64,000 nucleotides of DNA, taken from positions 307,522 through 371,521 of the forward strand of contig JAVDPC010000001.1 of NCBI GenBank assembly GCA_031296915.1. Direction: 5' to 3'. Positions 1 through 64,000 of the stretch are shown here, one piece after another. A program made the position numbers and the translations under genes. Origin of the DNA: Cerasicoccus frondis. GTDB lineage: Bacteria > Verrucomicrobiota > Verrucomicrobiia > Opitutales > Cerasicoccaceae. Under the pieces are notes generated by a model. The model was not told where the DNA came from and made no database searches. It saw only the letters and a list, made by a program, of their open reading frames with translations. Numbering within the stretch: position 1 is the stretch's first letter; each line of letters opens with the position of its first letter.

Positions 1-660
1 TGCCCCCCAAAACGCCGACGACCAGTTATGAATGGTGCGCTGATCGCTTTGTGTAGAAAGCGCGAGGCCGGGCCTTTGATATCCAAGGTCCAAAATATGT
101 CGCATCAGTCGGGTCATGGATTTTGCTTGATGAGAAACCACGGTGTGTAGTTCTGGCGATTGCAGGCTGTGCCCAAAGGTCACGGCGGAGAACTGCGAAA
201 AATCGAAATCCAGGCATGTATTTGGACCTGCTTGCGGTGCTAATAAGATACCGGGTATATTCCGCGCCCACAAGAGAGACGCTAATCGTTTGCCCGACAT
301 CCCGTCTTTCTGTAACTGATGCTCCTCAAGCTGATAACCAAGCTCTTTGGCCCGATCGATGGCGCCAAGATAGTATTCATTATAAAACGCAGGTAATCGC
401 TTCCATTGTTCGTTATCCGGATCATTCACCAGCCAAGCAAGCGTTGCCTGGTATTTGGCAGAAGTCGAACGTTTGCGGTAAGTGGAAAGCGCAGTAAGGT
501 GAGGGTCGGGTCGGTAGCCTAATTCATTGGCGACTTTCTGGACGCGCTTGCGTGTTGCTTTGGAAACACGTGGATTATCCGCCAAAGCCATAGATACCGT
601 TGCCTGCGTCAGTTGGGTCAGCTTCGCGATTTCTTTCTGGGTGGGTCTATGGTCGAACAT
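1..660 (-). CDS. LacI-family transcriptional regulator, C-terminus beyond left edge
   Basis: The reading frame is open from an ATG at 660 down to the window edge, so this gene is cut at its 3' end. The first ~55 residues are a LacI helix-turn-helix: PTQKEIAKLTQLTQATVSMA is followed by an LGYRPD hinge element. It continues into the periplasmic-binding-protein-like effector domain (LAWLVNDPDN, GILLAPQ). Family knowledge: such proteins bind palindromic operators and respond to sugars. It lies 95 bp downstream of the toroid gene in the same direction, so it may be the last gene of the 3944-to-660 minus-strand run and control the divergent glycosidase locus; that role is inference. No clear Shine-Dalgarno precedes the ATG, which was chosen because the HTH begins a few residues later. 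Confidence 0.9.
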   Translation of the reverse strand, partial: MFDHRPTQKEIAKLTQLTQATVSMALADNPRVSKATRKRVQKVANELGYRPDPHLTALSTYRKRSTSAKYQATLAWLVNDPDNEQWKRLPAFYNEYYLGAIDRAKELGYQLEEHQLQKDGMSGKRLASLLWARNIPGILLAPQAGPNTCLDFDFSQFSAVTFGHSLQSPELHTVVSHQAKSMTRLMRHILDLGYQRPGLALSTQSDQRTIHNWSSAFWGA

Positions 661-755
661 CAAGCAATAGCCTAGCAAGTTTAGCCGGAAGCTCAAGATT
701 CTGATACACTGAAACCCACCTTTCAAGACAGGTCCGGACGAACGTGCCCGTTGTC

Positions 756-2144
756 TTAGGGGACAATGTAGATGCTATTGACGCCCGCAGATTCCGTTTG
801 CAGTGGTATGTCTTGCTGCAGACAAACCTCCCAGAAGTTATCCATGGTCATTCGTGGGCGTTCTTTATCGATTATCCAATAGACTGCTTTCCAGGCGCGA
901 TGTGCATTGGATGTACCATTCATCTCACTTTGGTCGCCTGCTTGGGCAGAAATACTGTTGTTATCAATGTAAAGGTCATTCGGACTAACGAAAGATCCAG
1001 AAGTGAAACTGCGAAACGCACCGTCGTCCTGTCTGAATTGCTTTAACTGATTCGTAGCAAATTTAACTACGTTGACCAGTTCTTGTTCCGTTGGCTTTTG
1101 GCCAGTTTGTCGGGATAAGTAGAAAAGCATGTCGCAAGCATTTCTGATGAAAAATATTTTGTCTATGTCCGGATCACTGGTAAACCATTCGCCTATTGTG
1201 GTCTGGAGTTTATCTGCTCGGGGAACCGGGCGGCCCGAATTCTTGCAGAAACTGACAAATTTGAATGCCCCGGAGATGCGAACTTGCGGATCGCCACCAC
1301 CGATCAATCCGGTGTCAGGCTCTTGTATTGCGCTGACATAGCGGATGGCCTCGTTAATGAGCGCATTACGCAAGTTCGGGGGCAGAGCGTTGATCAGTCG
1401 GCTTTGCGATGAGAGGTTATCCAGCGCCGTCCAGGAATAATCCCACGGGCGCTTGTCCAACCATAAACGAAAGGCTTCAACGGAAGCCAGATGCGGCGGC
1501 GCATCGGCTACTTCCTGTTTTGAAAGCGTTGCATCCTTGGGCACAATGTAGAGGTTCTTAGTCTTGCCGGTTCGGGTTTCGTTTTTGTCTTGGATTTGTT
1601 TGGAAGCATCCCGTAGTGCAGCGTTTTCGTCATCACTAGATTTGGTTGTTGCTGATTTTCGAGCTTGACCAGGCAGTGGATAAAGCGGTTCGCTACCCAA
1701 CATTTCCAATGAGCCAACCGAAAATGAGAGGGCTCTCCCTAGTACACGCTGATTATCCCACATGTCAGGATAATCTGGATCGACAAAGTAACCCGTTTGC
1801 GGATCCTGGCGGCTTTGAAAATAGTGGATCATCTTCTCTTTAGCATGGGTAGGCATTGTCTCCAGCAGACCGGTGTTTTTAAGGATGATGATGGCAAAGA
1901 AAGTCGATTGGATGTCCGGACCATACTCTCCGGGTTCTTTGCCTTCCTTTAGGCCGATTGATTCATAAAAGCCACCGCTTTCTGGATCATAAAGCTGCGC
2001 CATCCATGGGAGTACCTCTGCATAAAGCGCATCCAATTCACGAAGTGCAGCATTCAGCTCTTCACTGTCTTTTTCAGCATGCAAGGCCGGAAGCACAATC
2101 AACAGTGGCAGGAAATAGAGCTGTAAGCAACGAAATGAAATCAT
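756..2144 (-). CDS. Secreted alpha/alpha-toroid (prenyltransferase/squalene-cyclase-like fold) protein, copy 1
   Basis: This 462-residue protein has an N-terminal signal peptide (hydrophobic LYFLPLLIVLPALHA, cleavage near residue 23). The mature part carries spaced turn motifs of the kind seen in QW/toroid repeats: DPESGGFYES, DPQTGYFVDPDYP, EPDTGLIGGG and RQDDGAFRSF, separated by amphipathic helices. This suggests an alpha/alpha-toroid, as in prenyltransferase/squalene-oxidase repeat proteins or polysaccharide-binding enzymes. No catalytic DXDD acid motif is seen, so terpene cyclase activity is not supported. A clear paralogue lies at 8910-10289 on the other strand. Residues ~175-215 are a low-complexity linker that differs most between the copies. 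It follows the secreted protein at 2186-2920 by 41 bp. Substrate unknown; the glycosidase context suggests glycan handling. Confidence 0.75.
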   Translation of the reverse strand: MISFRCLQLYFLPLLIVLPALHAEKDSEELNAALRELDALYAEVLPWMAQLYDPESGGFYESIGLKEGKEPGEYGPDIQSTFFAIIILKNTGLLETMPTHAKEKMIHYFQSRQDPQTGYFVDPDYPDMWDNQRVLGRALSFSVGSLEMLGSEPLYPLPGQARKSATTKSSDDENAALRDASKQIQDKNETRTGKTKNLYIVPKDATLSKQEVADAPPHLASVEAFRLWLDKRPWDYSWTALDNLSSQSRLINALPPNLRNALINEAIRYVSAIQEPDTGLIGGGDPQVRISGAFKFVSFCKNSGRPVPRADKLQTTIGEWFTSDPDIDKIFFIRNACDMLFYLSRQTGQKPTEQELVNVVKFATNQLKQFRQDDGAFRSFTSGSFVSPNDLYIDNNSISAQAGDQSEMNGTSNAHRAWKAVYWIIDKERPRMTMDNFWEVCLQQDIPLQTESAGVNSIYIVP

Positions 2145-2185
2145 TTATTACGCTTTCTCATGCTGATTGGTCAGTTGTGTTTCTG

Positions 2186-2920
2186 TTAGCGGGAAAGGAT
2201 AGGACGTATAGAAAGCAAATCGATGCTCATAGCCTGGTCGACGCCTTCATTATCCTCATCCACCCAACGGAACCAGATGCTTTGGCCGGATCGTATTCTA
2301 AGTCCTTTGATTTTGGCGGACACATCGGTGCTCGGTACGCCGGTGGTAATCGTAAGGCCCACATGGTCACTTGATCCAGAGTCCTGTAAGCTCTCGAAAC
2401 TCAGGTCATCGACGGTTATCCAGTTACCAGAATCGAGCGTTGTGGCGTCGGTGGAATATTGAAAAGTGAGCTTATCCTTACCGCCAGAATTATGCTGCCA
2501 TTGTTGTCCTACATAGCTGACGTTAAACCCAGTGATGACTGAGCCTGTTTCATTGCCCAATTCCAGTCCAATCGCGGTAAATCCGGCATTGGAGGATGCC
2601 CTAATCGTCCCAAAAGATGCGTTAGATCCATTAGGGCGAAACAGAAATATACCGGGCGCTCCTGACTGATTGTTTCCATTCGAAGCCTTGTATTCCGCAG
2701 GTGTCTGTTCATCGACAATGGCGTACCAGCCAACGACCGTTGCATTGTCGGTCCATGGTTTGCTGCCAGCCGAATTGATCTCTGTCTCATTGCTGACGCC
2801 ATAATTATCTTCCTTGAAAGGTTGATAATATTCTGAGTCTTCTTTAAAAACGACTTTAGCTGGTGAAACGCTCGTGAAAGCTAGTGTCAAACAGGATAGG
2901 AATATTGCGGGTTTATACAT
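2186..2920 (-). CDS. Secreted beta-rich protein, copy 1 (no PEP-CTERM tail)
   Basis: Start chosen at the ATG at 2920, directly before a signal peptide (MYKPAIFLSCLTLAFTSVSP); a longer open frame upstream adds residues that overlap the dehydrogenase gene and look non-coding. The product is 244 residues. It shares a full-length pattern with the protein at 7980-8798: a Y/N-QPF segment, GTIRASSNAGFTAIGLELGN, SYVGQQWQHNSGGKDKLTFQ and a closing WFRWVDEDNEGVDQAMSIDL. That last motif (W-x-R-W-x-D ... G-x-D/N-x-A-x-x-I-D) is common in secreted jelly-roll-like proteins of this phylum. Unlike its paralogue it ends right after the domain and lacks a PEP-CTERM anchor. It is probably released or periplasmic. 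No enzymatic motif recognised. Confidence 0.75.
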   Translation of the reverse strand: MYKPAIFLSCLTLAFTSVSPAKVVFKEDSEYYQPFKEDNYGVSNETEINSAGSKPWTDNATVVGWYAIVDEQTPAEYKASNGNNQSGAPGIFLFRPNGSNASFGTIRASSNAGFTAIGLELGNETGSVITGFNVSYVGQQWQHNSGGKDKLTFQYSTDATTLDSGNWITVDDLSFESLQDSGSSDHVGLTITTGVPSTDVSAKIKGLRIRSGQSIWFRWVDEDNEGVDQAMSIDLLSIRPILSR

Positions 2921-2948
2921 CGTTGTCTTTGGTTGATTAATTATGGGC

Positions 2949-3944
2949 TCAGGCCATGAGTTGGTAATTTTCTTGGGTGACCGGATAAAGCGGTGATTCT
3001 CCACGGAGATAGCGTTGGCATTCGGTGATCGCGAGGCGCCCCATACGGCGACACTCCCGACCCATTGATCCTGCAATGTGGGGCGTTAGCAGCACATTGG
3101 GCATAGTAAACAAAGGCGAGCCATTTTCGAGTGGTTCAGTTTCCGTTACATCCAAAATAGCAAGTAAATCCGGGCGTTTGTGTAGGGCTCTGATCATCGC
3201 CGGTTCATCGACGATGGCCCCGCGTGCGGTATTAATAAATGTCGCGCCGCTCGGCATTAGATTGAAATGCCCCTCCTTGACTAGCTGCAATGTTGCATCG
3301 AGTTTTGGCGCATGAAGACTGACGACATCACACTCCGCAAAAAGTTGTTCAAGGCCAACCTTTCGCGCACCCAACTCAGCCATTTTCGATTCACTGATGC
3401 ATGGGTCGTAAGCCAGCACCTCCACATCAAGCTGTTGAAGCCTTTCGCACACCATTTGCCCAATGGCACCCAAGGCAATGAGCCCGACCTTGGTGCCGTC
3501 GAAACAACCCGGAATATCGAGTGCTTGCGTCCATGCTCGCTCTGACTTGAGCTTGAAGACGTATTGCCAGGTGCGCTTCAGAGACATGATGATTTGAGCA
3601 AACGTGAACTCTGCCACCGGCTTCGCGTTGGCATAGTATGCGCTGGTTACCGTGATGTCTCTTTCCCAAAGGGAATCGGTGACAAATCCCTTCACCGTCC
3701 CAGCGCCATAAAAGATAGCTTTCAAGCGAGGCATCCGCTCTAGCAAGTCTTGATCAAACTTCGGAGCGCCCCATCCCGAAAATACGCATTCCACCTGCTC
3801 TAATTCGGTGTTGGGCACATCGGCTAGGCATACTGGGGCAGGAGCAATGTCCAGTAAGTGATTAATTACTGCCCGCTCTTCATCACCGTAAATGAGCGGG
3901 AAAGAATTACTTCTAATCAGATAAATACCTCGGGGTTTTTTCAT
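2949..3944 (-). CDS. D-isomer-specific 2-hydroxyacid dehydrogenase
   Basis: A 331-residue cytoplasmic NAD(P)-dependent oxidoreductase of the phosphoglycerate/glycerate/formate dehydrogenase family. The nucleotide-binding loop is VGLIALGAIGQ (~residue 155). The three family catalytic positions are visible: Arg in NTARGAIVDE, Glu in VTETEPLENG and His in LLTPHIAGS. The family interconverts 2-oxo and D-2-hydroxy acids, for example hydroxypyruvate and D-glycerate. It is the first gene of the minus-strand run and divergent from the glycosidase at 4331. If that glycosidase releases glycerate or another hydroxyacid (MGH1-like enzymes hydrolyse mannosylglycerate), this enzyme could process it; that link is inference. 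Start is the ATG before KKPRGIYLIR. Confidence 0.88.
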   Translation of the reverse strand: MKKPRGIYLIRSNSFPLIYGDEERAVINHLLDIAPAPVCLADVPNTELEQVECVFSGWGAPKFDQDLLERMPRLKAIFYGAGTVKGFVTDSLWERDITVTSAYYANAKPVAEFTFAQIIMSLKRTWQYVFKLKSERAWTQALDIPGCFDGTKVGLIALGAIGQMVCERLQQLDVEVLAYDPCISESKMAELGARKVGLEQLFAECDVVSLHAPKLDATLQLVKEGHFNLMPSGATFINTARGAIVDEPAMIRALHKRPDLLAILDVTETEPLENGSPLFTMPNVLLTPHIAGSMGRECRRMGRLAITECQRYLRGESPLYPVTQENYQLMA

Positions 3945-4330
3945 TAAGCTACAGCGAATATATTAAGGCTCGTGTGAAGGACAATCCTAGTGGTGTGAGT
4001 TTGCTCAACGGCTAGCGACGCCCGCTAGAGCGACTTGCGTGCGCCATGAAGCGAATCGCTTTGTTATTTAAGACGCGTTAATCGTCAAAACATTCTGCTC
4101 TGGGGTGTTCATACGGGTAAGAGGACAAGTTACATCAAGAACATATGCTCTCATTGTCCGGCATCTCTCGCAAGTCCTTCGGGAGTCTATACATATAAAC
4201 AACAGCGAGATCGAATTTTGCACACATGCTACTTTTAAATAGCAGCGAGCACCTAGAAGCAGTCGCCATTCGGTTTAAAAGCACTAATGGCTTCACATCA
4301 TTTCACTGACTCACGAGTCCTTTTATCATC
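3945..4330. promoter_or_regulatory. Divergent intergenic region with two candidate operators
   Basis: This 386-bp gap separates the start codons of two divergent transcription units and contains no gene. Two exact dyads are seen 20 bp apart: CTAGCG-N5-CGCTAG at 4012-4028 and AAGCGA-A-TCGCTT at 4049-4061. Sites of this size fit operators for LacI-type dimers, and a LacI regulator is the last gene of the left arm. Which protein binds is inference. Confidence 0.45.
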
Positions 4331-6934
4331 ATGAACTTACGTTGCGATCACGATCTTACGCTCCCCTTATGGGGACCGTATTCTAAAGAGTATTTTGGCG
4401 TCAGTGATATCGCCGACCAGCAGTTGGGCATGCGATTCGATCTGTCTTTTGTTCCGGGCCGTTTCCGGGGTGAGTTTTTCACGGCCCAGGCTATTCGACC
4501 TTCCGGCTGGTTGCCATGGTCGGCAAATGAAGGTCTTCGCAATTACAGCTATCGACAGCAGATCGTCTGGAAGGACCAAGTCTATGCCCAGATAAGCTTT
4601 GCGCCTGGTGCGGATGGGGCTCAGATGAAGGTGGATTTGGTTAACCAGACAAGACACACTGAGTGCTTGTCTCTGCATCTGTGTGCTCGTCTTTCAACGC
4701 CCGTATTTCCTCAAACCGGCAAAGCAATATCGTATGTGCAGGCGGTTTTGCCAAGTAACTGTGAGTGGGTCGATGGGCTGGCCTATCATGACCTGGTTCT
4801 GAAATCTCCAACAATCTACTCGGGGCTCAACTATGACGGGGTTCTGAGTGGCGAAACTCAGGTCAACAATTCAACGAATGGCTTTGCCCTGAGCTTCGGT
4901 GGTAACCGTAGTGATCGTGTTTCTTATGTCATCCCGGAGCATGCACAGGAGTGCCTGATCCGTTGTCGCGGAGCCGGCAATCAGCCGTGCGAGATAATCA
5001 TTATCGTAGGCCAATGCTCAACCAGGCGTTCGCTTCCCGTTGGAGCTTTCACGCTCCTTTCGCTAGCCATACCAAGCGATGCGACTCATATTACTTTCCG
5101 TAGCACTAATCATCAGCCATTGGAAATTGATGGCCTGGCTTTTGGACAGTCCAACTTTTCGGACGAGGTGAGTTTTGAGGCATTACATCCTCAGACCCAT
5201 CCACGTTTGGTTAAGAGCAAGCAGGGGCTCACCTTGCACTATCAAGAACAAAGCTATGTTTTATCCTGGAGCGATTCTGGCGCATGGATACGTGAGGTCC
5301 TGTGTGACGACTTGGAGGATGGTGTATTGCGCACGTTGCATGAGCACACTCAGGATGTTGTCGATGCCGGTGGCGATGGCCACATGACGGACATATTTTT
5401 CGGCCCCATTAATGTAGCTCCACAGAGTAGTCGCATGCTCTCCTTCGATGTTGCCCAACTGGATAAAGTGACTGACGTGCCGGCGGTCAAAGACCTGTCA
5501 CCGCAGAAGACATACATTGATTTCAATGATTGTCCGGAAGAAATCCGCTTTGGTCAGGAGCGGCTTCAGGCTGTTGTCATGACAAATATCGTCTTTCCAA
5601 TTCGTAATCAAGGTCGCTGGATTCGACATCTTACACCGGGGCGGTGGTGGGATTCATTGTATACTTGGGACAGCGGATGCATCGGGCTAGGAATCGCCAC
5701 TATTGATAGGCAGCGCGCGGTCGATTGCCTGTTTGCTTATTTGACTGAGGCGGGCGACAAGCAAGCTGCGTTTGTTCATCATGGATCGATGGTGCCAACG
5801 CAATTTTTTCTGGCGCTGGAGTTGTGGAACAAAACGCAGGATCGAACATTTCTGGAAGTTGTCTGGCCACGACTCCTTCAATATTACGAATACTTCATCG
5901 GGTTGTCGCCAGGCTCAACCATGAGTCCATTTACCTCGGGTTTACTCAGGCCTTGGGATTACTTTTATAATTCCGGCGGTTGGGATGATTATCCGCCACA
6001 GAAAATGCTAGCTGAGTTCACGAAGCGGCGGAATCGCGTTGCGCCGTGTATTACAACGGCGATGGCGATCCGCTGCGCCAAAATAATGGCTATGTTCGCA
6101 GAGATTTTGAATCTGGACACAACGCCATTTCTCCAAAATAGCAGTCGCTTGACGGATGCCCTGCAGGCCTATGCCTGGGATGAGACGTCGGCTTTTTTTG
6201 GCTACGTTGAACACGACGATCAGGGGCAGGTATTGAATATTTTGAGAACTGAATCAGGCGAAAACTTCAATCGTGGAATGGATGGCTTGAGTCCGCTGTT
6301 GGCTGATGCAGTGACACCAGAGCAGGCAGATCGGCTATGGCGGACCTTGTTAGACGCCAATCGCTTTATGACCCCATTGGGCTTATCGGCGGTGGATCGG
6401 CAAGCCTCCTACTATCGGCAGGATGGATACTGGAATGGTAGTGTTTGGATGCCCTATCAGTGGTTCTTTTGGAAGGCGCTTCTTGACTATGGAATGCTCG
6501 ATCAAGCGCAGCAACTCGCAACTCGCGTACTGAAGATGTATGGTTTGGAAACAAAGGAACGCTATGCTTGCTGGGAGCACTTCATGGTTGAGAGCAAGCG
6601 CGGCGCAGGCTGGCACCATTTTGGCGGTCTCTCAGCGCCACTTCTGAATTTATTTGAGGCGCATTATAAGCCGGGGACGGTTACGGGTGGGCATAATTGC
6701 TGCCTGCTGGAACAGGACTGGAGTCCTGATTTTAAAGTAGGCTCACTTCGCTTGAGTTATCATGGCGCGATTGAGCAAGAGCGTGCTTTGCTCATCGTTG
6801 TGCCGCAAAATTTCAAATACCAAGTTTCAATTGATGGTCAGCCACATGGCTATAATCAAATACTCTCGGGCTGCCTCGCCATCACCAGACAATGGAATCA
6901 ATCAGTAACTCAAATCAAATTACGTGTCGATTGA
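4331..6934 (+). CDS. GH63/MGH1-like (alpha/alpha)6-barrel glycoside hydrolase
   Basis: This 867-residue protein has no signal peptide, so it should be cytoplasmic. The first ~390 residues are beta-rich. Residues ~430-790 form an (alpha/alpha)6-barrel region with W-rich motifs: WWDSLYTWDSG, HHGSMVPTQFF, LLRPWDYFYNSGGWDDYPP, YRQDGYWNGSVWMPYQW and WEHFMVESKRGAGWHHFGG. These resemble clan-G enzymes (GH37/GH63, mannosylglycerate hydrolase-like). By analogy the acid could be an Asp of GGWDDYP and the base a Glu of WEHFMVE; this assignment is inference. The gene starts the plus-strand set, divergent from the hydroxyacid dehydrogenase. Substrate could be an alpha-linked oligosaccharide or a glucosyl/mannosyl-glycerate. 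The start is the ATG preceding NLRCDHDLTLP; no good upstream alternative exists. Confidence 0.8.
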   Translation: MNLRCDHDLTLPLWGPYSKEYFGVSDIADQQLGMRFDLSFVPGRFRGEFFTAQAIRPSGWLPWSANEGLRNYSYRQQIVWKDQVYAQISFAPGADGAQMKVDLVNQTRHTECLSLHLCARLSTPVFPQTGKAISYVQAVLPSNCEWVDGLAYHDLVLKSPTIYSGLNYDGVLSGETQVNNSTNGFALSFGGNRSDRVSYVIPEHAQECLIRCRGAGNQPCEIIIIVGQCSTRRSLPVGAFTLLSLAIPSDATHITFRSTNHQPLEIDGLAFGQSNFSDEVSFEALHPQTHPRLVKSKQGLTLHYQEQSYVLSWSDSGAWIREVLCDDLEDGVLRTLHEHTQDVVDAGGDGHMTDIFFGPINVAPQSSRMLSFDVAQLDKVTDVPAVKDLSPQKTYIDFNDCPEEIRFGQERLQAVVMTNIVFPIRNQGRWIRHLTPGRWWDSLYTWDSGCIGLGIATIDRQRAVDCLFAYLTEAGDKQAAFVHHGSMVPTQFFLALELWNKTQDRTFLEVVWPRLLQYYEYFIGLSPGSTMSPFTSGLLRPWDYFYNSGGWDDYPPQKMLAEFTKRRNRVAPCITTAMAIRCAKIMAMFAEILNLDTTPFLQNSSRLTDALQAYAWDETSAFFGYVEHDDQGQVLNILRTESGENFNRGMDGLSPLLADAVTPEQADRLWRTLLDANRFMTPLGLSAVDRQASYYRQDGYWNGSVWMPYQWFFWKALLDYGMLDQAQQLATRVLKMYGLETKERYACWEHFMVESKRGAGWHHFGGLSAPLLNLFEAHYKPGTVTGGHNCCLLEQDWSPDFKVGSLRLSYHGAIEQERALLIVVPQNFKYQVSIDGQPHGYNQILSGCLAITRQWNQSVTQIKLRVD

Positions 6935-7224
6935 TCGCTTCGATGAGACGAGATCATTTTTCTGAATTGGACGTTATTATGATGAGTATTTGGATGCTCT
7001 CTGCTGTCCAAAATCAGAAAATTTATATGTATAGATTTCGTTTCATTTGATATCTATACAGCTTAATATAGCTTTGTCTCAGAAGATCCCGAGATCATGC
7101 CCCTAATTCTAAAAATCTTTAGAACACCGATGCCCGATGTCGATTCAATTGGCAGATACAGTTGGTGAGACAGGATTTCAGATCGTTTGATTACTTGCGC
7201 CCTTAACCATATACCCCTTTTTAG
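6935..7224. other. Intergenic region, no gene seen
   Basis: This 290-bp A/T-rich gap lies between the glycosidase and the pseudopilin gene. A weak TGATC...GATCA inverted repeat followed by five T residues (about 6933-6962) could end the glycosidase transcript, but the stem is only five base pairs. No open frame with coding character was found. Confidence 0.4.
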
Positions 7225-7917
7225 ATGAAAGATTGTTTTCAGGAACGTAAACCGTCGTGCGGTTTTTCTCTGATTGAGCTTATTACCGCTGTGGCCATCA
7301 TTGCTGTTCTCGCCAGCTTGCTAATACCTGTAGTTGGCTCTGTGCGTAAACGGGCTAAGATCAGCACAAATCTCTCCAATCTTAGAATGATCCAGCTCGC
7401 CAATATTCTCTACGCAAATGATCATAACGGTAGTTACATTCCTGTGGGCAGCTTTGATGAAGATGGTAAATACGGAAGTTTTTGGTTTACCAATGAGAAC
7501 TTCATCGAGAATTACGTTGGTCTGGAACTAGAGAATGCTCAAAGCATGTTAGTATCACCTCTTGCGACATATCCGACTGGCGCGCCAGTAGAGAGTGTCG
7601 GTCATAGTTATGGGTATAACTTTACCGGACTAGGTGCCTACGGAGTCGCCAACAGCACTCGCGAGGCAACAGTCTATCAGGTAGTCCAACCATCGCAAAA
7701 ACTTGCTTTTGCTGACGCCGTCGACTGGCAGATACAGCTCTCGGGTGCCGCTCGCTATGTCGGATCGAATGATACGCTGAACGAGCGCTCAAATAATGCA
7801 ATTGCGTATCGTTACGATGACCATGCTGGCGTAGTCTACTTTGACGGTCATACCGCTATGCTTAGCCGTGAAGACGTGATCGACAACCTCGATCTTTGGG
7901 CGTTAGTTGGAGACTAA
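7225..7917 (+). CDS. Orphan pseudopilin-like protein (prepilin N-terminal methylation motif)
   Basis: A 230-residue protein with a class III prepilin leader: a short basic leader ending in Gly, then FSLIELITAVAIIAVLASLL, with the conserved Glu at +5 of the mature protein and a ~20-residue hydrophobic helix. Near the C-terminus it has a His-x(n)-Asp-Gly element (DDHAGVVYFDGHTAML), typical of the abundant Planctomycetes/Verrucomicrobia pseudopilin-like families. Such proteins are thought to be processed by PilD-type peptidase and assembled or secreted by type II-like machinery; no secretion ATPase or secretin lies in this window. Its place between a glycosidase and secreted proteins suggests a role in surface glycan capture (inference). 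Confidence 0.88.
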   Translation: MKDCFQERKPSCGFSLIELITAVAIIAVLASLLIPVVGSVRKRAKISTNLSNLRMIQLANILYANDHNGSYIPVGSFDEDGKYGSFWFTNENFIENYVGLELENAQSMLVSPLATYPTGAPVESVGHSYGYNFTGLGAYGVANSTREATVYQVVQPSQKLAFADAVDWQIQLSGAARYVGSNDTLNERSNNAIAYRYDDHAGVVYFDGHTAMLSREDVIDNLDLWALVGD

Positions 7918-7979
7918 TTACAATACGCAAGCCTTATCTTTCTATCCTCAAACAACATAAAATCAAAAATTATATTAGT

Positions 7980-8798
7980 ATGAAAAATACCTCGATTGCC
8001 TCAGTTATATCGGTTCTGGCATTTAACGCCTGCCTGTCGAACGCACAAGTTGCCTTCAATGATTTCTCTACCTACAACCAACCATTTACTACCGGTCAGA
8101 ATGGCGTCAGTTCCGGCACCAATATCAGTTCATTCGGAGAATACACCTGGACGGATAATAGCAGCATCGTTGGCTGGTATTCTATGCAGGATGATGTCGC
8201 GGCAGCGACGTACTTTGCCACCAATGGTAACAACAGAGACGGTGATCCATCAACATACCTGTTCCGCACTGGTGGTACTAGTGGTTCCTTCGGTACATTG
8301 CGGGCCGTTGACAATGACGGCCTAACTGCAATCGGAGTTCAGATTACCAATAATACGGGCTCAGGCATTGGCAGTTTCTCAATTAGCTATCTTGGGCAGC
8401 AGTGGCAGAACAATACGGGTGGACCAGATAAGCTCATTTTCCAATATTCGACAGACGCAACGTCCCTTAGCACCGGCAATTGGACAACGGTTGAATCATT
8501 GACCTTCGACAGCCTTGCAGACTCTGGGAGCACTGATTATGTTGGCCTCGCAACGACCACAGGCGTTTTGGACACGACTATTTCTAGCAGCACTCCAAGC
8601 ATATCACTCGGCAACGGAGACACGATCTGGTTCCGCTGGCTAGATGAAAACAGCTCCGGTGTAAATCAGGCACTCAGCATTGATAATGTATCCATCACGC
8701 CGATTGCCATTCCCGAAGCCTCTACTTACGGGTTGTTTGCCGGATTGGGTATGCTCCTGTTTGCAGCATCGAGAAAACGTTCAACTGGCCGACGTTAA
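7980..8798 (+). CDS. PEP-CTERM-type secreted beta-rich protein, copy 2
   Basis: Start chosen at the ATG at 7980, which opens a signal peptide (MKNTSIASVISVLAFNACLS); the open frame extends upstream but adds non-signal sequence. The product is 272 residues. The body parallels the protein at 2186-2920: YNQPF, GTLRAVDNDGLTAIGVQITN, SYLGQQWQNNTGGPDKL and WFRWLDENSSGVNQALSID. The C-terminus is a PEP-CTERM-like sorting signal, here IPEAS followed by a hydrophobic helix and a basic tail (SRKRSTGRR). Family knowledge: such tails are recognised by exosortase at the cytoplasmic membrane. The Pro-Glu-Ala variant departs slightly from the usual Pro-Glu-Pro. It follows the pseudopilin by 62 bp. Confidence 0.85.
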   Translation: MKNTSIASVISVLAFNACLSNAQVAFNDFSTYNQPFTTGQNGVSSGTNISSFGEYTWTDNSSIVGWYSMQDDVAAATYFATNGNNRDGDPSTYLFRTGGTSGSFGTLRAVDNDGLTAIGVQITNNTGSGIGSFSISYLGQQWQNNTGGPDKLIFQYSTDATSLSTGNWTTVESLTFDSLADSGSTDYVGLATTTGVLDTTISSSTPSISLGNGDTIWFRWLDENSSGVNQALSIDNVSITPIAIPEASTYGLFAGLGMLLFAASRKRSTGRR

Positions 8799-8851
8799 GC
8801 TGGTCCGTTATTCCTAAGGAAACCCTTTAGCACCTTCTTGCTCAGATTGTT

Positions 8852-8873
8852 TTCACCATAGTAGTATGGTGAA
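8852..8873 (+). terminator. Hairpin between PEP-CTERM gene and toroid gene
   Basis: Exact 9-bp inverted repeat TTCACCATA / TATGGTGAA with a GTAG tetraloop, 54 bp after the PEP-CTERM stop. No long T run follows, so it may be a weak terminator or a 5'-UTR hairpin of the downstream gene, whose ATG is at 8910. Confidence 0.5.
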
Positions 8874-8909
8874 CGGCTTTGTTTGTGCAAATTAGCAACA
8901 TTGACACTA

Positions 8910-10289
8910 ATGACATTTTTCACCAAATCTATATTAAATTGCTTCATGCCGCTCATTGCAGTCTCAATTGGAATGACCGTGCATGCCGAAAATGCGGAAC
9001 TGGATGCTGCACTGGCAGGCTTTGAGGCTCTTTATCAAGATAGTTTGCCATGGATGGCGAAGTTATACGATCCACAGAGCGGTGGATTTTATGAGTCAGT
9101 GGGTTTGAAGGAAGATAAGGAATTGAAGCGTTATGGGCCAGATATCCAAGCCACCGCGCAAGTTATCATCTTGCTCAATAGCAACGGGCTGATCAAGAAC
9201 GCGCCTCAACTCGCCAAAGATAAATTGATTCACTATTTTGAAAGTCGGCAAAATCCAGAAACGGGTTATTTTGTCGATCCTGATTACCCGGAGATGGTGG
9301 AAAATCAACGTGTGCTGGGACGCGCATTGGGTTATTCGGTCGGGGCACTCAAAACATTGGGCAGTGATCCTTTATATCCGCTTCCAGGGGAGCCTCGACC
9401 TAATCCACGCCAAGCCAAGGCAACAGAGGTAAAAACGGAGTTGTCACAAAAATCCAAAGCAGCACAGCCAAGCGTCTCCAAAGAGATTTCCCCAGCCAAG
9501 CAATATACGCCACCAAAGAATGTTTCCGACAATATCTATGTTGTGCCTGCTCAAGATTTATCTGGAGTCCCGCCTCATCTCGTCTCAGTAGAAGCCATTC
9601 GCCAATGGATGGATGAACGTCCCTGGGGGCATGCGTGGACGGCGTTGGATAACATTCAGTCGCAGAGCACATTGATTCGCGCTTTGCCCGAACCGCTGCG
9701 GACGGATATCATTGACGAAATTTTACGCTACGTAATGGAAAGGCAAGATGCGGATACTGGACTGGCAGGTGGCGGTAACATTGCAGTGCGCTTGTCTGGT
9801 GGATTTAAGCTCATTCTCTTTTGTCGCGCGGTGAACCGACCCGTGCCCCATGCGGAAGCAATCCAGGAATCCGTCTTTGACTGGCTTGAATCCGAACCGG
9901 AGACCGAGAAAATTTTCTTCATTCGCAATACCTGTGATATGCTGAATATGCTCGTTGAGGAAACGGGCAGGGAACTGACGGATGAGCAACTAGTCGCCTT
10001 CATCAATTTTGCTACTCGTGAACTCTCACGCTATCGCCAGGATGATGGCGCATTCAGTAGCTTTCCCGATCGCTTTTTTGTTTGTCCAAACGATCTGTAC
10101 ATTGGGCAAATTCCCGCTCAAGCTGGACCGCAGAGTAATATCAACGGTACATCCATGGCTTTCCGGACGCGTACCGCCCTCTATAAACTGGCAGATCGTA
10201 ATCGGCCTAAGTTGAAGATGGACGATTTTTGGGATGTTTGCGCAAAAGAATCAACGTCGGATATTCCTGTGAAACAGGCGAATCCATAA
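8910..10289 (+). CDS. Secreted alpha/alpha-toroid protein, copy 2
   Basis: The ATG at 8910 is preferred over an in-frame TTG at 8883 because the hairpin at 8852-8873 lies just upstream and a signal peptide (MTFFTKSILNCFMPLIAVSI) follows. The mature protein aligns end to end with the product of 756-2144: LPWMAKLYDPQSGGFYES, GYFVDPDYPEM, ENQRVLGRALGYSVGALK, DADTGLAGGG and RQDDGAFSSF. The low-complexity linker (~residues 160-210, Lys/Ser/Pro rich) is longer and unrelated to that of copy 1. Spaced Asp/Gly-rich turns fit an alpha/alpha-toroid. It is the fourth gene of the plus-strand set, ahead of a symporter. Function unknown; periplasmic glycan binding or processing is the simplest inference. 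Confidence 0.75.
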   Translation: MTFFTKSILNCFMPLIAVSIGMTVHAENAELDAALAGFEALYQDSLPWMAKLYDPQSGGFYESVGLKEDKELKRYGPDIQATAQVIILLNSNGLIKNAPQLAKDKLIHYFESRQNPETGYFVDPDYPEMVENQRVLGRALGYSVGALKTLGSDPLYPLPGEPRPNPRQAKATEVKTELSQKSKAAQPSVSKEISPAKQYTPPKNVSDNIYVVPAQDLSGVPPHLVSVEAIRQWMDERPWGHAWTALDNIQSQSTLIRALPEPLRTDIIDEILRYVMERQDADTGLAGGGNIAVRLSGGFKLILFCRAVNRPVPHAEAIQESVFDWLESEPETEKIFFIRNTCDMLNMLVEETGRELTDEQLVAFINFATRELSRYRQDDGAFSSFPDRFFVCPNDLYIGQIPAQAGPQSNINGTSMAFRTRTALYKLADRNRPKLKMDDFWDVCAKESTSDIPVKQANP

Positions 10290-10401
10290 TGATGGTGTGA
10301 TTAAACGGAGCTCGGCTACTGGAAGTAATCGATGTTGCCTGGCACGCGTCTTCAGCAACTGACAAGGCTACATTGGAGCGCATTGGCTTGATCGGGTAAC
10401 G

Positions 10402-12165
10402 ATGAAAATTGAATACATCACTTTAATCCTCTATCTCGGCGTCCTGTTGGCTTTGGGCGCAGTATTTGCCCGATTCAACAAGAATCTGAGCGACTTTGTG
10501 CGAGGCGGAGCACAGGGAACCTGGTGGATGGTTGGAATGAGCATCTTGATGAGCGGTATCAGCGCGTTTACCTTTACTGGTAATGCATCCGCTGCCTACG
10601 AGGCCGGTCCGAGCATGTTGATTATTTATGTGGCCAATTGCGCAGGTTTCGCCATTGGCGGCTTTTTTCTTGGGCCGTGGCTTCGCCAGACCCGCGCGTA
10701 TACCGCGCCTGATGTTGTGAGGGCACGCTTCGGGACTTCAGTCGAGCAATTTTCAGCCTTTGTCGGCCTCTTCATGGGTCCGCTTTATGCCGCAGTTCAG
10801 CTCTATGCGCTTTCGCTGTTTGCGAGCACTGTGCTGGATATGCCGCTGATTCCGATCATGGTGACGATTGCGGTCATTGTGGTCTTTTACTCCACCACTG
10901 GGGGCAAGTGGGCAGTGATGGCGACAGACTTCGTGCAGGGGCTGATTATGTATGCCATTACCATTCTGGTGTGTTACCTTTCCCTACGCGCCGTAGGCGG
11001 TGTCTCAGGTTTTATCGATCATTGGAAAACGCCGGCCATCGCCCAAAGCTTTGAGTTCTTCAAGGAACCAGGCGCGTTCCATGGAGATCGATTTACGGTA
11101 AAATGGGCAATTGTGATTTTCTTCATGCAAGTTAGCGGGCAGATTAGTCTCAGTTCGGCCTCGCGATATATTTCAGCAAAAGACGGACGCGAAGCTTCGC
11201 GCGCCTCGTGGATGGCCTTCGTGCTGATGGCCGTGGGGAGCCTGCTGTGGTTCATCCCGCCAATGGTCTGTCGAATGCTGTATGAGGGAGAGATGATGGC
11301 TACCGGCTTGGACAAACCTTCGGAAAGCGCCTACGCATTTATCGCGACCAAGCTTTTGCCAAATGGGATGCTCGGTATGCTGATTGCGGCGATGTTCGCC
11401 GCCACCATGAGCAGCATGGATTCGGGCTTGAACGGCCAAGTGGGCAGTCTGGTTAGAAACATCATTCCAAGGCTGCGAGGAGCGCTTGGCTACAATCAGC
11501 CTTTACCAAGCAAAGTCGAGGTGCGCATCTGTCATCTGGCAACCTTAATGCTAGGCGTACTAATCATATTTTATGCATTGATCATTGCGACCCAGGATAA
11601 GGTCGCGCTGTTCGATGTGTTCTTATTAGTTGGTTCAGTCATTGGTATTCCGATGTCGTTCCCAATGTTAGTGGGGCTATGGGTCAAAAAGTTGCCGTGC
11701 TGGTCTTATTTTCCTATCTTCGCTGGTTGCATGCTGCCCTCTGTTTGGTCTTTTGTGGACGAATCCCTGAATGACGTTAGCTGGACCGTTCAGGATCGAA
11801 CGATGTGGATCTTTGTTTTTGGAATAGGCGCGACTCTCGTCTGCCGCTTTTGTTATCGCACCACTTCGACTGAGAGTCGGGAAAAGATCGGGGAGTTTTT
11901 CGAGACCATGCATACGCCGGTTGATTACGAAAAGGAAATCGGTTCTTCCACGGTTGATTACGCTCAGTATTTTGTATTAGGGAAATCCGTGATGGGCGTT
12001 GGGGGCCTGATTCTTTTTATCCTTTTCGTGCCTAATGATCTGGCGGCCCGTATATGCATCTTGAGCGTAGCGCTCTCGATCATTTTCATCGGAGCATTAC
12101 TCCATAGGAGTGGAGATCGGGTTCGAAAGCGAGTTGAGTCACTGGTACAGAAAGAAAAGTCTTAA
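10402..12165 (+). CDS. Sodium:solute symporter (SSS/SLC5 family)
   Basis: A 587-residue polytopic inner-membrane protein with about 13-14 hydrophobic segments starting directly at the N-terminus (YITLILYLGVLLALGAVFA). SSS features include the MSGISAFTFTGNASAAYEAG segment in the TM2 area and SSMDSGLNGQVG in the TM8 area, where family members bind Na+. It is the last gene of the plus-strand glycosidase set (112 bp after the toroid gene), so it probably imports the sugar or glycoside released outside by the secreted proteins; that substrate assignment is inference. The C-terminal ~70 residues add two further hydrophobic segments and a basic tail. The start ATG at 10402 has no strong Shine-Dalgarno. 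Confidence 0.88.
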   Translation: MKIEYITLILYLGVLLALGAVFARFNKNLSDFVRGGAQGTWWMVGMSILMSGISAFTFTGNASAAYEAGPSMLIIYVANCAGFAIGGFFLGPWLRQTRAYTAPDVVRARFGTSVEQFSAFVGLFMGPLYAAVQLYALSLFASTVLDMPLIPIMVTIAVIVVFYSTTGGKWAVMATDFVQGLIMYAITILVCYLSLRAVGGVSGFIDHWKTPAIAQSFEFFKEPGAFHGDRFTVKWAIVIFFMQVSGQISLSSASRYISAKDGREASRASWMAFVLMAVGSLLWFIPPMVCRMLYEGEMMATGLDKPSESAYAFIATKLLPNGMLGMLIAAMFAATMSSMDSGLNGQVGSLVRNIIPRLRGALGYNQPLPSKVEVRICHLATLMLGVLIIFYALIIATQDKVALFDVFLLVGSVIGIPMSFPMLVGLWVKKLPCWSYFPIFAGCMLPSVWSFVDESLNDVSWTVQDRTMWIFVFGIGATLVCRFCYRTTSTESREKIGEFFETMHTPVDYEKEIGSSTVDYAQYFVLGKSVMGVGGLILFILFVPNDLAARICILSVALSIIFIGALLHRSGDRVRKRVESLVQKEKS

Positions 12166-12181
12166 AGTGTACAATCCCGGA

Positions 12182-12430
12182 CTCTAATACGGCGCAGCGT
12201 CGTCGCCAGTTCCCTCAGAGGTCGACTGCGGTTGTTGCGCATCCACTCTTTGAGACTGGCCAACGACGCTTTGAACCTTCTTCTTGGACGTCCGCCGTTT
12301 GACCGTGGTTTTGCCCTAGCGGGTTTTCGCTCAGTAGTAGTCGAACCCGAGGAAGGTGAAGCACTGACTCCCCTTCACGTCGCAGCGGCTGAAACGGAGG
12401 ATTCCGCTTTTGTCCATCGCCATGCCCCGG
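12182..12430 (-). pseudogene. Remnant of group II intron reverse transcriptase/maturase
   Basis: No intact frame exists, but reading the minus strand from about 12426 gives GILRFSRCDVKGSQCFTFLG, then FDYY, a stop, AKTR, a stop and GKTTVKRRTSKKKV. After a frame change it continues ASLASLKEWMRNNRSRPLRE and LATTLRR. This matches, in order, the end of group II intron maturases (FxFLGFxFxWGxxRxGxxxxKRxTSxKK then a LKEW-xxxNRxxPLxEL helix). Two in-frame stops and one frameshift mark it as dead. Only the segment before the X domain is left; the D4-D6 intron RNA was not found. It sits between the symporter and the recombinase element. Confidence 0.72.
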
Positions 12431-12845
12431 CCTTGACTTCCTCAAGCACCTATATCACCACATCAACCAACCCGCCAGGCTAACAAACGAGGTGGAGCAT
12501 ATCGGGTAACTTGACCATAAATCTTTTTCAATTTTCAATTGGCTGCGGGCTATATTGTAACTCCGTGGTCAAGCTATTGCTCGCTACGCTGCGCTCCAAC
12601 TTGACTTCACTTCGTTGAGGATTGCCGCCAGCCAAAAGAAAAATAATTGGGCGCGTTTGGAATGCTTGCCGGATTGTTCCCATGCCTTGTCCTTGGGCGG
12701 TTCCGGGCCATCAATTGGGAAAGGGGTTCGCACTGCTCGCCCCTTGGAATAAGACAGCCTCTATATAGGAAACCACAGTCAGAGAGCCAACAATGACGCC
12801 TAACCTACATAATTGGGAAATTGCTCAGGGAAACCATTCCCTATT
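12431..12845. other. Non-coding stretch at left side of integrated element
   Basis: About 415 bp without a supportable gene. It presumably contains the left boundary of the recombinase element, but no copy of the tRNA-Ser 3' end that could serve as an attachment duplicate was found by eye. A Gly/Ala-type GC-rich stretch (12580-12680) shows no conserved reading frame. Confidence 0.35.
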
Positions 12846-12896
12846 AAACTCCGGGGTCTCTGGTAAACTAGCGGGGTCATGGCAAGATACGACCCC
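12846..12896. repeat. Direct and inverted repeats around the wHTH start codon
   Basis: AAACT-C-CGGGGTC (12846-12858) is repeated as AAACT-AG-CGGGGTC (12865-12878), ending at the ATG of the winged-helix gene. An inverted GACCCC follows at 12891-12896. The arrangement fits operator half-sites for autoregulation by the winged-helix protein; binding is inference. Confidence 0.45.
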
Positions 12897-13253
12897 TACA
12901 ACCATTTATCGACGGAAGACCGGCTTGATCGGTTTTGCGCGATTATGGCTAAGGCGGTCTATCTGGCCGAGGAACGGAACAGGGCCGAACAGCGCCAGGA
13001 GGCGGTGTCCGAGGAAGCCAAGAGCGCCGAGCAAGAAGCTCCCGAACAGGCCGGGCCGGAGCAACCGGAATCCGTTTCCGACAAGATTATTCACTTTTTG
13101 GCGGAAGTTGGCGAAGCCTCGCCCCGCGACATTCAGAACAGCCACGATTTATCGCGCTCCAAGACCTACCGGCTACTGGCCGAGCTCAAGCAAGCGGGCA
13201 AGGTCGAGCAGCTTGGACGGACGCGATCTAATCGCTATCGCCTTGCTAGTTAG
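12879..13253 (+). CDS. Small winged-helix DNA-binding protein of the integrated element
   Basis: A 124-residue soluble protein. Residues ~1-30 include an amphipathic helix; ~35-65 are Glu/Gln/Ala-rich and probably a flexible or coiled region; ~66-124 look like a winged helix: KIIHFLAEVGEASPRDIQ, LSRSKTYRLLAELKQAGKVE and LGRTRSNRYRLAS, matching the helix-turn-helix-wing order of MarR/ArsR/IclR-like domains. It lies 78 bp upstream of the serine recombinase in the same direction and has the same codon character, so it may be a regulator or recombination directionality factor. That role is inference. An overlapping +1 frame gives a longer but arginine/proline-rich nonsense product and was rejected. 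Confidence 0.7.
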   Translation: MARYDPYNHLSTEDRLDRFCAIMAKAVYLAEERNRAEQRQEAVSEEAKSAEQEAPEQAGPEQPESVSDKIIHFLAEVGEASPRDIQNSHDLSRSKTYRLLAELKQAGKVEQLGRTRSNRYRLAS

Positions 13254-13331
13254 GCGTTTGCGCAAGCATAAAAAGCGGCTTGCTGAGCCCTTTTTGCTTC
13301 CCTTTCCGGCGCAATCCCGATATGTTCTAGT

Positions 13332-15122
<1,791 letters not shown>

Positions 15123-15182
15123 CGGATGATTCCCCGTCAAGCCCTGAAGGCAAAAAAATCTACACCAGCGTTCGCCTCCAAA

Positions 15183-17168
15183 CTAACTGCCAGCCGGTTG
15201 AGTGGCGGGGGCAGTTGGCCGTATGCCATCCATGATCATCTCACTCACTCGCTCAATGCCGTGATGACTCATTTTGGAGGTCGGATAAATCTCTTTTGCT
15301 TCTAGAAAACGAGTCAGAGCAAGGGCATATTGGCCATTCGTCTCAGCCTGCTCAGCACGGTCGATTGCACCAACAAAATCAGCGACGCGCGGAGCTAGTT
15401 TCGCCTGCGCCCGCGCCAAAACGTGGTCGTCGGAATAAATTTTTTCGGCATCCGCCAACGTTTCCCACGCTGCGTAGGAATGCCCCTGACCATCCAGCTC
15501 ATTGGCGCCTACGATCAAGAAATCTACGCGCGCAATCTTGTCGACGGCGTCCTTGAGTTGCTCGCGACGAACAGGATCATTGATCAAGGCACCGCTAAAC
15601 TTGGCGCTCTCTTCATAGATGGCGCGATAGTCCTGACGGGCATACATTTCGTCGAACATCATCGAAGCCTGAGTGCCAATATCCGCCTTATTCGCCATTT
15701 CGCTCATGTAGGATCTGATAGCCGGATTTTGCGGCCAAAGGCCAGTAGCGCGTTCGAGCATGGTTTCAGCCTTCGCATAATCCCCCTGCCCCACAGCCTG
15801 GCGCGCAGCCATCAACGCGAGATTGCTCATGCGCTGGACGGATTGAACTCCGGAAAGCACTTGCGAGGCTGGAAAGTCATAGGCCATATTCTTGGCCTTC
15901 TCGGTCAGTGTCTCAATCGTGGTGTAATCCTTGTGGTCCAAGAGCACCTGCAGTTCACGAGTAATGCGATAAAGCTCCAGCAGCTTACGCTTTTTCTCGG
16001 CTGGAAACTCCAGCACTTCGGGTTGATACTCACCGAGGAAGAAAGTCTCCTGCAAGCGCTCAAGCGCGCCGTATAGTTCATTGCTATCGTAAAGACTCTC
16101 TACGGTCTTCATCCCTGTGCGAACGTCTGATTCTGCCTCACGCGCTAATAATTCGACCGTTTCTACCGTTGGGGTGAAATCCGAAATCGGCACAAAGCCA
16201 GCTAATTGCTCGCTGCCAACGGTAATTGTTTGGTGTGAGCCTTTGAATGCGTAGCGATAGAATTGGGCAGCAATTTGACAATGCTCAAAGCGCCGAGAAA
16301 GCAGTAGGTTGAGCAACTGAGATTGAAACTGAAGTTTCGCGGCGGCTCCATTGGCGACTTTAACAGTCTCCATGGCGGCAATTTGTGCTTCGATATTGAT
16401 GAGTTCCTGAGCCTTGACGCTGGTCTCGGTGACGCCTTCATACTCTGCTCCAGTGTGTCTGCCTTCGGCCTTCAAGCGCTGGCGGCGCTCAAAATCACTT
16501 TCATCCTGTGCGGAATGAGACAACAATTGGCCCTGCGTTTCCGCCCGCTCTTCATCCATCAATTGGCGCGCCTTATTGATATTGCTGTTCTCATCTCGGA
16601 TGCGCCAAATGTTGTAAACTTGATTGGCCACCGTTAGGGAAATCCCCTGATCCATCTCGTAACGGCCTGCTTTGAAAAGCATCTGCCAAGCCTGAAAGAC
16701 TTCGTCATTAAGCGTCGCCGTGTCCTTAATGCTATTTTCGCCAACGAGTGAGAGCAACTGCGCGATTCGCTCTAAAATGCTCAAATAAATCTCTTCGTTT
16801 TCCGTCAAATCTGGAGTAGCCAGGTAACGCTCAAATCGAGCGCGCGCCGCCCGGTTGTTGCCTAGGTTGAACGTGCGTCCTTTCCAATTAAATGTGCCGT
16901 CTTCAAAATTGACTGAATCACTGTCCACATTGAAAACACGATCAGCCATGTTTTCCGAGGTTTGGCTTTCAAACAATCCGGCGCCAGATCCGACATTCAT
17001 GATGTTGTTTGAATTTCCTCCCCCTTGGGAAGCGCCACCACTGCCACTGCTAGCCTCACTGCCAGAGCCAAAAAAATTAGGCGAACCTCCTGACTGATCA
17101 TAAGCCTGCCCCAAAAGGATTGTTGAGGTGGAAATGAGGAAGACGATGGCTGCAAAGGGCTTATTCAT
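15183..17168 (-). CDS. Secreted TPR-like repeat protein with Gly/Ser-rich N-terminus
   Basis: Start set at the ATG at 17168, directly before a signal peptide (MNKPFAAIVFLISTSTILLG); the open frame continues upstream but without signal features. The product is 661 residues. After cleavage it has a Gly/Ser/Asn-rich stretch (~20-65), then a long alpha-helical part. Helix pairs with TPR-like spacing are clearest near the C-terminus: QGDYAKAETMLERATGLWPQ, DGQGHSYAAWETLADAEKIY and NGQYALALTRFLEAKEIYPT. It is the last gene of the minus-strand run that begins with the ECF sigma factor. Role unknown; TPR proteins scaffold complexes, so a periplasmic assembly role is possible. Confidence 0.75.
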   Translation of the reverse strand: MNKPFAAIVFLISTSTILLGQAYDQSGGSPNFFGSGSEASSGSGGASQGGGNSNNIMNVGSGAGLFESQTSENMADRVFNVDSDSVNFEDGTFNWKGRTFNLGNNRAARARFERYLATPDLTENEEIYLSILERIAQLLSLVGENSIKDTATLNDEVFQAWQMLFKAGRYEMDQGISLTVANQVYNIWRIRDENSNINKARQLMDEERAETQGQLLSHSAQDESDFERRQRLKAEGRHTGAEYEGVTETSVKAQELINIEAQIAAMETVKVANGAAAKLQFQSQLLNLLLSRRFEHCQIAAQFYRYAFKGSHQTITVGSEQLAGFVPISDFTPTVETVELLAREAESDVRTGMKTVESLYDSNELYGALERLQETFFLGEYQPEVLEFPAEKKRKLLELYRITRELQVLLDHKDYTTIETLTEKAKNMAYDFPASQVLSGVQSVQRMSNLALMAARQAVGQGDYAKAETMLERATGLWPQNPAIRSYMSEMANKADIGTQASMMFDEMYARQDYRAIYEESAKFSGALINDPVRREQLKDAVDKIARVDFLIVGANELDGQGHSYAAWETLADAEKIYSDDHVLARAQAKLAPRVADFVGAIDRAEQAETNGQYALALTRFLEAKEIYPTSKMSHHGIERVSEMIMDGIRPTAPATQPAGS

Positions 17169-17226
17169 GGCGCGAAACGGTAAATATTCAAATAGACGAC
17201 GACTGGCTGGTAATAGTGAGAGTGGG

Positions 17227-17616
17227 TCAGTATTTTTGGAGATTGATGACGTAGAGCAAGCCACCATCCCCAACGCTCACGTCCATATGATAGCGCTGAC
17301 CGGTGTGGATACTGTCCGCCAATCCCTCTTCCAGAAATACTGGAATCGCTTTGCCTTCGCTCTTAACCACGAGCAAACGGCCTAGTCCCGGACGATACGA
17401 GAGCATTGAATCCACCTGAGCATCAACCTGGTAAGAATTGCCGAGGAAATTCTGTGGCGATGCGAGATAAGCGGCCGTTGGGAATGGCTCAAGACGCGAA
17501 CGAGAGCCGCCCTGTAAAGCCAGCACTAAAACAATGACGATTGCTGCGACCACCGCGACAACGGAGACGGCGACAGTAGCGTTAAACTTTCCAGGGCGAT
17601 TTTTACGATCTAACAT
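17227..17616 (-). CDS. Single-pass membrane protein with small OB-like domain
   Basis: A 129-residue protein. A basic N-terminus (LDRKNRPGKF) precedes one strong membrane helix (VAVVAAIVIVLVLALQ, ~residues 20-40), then a ~85-residue beta-rich soluble part (NFLGNSYQVDAQVDSML, LLVVKSEGKAIPVFLEEGL). The pattern of a short beta-barrel with NSYxVDxQVDxxL resembles tRNA_anti/OB-like domains found in periplasmic proteins; this is tentative. It is 58 bp upstream of the TPR-like gene and likely cotranscribed with it. Confidence 0.65.
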   Translation of the reverse strand: MLDRKNRPGKFNATVAVSVVAVVAAIVIVLVLALQGGSRSRLEPFPTAAYLASPQNFLGNSYQVDAQVDSMLSYRPGLGRLLVVKSEGKAIPVFLEEGLADSIHTGQRYHMDVSVGDGGLLYVINLQKY

Positions 17617-17798
17617 TAGGGGAGAGACTGCGGATTGGTCATCTACTTAAACCCATAGAGTTAGCGAAAGTTGCATTTTTGCCAAGTGAAATAGTGTATA
17701 AGTATATATATTAGACTTCACCCGAGCATGCAAACAAGGTAAATGCAGCGTCGCAAGAGACCAAAACGCAAAATCGCCTCAAACCTAGCCGAGGGAGC

Positions 17799-17841
17799 GT
17801 TTTCAAATTAAAGCCGCCATCAACTGTTTAAATTTGAAAAC
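17799..17841 (-). terminator. Inverted repeat downstream of anti-sigma gene
   Basis: Exact 11-bp arms GTTTTCAAATT (17799-17809) and AATTTGAAAAC (17831-17841) with a 21-nt loop, extended by GAG/CTC after one mismatch. It lies directly downstream of the anti-sigma gene. The AT-rich stem and large loop make it an atypical terminator; a processing or binding site is an alternative. Confidence 0.4.
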
Positions 17842-17846
17842 ACTCA

Positions 17847-18578
17847 CTAGTAGGCAAAGCCAACAATCGCACCAGCGCCTTGCGTTTCTTCAACCAACAC
17901 AATTGGAGTTGCGGTGCCGGGAAGCTGACGCACGGGGATGGTCGGGCTTCGATTTTCCAGTAGCTCAGAAGGTTCCGGCATTTGTGGGCGTGCTGCCTCC
18001 AAGGCGCGGCCTAAGCTGAAAATATTGCTTTCTGGAACAGTCTGTAGTGGTTGAATCTGCACTTCTCCCTGATCGCGATAAGACACCAACGCCAAGGCGC
18101 GGCCGGAATGGTCAACCAACAGGCGAGAACTGGTATTGTCCGAATTTATTTGCGCGATTAAGTGCTCTCGAATGCCTTCAGCTGATGAATTCGCCAATTG
18201 CGCATCGCTGAGTTCCACATTCAATGACTGAACTGAATCCTGATAAAGCATGCCTACAGTCACCGCAACTGCCGCCGTAGCCGCTGAGAATTGCACCAAT
18301 AGAACCAAGCCCTTGCGTCGCTCTTCGAACTGAACACGAGCGTCGTTGATGGCGCGGGTGGCGCGCTGTGTCAGGCTACAACGCCGCAATTCCGTCTGCG
18401 GGTTGTTGCACATGATCGCCAAAGCCTGCTTTTCAGCGGTGTGAATGCGACGCAACGCCTCAAATTGCTGCTTACGCTTGGCGTCTGCCAATTCAGTTCG
18501 CAGAGTTTGGAAATCACGAGGGCAAATCTCGTGATCCAAATACAAATTAACTAATTCTCTAAAACGCCCTTCCGTCAT
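17847..18578 (-). CDS. Anti-sigma factor-like membrane protein
   Basis: A 243-residue protein. The N-terminal ~75 residues (EGRFRELVNLYLDHEICPRD) are helical, like the cytosolic sigma-binding domain of anti-sigma factors, but there is no complete HxxxCxxC zinc motif. A membrane helix follows at ~residues 90-112 (LVLLVQFSAATAAVAVTVGM). The remainder (~130 residues) would be periplasmic. Its ATG overlaps the stop of the ECF sigma gene by 4 bp, the usual sigma/anti-sigma arrangement, so translational coupling is likely. The signal sensed is unknown. Confidence 0.75.
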   Translation of the reverse strand: MTEGRFRELVNLYLDHEICPRDFQTLRTELADAKRKQQFEALRRIHTAEKQALAIMCNNPQTELRRCSLTQRATRAINDARVQFEERRKGLVLLVQFSAATAAVAVTVGMLYQDSVQSLNVELSDAQLANSSAEGIREHLIAQINSDNTSSRLLVDHSGRALALVSYRDQGEVQIQPLQTVPESNIFSLGRALEAARPQMPEPSELLENRSPTIPVRQLPGTATPIVLVEETQGAGAIVGFAY

Positions 18579-19177
18579 TCGAAATCACGACCTAGTTTTT
18601 CACGAAGGCTGTCACGAGCACGTGCGATGCGGCTCTTGACTGTGCCAACGCTAATGTTCAACTCTTCCGCAATCTCTTCATAGGACAGATTGTAGACATT
18701 CCGCAGTTCCAGAATTTCCCGGTGTTTCGGATTCAAGTCCTTCATGCGGGCCGAAACTTCGGCCACGAATTCGTTGGTGAGAGTGGCCTCACCCGGGTCT
18801 TCTCCTTCTGCGGGCAGAATGTCTTCCAATGTCGAGGTGGTTTCATCACCCAAGGTCTGATCCAGTGAAATGGATGAGCTACGCTTGCGTCGGAACCAGT
18901 ACCAATAACGATTGTGCGAGAGGTTGGTCGCGATCTGGTAAAGCCAGGTCGAAAATGAAGAATCTCCACGGAAATTCTCTAACCCTTTCTGCGCACGAAC
19001 GAAGGTGTCTTGGGCAATTTCTTCTGCGTCTTCCCGATTTTTGAGCAAATGGAAAGCACGGGCGAAAATCCGGTCCCAATACTTGGTGACAACCTCATTG
19101 AATGCGGCTGCGTCCCCACTGCGGTAGCGCTCCAGCAGGACTGCATCAATTTGCGCTTGTTCGTTTCTATCAGCCAT
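18575..19177 (-). CDS. ECF-type RNA polymerase sigma factor
   Basis: A 200-residue sigma factor. Region 2 is at ~15-85 (FNEVVTKYWDRIFARAFHLL, AEEIAQDTFVRAQKG, FSTWLYQIATN) and region 4 at ~140-195 (LNPKHREILELRNVYNLSYE, EIAEELNISVGTVKSRIARA), with no region 1 or 3, as expected for the RpoE-like ECF group. The ATG at 19177 is preferred over longer upstream frames that encode a hydrophobic non-sigma segment. An ECF-type promoter is visible at 19191-19218. It leads a minus-strand run that includes the anti-sigma gene (4-bp overlap) and, after a gap with an inverted repeat, the membrane and TPR-like genes. Confidence 0.92.
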   Translation of the reverse strand: MADRNEQAQIDAVLLERYRSGDAAAFNEVVTKYWDRIFARAFHLLKNREDAEEIAQDTFVRAQKGLENFRGDSSFSTWLYQIATNLSHNRYWYWFRRKRSSSISLDQTLGDETTSTLEDILPAEGEDPGEATLTNEFVAEVSARMKDLNPKHREILELRNVYNLSYEEIAEELNISVGTVKSRIARARDSLREKLGRDFE

Positions 19178-19190
19178 AGCGTTTGAGAGT

Positions 19191-19218
19191 TTAGAGTATT
19201 CCGAAGAATTTTTGTTCC
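19191..19218 (-). promoter_or_regulatory. Candidate autoregulatory ECF promoter
   Basis: Minus strand: GGAAC at 19218-19214, then 18 nt, then TCTAA at 19195-19191. This is the -35/-10 form and spacing typical of RpoE-like ECF promoters (GGAAC then about 18 nt then TCTAA). The start codon at 19177 lies only 13 nt beyond the -10 element, so the transcript would have a very short leader. Confidence 0.5.
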
Positions 19219-19353
19219 TGATTATTCTACTAAATATCACTAATAATACAAGTACGAACCAGTAATTCAGCTCATCGTTGCAAAAACTCCCCAAATAGCG
19301 GCGTTTCTAAAGAAAATGACAACTTTTTGCTTCATTTCGTGTTCTGAAATAGC

Positions 19354-20289
19354 ATGAGACTCCTCCATGTGCTTGCCGCACTCGTGCTGGCGCCAGCTTT
19401 AATGGCGGTGCAAACGCTGTTGCTGACGCCTGTTGATGCCAGTCGCGAACGCAGCGTCCCCGTTAAGGTTTACCTTCCTGACACTACGGTGCCAGCTCCA
19501 GTCGTTTTGTTTTCCCATGGTCTTGGCGGCTCTCGCGAAGGAAATGCCTACCTGGGTGAGTATTGGGCGAAAAGTGGCTATATAGCGATCTTTCTGCAAC
19601 ATCAAGGCAGTGACGTTGAAGTGTGGCGCGACTTGCAACCAGATCAGCGCATGGCTGCCCTGAAAGCCGCAGCGAGCGTGCGATCCTTCATGGAGAGGCT
19701 CGAAGATGTCCATTTTATCCTGGATTATTTAGAACTGGAAAATGCCAAGCCCAAGGGCCCATTAACGGGTCGATTGGACTTAGAGAAAATTGGGATGAGT
19801 GGGCACAGTTTTGGGGCGCACACAACGCAAGGCCTTATGGGACAACGGTTTTTGCGCTTCGGAAAGCCGCGATTCAAAGACGACCGAATCGACTGCTTTA
19901 TCGCAATGAGCCCCTCCTCCGGCCGACTCCCCGATCAAGCGGCTTTCGGCCAAATTACCGCCCCGGTGCTCTGCATGACGGGAACCGATGACAGCAATCC
20001 ATTAAAAGAATCCATGGATCCCGCCGACCGTCAACGAGTCTACCAAGGGCTAGCAACCGGAGATAAATACCAATTGATCTTTGCGCACGGCCAGCATTCC
20101 ATCTTCAGCGATTTCGAGCGCCCGGGAAATCCGCCTCGGGACCCCCGATTCCATCCCGCGATACAGGAAATCACTACCCAGTTCTGGAATGCGTATCTAA
20201 AAGATGACGCCAATGCAAAAACCTGGCTACAGAGCAATGCACCGAACGAATCGGTGTTGATCGATGATGACGTTTGGGAGTGGAAGTAG
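19354..20289 (+). CDS. Secreted alpha/beta-hydrolase (dienelactone-hydrolase/PAF-acetylhydrolase-like)
   Basis: A 311-residue protein with signal peptide MRLLHVLAALVLAPALMA. Alpha/beta-hydrolase elements in order: oxyanion segment LFSHGLGGSREGN (~50), nucleophile elbow GMSGHSFGAH (Ser ~151), acid Asp in GTDDSNPL (~212) and His in AHGQHSIFSD (~245). This order and the early HGLGG loop resemble PAF-acetylhydrolase-like/dienelactone hydrolase family esterases. It likely cleaves an ester outside the cytoplasm; the substrate is not predicted. It is convergent with the GH3 gene, only 3 bp between the stops. Confidence 0.85.
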   Translation: MRLLHVLAALVLAPALMAVQTLLLTPVDASRERSVPVKVYLPDTTVPAPVVLFSHGLGGSREGNAYLGEYWAKSGYIAIFLQHQGSDVEVWRDLQPDQRMAALKAAASVRSFMERLEDVHFILDYLELENAKPKGPLTGRLDLEKIGMSGHSFGAHTTQGLMGQRFLRFGKPRFKDDRIDCFIAMSPSSGRLPDQAAFGQITAPVLCMTGTDDSNPLKESMDPADRQRVYQGLATGDKYQLIFAHGQHSIFSDFERPGNPPRDPRFHPAIQEITTQFWNAYLKDDANAKTWLQSNAPNESVLIDDDVWEWK

Positions 20290-20292
20290 CTG

Positions 20293-22545
20293 CTAATTGG
20301 CTACGCAGAATTTTGCCTTAATCAGATCGCAATCGCGGCTACTGGAGCCCACTTGCAACTCAAATTCACCTGGCTCCACCACACGTTTCCCTGCTGCATT
20401 AACGATGCTGCATTCGGCGACAGGCAGGCTGAGCGAAACAGTCTTGCTCTCACCGGGCTCCAAATCGATTTGCTGGTAAGCCTTGAGCTCCTTGTTAACC
20501 CAGGTAGCAGAGGTTACGAGATCAGAAACGTATGCCTGAACGGTTTCCCGCCCGGCGCGGTCGCTCGTGTTGGTCACGGTCACCTGGAACTGAAGCTCGT
20601 CACCTTCCGCCAAATCAACTTTCTCCAGTTGTAAATCTTTGTATTCGAACGAGCTATAGCTTAGTCCATAGCCGAAAGCGAAATGCGGGTCCTGGGTGAG
20701 GTCTGCATAGCGGTCACCGTGCTGTCCCCGCACTTGGCTATAATAAATCGGCTGCTGACCGACATGGTACGGGATCGAAATGGTCAGACGCCCGGATGGA
20801 TTCAATTCACCGAATATGGCTTCCGCGATTGCCTGCCCCCCCATCATGCCTGGGTTGAAGGCTTCGAAAATTGCAGCTACATTATGCACGGACTTTGGCA
20901 GAACCAGCGGCTTGCTGTTGATGAGCACCAAAATCATCGGCTTGCCGGTTTTCGCCAGGGCATCCAAGAGCTCAACCTGTCCGCCTTGCATTTCCAGGGT
21001 CGCGGTGGAGCGATACTCGCCACACAGGCGAACGCTGTCACCCACGACAACAACGGAAATATCCGCTTCGTTCGCAGCAGCCACAGCTTCTTCGATCAAC
21101 GCGTCATCAGGCTCAGCGATTTCCAGAGTTTTTCTTTTTACCTGACCATCGTCATAACCACCCTCGTCTTCCACTTCGACCAGTGTGGTCAGGTGAGCGC
21201 CCTTGGCGTAAGAGACTTCACAGCCTGCTGGCGCCAGTGCGCGAATGCCATCGAGCACAGTTTTGGTGCATTCACGGGGATGACCATCGGGAATCCAGCC
21301 GACTTGACCGCTTGCGCCGGCCCAATCGCCCAACTGAGCATGCTGATCGTCTGCGTTCGGGCCAATGACTGCGATTCGTTTAAGGGCTTTGCCATCGAGC
21401 GGTAAAGTGCCGTCATTCTGCAATAAAATCAGTGAACGGCGCGCAATCGCTTCGTTGACCTCGCGGTGAGACTCGCACCCGATCACCACTTTTTGGCGCT
21501 CTAGATCTGGCTTACCCGGGTCCTCGAACAGTCCCATGCGGAACTTCAATGCAAGCAGTCGCTCCACAATAGCGTCGATTTCCGATTCCTGCACGATGCC
21601 TTCAGCACAAGCCTCAAGCGCCGCCTCATAAAATCCAGCGGTGGCCATCATCAAGTCATTGCCGCTTTTAATTGCGAGCGCCGCGGCATCCTTCAAGGTT
21701 GGAACGATTTTCTGCTCCCACTGCATGCGGCCGACGTTATCCCAGTCGGTCACCAAAATTCCCTTAAAGCCCCACTCTTCCTTGAGCACGTCGTTGAGCA
21801 GCCAGCGATTAGCGGTCGACGGCACCCCTTCGATGGACTGATAACCGGTCATGTAGGACAAGCAGCCTTCACGCGCCGCCCGTTCAAATGGCGGCAGGAA
21901 AAATGAACGCATTTTGCGCTGACCCAAATCAGCTTCTGAGGCGTCACGCCCTCCTTGGGTTTCGGAGTATCCGGCAAAGTGTTTGGCGCAGGCTAAAATC
22001 GATTCCGGATCGTCCAGGCCGTCCCCTTGATACCCGCGAATCATCGCACAGGCAAATTCGCCGATCAGGAATGGATCTTCGCCAAAAGTCTCGCCAACGC
22101 GGCCCCAACGCAGATCACGGGTCAGGCAAAGCACGGGGGAAAAAGTCCATTTGAGTCCCGTCAAGCGCACTTCGCGGGCCGTCACGCGCGCAGTCTCTTC
22201 AATCAGTTCGGGGTTCCAACTTCCCGCCATTCCCAATTGAGTCGGGAAAATGGTGGCGCCAGCGTGGAATGAATGGCCGTGGATACAATCATCGCCAAAA
22301 AGGATCGGTATGCCCAGTCGCGTTTCGCTGGCCATATCCATGGCTTTGGCGGCTGCTTCGTTCTGAATGTGCAGCAGGGAGCCTACTTTCTTTTCGTTAA
22401 TGAGCTCGTTCAAGTCGCCACGGCCGCCGTCAAGCTGCATCAACTGTCCGACCTTTTCTTCCAGTGTCATGCGGCCCAATAGGTCAGCCACACGCTCATC
22501 AACTGTTTTTGAGGGGTCCCGATATATCTCTGACATGATCAACAT
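20293..22545 (-). CDS. GH3 family beta-glucosidase/beta-xylosidase
   Basis: A 750-residue enzyme with the full GH3 layout: N-terminal TIM-barrel, central alpha/beta sandwich and C-terminal fibronectin-III-like domain (VQAYVSDLVTSATWVNKELK). The nucleophile Asp lies in GILVTDWDN (~residue 265), preceded by KHFAGYSETQGG, the conserved Lys-His of GH3. No signal peptide, so it should act in the cytoplasm on imported oligosaccharides. GH3 enzymes remove terminal beta-linked glucose, xylose or related sugars; the exact specificity cannot be read here. An in-frame ATG at 22536 is an alternative start; neither has a clear Shine-Dalgarno. Divergent from the FtsK-like gene, with a 190-bp intergenic region. 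Confidence 0.92.
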   Translation of the reverse strand: MLIMSEIYRDPSKTVDERVADLLGRMTLEEKVGQLMQLDGGRGDLNELINEKKVGSLLHIQNEAAAKAMDMASETRLGIPILFGDDCIHGHSFHAGATIFPTQLGMAGSWNPELIEETARVTAREVRLTGLKWTFSPVLCLTRDLRWGRVGETFGEDPFLIGEFACAMIRGYQGDGLDDPESILACAKHFAGYSETQGGRDASEADLGQRKMRSFFLPPFERAAREGCLSYMTGYQSIEGVPSTANRWLLNDVLKEEWGFKGILVTDWDNVGRMQWEQKIVPTLKDAAALAIKSGNDLMMATAGFYEAALEACAEGIVQESEIDAIVERLLALKFRMGLFEDPGKPDLERQKVVIGCESHREVNEAIARRSLILLQNDGTLPLDGKALKRIAVIGPNADDQHAQLGDWAGASGQVGWIPDGHPRECTKTVLDGIRALAPAGCEVSYAKGAHLTTLVEVEDEGGYDDGQVKRKTLEIAEPDDALIEEAVAAANEADISVVVVGDSVRLCGEYRSTATLEMQGGQVELLDALAKTGKPMILVLINSKPLVLPKSVHNVAAIFEAFNPGMMGGQAIAEAIFGELNPSGRLTISIPYHVGQQPIYYSQVRGQHGDRYADLTQDPHFAFGYGLSYSSFEYKDLQLEKVDLAEGDELQFQVTVTNTSDRAGRETVQAYVSDLVTSATWVNKELKAYQQIDLEPGESKTVSLSLPVAECSIVNAAGKRVVEPGEFELQVGSSSRDCDLIKAKFCVAN

Positions 22546-22735
22546 AAATCTGCAAAATTAGGGAACTGGACCATGTAGGTAAATCGAATTTTCCATTTAG
22601 TAGGTATTTGACTACTCGAAAATCGGATTCAGACAATATGACAGTCCATAAATAAACATTCTCGAAAAATCCAAACTATGCCCTTGAAGAGAACCCACTT
22701 AACCGGCTTTCTGGTCCGTTTTTAAAAGCCCTGGC

Positions 22736-24640
22736 ATGTTTCGCTCACTCACCGGTTCCATTACCCAAAGTCGACTTACCGACCGCCTCAAGCAGTGGGT
22801 AACTTCCTTTTCACCAGGAGACGAGGAAAGTGATCTAGTTTGCGATACAGAGGACGAGAATCCCACGCCCACAAAACCTTCTACTGAGCCTTCGGCTGAG
22901 GAAACGACTCAGCCAACGACCACTCCTGAGCCAGCTTACGAGGATCGCGAAGCCATCTGGCAGGAGGAATGGAACAAGCTCGCCGAATGGACCGCCGAAC
23001 TGGATGAACAATTCGCAGCGCGTCAGCAGCGCAAGAAAGCCCACGCCAAGCGCATGGCTGAATGCCATTCCCGCATCGAATCCATTCTCGCAGCTAAAGA
23101 TGAACCCGAATCCGTCGAGGCAGTTGAAGAATCTCCGGAAATAATCGCCGAAGCCAAGCCTGCTGAACCTCCCCAACCTGCACCCGAACCCACCGTTGGT
23201 TATAAGGAAGACGAACTCGGCAACTACCTCCCCCCCAGCCTCGACTGTCTGGCCGATCCCAATACCGACGCCGAGCCAGCGCTCAGCCAAGCTGAAGTCG
23301 CCGAACAGCGCGATGCGCTGCAAACCACCTTTGACAATTTCTCCATCGACGCTCTGGTCTGTGACGCCACAGTCGGGCCACGTGTGACTCAATACCGCGT
23401 CAAGCCCGGCTACGGAGTTCGCGTGGAAACCATCGCCAACCTCGACAACAACATCGCACTGGCTCTCAAGGCGAACGCAGTTCGCGTCCAGGCGCCGATT
23501 CCCGGTGAACCTTTTGTCGGCATTGAAGCGCCCAACCCCCGTGCTCGCACCATCATGCTCAAGGAGGCGTTGTGGAGCGATAACTGGGCCAACAACCAGT
23601 GCCAGCTTCCCATGGTTTTGGGCATGGACATCACCGGGCGCATCCAGGTGTTTGACTTGGCCAAAGCGCCGCATTTGCTGATTGCGGGTTCCACTGGCGC
23701 CGGTAAATCCGTGTGCATCAATAACCTGATCCTGTCGCTCCTTTACCGCTTCAAACCTGGCGAACTGGAACTCGTGCTGGTCGACCCCAAGCGAGTTGAA
23801 TTCGCGATGTATAAGGACTTGCCACACCTGATCCATCCGGTGGTTGACGACGCCAAGCAAGCCTGCCAAGCGCTCAAATGGCTGGTCCGCGAAATGGAGT
23901 CCCGCTACGAGCGCATGGCTGCGCGTCGTGTGCGCAACATCATGGGGTACAATGATAAAGCCAAAACCGAAGGCTTTGACCCCCTGCCCTACATAGTCCT
24001 CGTCATCGACGAGATGGCGGACCTCATGATGACTGCCAAAGACGACGTGGAAACACCGATTGCGCGCCTGGCGCAAATGTCGCGCGCGGTCGGCATTCAT
24101 ACGATTTTAGCCACGCAACGGCCGAGCGTTAACGTCATCACGGGCGTCATCAAAGCCAACTTTCCCACCCGTGTGGCCTTCCGGGTTTCGTCACAAATCG
24201 ACAGCCGCACGATTTTGGATGGCAAAGGCGCGGAAACGCTGCAGGGCAAGGGCGATATGCTCTTCACGCCCCCCGGGCAATCTCGCCTCATGCGCCTGCA
24301 AAGCCCTTTTGTAGACGACGATGAAATCCTCCGTGTCACCGACCATTTGCGTGAACAGGCGCCCCCCCGCTACCGGGTTGAGCTGCACGACGAAGACTTA
24401 CCCGAGGGCGAGCAAGGCGAACTCTTCGAAGAAGGCGCCGACACCCTGCTCATGGACGCGCTTGCCGTGGTGGCCACGACCGGCAAGGCCAGCACCAGCT
24501 TTCTCCAGCGTAAGCTTAAGATCGGCTACAATCGCGCCGCCACGCTGGTCGAGGAACTCGAAGTCCGCGGGCATATTGGGCCGCAAGTCGGCACTGCGCC
24601 ACGCGAAGTCTTCATCACCCCGGCAGAGCTGCCGCGCTAA
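22736..24640 (+). CDS. FtsK/SpoIIIE-type DNA translocase lacking the membrane domain
   Basis: A 634-residue protein. Residues ~1-180 are hydrophilic, Glu/Pro/Thr-rich and contain no membrane segments, unlike canonical FtsK, which begins with four. Residues ~190-550 are the alpha-beta motor: YRVKPGYGVRVETIANLDNN, Walker A GSTGAGKS (~318), VDPKRVEFAMY, Walker B VLVIDEMADLMM (~425) and ILATQRPSVNVITGVIKANF. Residues ~565-634 are the gamma winged-helix DNA-reading domain (TSFLQRKLKIGYNRAATLVE). Family knowledge: this motor pumps dsDNA during segregation and dimer resolution. It heads a plus-strand set with an LRV repeat gene 18 bp downstream. Whether the genome also has a membrane FtsK cannot be seen. 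Confidence 0.9.
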   Translation: MFRSLTGSITQSRLTDRLKQWVTSFSPGDEESDLVCDTEDENPTPTKPSTEPSAEETTQPTTTPEPAYEDREAIWQEEWNKLAEWTAELDEQFAARQQRKKAHAKRMAECHSRIESILAAKDEPESVEAVEESPEIIAEAKPAEPPQPAPEPTVGYKEDELGNYLPPSLDCLADPNTDAEPALSQAEVAEQRDALQTTFDNFSIDALVCDATVGPRVTQYRVKPGYGVRVETIANLDNNIALALKANAVRVQAPIPGEPFVGIEAPNPRARTIMLKEALWSDNWANNQCQLPMVLGMDITGRIQVFDLAKAPHLLIAGSTGAGKSVCINNLILSLLYRFKPGELELVLVDPKRVEFAMYKDLPHLIHPVVDDAKQACQALKWLVREMESRYERMAARRVRNIMGYNDKAKTEGFDPLPYIVLVIDEMADLMMTAKDDVETPIARLAQMSRAVGIHTILATQRPSVNVITGVIKANFPTRVAFRVSSQIDSRTILDGKGAETLQGKGDMLFTPPGQSRLMRLQSPFVDDDEILRVTDHLREQAPPRYRVELHDEDLPEGEQGELFEEGADTLLMDALAVVATTGKASTSFLQRKLKIGYNRAATLVEELEVRGHIGPQVGTAPREVFITPAELPR

Positions 24641-24658
24641 CTCCGATACGGTCCCATC

Positions 24659-26059
24659 ATGAAGTTGCCACAAGATGTTGATGAGTTGATCGCTTTGGTT
24701 GAAAAACATGGCGCGGATGCCGTTGCCAAACGTTTCCGTAAGCCGCCCATTCCCAGCTCAATTCTCCGCCAAGCCAGCCAGGCCAACCCGTCAGAAGTCG
24801 TCTGGATATTCCTTGCCCGCTACATGCTCACCCCCAGTAGCGTGCTGGAGGAAATGGCGCGCCAGAATGCTGAGTATCCAGCTTCGGTTTTAATTGAGCT
24901 GGCGCAAAACCCACGGACTCCCCCCACCGAGCTTTCGCTGCTGCTCCAACATGGAGATGTCCAGGTTCACGCGGCAGTAGCAGCAAACCCCAACTTGCCG
25001 CCGCGCGACATGCAGGCGCTCATGCTCGAAAAGGACCCCGTCGTGGCGCGTTCTCTGGCGGCAAATCCTGCGCTTAAGCTAAACGCACAGGCCCACCTCG
25101 CCGCATTTGGCGACGCCTCCGCCCGACTGGCGTTGACTCAGAATAAATCGCTGCACCCAGACTTGTGGATCGCCCTTTCATCTGACCCAAGCCCGCTCGT
25201 GCGCTTCTCGCTGGCTGCCGCTAATCATGCGCCAGATGATTTGATGCCCTTCTGGGCCGATAGTGATCGCGAAGAAATCCAACTCGCGCTGCTCAGCCGA
25301 AGTTCACTTGCGGATAAGATTTTGAAGTCACTTTTGCTATCCCCCCACGCATCTGTGCGCGAAGCGGCAACTGAGAAAATCAAGCTCGGCGAAGTCGAAA
25401 TACTCCGTCTGTGCCAAGTGGACAACGTTACCGAACGCGTTGCAATGGCCGCTCGCGAGGATGTGCCAGCGGCAATCCAACATCAGCTGGCGCAGGACGA
25501 CGCCGTCGCCGTCCGCGAAGCCTTGGCCATGAATGCGGCATTGTGGCCGGAAGTCGCGGAGTTTTTCGTTTCTGGCGAAGATGAAGACGCCTGCCTTGCC
25601 ATGCTGAACAATCCGGCCATGCCTGAGGCGCTCTACGTCGAGCTGGCTTGGCAGAATAAGCCGCGCATCATCGCCGCACTCGCCAGCAGTGACCGCACGC
25701 CCCCGGAAGTGCTGCAATACCTCGTCAACGAGCGCCTGTCGCCGGACGCCATTTTCCATTTGGCAGCCTGTCATATCAAGGCCCCATGGCTACGTGGAGA
25801 GCTCGCTGACGCCCTGGCTGATGTAGCCACTCCATCCATTCGAGCACTCGCAGCCAGCGCACACCAGCTGTCTCTGCAGCAGCGCAACCGCCTGAAAGAC
25901 GACAGCGCGCCGCGCGTGCGCATTATGGCCATCGAAACAACGCCCACCAGGGAGTCGCCTGACGAGATGGCGCCCGAAACCAGCCCCGCCATTCAGCAGT
26001 GCATTCTTCAATTAGAAGCTATGCTGGTGAGCGATGCCGAACAATCGCCGGCCGCCTGA
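24659..26059 (+). CDS. LRV/HEAT-like repeat solenoid protein
   Basis: A 466-residue hydrophilic, cytoplasmic protein built of about a dozen ~24-27-residue units of the form V-x-x-x-L-A-x-N-x-x-L-...-D. Examples are VQVHAAVAANPNLPPRDMQA, VVARSLAANPALKLNAQAHL, PLVRFSLAAANHAPDDLMPF and VTERVAMAAREDVPAAIQHQ. This periodicity fits leucine-rich-repeat variant (LRV) or HEAT-like solenoids, which serve as binding scaffolds. No cysteine cluster, enzymatic motif or membrane helix is seen. It starts 18 bp after the FtsK-like stop, so cotranscription and a shared process are likely. Partner unknown. Confidence 0.75.
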   Translation: MKLPQDVDELIALVEKHGADAVAKRFRKPPIPSSILRQASQANPSEVVWIFLARYMLTPSSVLEEMARQNAEYPASVLIELAQNPRTPPTELSLLLQHGDVQVHAAVAANPNLPPRDMQALMLEKDPVVARSLAANPALKLNAQAHLAAFGDASARLALTQNKSLHPDLWIALSSDPSPLVRFSLAAANHAPDDLMPFWADSDREEIQLALLSRSSLADKILKSLLLSPHASVREAATEKIKLGEVEILRLCQVDNVTERVAMAAREDVPAAIQHQLAQDDAVAVREALAMNAALWPEVAEFFVSGEDEDACLAMLNNPAMPEALYVELAWQNKPRIIAALASSDRTPPEVLQYLVNERLSPDAIFHLAACHIKAPWLRGELADALADVATPSIRALAASAHQLSLQQRNRLKDDSAPRVRIMAIETTPTRESPDEMAPETSPAIQQCILQLEAMLVSDAEQSPAA

Positions 26060-26110
26060 GGCAAACCAATCATTTACCATTTAATACGAATCAACTAACC
26101 GCAAAGACCC

Positions 26111-26506
26111 ATGGTTAAAAAAGCTAGTAAAATCGTCGAACTAAGCCGCAACGATATCATCCTCGGAGCAGACGCCGAGATCATCCGCGCCGCTCTCGAG
26201 GCTCGCGAGCAGATCGATGTCCTGCTCAATGAACGCGCCGAAGCCTACCGTAAAATTGCCGAACTCGAATCGCAGGTCGATGAGCTGCTCGGCGAAGATG
26301 ATGAGTTCCCCTACCCGGCCCCCGAAGAGCCAGTGGCGGAATTCCCTGTGCAAAAGAAAACGGCGAAGAAGAAGGTCGCCAAGCCCGCCCCCAAGCCGGT
26401 TGAGCAGCCAAAGGTCGAGGAGCCTGAGCCAGTTGAGGATGCAGCCCCCGAAGCTACAGACTCAGACACCCAGCAAGTCGACGGCGACGGTAAAACCAAC
26501 GGCTAA
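26111..26506 (+). CDS. Small coiled-coil/lysine-proline-rich protein, member 1 of tandem pair
   Basis: A 131-residue hydrophilic protein. Residues ~25-60 form a coiled coil (EAREQIDVLLNERAEAYRK, IAELESQVDELLGEDDE). A Pro-rich joint (FPYPAPEEP) and a basic AKKKVAKPAPK stretch follow, then an acidic C-terminal tail. The same order (coiled coil, GED-x-Pro-rich joint, Lys-rich KKAAKKK) occurs in the next gene, suggesting tandem duplication. Lys/Ala/Pro tails resemble non-specific DNA-binding tails of histone-H1-like proteins, so binding of DNA beside the FtsK-like motor is possible (inference). Start is the ATG at 26111, 51 bp after the LRV gene. Confidence 0.65.
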   Translation: MVKKASKIVELSRNDIILGADAEIIRAALEAREQIDVLLNERAEAYRKIAELESQVDELLGEDDEFPYPAPEEPVAEFPVQKKTAKKKVAKPAPKPVEQPKVEEPEPVEDAAPEATDSDTQQVDGDGKTNG

Positions 26507-26608
26507 GCCTGGCATCGCACGCCCCCTGCACGACGACACTGCATGGCAGTGACTCATCGTGTTTCGTGCCGACGCTACGCTATACTCACTAAACGTATTC
26601 GATCCTGC

Positions 26609-27031
26609 ATGGCATTGACCACGCAACAGCGCATTGAACTACAGGAACTCCTGCTCCAGCGGGAGGCTCTCTATGCGCGCATTGCCCGGATCGAGGCACA
26701 GATCGAGGGGATATTTGGCGAGGACTATCCCCTGCCGCCACCACCCGTTGAAGTGGCGGAATGCGGCAAACCGAAGAAGGCGGCGAAAAAGAAAAAGCCC
26801 GCCAAAGCCCTTGCGATTCGCCTGCGCCCACTCGAAGGCCTCGAAGTCGCCTACCGCATTTGTTATGCGGCTAGTTCGTATATTGCTGACGAAATTCATG
26901 GGGATAGAAAGGCGATTGCCAGCTATCTCGAAGCTCCTATGGCTGTGCACCTGATCGAGCGTATAGAAACCATTGACGCGCAAGGCGAACCCATCGAAGC
27001 CGTATTTTTGCCTGCTAGCACTGAGGATTAA
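26609..27031 (+). CDS. Small coiled-coil/lysine-rich protein, member 2 of tandem pair
   Basis: The ATG at 26609 is chosen: the codons upstream (from 26543) give an Arg/Cys-rich segment without matching coiled-coil start. The product is 140 residues. Coiled coil at ~5-35 (TTQQRIELQELLLQREALYA), then FGEDYPLPPPP and PKKAAKKKKPAKA, echoing the neighbouring gene, followed by a ~65-residue C-terminal domain not found there (RPLEGLEVAYRICYAASSYI, HLIERIETIDAQGEPIEAVF). The C-domain has beta/alpha character without a recognised family. It is the last gene of the run started by the FtsK-like gene. Confidence 0.65.
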   Translation: MALTTQQRIELQELLLQREALYARIARIEAQIEGIFGEDYPLPPPPVEVAECGKPKKAAKKKKPAKALAIRLRPLEGLEVAYRICYAASSYIADEIHGDRKAIASYLEAPMAVHLIERIETIDAQGEPIEAVFLPASTED

Positions 27032-27534
27032 AAACACTGCTCAAGAAGGCGACCGATGGCAATTTCAGGCCAACTCTCAAAGGGTATTTAAAATCTCTGT
27101 TGAGCTTCGCCTGGGAGCCTGCGAGCGAACGAGAAATAAAGCTGCGCGCAAAAGCGCACGGTCGAAGCTTGGGGGTGCAAATGAAAAGTCGCTGTTGTAG
27201 CCTCAATCACGTGCTTCCAGTCCGCTCAATCAGCTACGCCTCGCGCTGCCATCAAGTCCGCTCCCATCTAAGCAGACAATTTAAAGTGAAAGTGTTCGTG
27301 CGATCAGATGCTTTATGAAAGTCCCTTCAATCCAGGAGCAAAACAAGTGAATCCCGCGTTGGACCTATTCGATCCTGTCAAGATACTGTAGGTTTTGGCA
27401 AATAGTCTAAGCGATCCGTCGAAAAATCTAGGCAATCCAACTTAAGAATCGAGACTTCTTAACCGGAATACGATATGATTCCATCCCTAAGCAGAACGAT
27501 CAGCTAGTTGTTAACGATGCAGGGCGAAGCTCAT
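27032..27534. other. Intergenic region, no gene supported
   Basis: About 500 bp after the small coiled-coil gene. Short frames exist on both strands but none has signal, domain or codon character of a gene. The stretch leads into the inverted repeat and terminator at 27535-27620, so it may be the promoter side of a small RNA. Confidence 0.35.
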
Positions 27535-27620
27535 TTTCATTTTCCGACTCAATGGTGTGTTCGAAAATGAAAGAAAGCTATTTCAAAAGGTGGAGCCCGG
27601 TGTCCCTACCGGGCTTATTT
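27535..27620 (+). ncRNA. Candidate structured RNA ending in a terminator hairpin
   Basis: Two hairpins in tandem. First: exact 10-bp arms TTTCATTTTC (27535-27544) and GAAAATGAAA (27563-27572), loop 18 nt. Second: exact 8-bp arms AGCCCGGT (27594-27601) and ACCGGGCT (27608-27615), loop GTCCCT, followed by TATTTTAT, which is terminator-like. No coding gene lies within 500 bp upstream, so the terminator may end a small RNA. RNA identity is unknown. Confidence 0.4.
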
Positions 27621-27758
27621 TATCCAGCGGGTTGACGAAGAGGCAACAGCTAGCCAGGTAGGAAAATCTGGGCTCAACCTTTTCGAACAGCCCCTACCAA
27701 TAGTCATATAGGTATTGTGTCTCGATGTTACCAAGCTATACCTCAGAGAAGCTACCGC

Positions 27759-28949
27759 ATGCACTACACGAATATCTCTGCATCACTAAAAATTCGCCGA
27801 TTTGCGACTTACCCAATCATCGCAATTATTGTCATGTTCAATGCCAGTTGCAATAATCCCGAGCAAACAACGCCCTCATTTGATGCAAAAGTGGGTTTGA
27901 CTGAAAGTCTGCGCCTGGCGATGGCTGCCACTGAAACTCCTGGTGCACTCTTGGCATGGCAACAAGGCGACAATCCCGCACAGATCGTTGCCTTGGGCGT
28001 ATCAAACATCGACCTAAAAACACCGATCACCTCGGATGTCCACATGCTGATCGGCAGCGTCACCAAGCTGTTTACTTCACAACTGGCGCTGTTACTCGTG
28101 CAGGAGGGGAAACTTTCGCCCAATGATAAAATTAGCCAATACGTTACCGGGGTTCCACGCGGAGACGAAATCACCCTACGCCAGCTCGCCAATCATACCA
28201 GTGGTCTCCCCGACGCCATCAGCAATCCTCAATTCCAGAAGGCCATCATGGGGAAACCAGATAGGCAATGGACTGCCCGGAAAATCCTAGCCTATGCCTT
28301 CGAGCAAGAAAGTCACTTTCCACCCGGTGAAGGATGGCGCTACGCCAACACTAATACTATTCTTTTGGCCCTGGCAGCGCAGGGCGTCAGCGACCAGAAA
28401 ATAGACGAGCTCATATCCCGCTATATTTTGACGCCATACGGCCTTGATAACAGTGGTTTCACCATGGCAGGCGCCCTACCTGAACCCAATAGCCACGGAT
28501 ATCGTTTTGGTGCTCAAGGACGCCCCATTGGCTATGGCGAAGTGTTTTATGATGTGACTGAATATTCTCCTAGCTGGAGTCATGCCGCAGGTGCAATGTA
28601 TTCGACGATCGACGATCTCATCGCTATAGCCAAAGCATTAGCTCAAGGTGATTTGCTCAACGAAGAAACGAGAGCCGAACTTCACCAATATGTTCAGACC
28701 GGAGACAGCGATTGGCAATATGCCTGGGGCATTGAACTCTTCGGAAAGATGGTTGGACACCGGGGAGATGTTCCAGGCTACCAGTGCTGCCTAGCCTACG
28801 TTCCATCGTTAGACTTGGCAATCGTCGCCATGACCAATCTGTCCAATGACCAACACGCCCGAGGCCCGGCGAACATGCTGGCAAACATCATTTATGAATA
28901 CCATTTGCAGCTGAAAAATCAGCCAATCACAGCGAAGGCGAACTATTGA
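27759..28949 (+). CDS. Serine beta-lactamase-fold hydrolase (class C/esterase-like), possibly a lipoprotein
   Basis: The ATG at 27759 is preferred over a GTG at 27717. The product is 396 residues. The N-terminal hydrophobic segment (YPIIAIIVMF) ends at NASC, a weak lipobox, so membrane anchoring is possible. Penicillin-binding/beta-lactamase motifs: Ser-x-x-Lys in GSVTK (Ser ~100), Tyr-x-Asn in RYANTNTI (~200) and His-x-Gly in GHRGDVPG (~332). HRG in place of KTG is usual in class C-like esterases and D-aminopeptidases. Likely a periplasmic or surface esterase/peptidase; beta-lactam resistance cannot be inferred. Its stop overlaps that of the convergent pseudopilin gene by a few bases. Confidence 0.85.
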   Translation: MHYTNISASLKIRRFATYPIIAIIVMFNASCNNPEQTTPSFDAKVGLTESLRLAMAATETPGALLAWQQGDNPAQIVALGVSNIDLKTPITSDVHMLIGSVTKLFTSQLALLLVQEGKLSPNDKISQYVTGVPRGDEITLRQLANHTSGLPDAISNPQFQKAIMGKPDRQWTARKILAYAFEQESHFPPGEGWRYANTNTILLALAAQGVSDQKIDELISRYILTPYGLDNSGFTMAGALPEPNSHGYRFGAQGRPIGYGEVFYDVTEYSPSWSHAAGAMYSTIDDLIAIAKALAQGDLLNEETRAELHQYVQTGDSDWQYAWGIELFGKMVGHRGDVPGYQCCLAYVPSLDLAIVAMTNLSNDQHARGPANMLANIIYEYHLQLKNQPITAKANY

Positions 28950-29770
28950 ACCGCCCAGATATCTTCGTCGGCGATTCCGTCATTATCTGCATCGATGTAA
29001 CCCGTATAAATACCGTCTTTCTCAAAATGTGTCACCGGAATCGCATTCACCTGCTCTACCGAGCCATCCACCCAGCAAACCAGCGTCTCGGAATTATTCA
29101 CCAAGCGTATGCAGATCGGGTTCGCGCCCGCCGTTTGGTGACTGGGCCCCCATATCATTTCCTGCGGAGCAGCATAACCACTATATGCTGGCGTTGCGCT
29201 GATGGCAAACATCACAGTCCGGTTGGGTTTAATTACAACTGAGTAAGAATGCCCTAAGTAGTTTCCGATGAAGCTGCCATCGGATTCATAAACCTTTTTG
29301 CTCAATTGCAGTCCATTATAGCCATAACCCAAGTTGCCAGGAACGGCACTGGCGTTCTCAATTGCGGTCTGAATGGATTCTTCTGGTTCCCAAAGCGGAC
29401 AAGTCAAAACATCCTGCGCATCTTCAAGGTATTGCCCGAGTAAGCCTTCGGCAAATTGGTTGGTCGCGCCATACTGAAATAAGCCGTAGCACCACTCGCG
29501 ATTCTGGCCCAAATCCTCGTCGAAAAGGGCATGAGGCATTAAGTTACCGTCGTTATCAGCCGAGTAGGTGTAAGCCGCCATGCCCATTTGGCGCAGATTC
29601 GACAGACTTCCAGCAACTTTCGCCCGTGTCCTGACACCGTTCACGGCGGCTATAAGAACTGCACCTAGTAAAGCGATGATAGCCACGCATGCCAGCAGCT
29701 CTACTAAGGTAAAACCCCGCGCAGCGCTTGCCCGAAATATCAAAATTCGTCTCCTGTTTCCGTTGTCCAT
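28943..29770 (-). CDS. Orphan pseudopilin-like protein
   Basis: The ATG at 29770 is preferred, though an upstream ATG at 29797 is in frame. The product is 275 residues with a prepilin leader: basic N-terminus, then ARG|FTLVELLACVAIIALLGA, keeping the Glu at +5. The C-terminal part has SETLVCWVDGSVEQV, the Asp-Gly element of the family, and ends with an acidic Asp-rich stretch (DADNDGIADED) resembling a Ca2+-binding repeat. Divergent from the secreted protein at 29815, with only ~44 bp between starts; this makes a shared promoter region likely. The pseudopilin again lies beside secreted proteins, as at 7225. Confidence 0.85.
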   Translation of the reverse strand: MDNGNRRRILIFRASAARGFTLVELLACVAIIALLGAVLIAAVNGVRTRAKVAGSLSNLRQMGMAAYTYSADNDGNLMPHALFDEDLGQNREWCYGLFQYGATNQFAEGLLGQYLEDAQDVLTCPLWEPEESIQTAIENASAVPGNLGYGYNGLQLSKKVYESDGSFIGNYLGHSYSVVIKPNRTVMFAISATPAYSGYAAPQEMIWGPSHQTAGANPICIRLVNNSETLVCWVDGSVEQVNAIPVTHFEKDGIYTGYIDADNDGIADEDIWAVQ

Positions 29771-29814
29771 AAATTGCTTGCCCCCTACTGATAACAAGTC
29801 TCAAAATCGCTGGC

Positions 29815-31020
29815 ATGAATTTCAAGTCAATTAAATTTGCCGCATGGTGGAGCTCCATAATGACGGCAGCGCCCATAATGCATGGCGAGTTGGTAGAATT
29901 CGAATTGATTTCTGAGAACGCTTTCGGGTCCATGTACTCGGCGGGCGTCAACAATGAAGTCGACGAACCCAACACCCCCGAGGGCAAAGAGTTCGCCTAC
30001 CCATATTACTATGATGCGGATGCTGGCTATTATACCATGATTGTAGGAGAGCCGTTAGCCGCAACAAATACTTACCCAGATGAAGAGGCGAACTACACCA
30101 TCAAAAACAACACTGTCACAGACGATGACGCTACGTCCTACAGCTTCGGAAAACTGTCATGGGATGATGACCTGTTGAATGGAGTCGGCGCCGAGACTCT
30201 CTCCCCTAGTCAATTTTCCCTTGAGCTCGATGGTGAACCCTACTCCCCTTACAGTGGTCCCCATAACATCAACAACGAGTTTGGTTGGGGCGTACGCTTT
30301 GATATTGTTGAAGTCACCGGCGAAGGCCTCACCTTCATCGATGGTCAACTGACGGACATCAACATTTCGGTGCAACTCTCCATTGTCATCTTTGGCAACG
30401 TCAATGGCTTTAAGCCTGAATCGACTCCCGCTTTTAGCGGGCTTATCAGCTTCGCCAATGGACGCTTTGTCCATAATGTCAACCACACTCAGACGATCAT
30501 CGCGCCAGTCGTAGGCCCCATTGAAGACGCCAAGCTGTATTCCAATGCTCAGGGCGACATTAAAAACCTCTACGCGCCAGTAGTTGACACCGACACAGAT
30601 GGCGCCAGTGACGAATGGGAGCTCGAAAACGGTTTTGATCCAGACGTAACAGATGACTGGCAAGTGCTCGACAGTGACAACGATGGCGTAACTGACATCG
30701 CTGAAACCTACTTCGGCACAGCACGCAACCTCGCAACCAGTGTTTTTCAGCCAACAACCACTGTATCAGCCGGGGGCGAGCTGCTAGTAATCCTGCGCCG
30801 GAGCACGCAACAGTCTGCTGTTCAAGCAACACCATATTGGTCCAACGATCTAAACCAATGGGCAGCCTCTGGCGAGTCCCTGAATGGGGTGACCATTGAT
30901 CTTTCAGAAGCAATTTATGAAACAGGCTCTGATTACGAGTTGGTTGAAATTACACTGAACATAACGGTAGGAGTTGCTGAAGAAATTTTCCTTCGCTGGA
31001 TATTCTCTCCCAATGAGTAA
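29815..31020 (+). CDS. Secreted protein with thrombospondin-type-3-like Ca2+ repeats; member 1 of three paralogues
   Basis: A 401-residue protein with signal-like N-terminus (SIKFAAWWSSIMTAAPIMHG). Domain A (~24-235) has GVGAETLSPSQF and a later VTGEGLTFIDGQLTDI, shared in order with the next two genes. Residues ~255-300 are Asp-rich (DTDTDGASDEWELENGFDPD and DSDNDGVTDIAETYFG), typical thrombospondin-3-type calcium repeats. The C-terminal ~100 residues are beta-rich (YWSNDLNQWAASGESLNG). It lacks a PEP-CTERM tail, unlike its neighbours. Probably extracellular or surface-associated. Function unknown. Confidence 0.7.
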   Translation: MNFKSIKFAAWWSSIMTAAPIMHGELVEFELISENAFGSMYSAGVNNEVDEPNTPEGKEFAYPYYYDADAGYYTMIVGEPLAATNTYPDEEANYTIKNNTVTDDDATSYSFGKLSWDDDLLNGVGAETLSPSQFSLELDGEPYSPYSGPHNINNEFGWGVRFDIVEVTGEGLTFIDGQLTDINISVQLSIVIFGNVNGFKPESTPAFSGLISFANGRFVHNVNHTQTIIAPVVGPIEDAKLYSNAQGDIKNLYAPVVDTDTDGASDEWELENGFDPDVTDDWQVLDSDNDGVTDIAETYFGTARNLATSVFQPTTTVSAGGELLVILRRSTQQSAVQATPYWSNDLNQWAASGESLNGVTIDLSEAIYETGSDYELVEITLNITVGVAEEIFLRWIFSPNE

Positions 31021-31210
31021 AAGCTTGTAGTGTTCAGAGATGGCCCGAGCCAAGCATTAAGCTTCCTAATAGGCATCATTAACTCGAAATCTGATTTTGA
31101 GACTTATTCTCTTTCTTTATTTACTTCCGACGATGAAACGCTGAACCTGCATGTTAGAACCGCTAATCTATTTCCCAAACGACTAAGCAGAGACCTAACA
31201 AGAAAAGAAC

Positions 31211-32146
31211 ATGAAAGCAATCTACACACTTGCCGCTTCAGCGGCACTGGCAACTACCGCATCCGCATTGAGCTACGTCGACCTCGGCGGTCCGGCTAAC
31301 GGCTACCTGGCATTGACCAATTTTAAATCGTCATCGTCTCAAAACGGCATTGAGGGACTGGATGGATCTGGTAATCCAAGCCCCAGCCATAATGGTTTAC
31401 CAGACTACCCGAATTACCAAGCGCCAGCGGGTTATTATAATGAAGGGAACTACATCGCGATCATTACCTCTCCACTGGACACCACCAACGACTACAGTGG
31501 CATCAGCACGAACTTCTATGGCGGCACCCCTCTCACCATTAATAATTTAACCACGACACAGGCCAATGCCTCTACTATGAGTGCCGGCCATATCATTTTC
31601 GATGAAAGTGTTCTGACTGGCGTCGGCACGGAAACCATTGGCGTGGGAGATCTGACTTTCGATTTCGACATCTACCAGTGGGATGGCTTCACCACCGGCG
31701 ATGGTGGCCCTTTTGAAGTCACCGGAGCCCCGGAATACATTTCTCCATTTTCGCCAATATACACTGTATACAACGATGGCTCTGGAGCAGGAAATGCACA
31801 AATTTACTACAACATTTCCATTGCCAATGTGACTGGTGCAGGACTGACCTTCGTGGATGGCGAGCTCGACTCAATGGACATAGAAGGAGACCTTTCCGTG
31901 GCGGCCACGACCGCATTCAGCAGCGCCCTCTCCGCTGAATTTACAGGGACTTTCAGTGCGACTGAGACCAGCTACGCCTTTGATGTGGTCGACACCCAAA
32001 GCATATTCATTTTTAACAATCTTAATATGCTCTTTAATCGTGAGGGCGAAGTCAGTGTTGTGCCTGAGCCATCAACTTATGCCATGATCGCCGGACTTGT
32101 GGTCTTGGCAGGCGCAATCGTGATCCGCCGTCGGAAAAACGCCTAA
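31211..32146 (+). CDS. PEP-CTERM secreted protein; member 2 of three paralogues
   Basis: A 311-residue protein. Signal peptide MKAIYTLAASAALATTASA. The body includes GVGTETIGVGDLTFDF and NVTGAGLTFVDGELDSMDI, matching the GVGAET and GLTFIDG motifs of the preceding gene. The C-terminus is a canonical PEP-CTERM signal: VVPEPSTYAMIAG, a hydrophobic helix, then RRRKNA. Sorted to the cell surface by an exosortase in the known system; none is encoded in this window. Start is the ATG at 31211, after a GAAAAGAAC purine tract that is a weak ribosome site. Confidence 0.85.
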   Translation: MKAIYTLAASAALATTASALSYVDLGGPANGYLALTNFKSSSSQNGIEGLDGSGNPSPSHNGLPDYPNYQAPAGYYNEGNYIAIITSPLDTTNDYSGISTNFYGGTPLTINNLTTTQANASTMSAGHIIFDESVLTGVGTETIGVGDLTFDFDIYQWDGFTTGDGGPFEVTGAPEYISPFSPIYTVYNDGSGAGNAQIYYNISIANVTGAGLTFVDGELDSMDIEGDLSVAATTAFSSALSAEFTGTFSATETSYAFDVVDTQSIFIFNNLNMLFNREGEVSVVPEPSTYAMIAGLVVLAGAIVIRRRKNA

Positions 32147-32168
32147 TTACATGATCTCGGGTTTACAT

Positions 32169-32987
32169 ATGAAAAAGCGAACTAGTTTAGTATTTTGCGC
32201 CAGCTGTGTAATCGCAGTATCCAGTTATGCGCAAGTCATCAACCTGAATACCGTAATGAACGGTAATAGCTATATCTCCGAAGCTGAAGGAACAGGCTCC
32301 TTTGCCCAGATCAATCTGGGTGACGGCTCACTTGGCACTGTCGGAGCGAACACTGGCGATGCTGACGGCGGATATAACATCAATGAACGCGGAAGCTCTA
32401 CCCCCACTCAGTTAGGCTCTGATATCGATGTATTTCCCCGCGAGGAAAATTTTGAAGTGGGGTTCCTAAGCTATGACGCAGGCGCCATCACTGGCAGTGG
32501 AGTTGAAACGACGGCGATCACTGATATCGACCTGAGTGCATTCTGGACCGCCGACCCCAACCGGACAAGCTCTTCACCTGATTCAGCACCTACCGTAATC
32601 AGTGATATCTCGGACTACGCTCTAGGGCTTTGGTTCTTCAATTATACTGGAAGCATTACTTTTGGGGCACTCGATGCTGGCGACACGGTGACATTCACCA
32701 ATGGTGTTTTAACTTCCATCGACCTCGATCTGGATACTGCCTTTGTACTCGATGTCTTTGGCACTGGTGAAAGCGAGTGGAACGGGAACCTGACCATTGC
32801 AGGTTTGGATTTCTCCTATCAAATTAATGAAACGGAAGTGACCGCTTTTGGCCCCATCACCTTCACCGCTGATCTGGCAGGAACCGTAACGCCTACGGTC
32901 GTCCCCGAACCCGGCGTCTACGCATTGCTGGCAGGATTTGCAAGTTTTGCTGCCTTGGTGATTCGCCGTCGCCCAAGCAAAAGTTAG
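32169..32987 (+). CDS. PEP-CTERM secreted protein; member 3 of three paralogues
   Basis: Start at the ATG at 32169 (MKKRTSLVFCASCVIAVSSY, signal peptide), rather than the ATG at 32151, which would add a non-signal hexapeptide. The product is 272 residues. GSGVETTAITDIDLS and FTNGVLTSIDLDLDTAF align with the same positions of members 1 and 2. The C-terminus is VVPEPGVYALLAG, a hydrophobic helix and RRRPSKS, a PEP-CTERM signal. It starts 23 bp after the stop of member 2, so they are probably cotranscribed; a strong hairpin at 33016-33045 ends the run. Confidence 0.85.
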   Translation: MKKRTSLVFCASCVIAVSSYAQVINLNTVMNGNSYISEAEGTGSFAQINLGDGSLGTVGANTGDADGGYNINERGSSTPTQLGSDIDVFPREENFEVGFLSYDAGAITGSGVETTAITDIDLSAFWTADPNRTSSSPDSAPTVISDISDYALGLWFFNYTGSITFGALDAGDTVTFTNGVLTSIDLDLDTAFVLDVFGTGESEWNGNLTIAGLDFSYQINETEVTAFGPITFTADLAGTVTPTVVPEPGVYALLAGFASFAALVIRRRPSKS

Positions 32988-33015
32988 CAAGCATTTACCA
33001 CCTCTATTGCTGCTT

Positions 33016-33045
33016 GACGGGGCGCATGCTTGCATGCGCCCCGTC
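33016..33045. terminator. Strong bidirectional hairpin
   Basis: Exact 13-bp GC-rich stem GACGGGGCGCATG / CATGCGCCCCGTC closing a CTTG loop, between the convergent PEP-CTERM and XylR-type genes. Stem strength is clear; a T run is short on the plus strand, so termination is likely but not classical. Confidence 0.75.
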
Positions 33046-33223
33046 ATATTCTCAAAATACGCGCACCATTCAGAGAGTGGTGTGAAGGCTGGGACTCGAA
33101 ATCGATTTGCGATTTTTGGAGACAGAGTTGGTTCATAGCGCAGAAAGCGCCATTTCGCTTCGCCATTCACAAGATTCGATGGCAAAAGCTCACGCGAGGC
33201 GTGGCGTGTGAAGGTCTATTCCG

Positions 33224-34381
33224 TTAGCGCAGTATTCGATACGCAGAAGGCGTCAGTTTCTGATGTTGCTGGAAGATGCGATTGAATCGTCGCTGGTTAT
33301 TAAAACCACAGCGCTCAGCAATCATGCCAATAGGCAATTCGGTTTCCAGCAATAGACGCTTTGCATGCACCATCTGCTCTTGGTGAATGCGCTCCAAAAT
33401 AGTGACCGACAATGAGCGCTTGAACTGTCGCTCCACTTTGCGGCGAGATTCGCCAATAGCCTTGCAGACAGCCTCAACGTTGAGGTCGCTCATCGCATTT
33501 TTCGCAATAAAGCCCAATGCCTTCTGCACAATTTCATCATCAGTCGCATCGGCGTCAGTAGAATTTCGATTAATGATTTGCAAAGGGGGAAGTGCAGTGA
33601 ACGCTGGCGGACGCTCCTTCTCCTCAAGCCAGTTGGCCAGTTGCTGCGCAGCGGTTCGGCCAATGGTTTCCGCCGGAATATCTACACTGGAAAGCGTCGG
33701 CCGACTCATGCGGCAAATGGCGAGATCGTTGTCGACGCCGAGAATCGCCGCCTCAGTTGGCACACGAATGTTCGCCCGACGGCACAGTTCACATAATGCA
33801 CGGGCTGGTATATCATTCGAGGCCAAGATGCCAACCGGCTTGGGCAGAGCCTTAAGCCATCGCTCGACATGCCGATCTTCGAGTTCCCAGTTCTCTGTGT
33901 AAGGCGACTGTGGCAGAAAATTCGCGTGAAGCTTTACCGAAGTATACCCAGCTTCCTTTAATCTTCGATGGAAGCCTTGTTCGCGGTTTAATGAAAAAGA
34001 CGCTTTACTGCTGCCATAGTAAGCAAAAGAGCGCAGACCTTGGCTGAGGAAAACCTCAGCTGCTATTTTACCAACTGCCTCATTGTCCACGTCGACCGTT
34101 GGAATCGCGTGTGAGCGAATGGTGTCCGTAACCGAAATCAACGGAATATTCAAAAACGGGAGACGGTTTGCGAGTTCACGTTCGGCCAGATGAACAATGA
34201 CGCCATCGGGTCTCCAATGCTCAAGTGCGGGCATCACGCGCATGTCCGGTGGAGCTTGGTGAAAGAACCAAGGCAAGCGATGAGCTTCTGCATAACCCAA
34301 TACTCCCGATAAGACTCGACGACTGTAACCCAGATCAGAGCCCAGTAATAATGCAATGCGACTTTGCGTAATATGTCTCAA
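33224..34381 (-). CDS. XylR-type regulator (LacI-like sensor plus AraC DNA-binding domain)
   Basis: A 385-residue cytoplasmic regulator. Residues ~8-270 form a periplasmic-binding-protein fold (LLLGSDLGYSRRVLSGVLGY, DGVIVHLAERELA, GVDNDLAICRMSRPTLSSVD), as in the LacI superfamily; residues ~285-385 are an AraC double HTH (LNVEAVCKAIGESRRKVERQ, IGMIAERCGFNNQRRFNRIF). This domain order is that of E. coli XylR. It is divergent from the FGGY kinase at 34435 with only 53 bp between starts, so it likely controls that gene and the aldolase downstream. The ligand could be a pentose or related sugar (inference). Confidence 0.9.
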   Translation of the reverse strand: MRHITQSRIALLLGSDLGYSRRVLSGVLGYAEAHRLPWFFHQAPPDMRVMPALEHWRPDGVIVHLAERELANRLPFLNIPLISVTDTIRSHAIPTVDVDNEAVGKIAAEVFLSQGLRSFAYYGSSKASFSLNREQGFHRRLKEAGYTSVKLHANFLPQSPYTENWELEDRHVERWLKALPKPVGILASNDIPARALCELCRRANIRVPTEAAILGVDNDLAICRMSRPTLSSVDIPAETIGRTAAQQLANWLEEKERPPAFTALPPLQIINRNSTDADATDDEIVQKALGFIAKNAMSDLNVEAVCKAIGESRRKVERQFKRSLSVTILERIHQEQMVHAKRLLLETELPIGMIAERCGFNNQRRFNRIFQQHQKLTPSAYRILR

Positions 34382-34434
34382 ATTAGACGCATTATGGTAT
34401 ATTCACTGACGGCTATTTCAACTACTATCTAGGC

Positions 34435-36078
34435 ATGAACTACTTTATCGGCGTGGATGTAGGTACGGGCAGCGCACGTGCCGGTCTATTTGACGCACAG
34501 GGCGTGCGCTTGGCTACCCATAGCTGCCCCATCCAAACGTGGCGGCCACAAACCAACCATGTAGAGCAGTCTTCCGATGACATCTGGAGCTCGGTTGTCG
34601 CATGCATACAGGTCATCATGCGAGAGTCCGGCATTGCCCCCGCAGCAGTAAAGGGAATTGGCTTTGACGCAACTTGCTCCCTGGTGGCCCTGGACCAATC
34701 TGGAGCGCCAGTAACAGTCAGCACCAACGGCGATGATGCGCAGAACGTAATCGTTTGGATGGATCACCGGGCACTCAAGGAAACAGAGTTCGTAAATGGC
34801 GCAGGCGATTTCCCCATTTTTGATTTTGTGGGTGGAAAAATCTCGCCTGAAATGCAGACTCCCAAGCTCCTCTGGCTCAAGCGTAACCTTCCTCAAACAT
34901 GGAGTCGCACAGCTCACTTTTTCGACCTGCCGGATTTCCTCACCTACCGTGCCACTGGTTGTTTCACCCGCTCTCTTTGCTCAATGACATGCAAGTGGAC
35001 CTACTTGGCGCACGAAGTTGAAGCTGGTGGCAGCGGCTGGTGTGACGACTTCTTCAATGCAATTGAGCTCAGCGATCTCGTGGAAGAATCCTATGCGCGC
35101 ATTGGCGCACAGGTTCGCCCAATGGGCGAACCCGTAGGTGAAGGCTTGTCAGCGCAGGCAGCTAAAGAGCTGGGATTGCTACCTGGCACAGCTGTCGGCG
35201 TTTCGATTATCGATGCACACGCAGGCGGAATTGGCATGATTGGCATGGCCGAGGAATCCGCCGAAACCGACCAGTTGGAACATCGACTTGCGCTGATTGG
35301 CGGCACGTCTTCTTGCCACATGTCGGTTTCACCGAACCAACGTTCAATCACTGGCGTCTGGGGCCCTTACTATTCCGCGATGGTTCCAGGGCTTTGGCTA
35401 AACGAGGGTGGCCAATCAGCGACAGGCGCCCTGGTCGACCACATTATTTTTAACCATGGCGCCACCGAGCAGATGCTCAGTGCTTCGCGGGAGTCCGGCA
35501 TCACGCCTTATGAAGTGTTAAACAATCGGCTCGAATCACTGGCTAACGGTGGTCCGATGCACGAACTAACACGTGACTTGCACGTGTGCCCCTACTTTCT
35601 GGGCAACCGATCGCCGCGCGCAAACCCGCACTTGGTCGGCATGGTTTCAGGGCTTGGCTTGTCGGCGACTCTCGATGATCTAGCGCGAATATACCTAGCA
35701 ACCATTCAGGCCATTGCCTATGGCACACGTCATATTATTGAAGCCAAGAATGAAAGCGGCTACCGTATCGACACGCTTATTTGCTGTGGAGGCGGCACAA
35801 AAAACCCCATATTCCTTCAACAGCACGCAGACATAACACAGTGTCGAATTTTGCTACCGAAAGAGCAAGAAGCGGTGATTCTCGGGAGCGCCATGTTGGG
35901 GGCGGTCGCCGCAGGCGAATACGACTCACTCAAGCTTGCGATGTCTGCCATGTCCCGCCCTGGCGCTGAGATCCAGCCATCGACTGAATCCAAGGCATAT
36001 CACGGTGCTAAATATCAGGTCTTTCATCGTCTCTACGAAGATCAATTGGCTTACGCTGCTCTGATGAGCGTCGAATAA
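34435..36078 (+). CDS. FGGY-family carbohydrate kinase (ribulokinase-like)
   Basis: A 547-residue cytosolic kinase. It has the FGGY two-lobe features: N-terminal [15 protein letters not shown] phosphate loop, [30 protein letters not shown] and C-terminal [18 protein letters not shown], followed by [15 protein letters not shown]. The length and the [10 protein letters not shown] start match the FGGY-type D-ribulose/pentulose kinases more than xylulokinases (~490). It phosphorylates a keto-pentose or similar polyol; precise sugar not readable. It shares a promoter region with the XylR-type regulator and is followed 22 bp later by a DapA-type aldolase, suggesting one catabolic unit. Confidence 0.88.
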
Positions 36079-36100
36079 TTACAAATTTGGAAAACACACA

Positions 36101-37018
36101 ATGAACATCCACGGAATCATCCCACCATTAGTTACTCCACTCAACGCAGACGGATCGCTGGACTTTTCAGGCGCCAGCCGCTTAATCGAGCACGTTATTG
36201 CCGGAGGAGTCCACGGCCTCTTCATCCTCGGCACTACCGGAGAAGGCCCGAATCTAAGCTATGCGCATCGCCGCGATTACATCGATTTCGTTACTGAAAA
36301 GGTCGCCGGACGCATTCCAGTAATCGTTAGCATCAGTGACACGGCTTACGCCGAATCCATTTCGTTGGCGGAACACTCAGCGAAGGCGGGAGCAAGCGCC
36401 GTCGCCTTCACTCCCCCTTACTATTTCATCCCCGGCGCCCCCGAGCTGCACGACTTCGTTAGGGATATGGCTGAAAGCATAAGCCTGCCCTTCTTCCTCT
36501 ATAACATGCCCGCCCTGACCAAGGTTTCACTGCCGTTAGACGTCGTTGAGCTGGGCTTTTCAATGAAGAATTGCCTCGGCCTCAAAGACAGCTCTGGCGA
36601 CTTGTTTTACTACAAGAAGGTGAAGCGCCTAATTGGCGATCGGGATTTAACGTTGTTGATCGGCCCGGAAGAATTACTTGCCGAGTCTCTTCTCGCTGGC
36701 GGCAATGGAGGCATCAACGGTGGCGCTAATGCATTCCCCCGGGTCTACGTGGCGATCTACAATTATATGGCCGAAGGTAAAATCGCCGAAGCCGAAGCGT
36801 TACAACGCGAGGTGATGGAAATTTCCAGCCGTTTGTTCACGATTGGCAAGCATGGCTCAAGCATCATCAAAGGCATCAAGGGAGCACTGGAATTACAGGG
36901 CATTTGTGGACGACACATGGCCTCGCCATTTCGCGGCTTTCTAGACGAGGATCTGGATCGAGTAAACGCCGCCCTACAGGAACTGAATGCGCGCCCGGGC
37001 TTGTCTGGCCTGCTTTAA
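36101..37018 (+). CDS. DapA/NanA-family class I aldolase (2-keto-acid lyase type)
   Basis: A 305-residue (beta/alpha)8 enzyme. GTTGEGPNLS (~45) is the Thr-Thr phosphate/carboxylate loop. The Schiff-base lysine is in CLGLKDSSGD (~165), and the Tyr of FLYNMPALTK (~136) completes the DapA-family active site. Members include dihydrodipicolinate synthase, N-acetylneuraminate lyase and 2-keto-3-deoxy-sugar-acid aldolases. Pairing with a sugar kinase and a XylR-type regulator favours a sugar-acid aldolase over lysine synthesis (inference). It is the last gene of the unit, ending 60 bp before a hairpin. Confidence 0.88.
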   Translation: MNIHGIIPPLVTPLNADGSLDFSGASRLIEHVIAGGVHGLFILGTTGEGPNLSYAHRRDYIDFVTEKVAGRIPVIVSISDTAYAESISLAEHSAKAGASAVAFTPPYYFIPGAPELHDFVRDMAESISLPFFLYNMPALTKVSLPLDVVELGFSMKNCLGLKDSSGDLFYYKKVKRLIGDRDLTLLIGPEELLAESLLAGGNGGINGGANAFPRVYVAIYNYMAEGKIAEAEALQREVMEISSRLFTIGKHGSSIIKGIKGALELQGICGRHMASPFRGFLDEDLDRVNAALQELNARPGLSGLL

Positions 37019-37078
37019 CATCCGACCTAGCTGCATAGGCACATTAAGCAGAGCTCTCTCAACGCAGGCTTAAGATTT

Positions 37079-37122
37079 CAACTGAATAAGACTTCCTTGA
37101 TGGCGTAAGTCTTATTCGGTTG
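37079..37122 (+). terminator. Hairpin after the aldolase gene
   Basis: A 16-bp stem with one G-U pair: CAACTGAATAAGACTT and AAGTCTTATTCGGTTG, loop of 12 nt. It begins 60 bp after the aldolase stop and probably ends the kinase-aldolase transcript. There is no long T run. Confidence 0.6.
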
Positions 37123-37270
37123 ATAGGCCTTATCAAGTTGGCTGAATCAGGTGGGGATAAGATTGGATGCCAACGTAGCGAACTTCCAATCTGGTCCCAA
37201 AGCTCGAACCGAGTGCTTTTGCGCCACAGCGGCCTTGTCAGTTGCCCTGGAGCGGTTTTGACCAGCTATT

Positions 37271-37837
37271 TTACTCGCCGTTTTGCGTGTTAATGCGACG
37301 TGGGATGACGCGACGACGGCGCTCCGTGTTGGGCGTCGACGCCGAGCGATTGATCACACGATTATTCTCAGGTCTTAATTGCGCAGGCACCTGGCTATTC
37401 ACTGGAGCAGCAGTCGCAGTCGGAATCGAAACGCCATCCGTCTTCGCTAGGTAAATGGTTTCCTGCATCCCGCTGGTTGAGCGCAAGGTGACTGAACGAT
37501 CACCGGAGTCATTGAAGCTTACCACGGTGAAGCGCGCGCCTTTACTGTTATCGTCCATTTCCATGAGCACGCTCCGGTTTTCAACCTTGTCAAACAGGTT
37601 GAAAAAGCGGTTCTCGCCAATGCGCATCGTGCCCTTGAAAACCACTTCACGACTAAGGGCGCCACTGGGCGCAACGGGTGCGGGAGGCGGTGTCACTTTA
37701 GGCGCAGGCGGCTCCCATTTCTGGAAGGGGGAATTCGTCAACATGCTCTCGCGCGCTTCTTCCAGATTCGCCCGCATGATTACAGGCATCGAGACCAAAA
37801 GGAGGACAAGGCTAATGTTGGTGAAGGAAAACTTCAT
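37271..37837 (-). CDS. Secreted Pro-rich small protein, unrecognised
   Basis: A 188-residue protein with signal peptide (MKFSFTNISLVLLLVSMPVI). The mature N-terminus is Pro-rich (WEPPAPKVTPPPAPVAPSGA, ~40-60). A ~75-residue beta-rich core follows (VVFKGTMRIGENRFFNLFDK, ARFTVVSFNDSGDRSVTLRS), then a basic tail rich in Arg/Asn (RRRRVIPRRINTQNGE). The core resembles small domains of type II secretion pilotin or GspC-like proteins only loosely. It is a single gene between two plus-strand units; divergent from malQ. Periplasmic or surface location is supported; function is not. Confidence 0.65.
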   Translation of the reverse strand: MKFSFTNISLVLLLVSMPVIMRANLEEARESMLTNSPFQKWEPPAPKVTPPPAPVAPSGALSREVVFKGTMRIGENRFFNLFDKVENRSVLMEMDDNSKGARFTVVSFNDSGDRSVTLRSTSGMQETIYLAKTDGVSIPTATAAPVNSQVPAQLRPENNRVINRSASTPNTERRRRVIPRRINTQNGE

Positions 37838-37961
37838 AGAAACTTATTAACCGCTATTTTCCACAGAAAGTTCCACGCGTAAAGTATTAATCCGAAACTG
37901 GATTTACGGCTTGCTGCAACTGGCCACGTGCCTTGTTATCCGGGGCTTCGTTTAAAACATC

Positions 37962-39491
37962 ATGTCTAGTTCTCTCTTCAATTGGCTCGACTCGCGTGCT
38001 TCCGGCATACTGCTCCACCCCACCTCCCTACCCTCAGGCCACGGCATCGGCAATTTCGGCCCGGCTGCCTACCATTTTGTCGATTTCTTGGCCGAAGGCG
38101 GTTTCGGCTACTGGCAAATTTGCCCGCTGGGCCCAACCGGCTTTGGCGACTCGCCCTACCAGTGTTTCTCCGCATTTGCCGGCAACCCCTACCTGATCGA
38201 TCTCGATCCGATTGTCTCGTTTGGCCTGTTAAAGGAAGAGGATCTCGCGCCGCTGCGCGAATTGCCACATGATCATGTCGACTATGGCGGCCTTTACGAG
38301 GCATTCTGGCCCTTGCTCGCCAAGGCCGCGAAGCGCTTCGCCAAAGACGGTGCTCCCAGCCTCGACGGTTACGGCAACTACAAGAGCTTCATCACAGAAC
38401 ATGCCCATTGGCTGGACCCCTATGCGGCCTACCGCGCAACGAAGGACCACTTCAAGGGCAAGCCTTGGTTCCAGTGGGCCAAGAAATACCGCTCCTACGA
38501 GCAGTGGCTTGAGTCCGATCTTCCGAAGAAGCTCGAAGCCGCCATTTCCGCCGAAAAGTTCTACCAATACCTCTTTTTCGGCCAGTGGAAGCTGCTTCGC
38601 CAATACGCCAACAGCAAAGGTGTAAAAATCATTGGCGACGTGCCGATCTTTGTGGCGTTTGACAGCGCCGACACCTGGTCCTCCTTGGAAATCTTCCAAA
38701 TGACCAAGGACGGCAAGCCCAAGGCTGTCGCTGGCGTGCCACCGGACTACTTCTCCGAACTAGGCCAACTTTGGGGCAATCCGCTCTTTGACTGGGATAC
38801 GCTCAAAAAACGCGACTACGACTGGTGGATCGCCCGGCTGAAGGCTAATTTCACGCTGTATGACGTCGTCCGCATCGACCATTTCCGCGGATTCCACGAC
38901 TACTGGTCTATTCCCGCGACTGCGGCCGATGCACGCACCGGAGAATGGAAACCCGGCCCAGGCTTTGAATTCTTTAACAAGGTCAAGGAGGAGCTCCCGG
39001 AAGCCCTGCTCATCGCAGAAGATCTCGGCGACCTCAGCGACGGCGTGCACGTGCTACGCGCGAAAACCGGCCTCCCGGGCATGGCGATCCTACAATTCGC
39101 CTTTGGCGGCGATGCTTCCAACGATTACCTGCCGCACAACCACGAGAAAAACAGCGTCGTCTACGCCGGCACACACGACAACGACACGACCCTCGGCTGG
39201 TATTGGTCGGAGGGAGACCATGTCCGCGAACACGTTCGCCGCTACTTCGGCATTGGCGATGAATCGCCCCAATGGGACTTCATACGCGCCTGTTTCCGCT
39301 CTCCCGCGCGTCTGGCGGTCATCACGGTGCAAGATTTATTGAATCTCGGCAGTGACGCCCGACTCAACACGCCCGGCGCCGCTCAAGGGAATTGGCAGTG
39401 GCGCTATTCGCCTGAAAACATCGAGTTTTTACGTCGGGAAGTCGCCGGATATCTCAAGGAATTGGGTTATCAATACGGTCGTTGCCAGTAA
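37962..39491 (+). CDS. malQ: 4-alpha-glucanotransferase (GH77, amylomaltase)
   Basis: A 509-residue cytoplasmic enzyme, normal length for bacterial amylomaltase. Family signatures: SGILLHPTSLPSGHGIGNFG at the N-terminus, SPYQCFSAFAGNPYLIDLD, VPPDYFSELGQLWGNPLFDW (substrate loop), DVVRIDHFRGF (nucleophile Asp), LIAEDLGD (acid/base Glu) and THDNDTTLGW (transition-state Asp). It transfers alpha-1,4-glucan segments in glycogen or maltodextrin metabolism. It is followed 85 bp downstream by xseB in the same direction, a common chance linkage. No signal peptide. Confidence 0.97.
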   Translation: MSSSLFNWLDSRASGILLHPTSLPSGHGIGNFGPAAYHFVDFLAEGGFGYWQICPLGPTGFGDSPYQCFSAFAGNPYLIDLDPIVSFGLLKEEDLAPLRELPHDHVDYGGLYEAFWPLLAKAAKRFAKDGAPSLDGYGNYKSFITEHAHWLDPYAAYRATKDHFKGKPWFQWAKKYRSYEQWLESDLPKKLEAAISAEKFYQYLFFGQWKLLRQYANSKGVKIIGDVPIFVAFDSADTWSSLEIFQMTKDGKPKAVAGVPPDYFSELGQLWGNPLFDWDTLKKRDYDWWIARLKANFTLYDVVRIDHFRGFHDYWSIPATAADARTGEWKPGPGFEFFNKVKEELPEALLIAEDLGDLSDGVHVLRAKTGLPGMAILQFAFGGDASNDYLPHNHEKNSVVYAGTHDNDTTLGWYWSEGDHVREHVRRYFGIGDESPQWDFIRACFRSPARLAVITVQDLLNLGSDARLNTPGAAQGNWQWRYSPENIEFLRREVAGYLKELGYQYGRCQ

Positions 39492-39576
39492 TAACTCAAA
39501 ATCGTCTGACAATTTTACGCTTGAAACAAATGCTTTCATCGGGCACGTGTTTTGCTAATCGCTGAAGAGTGATCAA

Positions 39577-39825
39577 ATGGGTAAGAGCGCCAAAAAAGAT
39601 GAGGAGATTTCATTCGAGAACGCCATGGAGCGTCTGGAGGTTCTCATCGACTCCCTGGAAGAAGGGGATATTCCTCTTGCCGAACTCGTTGAAAAATACG
39701 AAGAAGGTAGTAACCTATTTCAAAACTGTAATCGCAAACTAACTAACGCTGAACTGAAAATTGAACAATTACGGAAACAGAACGAGGCCGCTTCGCTTAA
39801 CCTAACGGACGCCTCCGATTCTTGA
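39577..39825 (+). CDS. xseB: Exodeoxyribonuclease VII small subunit
   Basis: An 82-residue helical protein with the XseB motif order: ISFENAMERLEVLIDSLEEG, then IPLAELVEKYEEGSNLFQNC and NAELKIEQL. It forms the small subunit that wraps the large subunit XseA in exonuclease VII, which degrades single-stranded DNA. It lies 9 bp upstream of the dxs start, the linkage seen in many bacteria (xseB-dxs), though ispA is absent between them here. Confidence 0.93.
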   Translation: MGKSAKKDEEISFENAMERLEVLIDSLEEGDIPLAELVEKYEEGSNLFQNCNRKLTNAELKIEQLRKQNEAASLNLTDASDS

Positions 39826-39834
39826 GTTCTGTAA

Positions 39835-41793
39835 ATGGTGACTGCTAATATGGAATTACTCCCGCGCATCAAGGGCCCGGATGACGTCAAGGCGCTCAAT
39901 CCGGATCAATTGCCACAATTGGCCGAAGAAATTCGCCAGGAAATCATTCAGGTGACATCCGACAACGGTGGCCACATCGGCCCCAATCTCGGCGTTGTGG
40001 AATTGACGATCGCCCTGCACCGTCATTTTTCAACCCCCAAGGACCGCTTCGTCTTCGATGTCGCGCACCAGGGGTATGTGCATAAATTGCTCACCGGTCG
40101 TTATGGCGACGAGTTTAAGAAAATTCGCTCATCCGGCGGCCTCTCCGGCTTCCTGACCCGTGATGAAAGCGACCACGACTGCTACGGCGCTGGCCACGCG
40201 GGCACCGCGCTTTCCGCCGCCTTGGGCATGGCCACCGCCCGTGACCTGCGCGGCAGCGATGAGCATGTCGTCGCCCTACTCGGTGACGCCGCCCTCACCT
40301 GCGGCATCACGATGGAGGCGCTCAACAACATCAAGACCTCCACCAAGAAGCTGATCGTCATCCTGAATGACAACAAGTGGTCCATCGCCCCGAACGTCGG
40401 CGCGATCCCCAGCTACTTGAACGAGCTGATCACAAACCCGGTCTACAACCGCCTGCACAACGACCTGGAGAGCTTCCTGGAATCCGTTCCCGGCGGCAAC
40501 CGCCTGCGCCACATCGGCAAAAAGGTGAAGGCCGAGACCAAGGACTTTTTCAGCAATCAGGAATCTTCGCTCTTTGAGAAGTACGGCTTGCGCTACATTG
40601 GCCCGATTGACGGCCACGACCAGGAGCTGCTTGACCAGTACATGACTTTCGCCAAGGAGTGCGAAGAGCCGGTCATCCTCCACGTGTTGACCACCAAGGG
40701 CAAGGGCTTCGAAGCCGCCCTGAACAATCCAGAGAAATTCCACGGCACCAGCCCGTTCTGCCCGCAGACCGGCCAATCCAAGCCCAGTAAGCCCGGCAAG
40801 CCGCCGCAGTATCAGGATGTATTCGGCCGCGCATTGGTCGACTTCGCCAAGAAGGACAAGCGCGTGGTTGGCATCACCGGCGCCATGCCGTCCGGCACGG
40901 GGATGAAATACCTCCGCGATGAAGTTCCTGGCCAGTATTTCGACGTCGGCATCGCCGAAGAGCACGCCGTGTTGTTTGCCGCCGGCCTCGCCACCAGCGA
41001 CATCAAGCCGGTTGTTGCGATTTACTCGACCTTCCTCCAGCGCGCCTACGACTGTATCATCCACGACGTGGCCCTCCAGGACCTCGACGTGATGTTCTGC
41101 ATGGACCGCGCTGGCCTGTCACCGAATGACGGCCCCACGCACCACGGACTTTTCGATGTCTCCTATCTCCGCTGCGTTCCCCGCGCCGTCATCATGGCGC
41201 CAAAGGACGAAGATGAGCTGGTGGATATGATGAAGACTGGCATCGATTACAAGGGCGCCACCTTCATCCGCTACCCGCGCGGTAACGGCGTTGGCGTGAA
41301 AATGAAAGAAGAGCCAGAAGCAGTCGAAATCGGTAAAGCCGAGCTTCTTCGCGACGGCGACGACATCATGATTTGGGCCCTCGGGCCAATGGTTCACGAC
41401 GCACTCAAGCTCGCGAACAAGATTTCCGCCGAGCAAGGCCTGCACGTTGGCGTGGTCAACGCCCGCTTCGCCAAGCCAATCGACACGGAACTCCTGTTTG
41501 AGCATGCCAAGAAGTGCCGCATGATCGCGACGATCGAAGAAAACGTCCTCAAGGGCGGCTTCGGCAGCGCGGTTCTGGAAGAACTTCAAGACGAAGGCCT
41601 CAGCACACCTGTCGTGCGCATTGGCTGGCCGGACAAATTCGTTGGTCATGGCAGCACGGTGGAAGAACTGCGCGCCGCCAACGGCATGTCCCCCCAGCAA
41701 ATGGAGGCCGACATCCTCGAACGCTTCAACAGCATTGGCGTAGAGGCTGAATCCGCCAACCACGGCGCAATCCAATTCCCGAGCGGCAAGTAG
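39835..41793 (+). CDS. dxs: 1-deoxy-D-xylulose-5-phosphate synthase (Dxs)
   Basis: A 652-residue thiamine-diphosphate transketolase-type enzyme. The N-terminal TPP domain has HIGPNLGVVELTIALHRHF, VFDVAHQGYVHKLLTGR and GDAALTCGITMEALNN...NDNKWSI. The Pyr-binding domain includes QYFDVGIAEEHAVLFAAGLA with the catalytic Glu. The C-terminal transketolase-C domain ends the protein. It makes DXP, the entry of the MEP isoprenoid pathway. Oddities: VAHQGY replaces the usual VGHQAYPH, and GDAAL replaces GDGAL at the TPP motif. An internal ATG at 39850 is an alternative start. A strong terminator follows at 41821. Confidence 0.93.
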   Translation: MVTANMELLPRIKGPDDVKALNPDQLPQLAEEIRQEIIQVTSDNGGHIGPNLGVVELTIALHRHFSTPKDRFVFDVAHQGYVHKLLTGRYGDEFKKIRSSGGLSGFLTRDESDHDCYGAGHAGTALSAALGMATARDLRGSDEHVVALLGDAALTCGITMEALNNIKTSTKKLIVILNDNKWSIAPNVGAIPSYLNELITNPVYNRLHNDLESFLESVPGGNRLRHIGKKVKAETKDFFSNQESSLFEKYGLRYIGPIDGHDQELLDQYMTFAKECEEPVILHVLTTKGKGFEAALNNPEKFHGTSPFCPQTGQSKPSKPGKPPQYQDVFGRALVDFAKKDKRVVGITGAMPSGTGMKYLRDEVPGQYFDVGIAEEHAVLFAAGLATSDIKPVVAIYSTFLQRAYDCIIHDVALQDLDVMFCMDRAGLSPNDGPTHHGLFDVSYLRCVPRAVIMAPKDEDELVDMMKTGIDYKGATFIRYPRGNGVGVKMKEEPEAVEIGKAELLRDGDDIMIWALGPMVHDALKLANKISAEQGLHVGVVNARFAKPIDTELLFEHAKKCRMIATIEENVLKGGFGSAVLEELQDEGLSTPVVRIGWPDKFVGHGSTVEELRAANGMSPQQMEADILERFNSIGVEAESANHGAIQFPSGK

Positions 41794-41820
41794 TCCTTGC
41801 TTCCAACACTTCTTTTGAAG

Positions 41821-41847
41821 GGCCGCTCACTTCGAGCGGCCTTTTTT
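41821..41847 (+). terminator. Rho-independent terminator after dxs
   Basis: Exact 8-bp stem GGCCGCTC / GAGCGGCC with loop ACTTC and a run of six T residues (41842-41847), 27 bp after the dxs stop codon. Canonical intrinsic terminator. Confidence 0.92.
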
Positions 41848-41860
41848 ATGTCCAGAATCC

Positions 41861-42424
41861 ATGAAGCACTTTCCCGAATCCCTGATCCTTGAGTCGCGCC
41901 GTTGTCGCTACCGCATCCCTACACTGGACGACCGGCGCCACACTATTTCGGCAGCGCAGTATCCGGGCTTCACCGACGGCATGCTTTGGGAGCCTCCCAA
42001 GCATGCGGATGAGCTGCTGCCGATCTTTGAAAGCATGCGCGCCGCATGGGTAAGCGGCGAGGCGTTCTGCTTCTCAATCATTGACTCCTCGGATGACGGC
42101 TTTATCGGCCGAATCGCCATTCGGCGTGAAGCAACCCCCGAAGTTTGGAACCTGGGTTTCTGGACGCACCCAGAAAGACAGAATCGGGGCTACATGACCG
42201 AGGCCGCCGCGCGGCTGATCGCATTCGGGTTTCTGGAACTCGACGCCCGTGACATCATCGCCCGCCACGCGCTCTGGAATAAAGCCAGCGAAGCCGTCAT
42301 GCGCAAAAACGGCATGTCATTCCGGCAATACCTGCCACAGGGCTTCCAAAAGCGCGGCCAGTGGGTCGAGGAGAACGAACTCGGCATTACGCGGGAAAGC
42401 TGGTTGGCGAATCGCCAAAAATAG
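41861..42424 (+). CDS. GNAT-family acetyltransferase (RimJ/RimL-like)
   Basis: A 187-residue N-acetyltransferase. The acetyl-CoA site is in the middle: NLGFWTHPERQNRGYMTEAA, matching the Q/RxxGxG/A-type pyrophosphate loop, preceded by FIGRIAIRREA and followed by LDARDIIARHALWNKASEAV and MRKNGMSFRQYL. This is the ribosomal-protein acetyltransferase subgroup (RimJ/RimL). Target not predicted; acetylation of protein N-termini or small amines are the options. It ends 23 bp before recD2; its first codons follow the dxs terminator, so it should have its own promoter. Confidence 0.9.
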   Translation: MKHFPESLILESRRCRYRIPTLDDRRHTISAAQYPGFTDGMLWEPPKHADELLPIFESMRAAWVSGEAFCFSIIDSSDDGFIGRIAIRREATPEVWNLGFWTHPERQNRGYMTEAAARLIAFGFLELDARDIIARHALWNKASEAVMRKNGMSFRQYLPQGFQKRGQWVEENELGITRESWLANRQK

Positions 42425-42447
42425 TTTTCAGTGCGTGTTTCAACTTC

Positions 42448-44652
42448 ATGGCAGATACCCTCACAGGCGTTCTTGATCGCATCGTTTTCCACAACGAGGA
42501 GAACCACTTCACCATTGGCGAAGTGAAGGCCAGCGACCACCGTGGCCCCATCACCGTGCTGGGCAATCTCCCCGGCGTGCAGTGTGGTGAAACGCTCAAG
42601 CTGACGGGAGACTGGACCACCCATGCAACCCACGGTAAACAGTTCAAGATCAAGGAGTTCACCTCGCAACTCCCGGCCTCGGTTTATGGCATCGAGAAAT
42701 ACTTGGGCAGCGGGCAAATCCCCAAAGTCGGTCCGAAGTTCGCCAAGAAAATCGTCGCCAAGTTCGGCGCGGACACGCTGCGCGTCATTTCGGAAGAGTC
42801 TGGCCGCCTGCGTGAGATACCTGGCGTTGGCCCCAAGCGCGCCAAGGAAATCAAAAAAGCCTGGGACGAGCAGGCCGCGCTCCGAGATGTCATGACTTTT
42901 TTGCAGACCTATGGCGTGGGAACCAATCTCTGTCTGCGGCTGATCCGCCAGTATGGCAACGCCGCCAAGACCATTCTGCAAAACGAGCCCTACCGGGTCG
43001 CCCGCGAGGTGCCCGGCATTGGCTTTAAGACCGCCGACCGCATTGCCGTGAACCTGGGCTACTCGAACGAGAGTCCGCAGCGCATCGACGCCGGGCTGCT
43101 GTTCGCCCTGCAGGAACTGGAGGTCGACGGCCACACGGGCTATCCCGTTTCCGATCTGGTCAAGAAGGCCTCCGAGATGCTGGACGTCGTTGAGGACTTG
43201 ATCTCGCCGCGCGTCAAGGCGCTGACCGAAAACTCGCATCTGGTCGCGACCGAGGGCATCGATGGCGAAGCGTTCATTCAGCTCCCCGCGCTGCGCCGTT
43301 CGGAGGTGGCCATTGCGCAGGTCATCGCTGACCTAGCTGAAGCCCAATCCGCCCTCCCCCCCATCATCATCGACAAAGCCGTCGACTGGGCGCAGGACAA
43401 GGCAGGCTTCAAATTTGCGCCGGAACAGGCTGATGCCGTTCGCGCGGGCCTGCGCTGCAAGGTCAGTATCCTCACCGGCGGTCCGGGCACTGGTAAAACC
43501 ACTATCCTGCGCGCGTTGGTGGAAATCCTGAAAGCCAAGAAAGTTCGCCTGACCCTGGCGGCGCCCACTGGTCGCGCCGCCCAGCGCATGTCCGAAAGCA
43601 CGGGCGCGTTTGCGATGACCATTCACCGACTCCTGAAGTTTGACCACGAGGCGGGCGGCTTTCTCCACACCGACGATAACAAGCTGAAAACGGAGTTCAT
43701 GATCGTCGATGAAAGCTCGATGCTGGACTCGCGGCTGGCCTCGTCACTCTTGCGCGCCCTGCCCGACTCCGCGCATTTGCTGCTTGTGGGCGACATCCAT
43801 CAGTTGCCATCAGTGGGCGCCGGCGCAGTGCTCAGCGACATCATTCAGTTCATCGAGGCCAAACCGCACCAACACATGGCCGTCACCCGACTGGAGAAAA
43901 TCTTCCGCCAAGGTGCGCGCTCGGCCATCGTCGCCACTGCGCACGCAATCCTGCAAGGGCGCGCCGGAGCCCCGTTTGTGGTCAACCAAGTGAAGGATAT
44001 CGACCCCAAGCAAGACCTGCATTTCCTAGCGACCGAAGACCCCGAAGATGCGGTCAAGCAAGTCACCGCGCTGATCCAGCATTACCTGCCACGCTGGTTT
44101 GACTGGGCCGACAAGTTCATGGACATCCAGGTCCTCGCGCCCATGCACAAAGGCGCGGGCGGCGTTGGCCGCATGAACGAGGAGCTGCCGAATACGCTCA
44201 ATGCGCAAAGCCGCGGCATCGTCTACGGCGCCACCAAATATCGGGTCGGCGACAAGGTCATTCAGACCCGCAATAACTACGAAAAAGGCGTCTTCAATGG
44301 CGACCTCGGTCGCGTCAGCGCAGTCAACGCCGAGGCGGGCACCGTGGCGGTAAATTTCGAAGGCAACGAAATCGATTACGAGCGCCCCGAGCTGCTCGAC
44401 TTGTCCCTCGCCTACGCCATCACCATTCACAAGAGCCAGGGCAGTGAATTCCCGATCGTGATCATCCCACTGCTGAAACAGCACTTCGTCATGTTGCAGC
44501 GCAACCTGCTCTACACAGCAATCACCCGTGGACGGCGCAAGGTATTCATCGTCGGCGATCCAACGGCTTACGCCATGGCCGTGCGCAATGTGGACTCCCT
44601 CCGCCGCCTGACTGGTCTCGGCCAGCGCCTGAGCGACGTATTTGCCGGTTAA
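42448..44652 (+). CDS. recD2: RecD2-type 5'-3' DNA helicase
   Basis: The ATG at 42448 is chosen; the upstream codons read back into the GNAT gene. The product is 734 residues, usual for RecD2. The N-terminal ~300 residues contain helix-hairpin-helix segments (IPGVGPKRAKEIKKAWDEQA, VPGIGFKTADRIAVNLGY) typical of RecD2 rather than RecBCD RecD. SF1 motifs: GGPGTGKTT (Walker A, ~344), VDESSMLD (~429), GDIHQLPSVGAGAVL, LEKIFRQGARS and YAITIHKSQGSEFPIVIIPL. It unwinds DNA 5'-3' and works without RecBC. It ends just before the 23-bp repeat array. Confidence 0.94.
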   Translation: MADTLTGVLDRIVFHNEENHFTIGEVKASDHRGPITVLGNLPGVQCGETLKLTGDWTTHATHGKQFKIKEFTSQLPASVYGIEKYLGSGQIPKVGPKFAKKIVAKFGADTLRVISEESGRLREIPGVGPKRAKEIKKAWDEQAALRDVMTFLQTYGVGTNLCLRLIRQYGNAAKTILQNEPYRVAREVPGIGFKTADRIAVNLGYSNESPQRIDAGLLFALQELEVDGHTGYPVSDLVKKASEMLDVVEDLISPRVKALTENSHLVATEGIDGEAFIQLPALRRSEVAIAQVIADLAEAQSALPPIIIDKAVDWAQDKAGFKFAPEQADAVRAGLRCKVSILTGGPGTGKTTILRALVEILKAKKVRLTLAAPTGRAAQRMSESTGAFAMTIHRLLKFDHEAGGFLHTDDNKLKTEFMIVDESSMLDSRLASSLLRALPDSAHLLLVGDIHQLPSVGAGAVLSDIIQFIEAKPHQHMAVTRLEKIFRQGARSAIVATAHAILQGRAGAPFVVNQVKDIDPKQDLHFLATEDPEDAVKQVTALIQHYLPRWFDWADKFMDIQVLAPMHKGAGGVGRMNEELPNTLNAQSRGIVYGATKYRVGDKVIQTRNNYEKGVFNGDLGRVSAVNAEAGTVAVNFEGNEIDYERPELLDLSLAYAITIHKSQGSEFPIVIIPLLKQHFVMLQRNLLYTAITRGRRKVFIVGDPTAYAMAVRNVDSLRRLTGLGQRLSDVFAG

Positions 44653-44670
44653 GGACACGGGCATTCGCGG

Positions 44671-44900
44671 AACCACCAGTCTTATCGCAACACAACCCAC
44701 TGGGGCAATTCAACGCAATGCCCTTGAGGATTGTGCCGCAAAACACCAGTGGGTTCTGACACAAAACACTGATTGGTTGCGGCGAAAAACACTGGGGCAT
44801 TCTGTCGGAAAACACCAGTGGGTTGCGTCAGTTTCCCCATGGGCATTTTGACAGAAAACACTAGTGGTTTTTAACGTAAAACACCTAAGGGTTGGAGCGA
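44671..44900. repeat. Degenerate tandem array, exact 23-bp period, ten units
   Basis: Ten consecutive units begin at 44671, 44694, 44717, 44740, 44763, 44786, 44809, 44832, 44855 and 44878, each exactly 23 bp. The best-matching units (44740, 44809) read AAAACACCAGTGGGTT followed by seven less conserved bases; units at 44763, 44786, 44855 and 44878 keep AAAACAC. The core CAC-NN-GTG is a small dyad (CACCAGTG, CACTAGTG). Units at 44717 and 44832 are most diverged. Spacing has stayed exact while sequence drifted. It starts 19 bp after the recD2 stop and lies upstream (3' side) of hemB. The 23-bp period excludes a coding repeat. It has no CRISPR spacers. Function unknown. Confidence 0.8.
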
Positions 44901-45015
44901 AAAGGTAAATCTGATCTAATCATCTGGGCGTATAGCCCCTCCTACAACTTCTTTTTATGCCGCGATACTCAGCGCCCAAAAGAGGGGGCGAGACACCCAA
45001 GCACTTTTGGACCAG
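44901..45015. other. Intergenic tail between the repeat array and hemB
   Basis: No gene or clear hairpin seen in this ~115-bp stretch, which separates the array from the convergent hemB stop. Confidence 0.4.
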
Positions 45016-46026
45016 CTACTTCCGAAGCGCCAATTCCTTGGCAAAGTAGGTCAAAATCATGTCGGCCCCGGCGCGCTTGATCGCCAGCAGGCTTTCGTCG
45101 CGGGTGCGCTCATAGTCGAGCCAGCCCAATTGAGCCGCCGCATGGATTTGCGAGTACTCGCCGCTCACCTGATACGCCGCCACGGGCAAGGACGTGCGGT
45201 TGCGCAGTTCACGGATAATGTCCAAATATGGCCCACCAGGCTTCACCATCAACACGTCAGCGCCTTCCATTTCGTCGAGCTCGGTTTCGATGATCGCGCT
45301 GCGGCGGTTCGCGGGATCGCATTGGTAAGTGTGCTTGCCCAGCAGATTCGTCCCGGCGGCCTTGGCGCTGCCCACGGCATCACGGAATGGTCCGTAGTAG
45401 GCGGAGTTGAACTTGGCCGAATACGCCATGATCGCCGTGTTGCTGAGGCCCGCATCGTCGAGGGCGACACGGATGGCCCCCACCCGGCCGTCCATCATGT
45501 CCGACGGCGCCACGAAATCTGCGCCGGCCTCAGCGTTGAGCTTAGCCATTTCGCAAAGAATTTCCACGGTGGCGTCGTTCGCAACGTCCTGCCCATCAGC
45601 GGTCAGCACGCCATCGTGGCCGTGGCTCGTGTAGGGGTCGAGTGCAACATCGGTAATGATCGCCAGCTCCGGCGCTGCGGCCTTGACTGCGCGCACCGCC
45701 CGCAGGACCAGCGTCTCGGGATTGAGCGCTTCCTTGCCATCAGCGGTCTTAAGAGACGAGTCCAGCTTCGGGAAGACCGCCACCGCTGGAATGCCGGCAT
45801 CGCGCAAAGCCAGGCACTCGTCGACCAGCGCTTTAATCGTCAACCGTGACTGCCCCGGCATCGACTCAATCGGCTCAACCACACCGTCGCCATCGATCAC
45901 GAACAGCGGCTGGATCAGGTCGTCGACGCGCACTTCGGTCTCACGCACGAGGCGGCGAATGGCGTCCGTGCGGCGCAAACGTCGTGGGCGATAGGTCAAA
46001 TTGAGTCTGGGTTCGGAGTCACTCAT
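45016..46026 (-). CDS. hemB: Porphobilinogen synthase (delta-aminolevulinate dehydratase)
   Basis: A 336-residue cytosolic TIM-barrel enzyme, normal length. Motifs: DVALDPYTSHGHDG (metal site), PSDMMDGRVGAIR, AYSAKFNSAYYGPFRDA (first Schiff-base Lys) and MVKPGGPYLD (second, catalytic Lys). It condenses two 5-aminolevulinates to porphobilinogen for haem and other tetrapyrroles. The metal segment has Ala/Asp where zinc-type enzymes have Cys, so this is the Mg2+-responsive class. Minus-strand; convergent with recD2, the two separated by the 23-bp array. Confidence 0.96.
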   Translation of the reverse strand: MSDSEPRLNLTYRPRRLRRTDAIRRLVRETEVRVDDLIQPLFVIDGDGVVEPIESMPGQSRLTIKALVDECLALRDAGIPAVAVFPKLDSSLKTADGKEALNPETLVLRAVRAVKAAAPELAIITDVALDPYTSHGHDGVLTADGQDVANDATVEILCEMAKLNAEAGADFVAPSDMMDGRVGAIRVALDDAGLSNTAIMAYSAKFNSAYYGPFRDAVGSAKAAGTNLLGKHTYQCDPANRRSAIIETELDEMEGADVLMVKPGGPYLDIIRELRNRTSLPVAAYQVSGEYSQIHAAAQLGWLDYERTRDESLLAIKRAGADMILTYFAKELALRK

Positions 46027-46123
46027 TGCTCCGAAATCGTAGCCAGCTTCGACTAGCCTGCAAGATCAGGTTTCGGGGACTCGCTCCCGAACAGAGAGAC
46101 TATCAAACGGCGGTTACGCTAGC

Positions 46124-47548
46124 TCACTTCTCACGCCACACTTTGATCGACTTTACGACCATGTCGCCAGAGCCTTGATCGTAGGGGGAGTCGACTTTGG
46201 CTTTCACCGCGACATTCGTCAGCGGATACCAGGTTTCGCCCTTAAATGGGTTGGCGTAACGCATCGTTTCGATGTCGTCCACAAACATGGTGATCCACTC
46301 TTCGTCGACGGTCACCGCGAAGCGATGAAACTCCGTGTCCAGGGTGTTCGGCAGACCAAAGACGCCCATCGACATCCGCATTGCCGGGCGAGTAAAGGTG
46401 CGACGCAAGTGGTCGCCACCGTGCAGGTTTGTCGAGAGGTCCGAAGCGAACTTCCATTCGCCGTTGTAGCCAAAGCCTTCATAGACATCGATCTCCGGCG
46501 GCCATCCAGCGGTTGGCAGGAGCCACAGCGCTGGCCAGGAGCCGAAGCGGTTGGGCATCTTCACAACCCACTCGACGCTGCCATATTGGAACTGAGTTTC
46601 AGGCGTGCGATGCCCCGAGAGCATCGTTGCGAGAAATGGGTATTCAATTGCCGGCGAACCGACTTTGACGGGGGCGTTCAATCTCCGCGTCGACAACACC
46701 AGTCCTTCCCCAGTCCGTTGGAAGCCACCGTATTTGACTTCGCCATAGTAGCCGGTTTCTCCATTGCCAACCTGAGTGCGGCCATGAGAAAGCGATGTGG
46801 AAAAGCTGTTCGGCCCACCGCGATCATCGAATTGGATCGTTTCGCCTGTCTCATCGTAGCAAAGCTTGCCCAACGGCTCAAACTTCGTCGCTTCGCGACC
46901 GCCCGTAATTGGCTCATTGACGGCGTCGGCCTTGGCGGTAATCAGGATGCCCCCACCCGCTCGATAGGCGCCATCGGGCACCGATGGCTGGACCGCACGC
47001 ACATTGCTCCCCTCACTCATGCCCGTGACGTCAAAACTCAGGGTTTTGGTGAGTGGGTCACCCGGATAGAAGATGACGGACTTTGTCTTATCCGGCTTGG
47101 CGCGGCCGCCAGAGCCGTCATAAACACGCACATAAGCAATGACGGTGTTTGGGCTTTCACGGTCAAGCGTCACCGGGACATGGACCTCGGTCGCGTTAAC
47201 CGGCACGTCAAAGCTCGAGATGCGCACTTTCGCGGCAGCAGGGTATTTTTTGCCCTTATCATAGATATCCTCAGGGCCCGCAGCAGCTTTGGCTTCATCA
47301 ATGTATTTGTCGAGCTGCTCACCGATACGGCCAACGGCGTCTTTCGCTGACTGTGCCTGCTCACTGACTTCGGGCGACTGCGCACTGGTCTGGATGCTAT
47401 CCAGCGAGGTCGAAGCTGCCTCAGCATCAGCCCGCATTGCCTCGGCTTGCTTCAGCGTCAACTGCTGCGCATCAAGCATGGAGCCGGAGAAAAACAGAGC
47501 GGCTGGCGCCAGTGTTACTGCATTCGCTAATTTGAAAAGTGTCTTCAT
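46124..47548 (-). CDS. Secreted GH16-family glycoside hydrolase with helical N-terminal region
   Basis: The ATG at 47548 is chosen because the signal peptide (MKTLFKLANAVTLAPAALFF) follows it. The product is 474 residues. Residues ~30-95 are helical, Ala/Glu/Gln-rich. Residues ~100-200 form a beta-sandwich, and the GH16 catalytic domain follows from ~205. The GH16 signature E-x-D-x-x-E appears as PPEIDVYEGFG (~350), with the nucleophile and acid/base Glu. The family includes laminarinases, agarases and carrageenases; algal beta-glucans are the likely class of substrate, but specificity cannot be read. The catalytic domain is at the normal length. Minus-strand single gene upstream of hemB. Confidence 0.9.
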   Translation of the reverse strand: MKTLFKLANAVTLAPAALFFSGSMLDAQQLTLKQAEAMRADAEAASTSLDSIQTSAQSPEVSEQAQSAKDAVGRIGEQLDKYIDEAKAAAGPEDIYDKGKKYPAAAKVRISSFDVPVNATEVHVPVTLDRESPNTVIAYVRVYDGSGGRAKPDKTKSVIFYPGDPLTKTLSFDVTGMSEGSNVRAVQPSVPDGAYRAGGGILITAKADAVNEPITGGREATKFEPLGKLCYDETGETIQFDDRGGPNSFSTSLSHGRTQVGNGETGYYGEVKYGGFQRTGEGLVLSTRRLNAPVKVGSPAIEYPFLATMLSGHRTPETQFQYGSVEWVVKMPNRFGSWPALWLLPTAGWPPEIDVYEGFGYNGEWKFASDLSTNLHGGDHLRRTFTRPAMRMSMGVFGLPNTLDTEFHRFAVTVDEEWITMFVDDIETMRYANPFKGETWYPLTNVAVKAKVDSPYDQGSGDMVVKSIKVWREK

Positions 47549-47775
47549 ATTGGAGTTTTCGAGCAATGAGAAATAATCGGTGCACTATCGATAACACATT
47601 TAGCGTAAAAGCGTTAGGTCAAATCCGACTTCTTATTTGGCAATAACAGACTGGGTGGGGAAATTCAGTACGCAGGACACTCATTCGACGGCGCATGATT
47701 GGTTCCATTCCGTAAGTTTACCATCGGGCGATTTTTGCTTTGCCATCGGCGACGGGGGGTTCTGCAATCGCCCGC

Positions 47776-48651
47776 ATGGAACTGATCGACGGAAACGCGA
47801 TATCCGAGCAAATTCTCGAAGAACTGAAGGCTGAGCTGGCCACGCTCAATGGCCCCAAACCCGGCGTGGCTTTTGTCCGCGTGGGCGAAGACCCAGCCTC
47901 CGTTTTTTATGTCAACAAGAAGCAGAAGGTTGCCGCGCAAATTGGCGTTGAAAGCACCCTGCACGTTCAGCCTGAGAACATCACGCAGGACGAACTGCTC
48001 GCGGTGATCGATCAGTTGAACGCCGATCCTGCCGTCCACGGCATTCTCGTCCAGGCCCCCCTGCCCAACCACATTGAAGAACGCGTCATTTTTAACCGCG
48101 TTTCGCCCGATAAAGATGTCGACGGCTTCAACGTCATCAACATTGGCAAGCTCGTCCAGGAAGACCCAAGCGCTTTCGTCGCCTGCACGCCAGCCGGCGT
48201 AATCGAGCTACTCAAGCGCAGCGGCGTCGCCACCAGCGGCAAGCGCGTCGTGGTCGTCGGTCGTAGTTTGATCGTCGGCAAGCCCGCCGCCCTGCTCCTG
48301 ATGATGAAAGCTGAGTTCGGCAACGCCACGGTGACCATTGCGCATTCCCGCACAGCCAACCTTGCCGAAGTAGTGAGCGAGGCGGACATCGTCATCGCCG
48401 CGATGGGTAAGGCCGCCTTCATCACCGCTGACATGGTTAAGGAAGGCGCCGTCGTGATCGATGTGGGCATCAATCGCGTGGATGACGCCACTAAGAAAAA
48501 AGGCTACCGCATTGTCGGCGACGTCGATTTTGACGCAGTATCTCCCAAGTGCGCGCAGATCACCCCTGTCCCGGGTGGAGTCGGCCCCATGACAGTGGCT
48601 ATGCTGATGAAAAATACCGTCAGCGCCTATCGCCGCGCAGTCAGCGCCTGA
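47776..48651 (+). CDS. folD: Methylenetetrahydrofolate dehydrogenase/cyclohydrolase
   Basis: The ATG at 47776 gives 291 residues, the usual FolD length. Catalytic Lys in [14 protein letters not shown] (~50), the [10 protein letters not shown] folate loop, the NADP loop [19 protein letters not shown] (~160), AHSRT and the signature [18 protein letters not shown]. It oxidises 5,10-methylene-THF and hydrolyses methenyl-THF to 10-formyl-THF. The RDD gene begins 2 bp after its stop, so they are cotranscribed. Divergent from the GH16 gene. Confidence 0.96.
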
Positions 48652-48653
48652 TC

Positions 48654-49253
48654 ATGGCGAAACGAAACCCCTCTCAGCCTCCCCCGCTGCCTCAACAACT
48701 GCCTGAATTGCCAGTCATTGTTGTCGCAACGCGGGAAAAGCGGACTATCAGCGCACTGCTGGACTTTTCCATCATTCTATTGGTGGCGGGATTTCTCCTG
48801 AGCAAGTTTTTCTGGCCGACCATGTATCCTCAAACCTGGACAGAATACATGGCTTGGTCGGAGGCCTACATGCAGGATTTCCCGGAAATCCCCCCTTTGT
48901 CCATGTCGGCCCAAGAGGGAATTCTATTCGCCTACACGCTCACCGCAGGTTTGGTTTGGCTGTATTTCTTTCTCAGCGAGGTCCTCATGCAAGGAAGCTC
49001 GTTGGGCAAATCCGTCTTCGGGCTTCGCGTCATGAGCCTGCGCCATGCGGGTCCCCCCACTCCGCTCGAAGCCGGCGTCAGAGCCAGCATCAAGGCGTCC
49101 TGCATCTTTATGGTGGTCCCATTGCTGGTTGTGAATTACTTTGTCATGCTGTTTCACCGACAGCGACAGGCGCTGCACGACATCCCCGCTTCGACTCTGG
49201 TGGTGGCTGCTCCAGCCATGATTACGGTTGCGGCATCGGACGAAACCCAATGA
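48654..49253 (+). CDS. RDD-family membrane protein
   Basis: A 199-residue membrane protein. The Pro-rich N-terminus (PSQPPPLPQQLPELP) precedes the first helix (SALLDFSIILLVAGFLLS) that carries the LLDF element of RDD proteins. A second helix lies near ~95-115, and later come SLGKSVFGLRVMSLRHAG and RASIKASCIFMVVPLLVV. The family's Arg-Asp-Asp signature is represented here by variants only. Function of RDD proteins is poorly defined (some exchange ions). ATG at 48654, directly after folD. Confidence 0.8.
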   Translation: MAKRNPSQPPPLPQQLPELPVIVVATREKRTISALLDFSIILLVAGFLLSKFFWPTMYPQTWTEYMAWSEAYMQDFPEIPPLSMSAQEGILFAYTLTAGLVWLYFFLSEVLMQGSSLGKSVFGLRVMSLRHAGPPTPLEAGVRASIKASCIFMVVPLLVVNYFVMLFHRQRQALHDIPASTLVVAAPAMITVAASDETQ

Positions 49254-49353
49254 TTAATTTAACTTGCGACGTCTAAACGACTTCATATGTTAGGCAGTCT
49301 GTTGAAAATTTGAGTAACAACACCCCGGTTTTAGACCATAATTTTCCTGCGCA

Positions 49354-50580
49354 GTGCCTCCCGAATCTAAAAAACAGCTCATCCTCGTCGTTGACGATCA
49401 ACCGATCAACATCAAGCTGCTCCAGCGTAAATTAGAACGTGAGGGATACGAGGTATTAACCGCCTTCAACGGCCAGGAATGCCTGAACATCGTCAGCCAG
49501 CGCAAGCCGGACCTGATTCTACTCGACGTGATGATGCCGGAAATGGATGGCATCGAGACCTGCGAGAAGCTGAAGGAAAACGAAGAAACGGAAACGATCC
49601 CCGTCATTTTCATCACCGCGAAGTCATCCAAAGAAGGTAAGTTGGAAGGACTTGGAGTCGGCGCTGTCGACTACATTACCAAGCCGATCGACCTGGAAGA
49701 GACTTTGGCGCGTGTGAAAACCCAGCTCCGCATTCAGGAGATTTATCGCGAGAACATCGAACTGCAGACGCAATTGGGTGAAATTCGCCGTAGCGCCGCA
49801 GTGGGCGCCATTACTCAAGGCATCGCCCACAATTTGAATAATCTGCTCGGTGTTGTCGTCGGCTATCTCGACTTGTTGCGCAACGGCTATGACAGCCCAG
49901 ACATGGTTAAGCGCAGCGTATCACTGATGGATCAGGCCATTCAGCGCATGGTGAACATCATCCGGCACCTAAGCTCGATTGCCACCAACGAGCGCGTCCA
50001 AATCTCTCCATTGCAGATCGGCATCCTCATCGATGGGGCCTTGGAGCGTTTCAAGGACGAGTATGACGTAGAAATGGAGGCGCCGGTTGAATACTCCATT
50101 CCAGAGTCGTATAAGTTCGAAGCAAACAGCGAAGTCTTTGAAAGCGTCTTGCTGAAACTATTGGTCAACGCCTGGGAGTCCTACCCCAAGAGCACTGAGG
50201 ACGAAAATAAGAAGATCGCGCTGAAGGTAAAATTATCCGATGATGCGCAGACCCTGCTGGTGAAAGTACTGGATGAAGGGAATGGCATTCCGGCCGATAT
50301 TCGGGACCATATATTTGATCCGTTTATTACGTCGAAAACTTCGGTTGGGCGTGGCCTTGGCCTGACCATGGCGCGACACGCGATGCGCAACCTCAAAGGA
50401 GATTTAACCCTCGTAAATCGCGCGGATACCGGCTGTGTCGCCACCATGCATCATCCCGTCAAGCAACCCACTATAGAGCCTGTGATTCCGAACAGCGGTT
50501 CGACCCATCAATCGCAAGGCGCCTCCTTAATTTCCACGCGGACGGAGAATATCGCGAGCAGCGTTTCACGGCATGATTAA
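49354..50580 (+). CDS. Soluble hybrid: receiver domain followed by histidine kinase
   Basis: A 408-residue cytoplasmic protein beginning with GTG. Receiver domain at ~8-125: acidic pair VDD (14-15), phospho-acceptor Asp58 in LLDVMMPEMDG and Lys in YITKPIDL (~110). The dimerisation/phospho-acceptor helix follows with His159 in AHNLNNLLGVVVG, then an ATPase domain: LLVNAWESY (N box), LDEGNGIP (G1), GRGLGLTMARHA (G2). The order REC-then-kinase is the reverse of most hybrid kinases and lacks any sensor or membrane segment, so it likely receives phosphate from another kinase or acts as a relay. Its last 8 bp overlap the start of proC. Confidence 0.88.
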   Translation: MPPESKKQLILVVDDQPINIKLLQRKLEREGYEVLTAFNGQECLNIVSQRKPDLILLDVMMPEMDGIETCEKLKENEETETIPVIFITAKSSKEGKLEGLGVGAVDYITKPIDLEETLARVKTQLRIQEIYRENIELQTQLGEIRRSAAVGAITQGIAHNLNNLLGVVVGYLDLLRNGYDSPDMVKRSVSLMDQAIQRMVNIIRHLSSIATNERVQISPLQIGILIDGALERFKDEYDVEMEAPVEYSIPESYKFEANSEVFESVLLKLLVNAWESYPKSTEDENKKIALKVKLSDDAQTLLVKVLDEGNGIPADIRDHIFDPFITSKTSVGRGLGLTMARHAMRNLKGDLTLVNRADTGCVATMHHPVKQPTIEPVIPNSGSTHQSQGASLISTRTENIASSVSRHD

Positions 50581-51376
50581 AGTAGCGTTTATTGGCGCCG
50601 GACGCATGGCGTCCGCCATGGTTCGCGGCCTGCTCAAAACAGGCCATTACAGCCCCGCTGAGATTGGCTGCACCTGTGGCGATGATCCCACTGGTCCCCA
50701 ATTGGCCAAGAGCACCGGCATCGTTTATGAGCCGGAATTGGAGAAATTGCTCAGCGCTTCAAGCATCATCGTGCTCGCTTGCAAACCGCAGCAGTTCAAC
50801 GGGCTCAATGCGACGATTGCCGCCTTGGCCAAAGACCAGCTGATCATTTCGATTCTAGCAGGCATCCCCTTAGCTCGCATCAACGCGCGTTTTCCGGACG
50901 CCCGCAATCGCGTGCGCTCCATGCCCAATACTCCCGGCCAGATTGGCGAAGGCATCAGCGCCTATGCCAGTGACCAACGGCTGTCCGATTCCGACAACGA
51001 AATTGTTCAATTGGTCCTTGGCGCATTGGGTGAAGTGGTCGCCGTGCCTGAAGATCAGTTGGATGCCGTAACCGCTGTTAGCGGCAGTGGTCCAGCCTAC
51101 GTCTTTGAATTCACCGCCGCACTGGCTGAAGCAGGAATCGCGGCGGGACTGCCTCCACAAGTCGCCGCCAAGTTGGCGCGCCAAACGGTTATCGGTTCAG
51201 GCAATCTATTGAAAGAGTCCTCCGAGGACCCAGAAGAATTGCGCCGCCAGGTGACTTCGCCGGGAGGCACCACTCAGGCAGCGTTGGAGCAATTTTCCGA
51301 TGACAAGCTGCGGGATATCGTGCGCCATGCAGTCATTGCCGCCAAAACGCGGTCCATCGAGCTGGCTCAAGGCTAA
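50573..51376 (+). CDS. proC: Pyrroline-5-carboxylate reductase
   Basis: A 267-residue enzyme. NAD(P)-binding FIGAGRMASAMVRGL at the N-terminus and the ProC signature VTAVSGSGPAYVFEF (~165) with VTSPGGTTQAALEQF (~225). It reduces pyrroline-5-carboxylate to proline. Its ATG overlaps the preceding kinase gene by 8 bp, implying translational coupling; the folK gene follows 2 bp after its stop. Length is normal for the family. Confidence 0.94.
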   Translation: MIKVAFIGAGRMASAMVRGLLKTGHYSPAEIGCTCGDDPTGPQLAKSTGIVYEPELEKLLSASSIIVLACKPQQFNGLNATIAALAKDQLIISILAGIPLARINARFPDARNRVRSMPNTPGQIGEGISAYASDQRLSDSDNEIVQLVLGALGEVVAVPEDQLDAVTAVSGSGPAYVFEFTAALAEAGIAAGLPPQVAAKLARQTVIGSGNLLKESSEDPEELRRQVTSPGGTTQAALEQFSDDKLRDIVRHAVIAAKTRSIELAQG

Positions 51377-51378
51377 CT

Positions 51379-51861
51379 GTGGCTCGTGCCTACATCGGCT
51401 TAGGCGGCAATGTCGGAGATCGCGCCGCCGCTCTCCAACATGCCTTGGCGGAATTTGAACAGGCGCATGGCATCCAAAGTGTCCGTAGCTCATCGTTTTT
51501 TGAAACCAAGCCGGTTGGGCCGATTGAACAGGCAGACTTTCTAAATGCGGTCATCGAAATTGAGACCAGCCTCTCGCCCCACGAATTGTTGGCGCTTGGT
51601 CAGCAGATCGAGCAAAGCTGCGGTCGAACCCGGGACGTTCACTGGGGCCCACGCACGTTGGACATTGATTTACTCGCCTTTGGGCAAAGTAAGATTTCGA
51701 CCGCAGAGCTCACCCTCCCCCACCCCGAAGCCACCAAACGCGCCTTTGTTCTAGCGCCATGGGCCGAGCTTGCCCCGCATTTCGTCATCGACGGCAAAAG
51801 CATCGCAGAGCACCTTGAGGAAGTTGGCTGCGAGGGCGTACGTAAGTTTGACTGTTGCTGA
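51379..51861 (+). CDS. folK: 6-hydroxymethyl-7,8-dihydropterin pyrophosphokinase
   Basis: A 160-residue folate enzyme that starts with GTG. YIGLGGNVGDRAAAL (N-terminal glycine motif), FFETKPVGPIEQADFLNAVI and the signature GPRTLDIDLLAFG (~95) with TLPHPEATKRAFVLAPWAEL. It transfers pyrophosphate to the pterin before dihydropteroate synthesis. It overlaps pabB by 7 bp and lies 2 bp after proC, so it is part of a tight operon with the p-aminobenzoate genes. Confidence 0.94.
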   Translation: MARAYIGLGGNVGDRAAALQHALAEFEQAHGIQSVRSSSFFETKPVGPIEQADFLNAVIEIETSLSPHELLALGQQIEQSCGRTRDVHWGPRTLDIDLLAFGQSKISTAELTLPHPEATKRAFVLAPWAELAPHFVIDGKSIAEHLEEVGCEGVRKFDCC

Positions 51862-53222
51862 TAGAGCCTCAGGCTGTGCGGATGGCCCTGCTTGAGCCCA
51901 ACAATCTATCTCCAGAGGAGGCATTCGCGCGCTTACGCCGTGAAGCAGGTTGTTGCTGGCTGGACAGCGGCTCAGGCTCCAGCAGCTTGCAACGTCACTC
52001 CATCCTGGCCGCCCGTCCCTCGATGACCCTGCGGGCATGGGGGCCACGCATCGAGCGCATAACAGCCGAGGGTATTGATTACCTGACCGGAGACAGCCTG
52101 GAGATCTTGGCGTCAACAATTGAAGCGCATGCCAATCAAGTCGAGTTTGCCGGAGGCGCCATTGGGCATTTCAGCTATGAATTCGGTCGTCGGCTTGCTG
52201 GTCAAAATGATCAGCGCGGGCGGGCACAGCATTGGCCAGACTTCCAGTTTCAATTCTATTTGGCGGTCTATGTCTACAATCACGACAATGGGATTGCGTC
52301 ATTGCGAGCAACCGACACGCCAGACGGGCAACAGGCGTTACAGGCGCTGCAACGCATACTCATGCTCCCCCCCGCCGAAGATGGCCCGATGTTTTGCGGC
52401 GCGGATTTTACCCCCAATCGAAGTCGGGAAGACTACTGCCAGGCAGTTGCGAAAGCACGTCAACACATTGCCGCGGGTGATATCTATCAAGCGAACTTGG
52501 CGCAGTTTTTCTCTACTGCATTTCAGGGCGACCCCGCCACCTTGTTTAACCGCCTGCGTCAGCAAAACCCCGCTCCTTATGCCGCCTACCTGCATCAGGG
52601 GAACCGACAAATTCTGAGCAGCTCACCAGAACTTTTCCTACAGGTTCAAGGCGATAGAATCGTCACACGGCCGATTAAAGGCACTCGTCCACGAGGCGCG
52701 AACGAGGCGGATGATGCATGCTCTCGCATGGAGTTACTCGCCAGCCCCAAGGAACGCGCTGAACTGCTGATGATCGTCGATATGGAGCGTAACGACCTCG
52801 GTCGCCTCGCAAAATTTGGGACTGTCCGCGTAAATGAGCTGTATCGCCTAGAGAGTTACGCTACCGTTCATCACCTGATTGGCGAAGTGGAAGCCACGCT
52901 AAGGCCTGGCGTAACGCTGCGCGAACTGCTTTGCGCCACATTCCCAGGCGGCTCCATTACTGGCGCTCCCAAGCTGAAAGCCATGGAAATCATTGCAGAA
53001 CTCGAACCCTCGCCCCGCGATATCTTTTGCGGATCGATCGGCTGGTTGGGATTCAACGGCGACATCGCACTGAACATCGCGATTCGCACCATAACCTGCC
53101 AGGAAGGCCGAGCCGACTTCGGAGTTGGCGCGGGCATTGTTTGGGACTCCGAGCCGGAAGCCGAATACGACGAAACGCTTCACAAAGCCAAGGCGCTTTT
53201 TGCTGCATTGAAAAGCGAATAG
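51855..53222 (+). CDS. pabB: Aminodeoxychorismate synthase component I
   Basis: A 455-residue chorismate-binding enzyme. Core motifs: GDIYQANLAQFFSTAF, SSPELFLQV, IKGTRPRGANEADD (ammonia/chorismate loop), ERNDLGRLAKFGTVRV, FPGGSITGAPKLKAMEIIAE and FGVGAGIVWDSEPEAEYDET. PabB is preferred over TrpE because folK precedes it and pabC follows. A TTG at 51855 gives a 7-bp overlap with folK; an ATG at 51882 is a second option. Together with a glutamine amidotransferase (not seen here) it makes ADC for p-aminobenzoate. Confidence 0.92.
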   Translation: MLIEPQAVRMALLEPNNLSPEEAFARLRREAGCCWLDSGSGSSSLQRHSILAARPSMTLRAWGPRIERITAEGIDYLTGDSLEILASTIEAHANQVEFAGGAIGHFSYEFGRRLAGQNDQRGRAQHWPDFQFQFYLAVYVYNHDNGIASLRATDTPDGQQALQALQRILMLPPAEDGPMFCGADFTPNRSREDYCQAVAKARQHIAAGDIYQANLAQFFSTAFQGDPATLFNRLRQQNPAPYAAYLHQGNRQILSSSPELFLQVQGDRIVTRPIKGTRPRGANEADDACSRMELLASPKERAELLMIVDMERNDLGRLAKFGTVRVNELYRLESYATVHHLIGEVEATLRPGVTLRELLCATFPGGSITGAPKLKAMEIIAELEPSPRDIFCGSIGWLGFNGDIALNIAIRTITCQEGRADFGVGAGIVWDSEPEAEYDETLHKAKALFAALKSE

Positions 53223-53258
53223 GCTTCCACCTGTATCACCTTTCTGTAATATAAATTC

Positions 53259-54059
53259 ATGAAAATCGCGTTCAATGGCGAGTTGATCGAGCACGATCAG
53301 GCTAAAATTGGCATCTATGAGCCTGCAGTGCTCTACGGTCTGGGCTGCTTCTCTACCCTACGACTTCAAGGCGGCATGCCGCGTTTTTTCCAAGAGCACT
53401 GGCAGCGTTTTACCAGCAACATGCAGGCGCTCGATATCCAACTGGAACTCGACCCAGATAAAGTCCATGAACACATTGTCGAGCTTGGCCGCGTGAATGA
53501 ATTTTCGGAAGGCTGGGTCCGCTTTTCCTGTCACCCCAGACACGAAGGGATTGATTTCACTATATTCGTTACCGCGCCACGCCGTGCAGACCCGCCAGAT
53601 CTCTACCGCCTCAAATTTAGCGACTGGCCCCACCCCGGATTAAGTCCTTATTCAGCCATCAAGAGCAACAACTACGCGCTGTTTCGCGCCGCGCATCTGG
53701 AAGCACGCGCGGAAGAATGGGATGAATGCCTTCTCAGCAATGCGCATGGCGAAGTTGTCGAAGGCGGCATCAGTAATTTTTTCTGGGTCGATGAGGAGCA
53801 ATGCCTGTGCACGCCTCCCCTATCAAGCGGCGCGCTGCCGGGCGTTATTCGCGGAAAAGTCATGGAGCTCTTTCCAGCCATTCGCGAGCAGTCGCCGACA
53901 CGAGAGCAGTTGCTTCGTTCGCCGGAAATTTTCATCACTAATTCGTCCTTTGAAATCAAGCCCGTGTCCACCTTGCAGGATTACAAACTAACAGCGCCCG
54001 GTGAAATTACATCCAAGGTGACTGCAGCATTTCAGGCGGCTTTTCCTGAAGTTCGTTAA
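53259..54059 (+). CDS. pabC: Aminodeoxychorismate lyase-like class IV aminotransferase
   Basis: A 266-residue PLP enzyme of fold type IV. PLP lysine in SAIKSNNYALFRAA (~135); cofactor Glu segment GEVVEGGISNFFWV; TPPLSSGALPGVIRGKV. Position after folK-pabB points to 4-amino-4-deoxychorismate lyase, which releases pyruvate to give p-aminobenzoate. A branched-chain or D-amino acid aminotransferase is the family alternative but less likely in this setting. Starts 36 bp after pabB. Confidence 0.85.
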   Translation: MKIAFNGELIEHDQAKIGIYEPAVLYGLGCFSTLRLQGGMPRFFQEHWQRFTSNMQALDIQLELDPDKVHEHIVELGRVNEFSEGWVRFSCHPRHEGIDFTIFVTAPRRADPPDLYRLKFSDWPHPGLSPYSAIKSNNYALFRAAHLEARAEEWDECLLSNAHGEVVEGGISNFFWVDEEQCLCTPPLSSGALPGVIRGKVMELFPAIREQSPTREQLLRSPEIFITNSSFEIKPVSTLQDYKLTAPGEITSKVTAAFQAAFPEVR

Positions 54060-54119
54060 ACTTAGGCGCCATTTTATGCTGGCTCTTGGCGCGCCTCATG
54101 CTTCAAATGCCGCCCCAAG

Positions 54120-55886
54120 GTGGCATCTTCTACTAATACTGAAAAAGAACAATGGAACTCCCGACTGGGGGTGATTCTGGCAGTCGCTGGCAGCGCTGTG
54201 GGCTTGGGGAATTTTCTTCGTTTTCCAGGACAAGTCGCACAGAATGGCGGCGGCGCCTTTATGATCGCCTATTTTATTTCGTTTCTGCTGATCGGCCTAC
54301 CGATCTGCTGGGCCGAATGGACAATGGGCCGACACGGAGGTCAAAAAGGCTTCAATTCCAGCCCGGGCATCTTTAATGCAATCTGGCGGAGCCCAATCTC
54401 CAAGTATGTAGGCATCATCGGCGTCATCATCCCGGTAGTCATTTACATGTACTACGTCTACATTGAGGCATGGTGCTTGGGCTATGCAGTCAATTTTGCT
54501 CTGGGCAACATGGAGTTCACGACGATTGATGAATCCAAAGCCTGGTGGGGCTCATTCATCGGCATTGAAAATGATGGGCAGGCCTTTCAGGGCTTTGGCG
54601 TTTCACACGTTGGCCCATACCTCTTCTTTGTGTTTATCCTGAATTTCATCCTCATCTTTCGAGGAATTTCCGGTGGCATTGAGTTTTTCTGCAAGATTGC
54701 TGTCCCCACCCTCGTGGTGATCGCCGTCATCGTGCTGATTCGCGTGATGACGTTGACCACGGACGTCACGGCTCCCGAGGAAAACGTCAACAACGGCTTG
54801 GGCTTTCTCTGGAATCCAGTGAAGACTTTCGTGGTCGAAACCGATGTCGCTTCCGGTGATTCCACTCGACGCGAAATCGTCGATAAAGGCTTTAAGGCAA
54901 AGTATGCCAGCCTTGATGGCCAAACCGTTGATGGCGTGAAATACGAAGTCGATAAAGTCGGAGTCATTGAGCAATTACGCCACCCAGAGCTTTGGCTGGC
55001 AGCAGCCGGACAGATATTTTTCTCCCTCTCCGTGGGTTTTGGCGTAATCATCACCTACTCCAGCTACATGCGCAAAAATGACGACGTCGTGCTCAGTGGC
55101 CTATCCGCCACCAGCGCCAACGAATTTTGCGAAGTTGCGCTCGGTGGCCTGATCACCATTCCCGCTGCGGTGGCGTTTATCGGTGTTGCGGGTCTGGCAG
55201 GCGCTGGTTTGGGCACCTTCGACCTCGGTTTTAAAGTATTGCCGCTAGTGTTCTCGGAAATGCCGATTGGCAATGCTTTCGGCGCCCTTTGGTTCTTCCT
55301 GCTCTTCCTTGCAGCAATGACCAGTTCGATCTCGATGCTCCAGCCAGGCATCGCCTTCATTGAGGAGACGATGAGGGCTGATCGAAAACGCTCTTGCGCG
55401 ATCCTCGGCATCATCACTGCGATTGGTTGCGGATTTGTGGTTTATTTCAGCGCTGGCATCAAAGCGCTGGACACACTGGATTTCTGGGTGGGCACGTTCC
55501 TGATCTTCGTGCTGGCGACAATTCAGATAATCCTCTTTGGGTGGGTGTTTGGCATCGACCGAGGATTTACCGAAGCCCATGAGGGGGCGGCGATCCGCAT
55601 CCCAAAGATCTATAGGTTCATCATGAAGTACGTCAGTCCGCTGTTTCTGATAATTATTTTCGTCTGCTTTATCCTAACCAATGTATTCGGAATCAGTTTC
55701 ACGGGCGGCGAACCGGATTTAAGCGGTTACGTGACTGACCTGATTGGAGGTGACGGAAAAACTGTGAATCTCGCTGCCTGGCTCAGCTTGGGTCTGGTCG
55801 CTATACTTTTTGCCTTTTTCGCGGTCCTGGTTTCCAGCGTAAGGCGTTACGAAGCTGTTCATAAAAACTGGAAGGAGGAAGCATGA
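54120..55886 (+). CDS. Sodium:neurotransmitter-symporter family transporter (NSS/SNF)
   Basis: A 588-residue protein with ~12 membrane helices. The Na+ site of TM1 appears as [40 protein letters not shown] follows. A long soluble insert (~220-285) with acidic residues lies between helices 5-6 and the next helices, which is unusual. It is the LeuT-fold amino acid transporter class. GTG start at 54120. Its stop is overlapped by a 50-residue membrane protein (ATGA), typical of two-part NSS systems such as MetPS. Confidence 0.88.
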
Positions 55887-56035
55887 CCGCAGGTGGCTGG
55901 CTATTCATGATCGTTTCCGTGGGGGGCGTTATTGCGCTGTTCAGTTGGTGCATGTGGAAAGTGATGACCACGCCGGGAGAATCCGAGCACATTCATGGAT
56001 TCAACGTCGATGAGGAAACACTGGATAAAGAATAA
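55883..56035 (+). CDS. Small NSS-transporter partner protein (MetS-like)
   Basis: A 50-residue protein: one membrane helix ([20 protein letters not shown], residues ~6-25) followed by [20 protein letters not shown]. It starts within the stop of the NSS gene (ATGA overlap) and has a strong Shine-Dalgarno (AAGGAGGA at 55872-55879), which decides the start. Family knowledge: MetS-type subunits are single-helix partners of NSS transporters; here MetS homology is inferred from size, helix and place. Confidence 0.78.
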
Positions 56036-56498
56036 CAGACGCTGCGCGGAGCAAAGCGCCGGTCTGATATTCGCATTGCTAGTGTTCCTTTGCGGCTGCG
56101 ATTCCACTCAAGCTCACCGGGCGCGCCAATACTCAGAGGCGTTTGGAGGATTGGACGCAGGCGCCCAAAAGCGGGCGCTTGATGGTGGCATCGCCATAGG
56201 CGATAGTCGACAGGCGGTTTACATCGCGTTAGGCGCTCCACAGGCGCAATCAAAAGTCGAAAACGTAGAGACTTGGGAATACACCGCACGACCGATGCCG
56301 TCGGAAACGCCCTTCACTGATGGATCGGAACAATATTATCTCACGCCTAACAGCGGAGCTTGGTCACCGGATTGGGCTGATAATTCAGGCTATCTATACT
56401 TGGAGTTTGTAGACGGACGTCTCGATCTTTGGGATTACCAGAAGGCTGGTTATCAGTTGAAAATGCAGCACGGCAGCGAGATTCGTTTGCCGGATTAA
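56010..56498 (+). CDS. Lipoprotein, BamE/SmpA-like
   Basis: Start set at the ATG at 56010, inside the preceding small gene (26-bp overlap). The N-terminus is basic ([11 protein letters not shown]), then LIFALLVFLCGC gives a clear lipobox (LCGC), so the mature protein is a lipoprotein of about 130 residues. The GDSRQAVYIALGAPQ element resembles the G-x-s/t-x-x-x-V-x-x-x-L-G-x-P signature of BamE/SmpA-like outer-membrane assembly factors; the rest is not obviously similar. It could be an outer-membrane lipoprotein; the hairpin at 56514 follows its stop. Confidence 0.72.
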   Translation: MRKHWIKNNRRCAEQSAGLIFALLVFLCGCDSTQAHRARQYSEAFGGLDAGAQKRALDGGIAIGDSRQAVYIALGAPQAQSKVENVETWEYTARPMPSETPFTDGSEQYYLTPNSGAWSPDWADNSGYLYLEFVDGRLDLWDYQKAGYQLKMQHGSEIRLPD

Positions 56499-56513
56499 TG
56501 AGCATCAGAAGTT

Positions 56514-56534
56514 GCATTCAGCTTTTCTGAATGC
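56514..56534 (+). terminator. Hairpin after lipoprotein gene
   Basis: Exact 8-bp stem GCATTCAG / CTGAATGC with loop CTTTT, 15 bp after the lipoprotein stop. No T run follows; likely a weak terminator. Confidence 0.6.
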
Positions 56535-56587
56535 GCCCTCAGTGAACACTCATGGTCGTCTAGCGTGCGCTGCGCTATACTTGGCGC

Positions 56588-56704
56588 ATGAAAAAGCGTA
56601 TCATCCGCCTCTTTCGGCAACTACCAGCAATTACCATGTTCAACAGCCAGCAGTTGCCTAAAGGCCGCAAGCTGTTTATCAATGGGAGAATCATTTCGCT
56701 ATGA
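56588..56704 (+). CDS. Possible 38-residue leader ORF coupled to lysR
   Basis: An ATG at 56588 starts a 38-codon frame (MKKRIIRLFRQLPAITMFNS then QQLPKGRKLFINGRIISL) whose TGA overlaps the lysR ATG (ATGA at 56701-56704). A TATACT -10-like hexamer lies 11 bp upstream of its ATG. The composition is basic with no recognised domain. Coupling to the regulator is plausible. It could also be chance; coding potential is weak for so short a frame. Confidence 0.45.
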   Translation: MKKRIIRLFRQLPAITMFNSQQLPKGRKLFINGRIISL

Positions 56705-57618
56705 GCTTGGATTTACACCAACTGCGCACCTTCTGTGTTGTCGCTGAGGAAGAAAATGTCTCGCGCGCCGCTGAACGTCTCTACCTCAGCGCCCCTTCGG
56801 TTAGCGCCCATATCAAAGCTTTGGAAGAGGAGCTGGGTGTGCGCCTTTTTACCCGTAGTTCTCGTGGCATGATGCTGACGGAGTCGGGGCGGTCCCTCTG
56901 GGAAGATGCAGAGAATATTTTAAAATATACTGCCAAGCTCCGCCGGAAAGCGCAATTGCTTGAAGGGGACGTGGCAGGCACGCTGCGCATCGGAGTAAAC
57001 AATCCGCCTGAGACACTTTATATCGACGAAATCATTGGTCGTCTGGGTAAGCGCTTTGCCATGCTGCGCTTCGACTGCCAGTTCGGCCCATCTCAATTCA
57101 CTCTCAGTGGTCTGAAAAATGAGGAATTCGACATCGCTTTCTTTGAGGGCAAAAGCGGTTATGCGGATATAGAATCCATTTCACTGGAAAAGCGCCGCAT
57201 CCTGCTATTGGCGCCTCTGGACTGGGCTGACGCTTTAGCCAAAGCTCCGATTGCCCAACTCCAGGAGTATCCATGGATTTTCGCCAGCGAAGGCTGCTCA
57301 CTGTATAAATTCACCAAGGAGTGGCAGGCCGAGCACAACATCCACATCGAAGAACGCATTCGCTCCAACAATGAGGAGCACTCAACGATGAACTTCGTCG
57401 CCAGTGGTCTTGGCTTAAGCGTCCTAACTGAAGAGGTCGTCCGGAACTCAGTCCATCGGGACAGAGTAGCGATTATTCCCCAGCTGAGCGGATCCGTTAC
57501 CCTGTCACTCGGCTACTTAAAAAGCCGCCAAGATGAGCCTATGATTCAAGCGGCAATTCAAACCGTCCGTGACCTATGGCAGGAAAAAACAACCTCCGCC
57601 CGCGCTACACCAAGTTGA
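56701..57618 (+). CDS. LysR-family transcriptional regulator
   Basis: A 305-residue regulator. Residues ~1-60 are the LysR winged HTH (LHQLRTFCVVAEEENVSRAA, RLYLSAPSVSAHIKALEEEL), and residues ~90-295 are the two-lobe effector domain (GTLRIGVNNPPETLYIDEII). It should bind an inducer and a T-N11-A type operator; the inducer is unknown. It lies 40 bp upstream of the MFS gene, in the same direction, so it may control it. Its start overlaps the small leader ORF. Confidence 0.92.
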   Translation: MSLDLHQLRTFCVVAEEENVSRAAERLYLSAPSVSAHIKALEEELGVRLFTRSSRGMMLTESGRSLWEDAENILKYTAKLRRKAQLLEGDVAGTLRIGVNNPPETLYIDEIIGRLGKRFAMLRFDCQFGPSQFTLSGLKNEEFDIAFFEGKSGYADIESISLEKRRILLLAPLDWADALAKAPIAQLQEYPWIFASEGCSLYKFTKEWQAEHNIHIEERIRSNNEEHSTMNFVASGLGLSVLTEEVVRNSVHRDRVAIIPQLSGSVTLSLGYLKSRQDEPMIQAAIQTVRDLWQEKTTSARATPS

Positions 57619-57657
57619 CATTCCAGTTGCGCTAAAGACGTTTCCTGCCCAGCGTAG

Positions 57658-58965
57658 GTGAGTGACGCCTACTCTACAGCCAATCGCTTCACGCCGTTAC
57701 ATCGGGACTCACCTCCCCCACGGCCAATGAATCGGGATCGGAAAAACTACCTCGCGCATACACTCGAAGGCGGTTTGTTCATGGGCGGCATGTCGTTTCT
57801 GGCGGCCGATACAGTCCTAACGGTGATGGCGCAGCAGTTGGGGGCGCCAAACTGGCTGATATCTCTGCTGCCAACATCCATGTTCATCGGGCTGATTATG
57901 GCGCCGATCTTTACGGCGTCATTCATCGAAAGAAGTCGCTACATGAAGCGCATCGTCTTGTTTACCGGCGTGCCTCAACGACTGGTAATCCTGATTGCTG
58001 GAGTCATTATTATACTGTACGGAGATGAACACCCTCAAATAGCATTAGCGGCCCTCGCACTGGCGCCGATTTTATCAGGATTGAGCGGCGGCATCGGTCA
58101 TGGCGCCTGGGTTCAGGTAGTCGCGCGAACGGTGCCCACGAATCGGCGTTCATCACTCACCGCAAACCGCAACCTCATCGCAGCGGCCATTGCCCTCGTC
58201 GCTGGATTCATCATCAAATGGCTTTTGGATCGCTATGACGGCTCGCTGGGCTTTGGGCTATTGCACCTAATCGCATTTGCCTTCCTGGTCTTCTCATACA
58301 TCAGTTTCCTGTTTGTTGAAGAAAAGGTGGTGGAGCCTGTCAATGTGCAGCCCAAGCGAAGCTTCAAAGCCTACCTACGCGATTTAGTGGACATCCTGCG
58401 CGTAGATCGCAACTTCCGTAACTTCGCGATCATGCGGTTAATGGGGCCATCATCTAATTTCTTGATGCCCTTTGTCGCCATTTACGCAATCAGGGTTCTC
58501 GGCGCTAATGAGGGATTCGCTGGTGACGCATTGGTCGCCGCTACAATTGGTCAGGTGCTTGGCAATGTCGGCGCTGGCTATTTGGGAGACCGCATTGGGG
58601 GCAAAGTGCTCCTGGTCGTGGCGCGCGTGCTGTTCATCACGTCCTTTTTGATTGCCGCATTTGCCGAGAGTTACGCGGCCTTCATGGCGTATTTCTTCAT
58701 CGCGAGCATGACCAAATACATCAACATCATTGGCAACATCACGCTGATGTTGGAAATCGCGCCCGATCACCGGAGGCCCACATACGGAGCGCTTGCGGGC
58801 ATACTCAATGGTCCCTCTATGATTATCTTCGCGCTCGTTGGTTCGTATTTCTGGACAGCCTATGACTCCATGAAGCTGCAAGCAGTGTTCGCGACTGTAG
58901 GCATCCTCATATCACTCTACTTTATCTCTCGGGTGAAAGATCCCCGCTCCGAGTCACCAAGCTAA
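57658..58965 (+). CDS. MFS transporter
   Basis: A 435-residue membrane protein with about 12 helices. GTG start at 57658; an in-frame ATG at 57727 is an alternative start. Major-facilitator features: the early ALHGG-like GGLFMGGMSFLAADTVLTVM, GGIGHGAWVQVVARTVPTNR and LGDRIGGKVLLVVARVLFI (loop 8-9). It exports or imports a small solute; neighbours (LysR regulator, beta-galactosidase) make a sugar plausible but do not prove it. Confidence 0.85.
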   Translation: MSDAYSTANRFTPLHRDSPPPRPMNRDRKNYLAHTLEGGLFMGGMSFLAADTVLTVMAQQLGAPNWLISLLPTSMFIGLIMAPIFTASFIERSRYMKRIVLFTGVPQRLVILIAGVIIILYGDEHPQIALAALALAPILSGLSGGIGHGAWVQVVARTVPTNRRSSLTANRNLIAAAIALVAGFIIKWLLDRYDGSLGFGLLHLIAFAFLVFSYISFLFVEEKVVEPVNVQPKRSFKAYLRDLVDILRVDRNFRNFAIMRLMGPSSNFLMPFVAIYAIRVLGANEGFAGDALVAATIGQVLGNVGAGYLGDRIGGKVLLVVARVLFITSFLIAAFAESYAAFMAYFFIASMTKYINIIGNITLMLEIAPDHRRPTYGALAGILNGPSMIIFALVGSYFWTAYDSMKLQAVFATVGILISLYFISRVKDPRSESPS

Positions 58966-59031
58966 GCAGATTTTATCTTGCGGCAGACTGCGTAAAGACA
59001 TGGATTGCTGATTTCTCCATCCCCGCAGTCT

Positions 59032-62000
59032 ATGGAATATCCAATTCGCACTTCGAAAAATCTTTGGGAAATCCCCGAACTCACGCACTTGAACCGACTC
59101 GACATGCATTCCGGCATGCTGGGCTATCCAAGCGTCGAAGCCGCACGACAAGGTGGCCCGTCCGAGTGGACGCACTGCCTGAACGGTGAGTGGCAGTTCG
59201 CACTGTTTCATCGAGCATCCGACGTCAGCGACGATATGTTAACCGAAGACTTCGATGACACCGAATGGAGCGCACAGAAAGTCCCCTCTCTTTGGACGCT
59301 ACAGGGTTTTTGGGATAAGCCGATTTATACGAACGTCAAAATGGCCTATGACAACACGCCGCCAGTCGTTCCAGAGGAAAACCCGACCGGCGTCTATCGA
59401 CGCACATTCGAAATCAGTAAGGCCTGGGCCGAGCGGCGTACAGTGCTGCACTTCGGGGGGGTGGAAAGTTATTTCGAAGTCTACGTTAATGACGTCTTTG
59501 TAGGCATGTCGAAAGACAATCGCCTGCCGTCCGAGTTCGATATTTCATCGGTGATTAAAGAAGGCGCCAACACGCTCGCCGTCAAGGTGCTCAAGTGGTG
59601 CGACTCGAACTATATCGAGGACCAGGATCAATTCTGGCATGCCGGCATTTACCGCCGAGTGTTCCTGTACTCGACTAATAAGGCTTGGTTGCAGGATGTT
59701 TTTGCAGAGACCGATTACGACACCCTGACTAAGGAAGGTGAACTCGATTTGCAGATCAAGCTCGGGTTGGACATCGGCGCACATTTGCCCACTGGGCCAC
59801 TACAAGGCTGGACGGTTGAAGCCGAGCTGCACGATGCACAGGGAGAGGTTGTATTCGCTGACAGTCAAGAAATCGATCCCCGCTACCGTATCAGCAATTA
59901 CGCTGCGAATTTCTTTGCGCTGATTCCGAACTGCGCCGCCTGGTCCGCAGAAACACCAAACCTGTATTCACTGACTGTTTCGTTGTACAACGATGAAGGC
60001 GAATTGATTGAGGCGAAATCAACGCGTATCGGCTTTAACAATGTTGTAGTCGAGGGCCGTGAAATGCTCATCAACGGCAAGCCTGTTATGATTCGCGGCG
60101 TGAATCGTCATGAGTTTAACATGCGCACCGGTCGTTCGCTCACGCGCGAGGATATGATCGAGGATATTCTGATTCTCAAGCGTTTTAATTTCAACGCTGT
60201 GCGCACGTCGCACTATCCTGACGATGAACTGTGGTATGACCTCTGCGATGAATACGGCCTCTACATTATGGATGAGGCGAATCTCGAAACCCATGCCAAC
60301 TATGCAACGATCTGCCGCGACCCACGTTGGCGCAACCAATTCGTAGAACGAGGCGTCCGCATGGTGCTCCGAGACCGCAACCACGCCTGTATCTTCAGTT
60401 GGTCTCTGGGCAATGAATCTGGTCATGGCGACAACCACGAAGCGATGGGCGCGGCAATGCTTGCCTTGGACAGCACCCGAATTTTCCACCATGAGGGCGA
60501 GCTGCACTTCCAGTGGAATCAAGGCCCCAAAGACTGGGCCGAAACGCAGCCCATTCACAACGAAATGATCAACCCGATGTATTCCAGCTTGGAGGAATTA
60601 AAGGAATGGGCGGAAACAACCACTGACCACCGGCCATTCATTTACTGCGAATACTCCCATGCGATGGGCAACAGTTGCGGTGGTCTCAAAGACTACTGGG
60701 AATTATTTGAAAGCTATCCAGGCCTCCAAGGGGGCTTCATTTGGGAGTGGGTCGACCATGGCATCTTAACAACCGACGCACAAGGCCGCGAATACTGGGG
60801 ATACGGTGGCGACTTCGGCGAACCCCAGCATGACTCCAATTTTTGCACCGACGGGATGGTCGCGCCCGATCGCACAATCCGCCCTGCAGTTTGGGAATTC
60901 AAGAAGCTTGCGCAACCGATCGGCATTACGCAAATCGACCTGACCAAGGGGAAGCTGCGAATCGCAAATAAGAACTACTTCACCACGTTGGCTCAATACG
61001 TTGGCAAATGGAAAATTGAAACGGCAGGCGTAGTCGTTGCCGAGGGCATGCTGCCTGCGCTGAGCACGATGCCCGAAGCTTCAGAAGTTGTGCAACTCGA
61101 CTTGCCGAAGATCACCCGCCGCGCCGACCAGGAGTCGTTCCTCACTGTTAGTTTCACGCTCCGCGAAGCTACGACTTGGGCGGAAGCTGATCATGAAGTA
61201 GCCTGGGAGCAGTTTTCCATGCCAGCCACAAACATCACTCCAGCGGAACCGGCTCCTTCGCAGGAAGTAACGATCGATGTGAGCGACTCAACGACGTCTA
61301 TTAGCTGTGGAGACTTGGAGCTCATTGCAGATGTCAACGAACAGGAAATCACCGCCATCAACTTTGCCGGACAAAGCTTACTCAGCCAATCCGCCAAACT
61401 CAGCTGCTGGCGGGCGACAACAGACAATGACGGCATTCGACAATGGACAGGCCAGGATGAAAAGCCCTTGGGCATGTGGCTAAATGCCGGTTTCAATAAC
61501 TTAAAGAAGAAAAGCCATAGTCTCAGCATTGATGGCGCAACCGTTTCTCAACGCACGATCTGGGTCGGCCAGGATGCAGACAGAGAGATCATACATGAGC
61601 AAACGCTTCAGGTTCTCCCTAGCGGCGTCTTGGCAGTTCGCCATGCTTTGGATTATCATCAGGAATTGCCCACCCTACCCCGGGTTGGCGTCGTGATGGC
61701 GACTCCCGCAGGTTTTGAGAACTTACGTTGGTACGGCAAAGGCCCATGGGAAAATTACATCGATCGCGATGCCTGCTGCCCAGTTGGCTTATATGAAGGC
61801 ACTGTCGACGAGCAGTATGTTAAATACGCCATGCCTCAAGAAAACGGCGCCAAGTCTGATGTTCGCTGGTTCAGTCTGGACAACGGACAAGTTGGCTTAC
61901 AATTCAAAGCCGATCCAACATTTGAATTCTCAGTTCGACACTATACCGACGAGGATATTTTTACCAGTTACCATCCTCATGAATTGGAGGATAAAAAGCG

Positions 62001-62142
62001 CGCTGAAACGCTGATTCACATCGACCACAAACAGCGCGGACTGGGCACCGGCAGTTGTGGCCCGCAAACATCTGAAGAGTACTGTATTAAACCGGGTAGC
62101 TACGCTTTCAGCTACACCATTACCCCCTACAGTCTGGCTTGA
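59032..62142 (+). CDS. Beta-galactosidase, GH2, LacZ type
   Basis: A 1036-residue enzyme, close to E. coli LacZ (1024). The ATG at 59032 is preferred over TTG at 59005. Layout: jelly-roll (~50-220), immunoglobulin-like domain, TIM barrel and C-terminal beta-galactosidase small-chain domain (LELIADVNEQEITAINFAGQ, WRATTDNDG). Catalytic Glu in SLGNESGHGDN (acid/base) and in IYCEYSHAMGNSCGGL (nucleophile). No signal peptide, so it is cytoplasmic. It follows an MFS gene by 66 bp, which suggests uptake plus hydrolysis of a beta-galactoside. It ends 4 bp before a hairpin. Confidence 0.95.
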   Translation: MEYPIRTSKNLWEIPELTHLNRLDMHSGMLGYPSVEAARQGGPSEWTHCLNGEWQFALFHRASDVSDDMLTEDFDDTEWSAQKVPSLWTLQGFWDKPIYTNVKMAYDNTPPVVPEENPTGVYRRTFEISKAWAERRTVLHFGGVESYFEVYVNDVFVGMSKDNRLPSEFDISSVIKEGANTLAVKVLKWCDSNYIEDQDQFWHAGIYRRVFLYSTNKAWLQDVFAETDYDTLTKEGELDLQIKLGLDIGAHLPTGPLQGWTVEAELHDAQGEVVFADSQEIDPRYRISNYAANFFALIPNCAAWSAETPNLYSLTVSLYNDEGELIEAKSTRIGFNNVVVEGREMLINGKPVMIRGVNRHEFNMRTGRSLTREDMIEDILILKRFNFNAVRTSHYPDDELWYDLCDEYGLYIMDEANLETHANYATICRDPRWRNQFVERGVRMVLRDRNHACIFSWSLGNESGHGDNHEAMGAAMLALDSTRIFHHEGELHFQWNQGPKDWAETQPIHNEMINPMYSSLEELKEWAETTTDHRPFIYCEYSHAMGNSCGGLKDYWELFESYPGLQGGFIWEWVDHGILTTDAQGREYWGYGGDFGEPQHDSNFCTDGMVAPDRTIRPAVWEFKKLAQPIGITQIDLTKGKLRIANKNYFTTLAQYVGKWKIETAGVVVAEGMLPALSTMPEASEVVQLDLPKITRRADQESFLTVSFTLREATTWAEADHEVAWEQFSMPATNITPAEPAPSQEVTIDVSDSTTSISCGDLELIADVNEQEITAINFAGQSLLSQSAKLSCWRATTDNDGIRQWTGQDEKPLGMWLNAGFNNLKKKSHSLSIDGATVSQRTIWVGQDADREIIHEQTLQVLPSGVLAVRHALDYHQELPTLPRVGVVMATPAGFENLRWYGKGPWENYIDRDACCPVGLYEGTVDEQYVKYAMPQENGAKSDVRWFSLDNGQVGLQFKADPTFEFSVRHYTDEDIFTSYHPHELEDKKRAETLIHIDHKQRGLGTGSCGPQTSEEYCIKPGSYAFSYTITPYSLA

Positions 62143-62146
62143 GCAA

Positions 62147-62180
62147 TTACACGAAGTGAAATCAGAAGCGCTTCGTGTAA
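62147..62180 (+). terminator. Hairpin after lacZ-type gene
   Basis: Exact 10-bp arms TTACACGAAG and CTTCGTGTAA with a 14-nt loop, 4 bp after the stop. No long T run. Likely terminator. Confidence 0.6.
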
Positions 62181-62278
62181 CTTTCCCATAGCTTAAGGTC
62201 GGATCACCCTGCATTGGTGAGCCTAATACCCCACCATGCACTGTTGACAGAAAATTCGGTAACTGCCAGACTATCAGA

Positions 62279-63769
62279 ATGATATCACACTTTAGGATTT
62301 TGGGCGCCCTCTTCTACGCACTGCCCGTTTCATTCATTTTTGCTGACGATGTCGCCGACCTTGCAGGCACTTGGGTTGAACATACCTTGGAGACGCCTAC
62401 TGCTCTGAAGGAAACGTATTACAACTACGATACCCAGACCACCCGCACATCCCAAAACTCGCAAGACTACGCACAACAGAATGAAAGGCTGGTCGACACC
62501 TATTTCAGCACCAGCTTTGAGGCTGTGCAGGCTTCATTGAACATATCCACCGAGGGCGTTTACAGTGGGAGTGATTTTTCCGGCCAAATTCTGGATTTCA
62601 ACCGCGGTCGCATCCTAACCAAGGACAATGACGAATCACTCGCCGAAGCAGTCCCGGTGTTTGTGAGTCTGCTCAATGAGCTCTTAGTCACCTCCGACAC
62701 CGAAGACGATAGCCAGGAGCTCACGATTCTCGTCCGCGAACCAGCAACCCTTAGCCTCGCCGAGTTAGATGGCGATTGGACAATCGGCACCGCTTACATT
62801 CCCGCGACTCTTATCGAGTCTTACGCCTCTGAATCCGGCAATCGTCAGGCCGATAACAGTGACTATGCTCAGGAGGGCGAAGAGTTAGTCGACTTACATC
62901 GTCCTGACGAATTTGAGAGCTATTGGGGGGAGATTACCATCGATGATGGTAGTTTCAGTGGACTTTTTTCCGGGGAAGTCAGTACTAACGGGCTCAAGGC
63001 CCTCATTATGCCGGATGATCCAGATGCTGGCTCCCTCACCTTTTCCGTAAATCAAAGTAAGGACCTGATGGTGTGCACCGATTTCGATGAAGGCGAAAGC
63101 ATCGAATTAATCATCCTGGCCCGAAAGCCTGCGTCTCTCAGCTTATCGGATCTCGAAGGAACATGGCGCGTCGCTTCACTAATCGTGCCAGTCGATTTGC
63201 GTGAAAGCTACTACAATGCAGACGCGGAAACAAACCGAGAGGGTGACATCAACGACTACGCTGGCAGCACTGGCCAGCCCGAACTGTTCGTTGATCTCTA
63301 CTACACTTCCAACTTCAAAACTGAACAGGGCAGCATACAGATTGACTCACTGGGCTCCGTCAGCGGCCTCTTGAATGGCGACTTTAGCTTGGCGGGCGGC
63401 AACACCTTAACCTTCTCCGATGGCGAAGACCCCGCGCCAGTTTTCATCAATGCCTCGAAGACGTTCGCCTATAATTTCTCTCTGGATTCGGACGAGTTGA
63501 ATATCCACGTACTCACCAAAACAAGTTCAAGCGCCCCACAAACATTTGCCGACCAAGTTGATGTGCGGCTGGTTACCGTCGACGGCGAAACGGTGATCAC
63601 CCTCAACGGCGGCGATAACTTAAAAGTTGTGACCAGTAACAATCTGGATGGAAGTCCCAGCGACTGGAGTGAAGCAGATGCGCCATCCGGCACAAGTCTG
63701 ATCGCTCTAGGCTCATCTGGCGGCAATGCGGAATTCTACAGTGTTACCCAGCGCGTAGACGTAGACTAA
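62279..63769 (+). CDS. Secreted protein with three ~130-residue internal repeats
   Basis: A 496-residue protein, signal peptide MISHFRILGALFYALPVSFI. Three repeats: ~27-158, ~159-288 and ~289-418. Each opens with a L-x-G/D-x-W segment (DLAGTWVEH, ELDGDWTIG, DLEGTWRVA), then ESYYNYD/ESYASE/ESYYNAD, a DYAQ/DYAG element and a VDTYFSTSFE/VDLHRPDEFE/VDLYYTSNFK strand, then SG(S/L)xxG. This fits a lipocalin-like or jelly-roll repeat, but no named family was recognised. The C-terminal ~75 residues (VDVRLVTVDGETVITLNGGD) are different. Probably extracellular. The gene is preceded by 136 bp of intergenic DNA holding the hairpin at 62147. Confidence 0.75.
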   Translation: MISHFRILGALFYALPVSFIFADDVADLAGTWVEHTLETPTALKETYYNYDTQTTRTSQNSQDYAQQNERLVDTYFSTSFEAVQASLNISTEGVYSGSDFSGQILDFNRGRILTKDNDESLAEAVPVFVSLLNELLVTSDTEDDSQELTILVREPATLSLAELDGDWTIGTAYIPATLIESYASESGNRQADNSDYAQEGEELVDLHRPDEFESYWGEITIDDGSFSGLFSGEVSTNGLKALIMPDDPDAGSLTFSVNQSKDLMVCTDFDEGESIELIILARKPASLSLSDLEGTWRVASLIVPVDLRESYYNADAETNREGDINDYAGSTGQPELFVDLYYTSNFKTEQGSIQIDSLGSVSGLLNGDFSLAGGNTLTFSDGEDPAPVFINASKTFAYNFSLDSDELNIHVLTKTSSSAPQTFADQVDVRLVTVDGETVITLNGGDNLKVVTSNNLDGSPSDWSEADAPSGTSLIALGSSGGNAEFYSVTQRVDVD

Positions 63770-64000
63770 TCCACCTCTTGAATCAAACGGGAGCCAGACT
63801 CGGCTACCCGGCATCGCCAAGCTCCGGGCCTATGATCGGAGCTTGAGTTTTAGTGGCATACCTACAGTGGTACAAGAACCTCCCTCAAAAATACCCGGCA
63901 TCACCATTGGTCACTGCGTGACCCTAGTGTTCCGTTAGCTTAGTTTATTGCAAAATTGATTAATTTTGTGGAAGATGTCATCAGCTGAAGCGGTCCATTG
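63770..64000. other. Downstream intergenic region with hairpin at 63818-63845
   Basis: An exact 9-bp stem CAAGCTCCG / CGGAGCTTG with a 10-nt loop (63818-63845) is followed by AGTTTTAG and could end the three-repeat gene transcript. The rest of the region to the edge shows no open frame that can be supported. Confidence 0.5.

Follow-up and report, generated by a model that had tools for sequence, protein, structure and literature searches.

Dispersed intergenic arrays of dyad units on a 23-bp lattice in Cerasicoccus

Results

A ten-unit array between recD2-type and hemB-type genes

The window analysed here is a 64,000-nucleotide stretch of the Cerasicoccus frondis genome. In it, a recD2-type helicase ORF (42361..44652, + strand) and a hemB-type ORF (45016..46026, − strand), both named from an earlier sequence-only reading and by sight, are convergent and flank an array of ten 23-bp units at 44671..44900. 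The array was delimited by its lag-23 signal and by its match to the family described below. As a feature it is assigned to neither strand, and it scores best on the − strand of the family profile (101 and 158 bits). Its units start at 44671, 44694, 44717, 44740, 44763, 44786, 44809, 44832, 44855 and 44878, and at least five of the six bases of the anchor pattern AA....C..G....TT are found in 8 of the 10 units, the exceptions being those at 44671 and 44832. Units of opposite orientation occur within the array, as seen in an inverted pair of 13 nt with 92% complementarity (44691-44703 and 44746-44758; span 44691..44758, no strand assigned).

The ten consecutive units with exact 23-bp spacing proposed in the sequence-only reading were confirmed by self-comparison. 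In a 140-bp window, the self-match at lag 23 reached a z-score of 8.7; the top lag overall was 46 (z 9.7). The control that had been suggested, 200 dinucleotide-preserving shuffles of 44301-45300, never exceeded 3.7 at lag 23 or 5.5 at any lag from 14 to 60. Across the 64-kb window this is the sole place with a signal at both lags 23 and 46 (z of at least 5). Tandem Repeats Finder, the other proposed check, did not report the array at a minimum score of 30 because its units are too diverged, while a repeat search within it returned spacings of 23 and 46. A further partial unit suspected at about 44654 is weak: the closest anchor match, at 44650, misses the lattice by 2 bp and overlaps the recD2 stop codon. 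Stops occur in all six frames of 44671-44900 (1 to 4 in each), which bears out the claim that the array is non-coding and rules out a coding repeat for this copy. A part in termination or promotion was also rejected, as there is no promoter-like site and the one terminator-like site (44986-44998, with 0.8 expected) lies outside the array.

The array belongs to a dispersed family

The genome of origin, that of a marine bacterium (G000; 5.8 Mb in 69 contigs), contains eight full-length copies of the element with 199-228 bp matched, the recD2-hemB array being one of them. A search for AAAACACCAGTGGGTT with at most two mismatches gave 33 matches, 28 of them in eight clusters, and 4 matches for the reversed pattern. 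BLASTN with a single copy as query recovered the eight elements at 72-100% identity among 25 matches (E of at most 1); the matches outside these elements include a separate 54-bp piece on contig C2. Identity between copies ranges from 68 to 93%. When the copies are aligned, the order of units is largely common, most clearly in the seven copies other than that of the window: AACCCAC..GTGTTTT, AATGCCC..GTGTTTT and AACCAAC..GTGTTTT are typically followed by the turned units AAAACAC..AAGGGTT and AAAACAC..GTGGGTT. Divergence is greatest in the window copy, whose identity to the others is 68-79% and whose second half departs from the common order. Ends are ragged, with no sharp boundary common to the copies. 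Flanking genes are convergent at the window locus, divergent at L011 and L012, and codirectional at L010 and L014, a variety that also counts against a part in termination or promotion. A plasmid element was ruled out, as the plasmid collection held no match. Our literature search, whose coverage excluded most subscription papers, found no paper on these arrays.

Several other features border individual copies. Just beside L015 lies a CRISPR-like array with a period of about 66 bp, accompanied by cas2- and cas1-like ORFs named by sight (L015 3398-4288 and 4320-6001); in Cerasicoccus maritimus a CRISPR-like array adjoins the same gene without the 23-bp element. At L009 the array lies between rpsA and a fragment (2756-2955) similar to the 3' portion of that gene, an arrangement that would result if an rpsA end had been duplicated around the array. 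A palindrome of the GGAGCCCGGTGTCCCTACCGGGCT type borders two copies (L010 2955-2980 and L013 3400-3425) and is probably a classical REP-like repeat.

Orthologous and empty loci in related genomes

The related-genome search called for by the sequence-only reading placed the family in 2 of 36 genomes by BLASTN, G000 and G003, which we take to be C. maritimus (lineage Verrucomicrobiota, Opitutia, Puniceicoccales). An exact-pattern scan of a contig collection, which may omit the genome of origin and those near it, gave 11 stretches. Three are arrays in C. maritimus NBRC 105382, and the remaining eight carry the pattern without an array and were taken as chance, as was a single viral-contig stretch with no array.

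In C. maritimus, the orthologues of four of the eight C. frondis loci hold an array or a remnant. L010 pairs with L058 and L014 with L103; L009 corresponds to L097, a fragment beside rpsA, and L011 to L109, which retains about three units. L097, L109 and L110 are short remnants of the family. At L012, L015 and the window locus, the neighbouring gene is present in C. maritimus with no array in the stretch examined, and no orthologous neighbour of L013 was found there. Orthologous copies are no closer to each other than paralogues. These four loci common to two species make the family older than the recent slow decay that had been offered as one explanation.

At the recD2-hemB gap itself, C. maritimus keeps the two genes convergent with about 2 kb separating them, and no profile hit falls in between. 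In the congener G001 they are likewise convergent, with an array-free 229 bp between the matches against 395 bp in C. frondis; in G002 they are on different contigs. A purely local recD2-hemB array is thus unsupported, as the family is dispersed and the same gap is array-free in two congeners. The G001 gap (L094) has an inverted or palindromic repeat of its own, of the GGAGTGCGGCAGCCCTCTGCCGC type. The UGPase-side gap between matches is 121-146 bp in G000, G001 and G002 and at least 640 bp in C. maritimus, where the array accounts for only about 240 bp.

Register and dyad positions are constrained

We compared substitutions and indels in four pairs without a common member, chosen by us among 11 copies of the family (L009/L011, L014/L015, L010/L058 and L012 with the window copy). 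Over whole arrays and with default gap costs, we counted 162 substitutions in these pairs and four indels: two are exactly 23 bp long, and two are small (2 bp and 1 bp) and lie no more than about 25 bp from an array end. Noncoding controls between C. frondis and C. maritimus, comprising only three alignments, one of them the duplicated rpsA fragment against the rpsA region, gave 118 substitutions and 11 indels. Non-unit indels are accordingly rarer relative to substitutions in the arrays (Fisher 0.003), which supports the proposal of selection on spacing. A further control of 42 bp, with 4 substitutions and no indels, stands outside this count; including it gave Fisher 0.004, and adding it while dropping the rpsA fragment gave 0.007. 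The inner lattice of the same four pairs aligned at one offset without gaps. Such trimmed arrays show 150 substitutions and 0 indels (Fisher 1.6e-4), and we prefer the whole-array test; end steps that are not 23 bp (21 in L009, 24 in L012 and L015) fall outside the inner-lattice test. Against a strictly kept register stand these end steps, a 1-bp gap in another copy pair beyond the four, and the local alignment of all 55 pairs, which are non-independent: with cheap gap extension it gave 107 gaps in 2140 mismatches, only 28 of the gaps netting multiples of 23.

Across 106 units of 11 copies, the dyad pattern AA..CAC..GTG..TT recurs, and the least substituted phases, ranked from the 47 of 55 copy pairs with more than 70% ungapped identity, are 1, 2, 7, 10, 12, 15 and 21. 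All except 21 are symmetric about a centre between 8 and 9: A1-A2 pair with T15-T16, C7 with G10, and G12 with position 5. When phases were defined from L013 alone, 31 of the 150 substitutions in the four pairs fell in them against 59.2 expected (p 7e-7), a test that is not fully independent because L013 shares ancestry with the tested pairs. Phases chosen from overlapping data gave 17 of 150 against 46.5 expected, and for that reason we rely on the L013-based test. The CAC-NN-GTG dyad earlier suggested as a protein-binding core thus holds up as a constrained site. C21, together with G19, flanks a second dyad centre 11.5 bp away. The argument that sites 23 bp apart would rotate around the helix loses some force with dyad centres recurring every 11.5 bp, though the second centre follows from periodicity and one dyad.

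The same design occurs in other letters

We searched 10 genomes of the bacterial family with a sequence-only model of the 11 copies, scoring up to 150 candidates in each. Among the candidates scored, 4 of the 10 genomes were matched, all of this genus. G001 gave 16 matches (E 1e-6 to 0.008), nine of which were inspected. Eight of these form one dispersed family of different sequence with a 23-bp period, a common order and units like AACAACAGTGGCTGTGTTGGGGA; the ninth (L115) is of another type. Seven of the eight aligned G001 copies (L118, L122, L125, L128, L134, L137 and L139) have in common an extra left end near CCAACCGAAGCAACTGAGCCAAAATA. In G002, also of this genus, one 70-bp match was found.

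A lag scan was run on 400-kb samples of six genomes (G000, G001, G002, G004, G006 and G013), in which periods in multiples of three were taken as coding as a rule rather than case by case. Arrays of period 21-23 numbered four in G000, four in G001, two in G004 (both 22) and four in G006 (all 21, with L250 apparently coding and L261 almost free of stops), and the samples of G002 and G013 showed none. The 21- and 22-bp arrays of G004 and G006 thus come from other genera. A 22-bp-period family with GTCGGCGACGCTT-type dyads was found in two species (L233 12118-12305 and L236 5253-5422 in G000; L155 2227-2419 in G001). Five arrays in 464 kb of the C. frondis genome extrapolate to some 60 per genome.

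Folding does not depend on unit order

We considered whether one long imperfect hairpin, of structured RNA or DNA, is the selected feature. Fold energies against dinucleotide shuffles are strong for some copies, with z-scores of −9.4 and −9.8 for L015, −3.0 and −4.7 for the window copy, and −3.8 for L010. However, fold energy was independent of unit order: among 18 arrays with 60 permutations per kind, no z-score fell below −1.9 on either strand and some exceeded +1. The RNAalifold covariation term was unfavourable (+1.54), with some change on both sides in 4 of 39 pairs, and a single central hairpin axis hardly outperformed the axes next to it. A search of Rfam with 44550-45100 of the window matched no family; for ten other loci it gave one match, below cut-off and beside the array. 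Neither a conserved fold with covariation nor a known RNA family was thus found, and the order-independence and lack of covariation led us to reject an ordered RNA hairpin as the best explanation despite the shuffle z-scores.

Discussion

The arrays form a dispersed family with a largely common unit order in which dyad positions are protected from substitution, and gain or loss of whole units separates copies much more often than a register shift does. The reading we favour, while holding it tentatively, is that the recD2-hemB array is a BIME-like interspersed non-coding element, selected for register, in which some ten degenerate dyad sites adjoin one another at a fixed pitch of 23 bp, the units being putative sites of a dimeric protein. 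A dyad with contact-like conserved phases and a kept register is what an array of protein-binding sites would display, and both were found here. The ragged ends of the copies and the G002 sample, which showed no 21-23-bp array, speak against this reading. The combination of register and dyad constraint with no order-dependent fold and no covariation points to double-stranded DNA that would be read by such a protein. Each unit may bind one dimer, with dimers side by side along the lattice; letters between the contacts could then drift, and a register shift would not be tolerated. Copies may have spread by a BIME-like process. The bound row would act on the DNA itself, either as a nucleoid or insulator-like structure or as the substrate of a copying protein. 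Site sequence would turn over between species while the lattice stays.

A less likely but possible alternative is that a RAYT (TnpA-REP, a Y1 transposase) produced the array as a REP/BIME-type cluster and dispersed it, in which case the spacing would come from the copying mechanism and carry no host function. BIMEs and REP clusters with a RAYT are the closest known kind (PMC2817692, PMC3733652, PMC8266576): they too are short palindromic units at regular spacing, in both orientations, dispersed between genes and species-specific, often near rayt genes (PMC2817692), and GTAG repeats are reported from the verrucomicrobium Opitutus terrae (PMC3733652). Regularly spaced palindromic units that are dispersed and occur in both orientations were found here, at a low copy number of eight full copies and fragments. 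PF01797 matches occur in 6 of the 10 genomes of the family, and of 25 PF01797 loci, five (L200, L201, L202, L205 and L206) have an array of period 17-23 no more than 1.5 kb away. The expectation is 0.70 (Poisson 8e-4), based on the 14 arrays found across 1.6 Mb in four genomes, a background that covers four of the six PF01797-bearing genomes, with G003 and G009 outside it, and that includes the coding-looking L250 while leaving out hits at lags of at least 24 and a G002 hit at lags 18 and 39 (L181). The count at RAYT loci likewise leaves out L224 (periods 48 and 35) and a period-30 hit in L201. The array at L200 is a member of the 23-bp family dispersed in G001. We regard this link of arrays to RAYT genes as suggestive. 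As for the arrays themselves, L201 has a 17-bp-period array at 1012-1228 beside a RAYT gene, and L224 a 48-bp tandem array at 903-1373 beside a Y1-transposase match in G001.

Against an origin by RAYT, the profile of the window family gave no hit at E of at most 1 within 1.5 kb on either side of the 25 PF01797 loci, including three of its own genome, and so no cognate RAYT flanked by the same units. GTAG or CTAC occurs once in the 11 copies, leaving 10 without a GTAG tag; CGTC or GACG occurs 0-4 times per copy, never once per unit, and is absent from 5 of 11. Moreover, two of the arrays beside PF01797 are not dispersed (matches to L201 are confined to 2.6 kb of G000, C3:37005-39632, and L206 matches only itself), and those of L201, L202 and L206 lie in nearly stop-free frames and may be coding repeats. 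As the tag and cognate-RAYT tests failed, we did not file the element as a REP. Its contiguous 23-bp lattice of about ten degenerate units also sets it apart from BIMEs and REP clusters.

Other known systems resemble the array in part. Like MITE-like intergenic repeats, it is about 230 bp long, non-coding and dispersed, and a given locus may carry it in one species and lack it in a relative; unlike a MITE, its copies have no sharp common ends and vary in length by whole units. The one pair of filled and empty sites that was aligned showed no clean breakpoint. Iterons and plasmid centromere arrays are rows of protein sites at fixed pitch. The array may be analogous to them if its units are protein sites, and differs in having many chromosomal copies and no match in the plasmid collection. 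CRISPR arrays consist of near-identical repeats and unique spacers, whereas here degenerate units are contiguous with 7-bp gaps.

We consider it improbable that the array is a neutral relic, an old tandem array copied around and now merely decaying. The divergence among copies, with orthologues no closer than paralogues, and the short remnants would fit such a history. By contrast, register-breaking indels are few for the substitutions seen, substitution is phase-specific, and separate G001 families have the same period in other letters. A long hairpin as the selected feature is very improbable, as fold energy does not depend on unit order, covariation gave no support and no Rfam family matched the array.

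The preferred reading, a lattice of putative dimeric sites, could be extended to a lattice class in this bacterial family, a proposal that we put forward as a rather doubtful one. Pitch (21, 22 or 23 bp) would follow lineage and be held by selection, with site sequence changing from species to species. Such a pattern would arise if a putative oligomerising DNA-binding protein and the arrays chase each other; the arrays would then be a bacterial counterpart of fast-evolving centromere-type repeats. The arrays are a natural example of drifting letters on a preserved register, with one architecture realised in different sequences by sister species. Should the array be the product of a RAYT, BIMEs would gain a new form. 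Should the lattice be read by a protein, one could test, in a little-studied phylum, how a DNA-binding protein and its dispersed sites evolve together.
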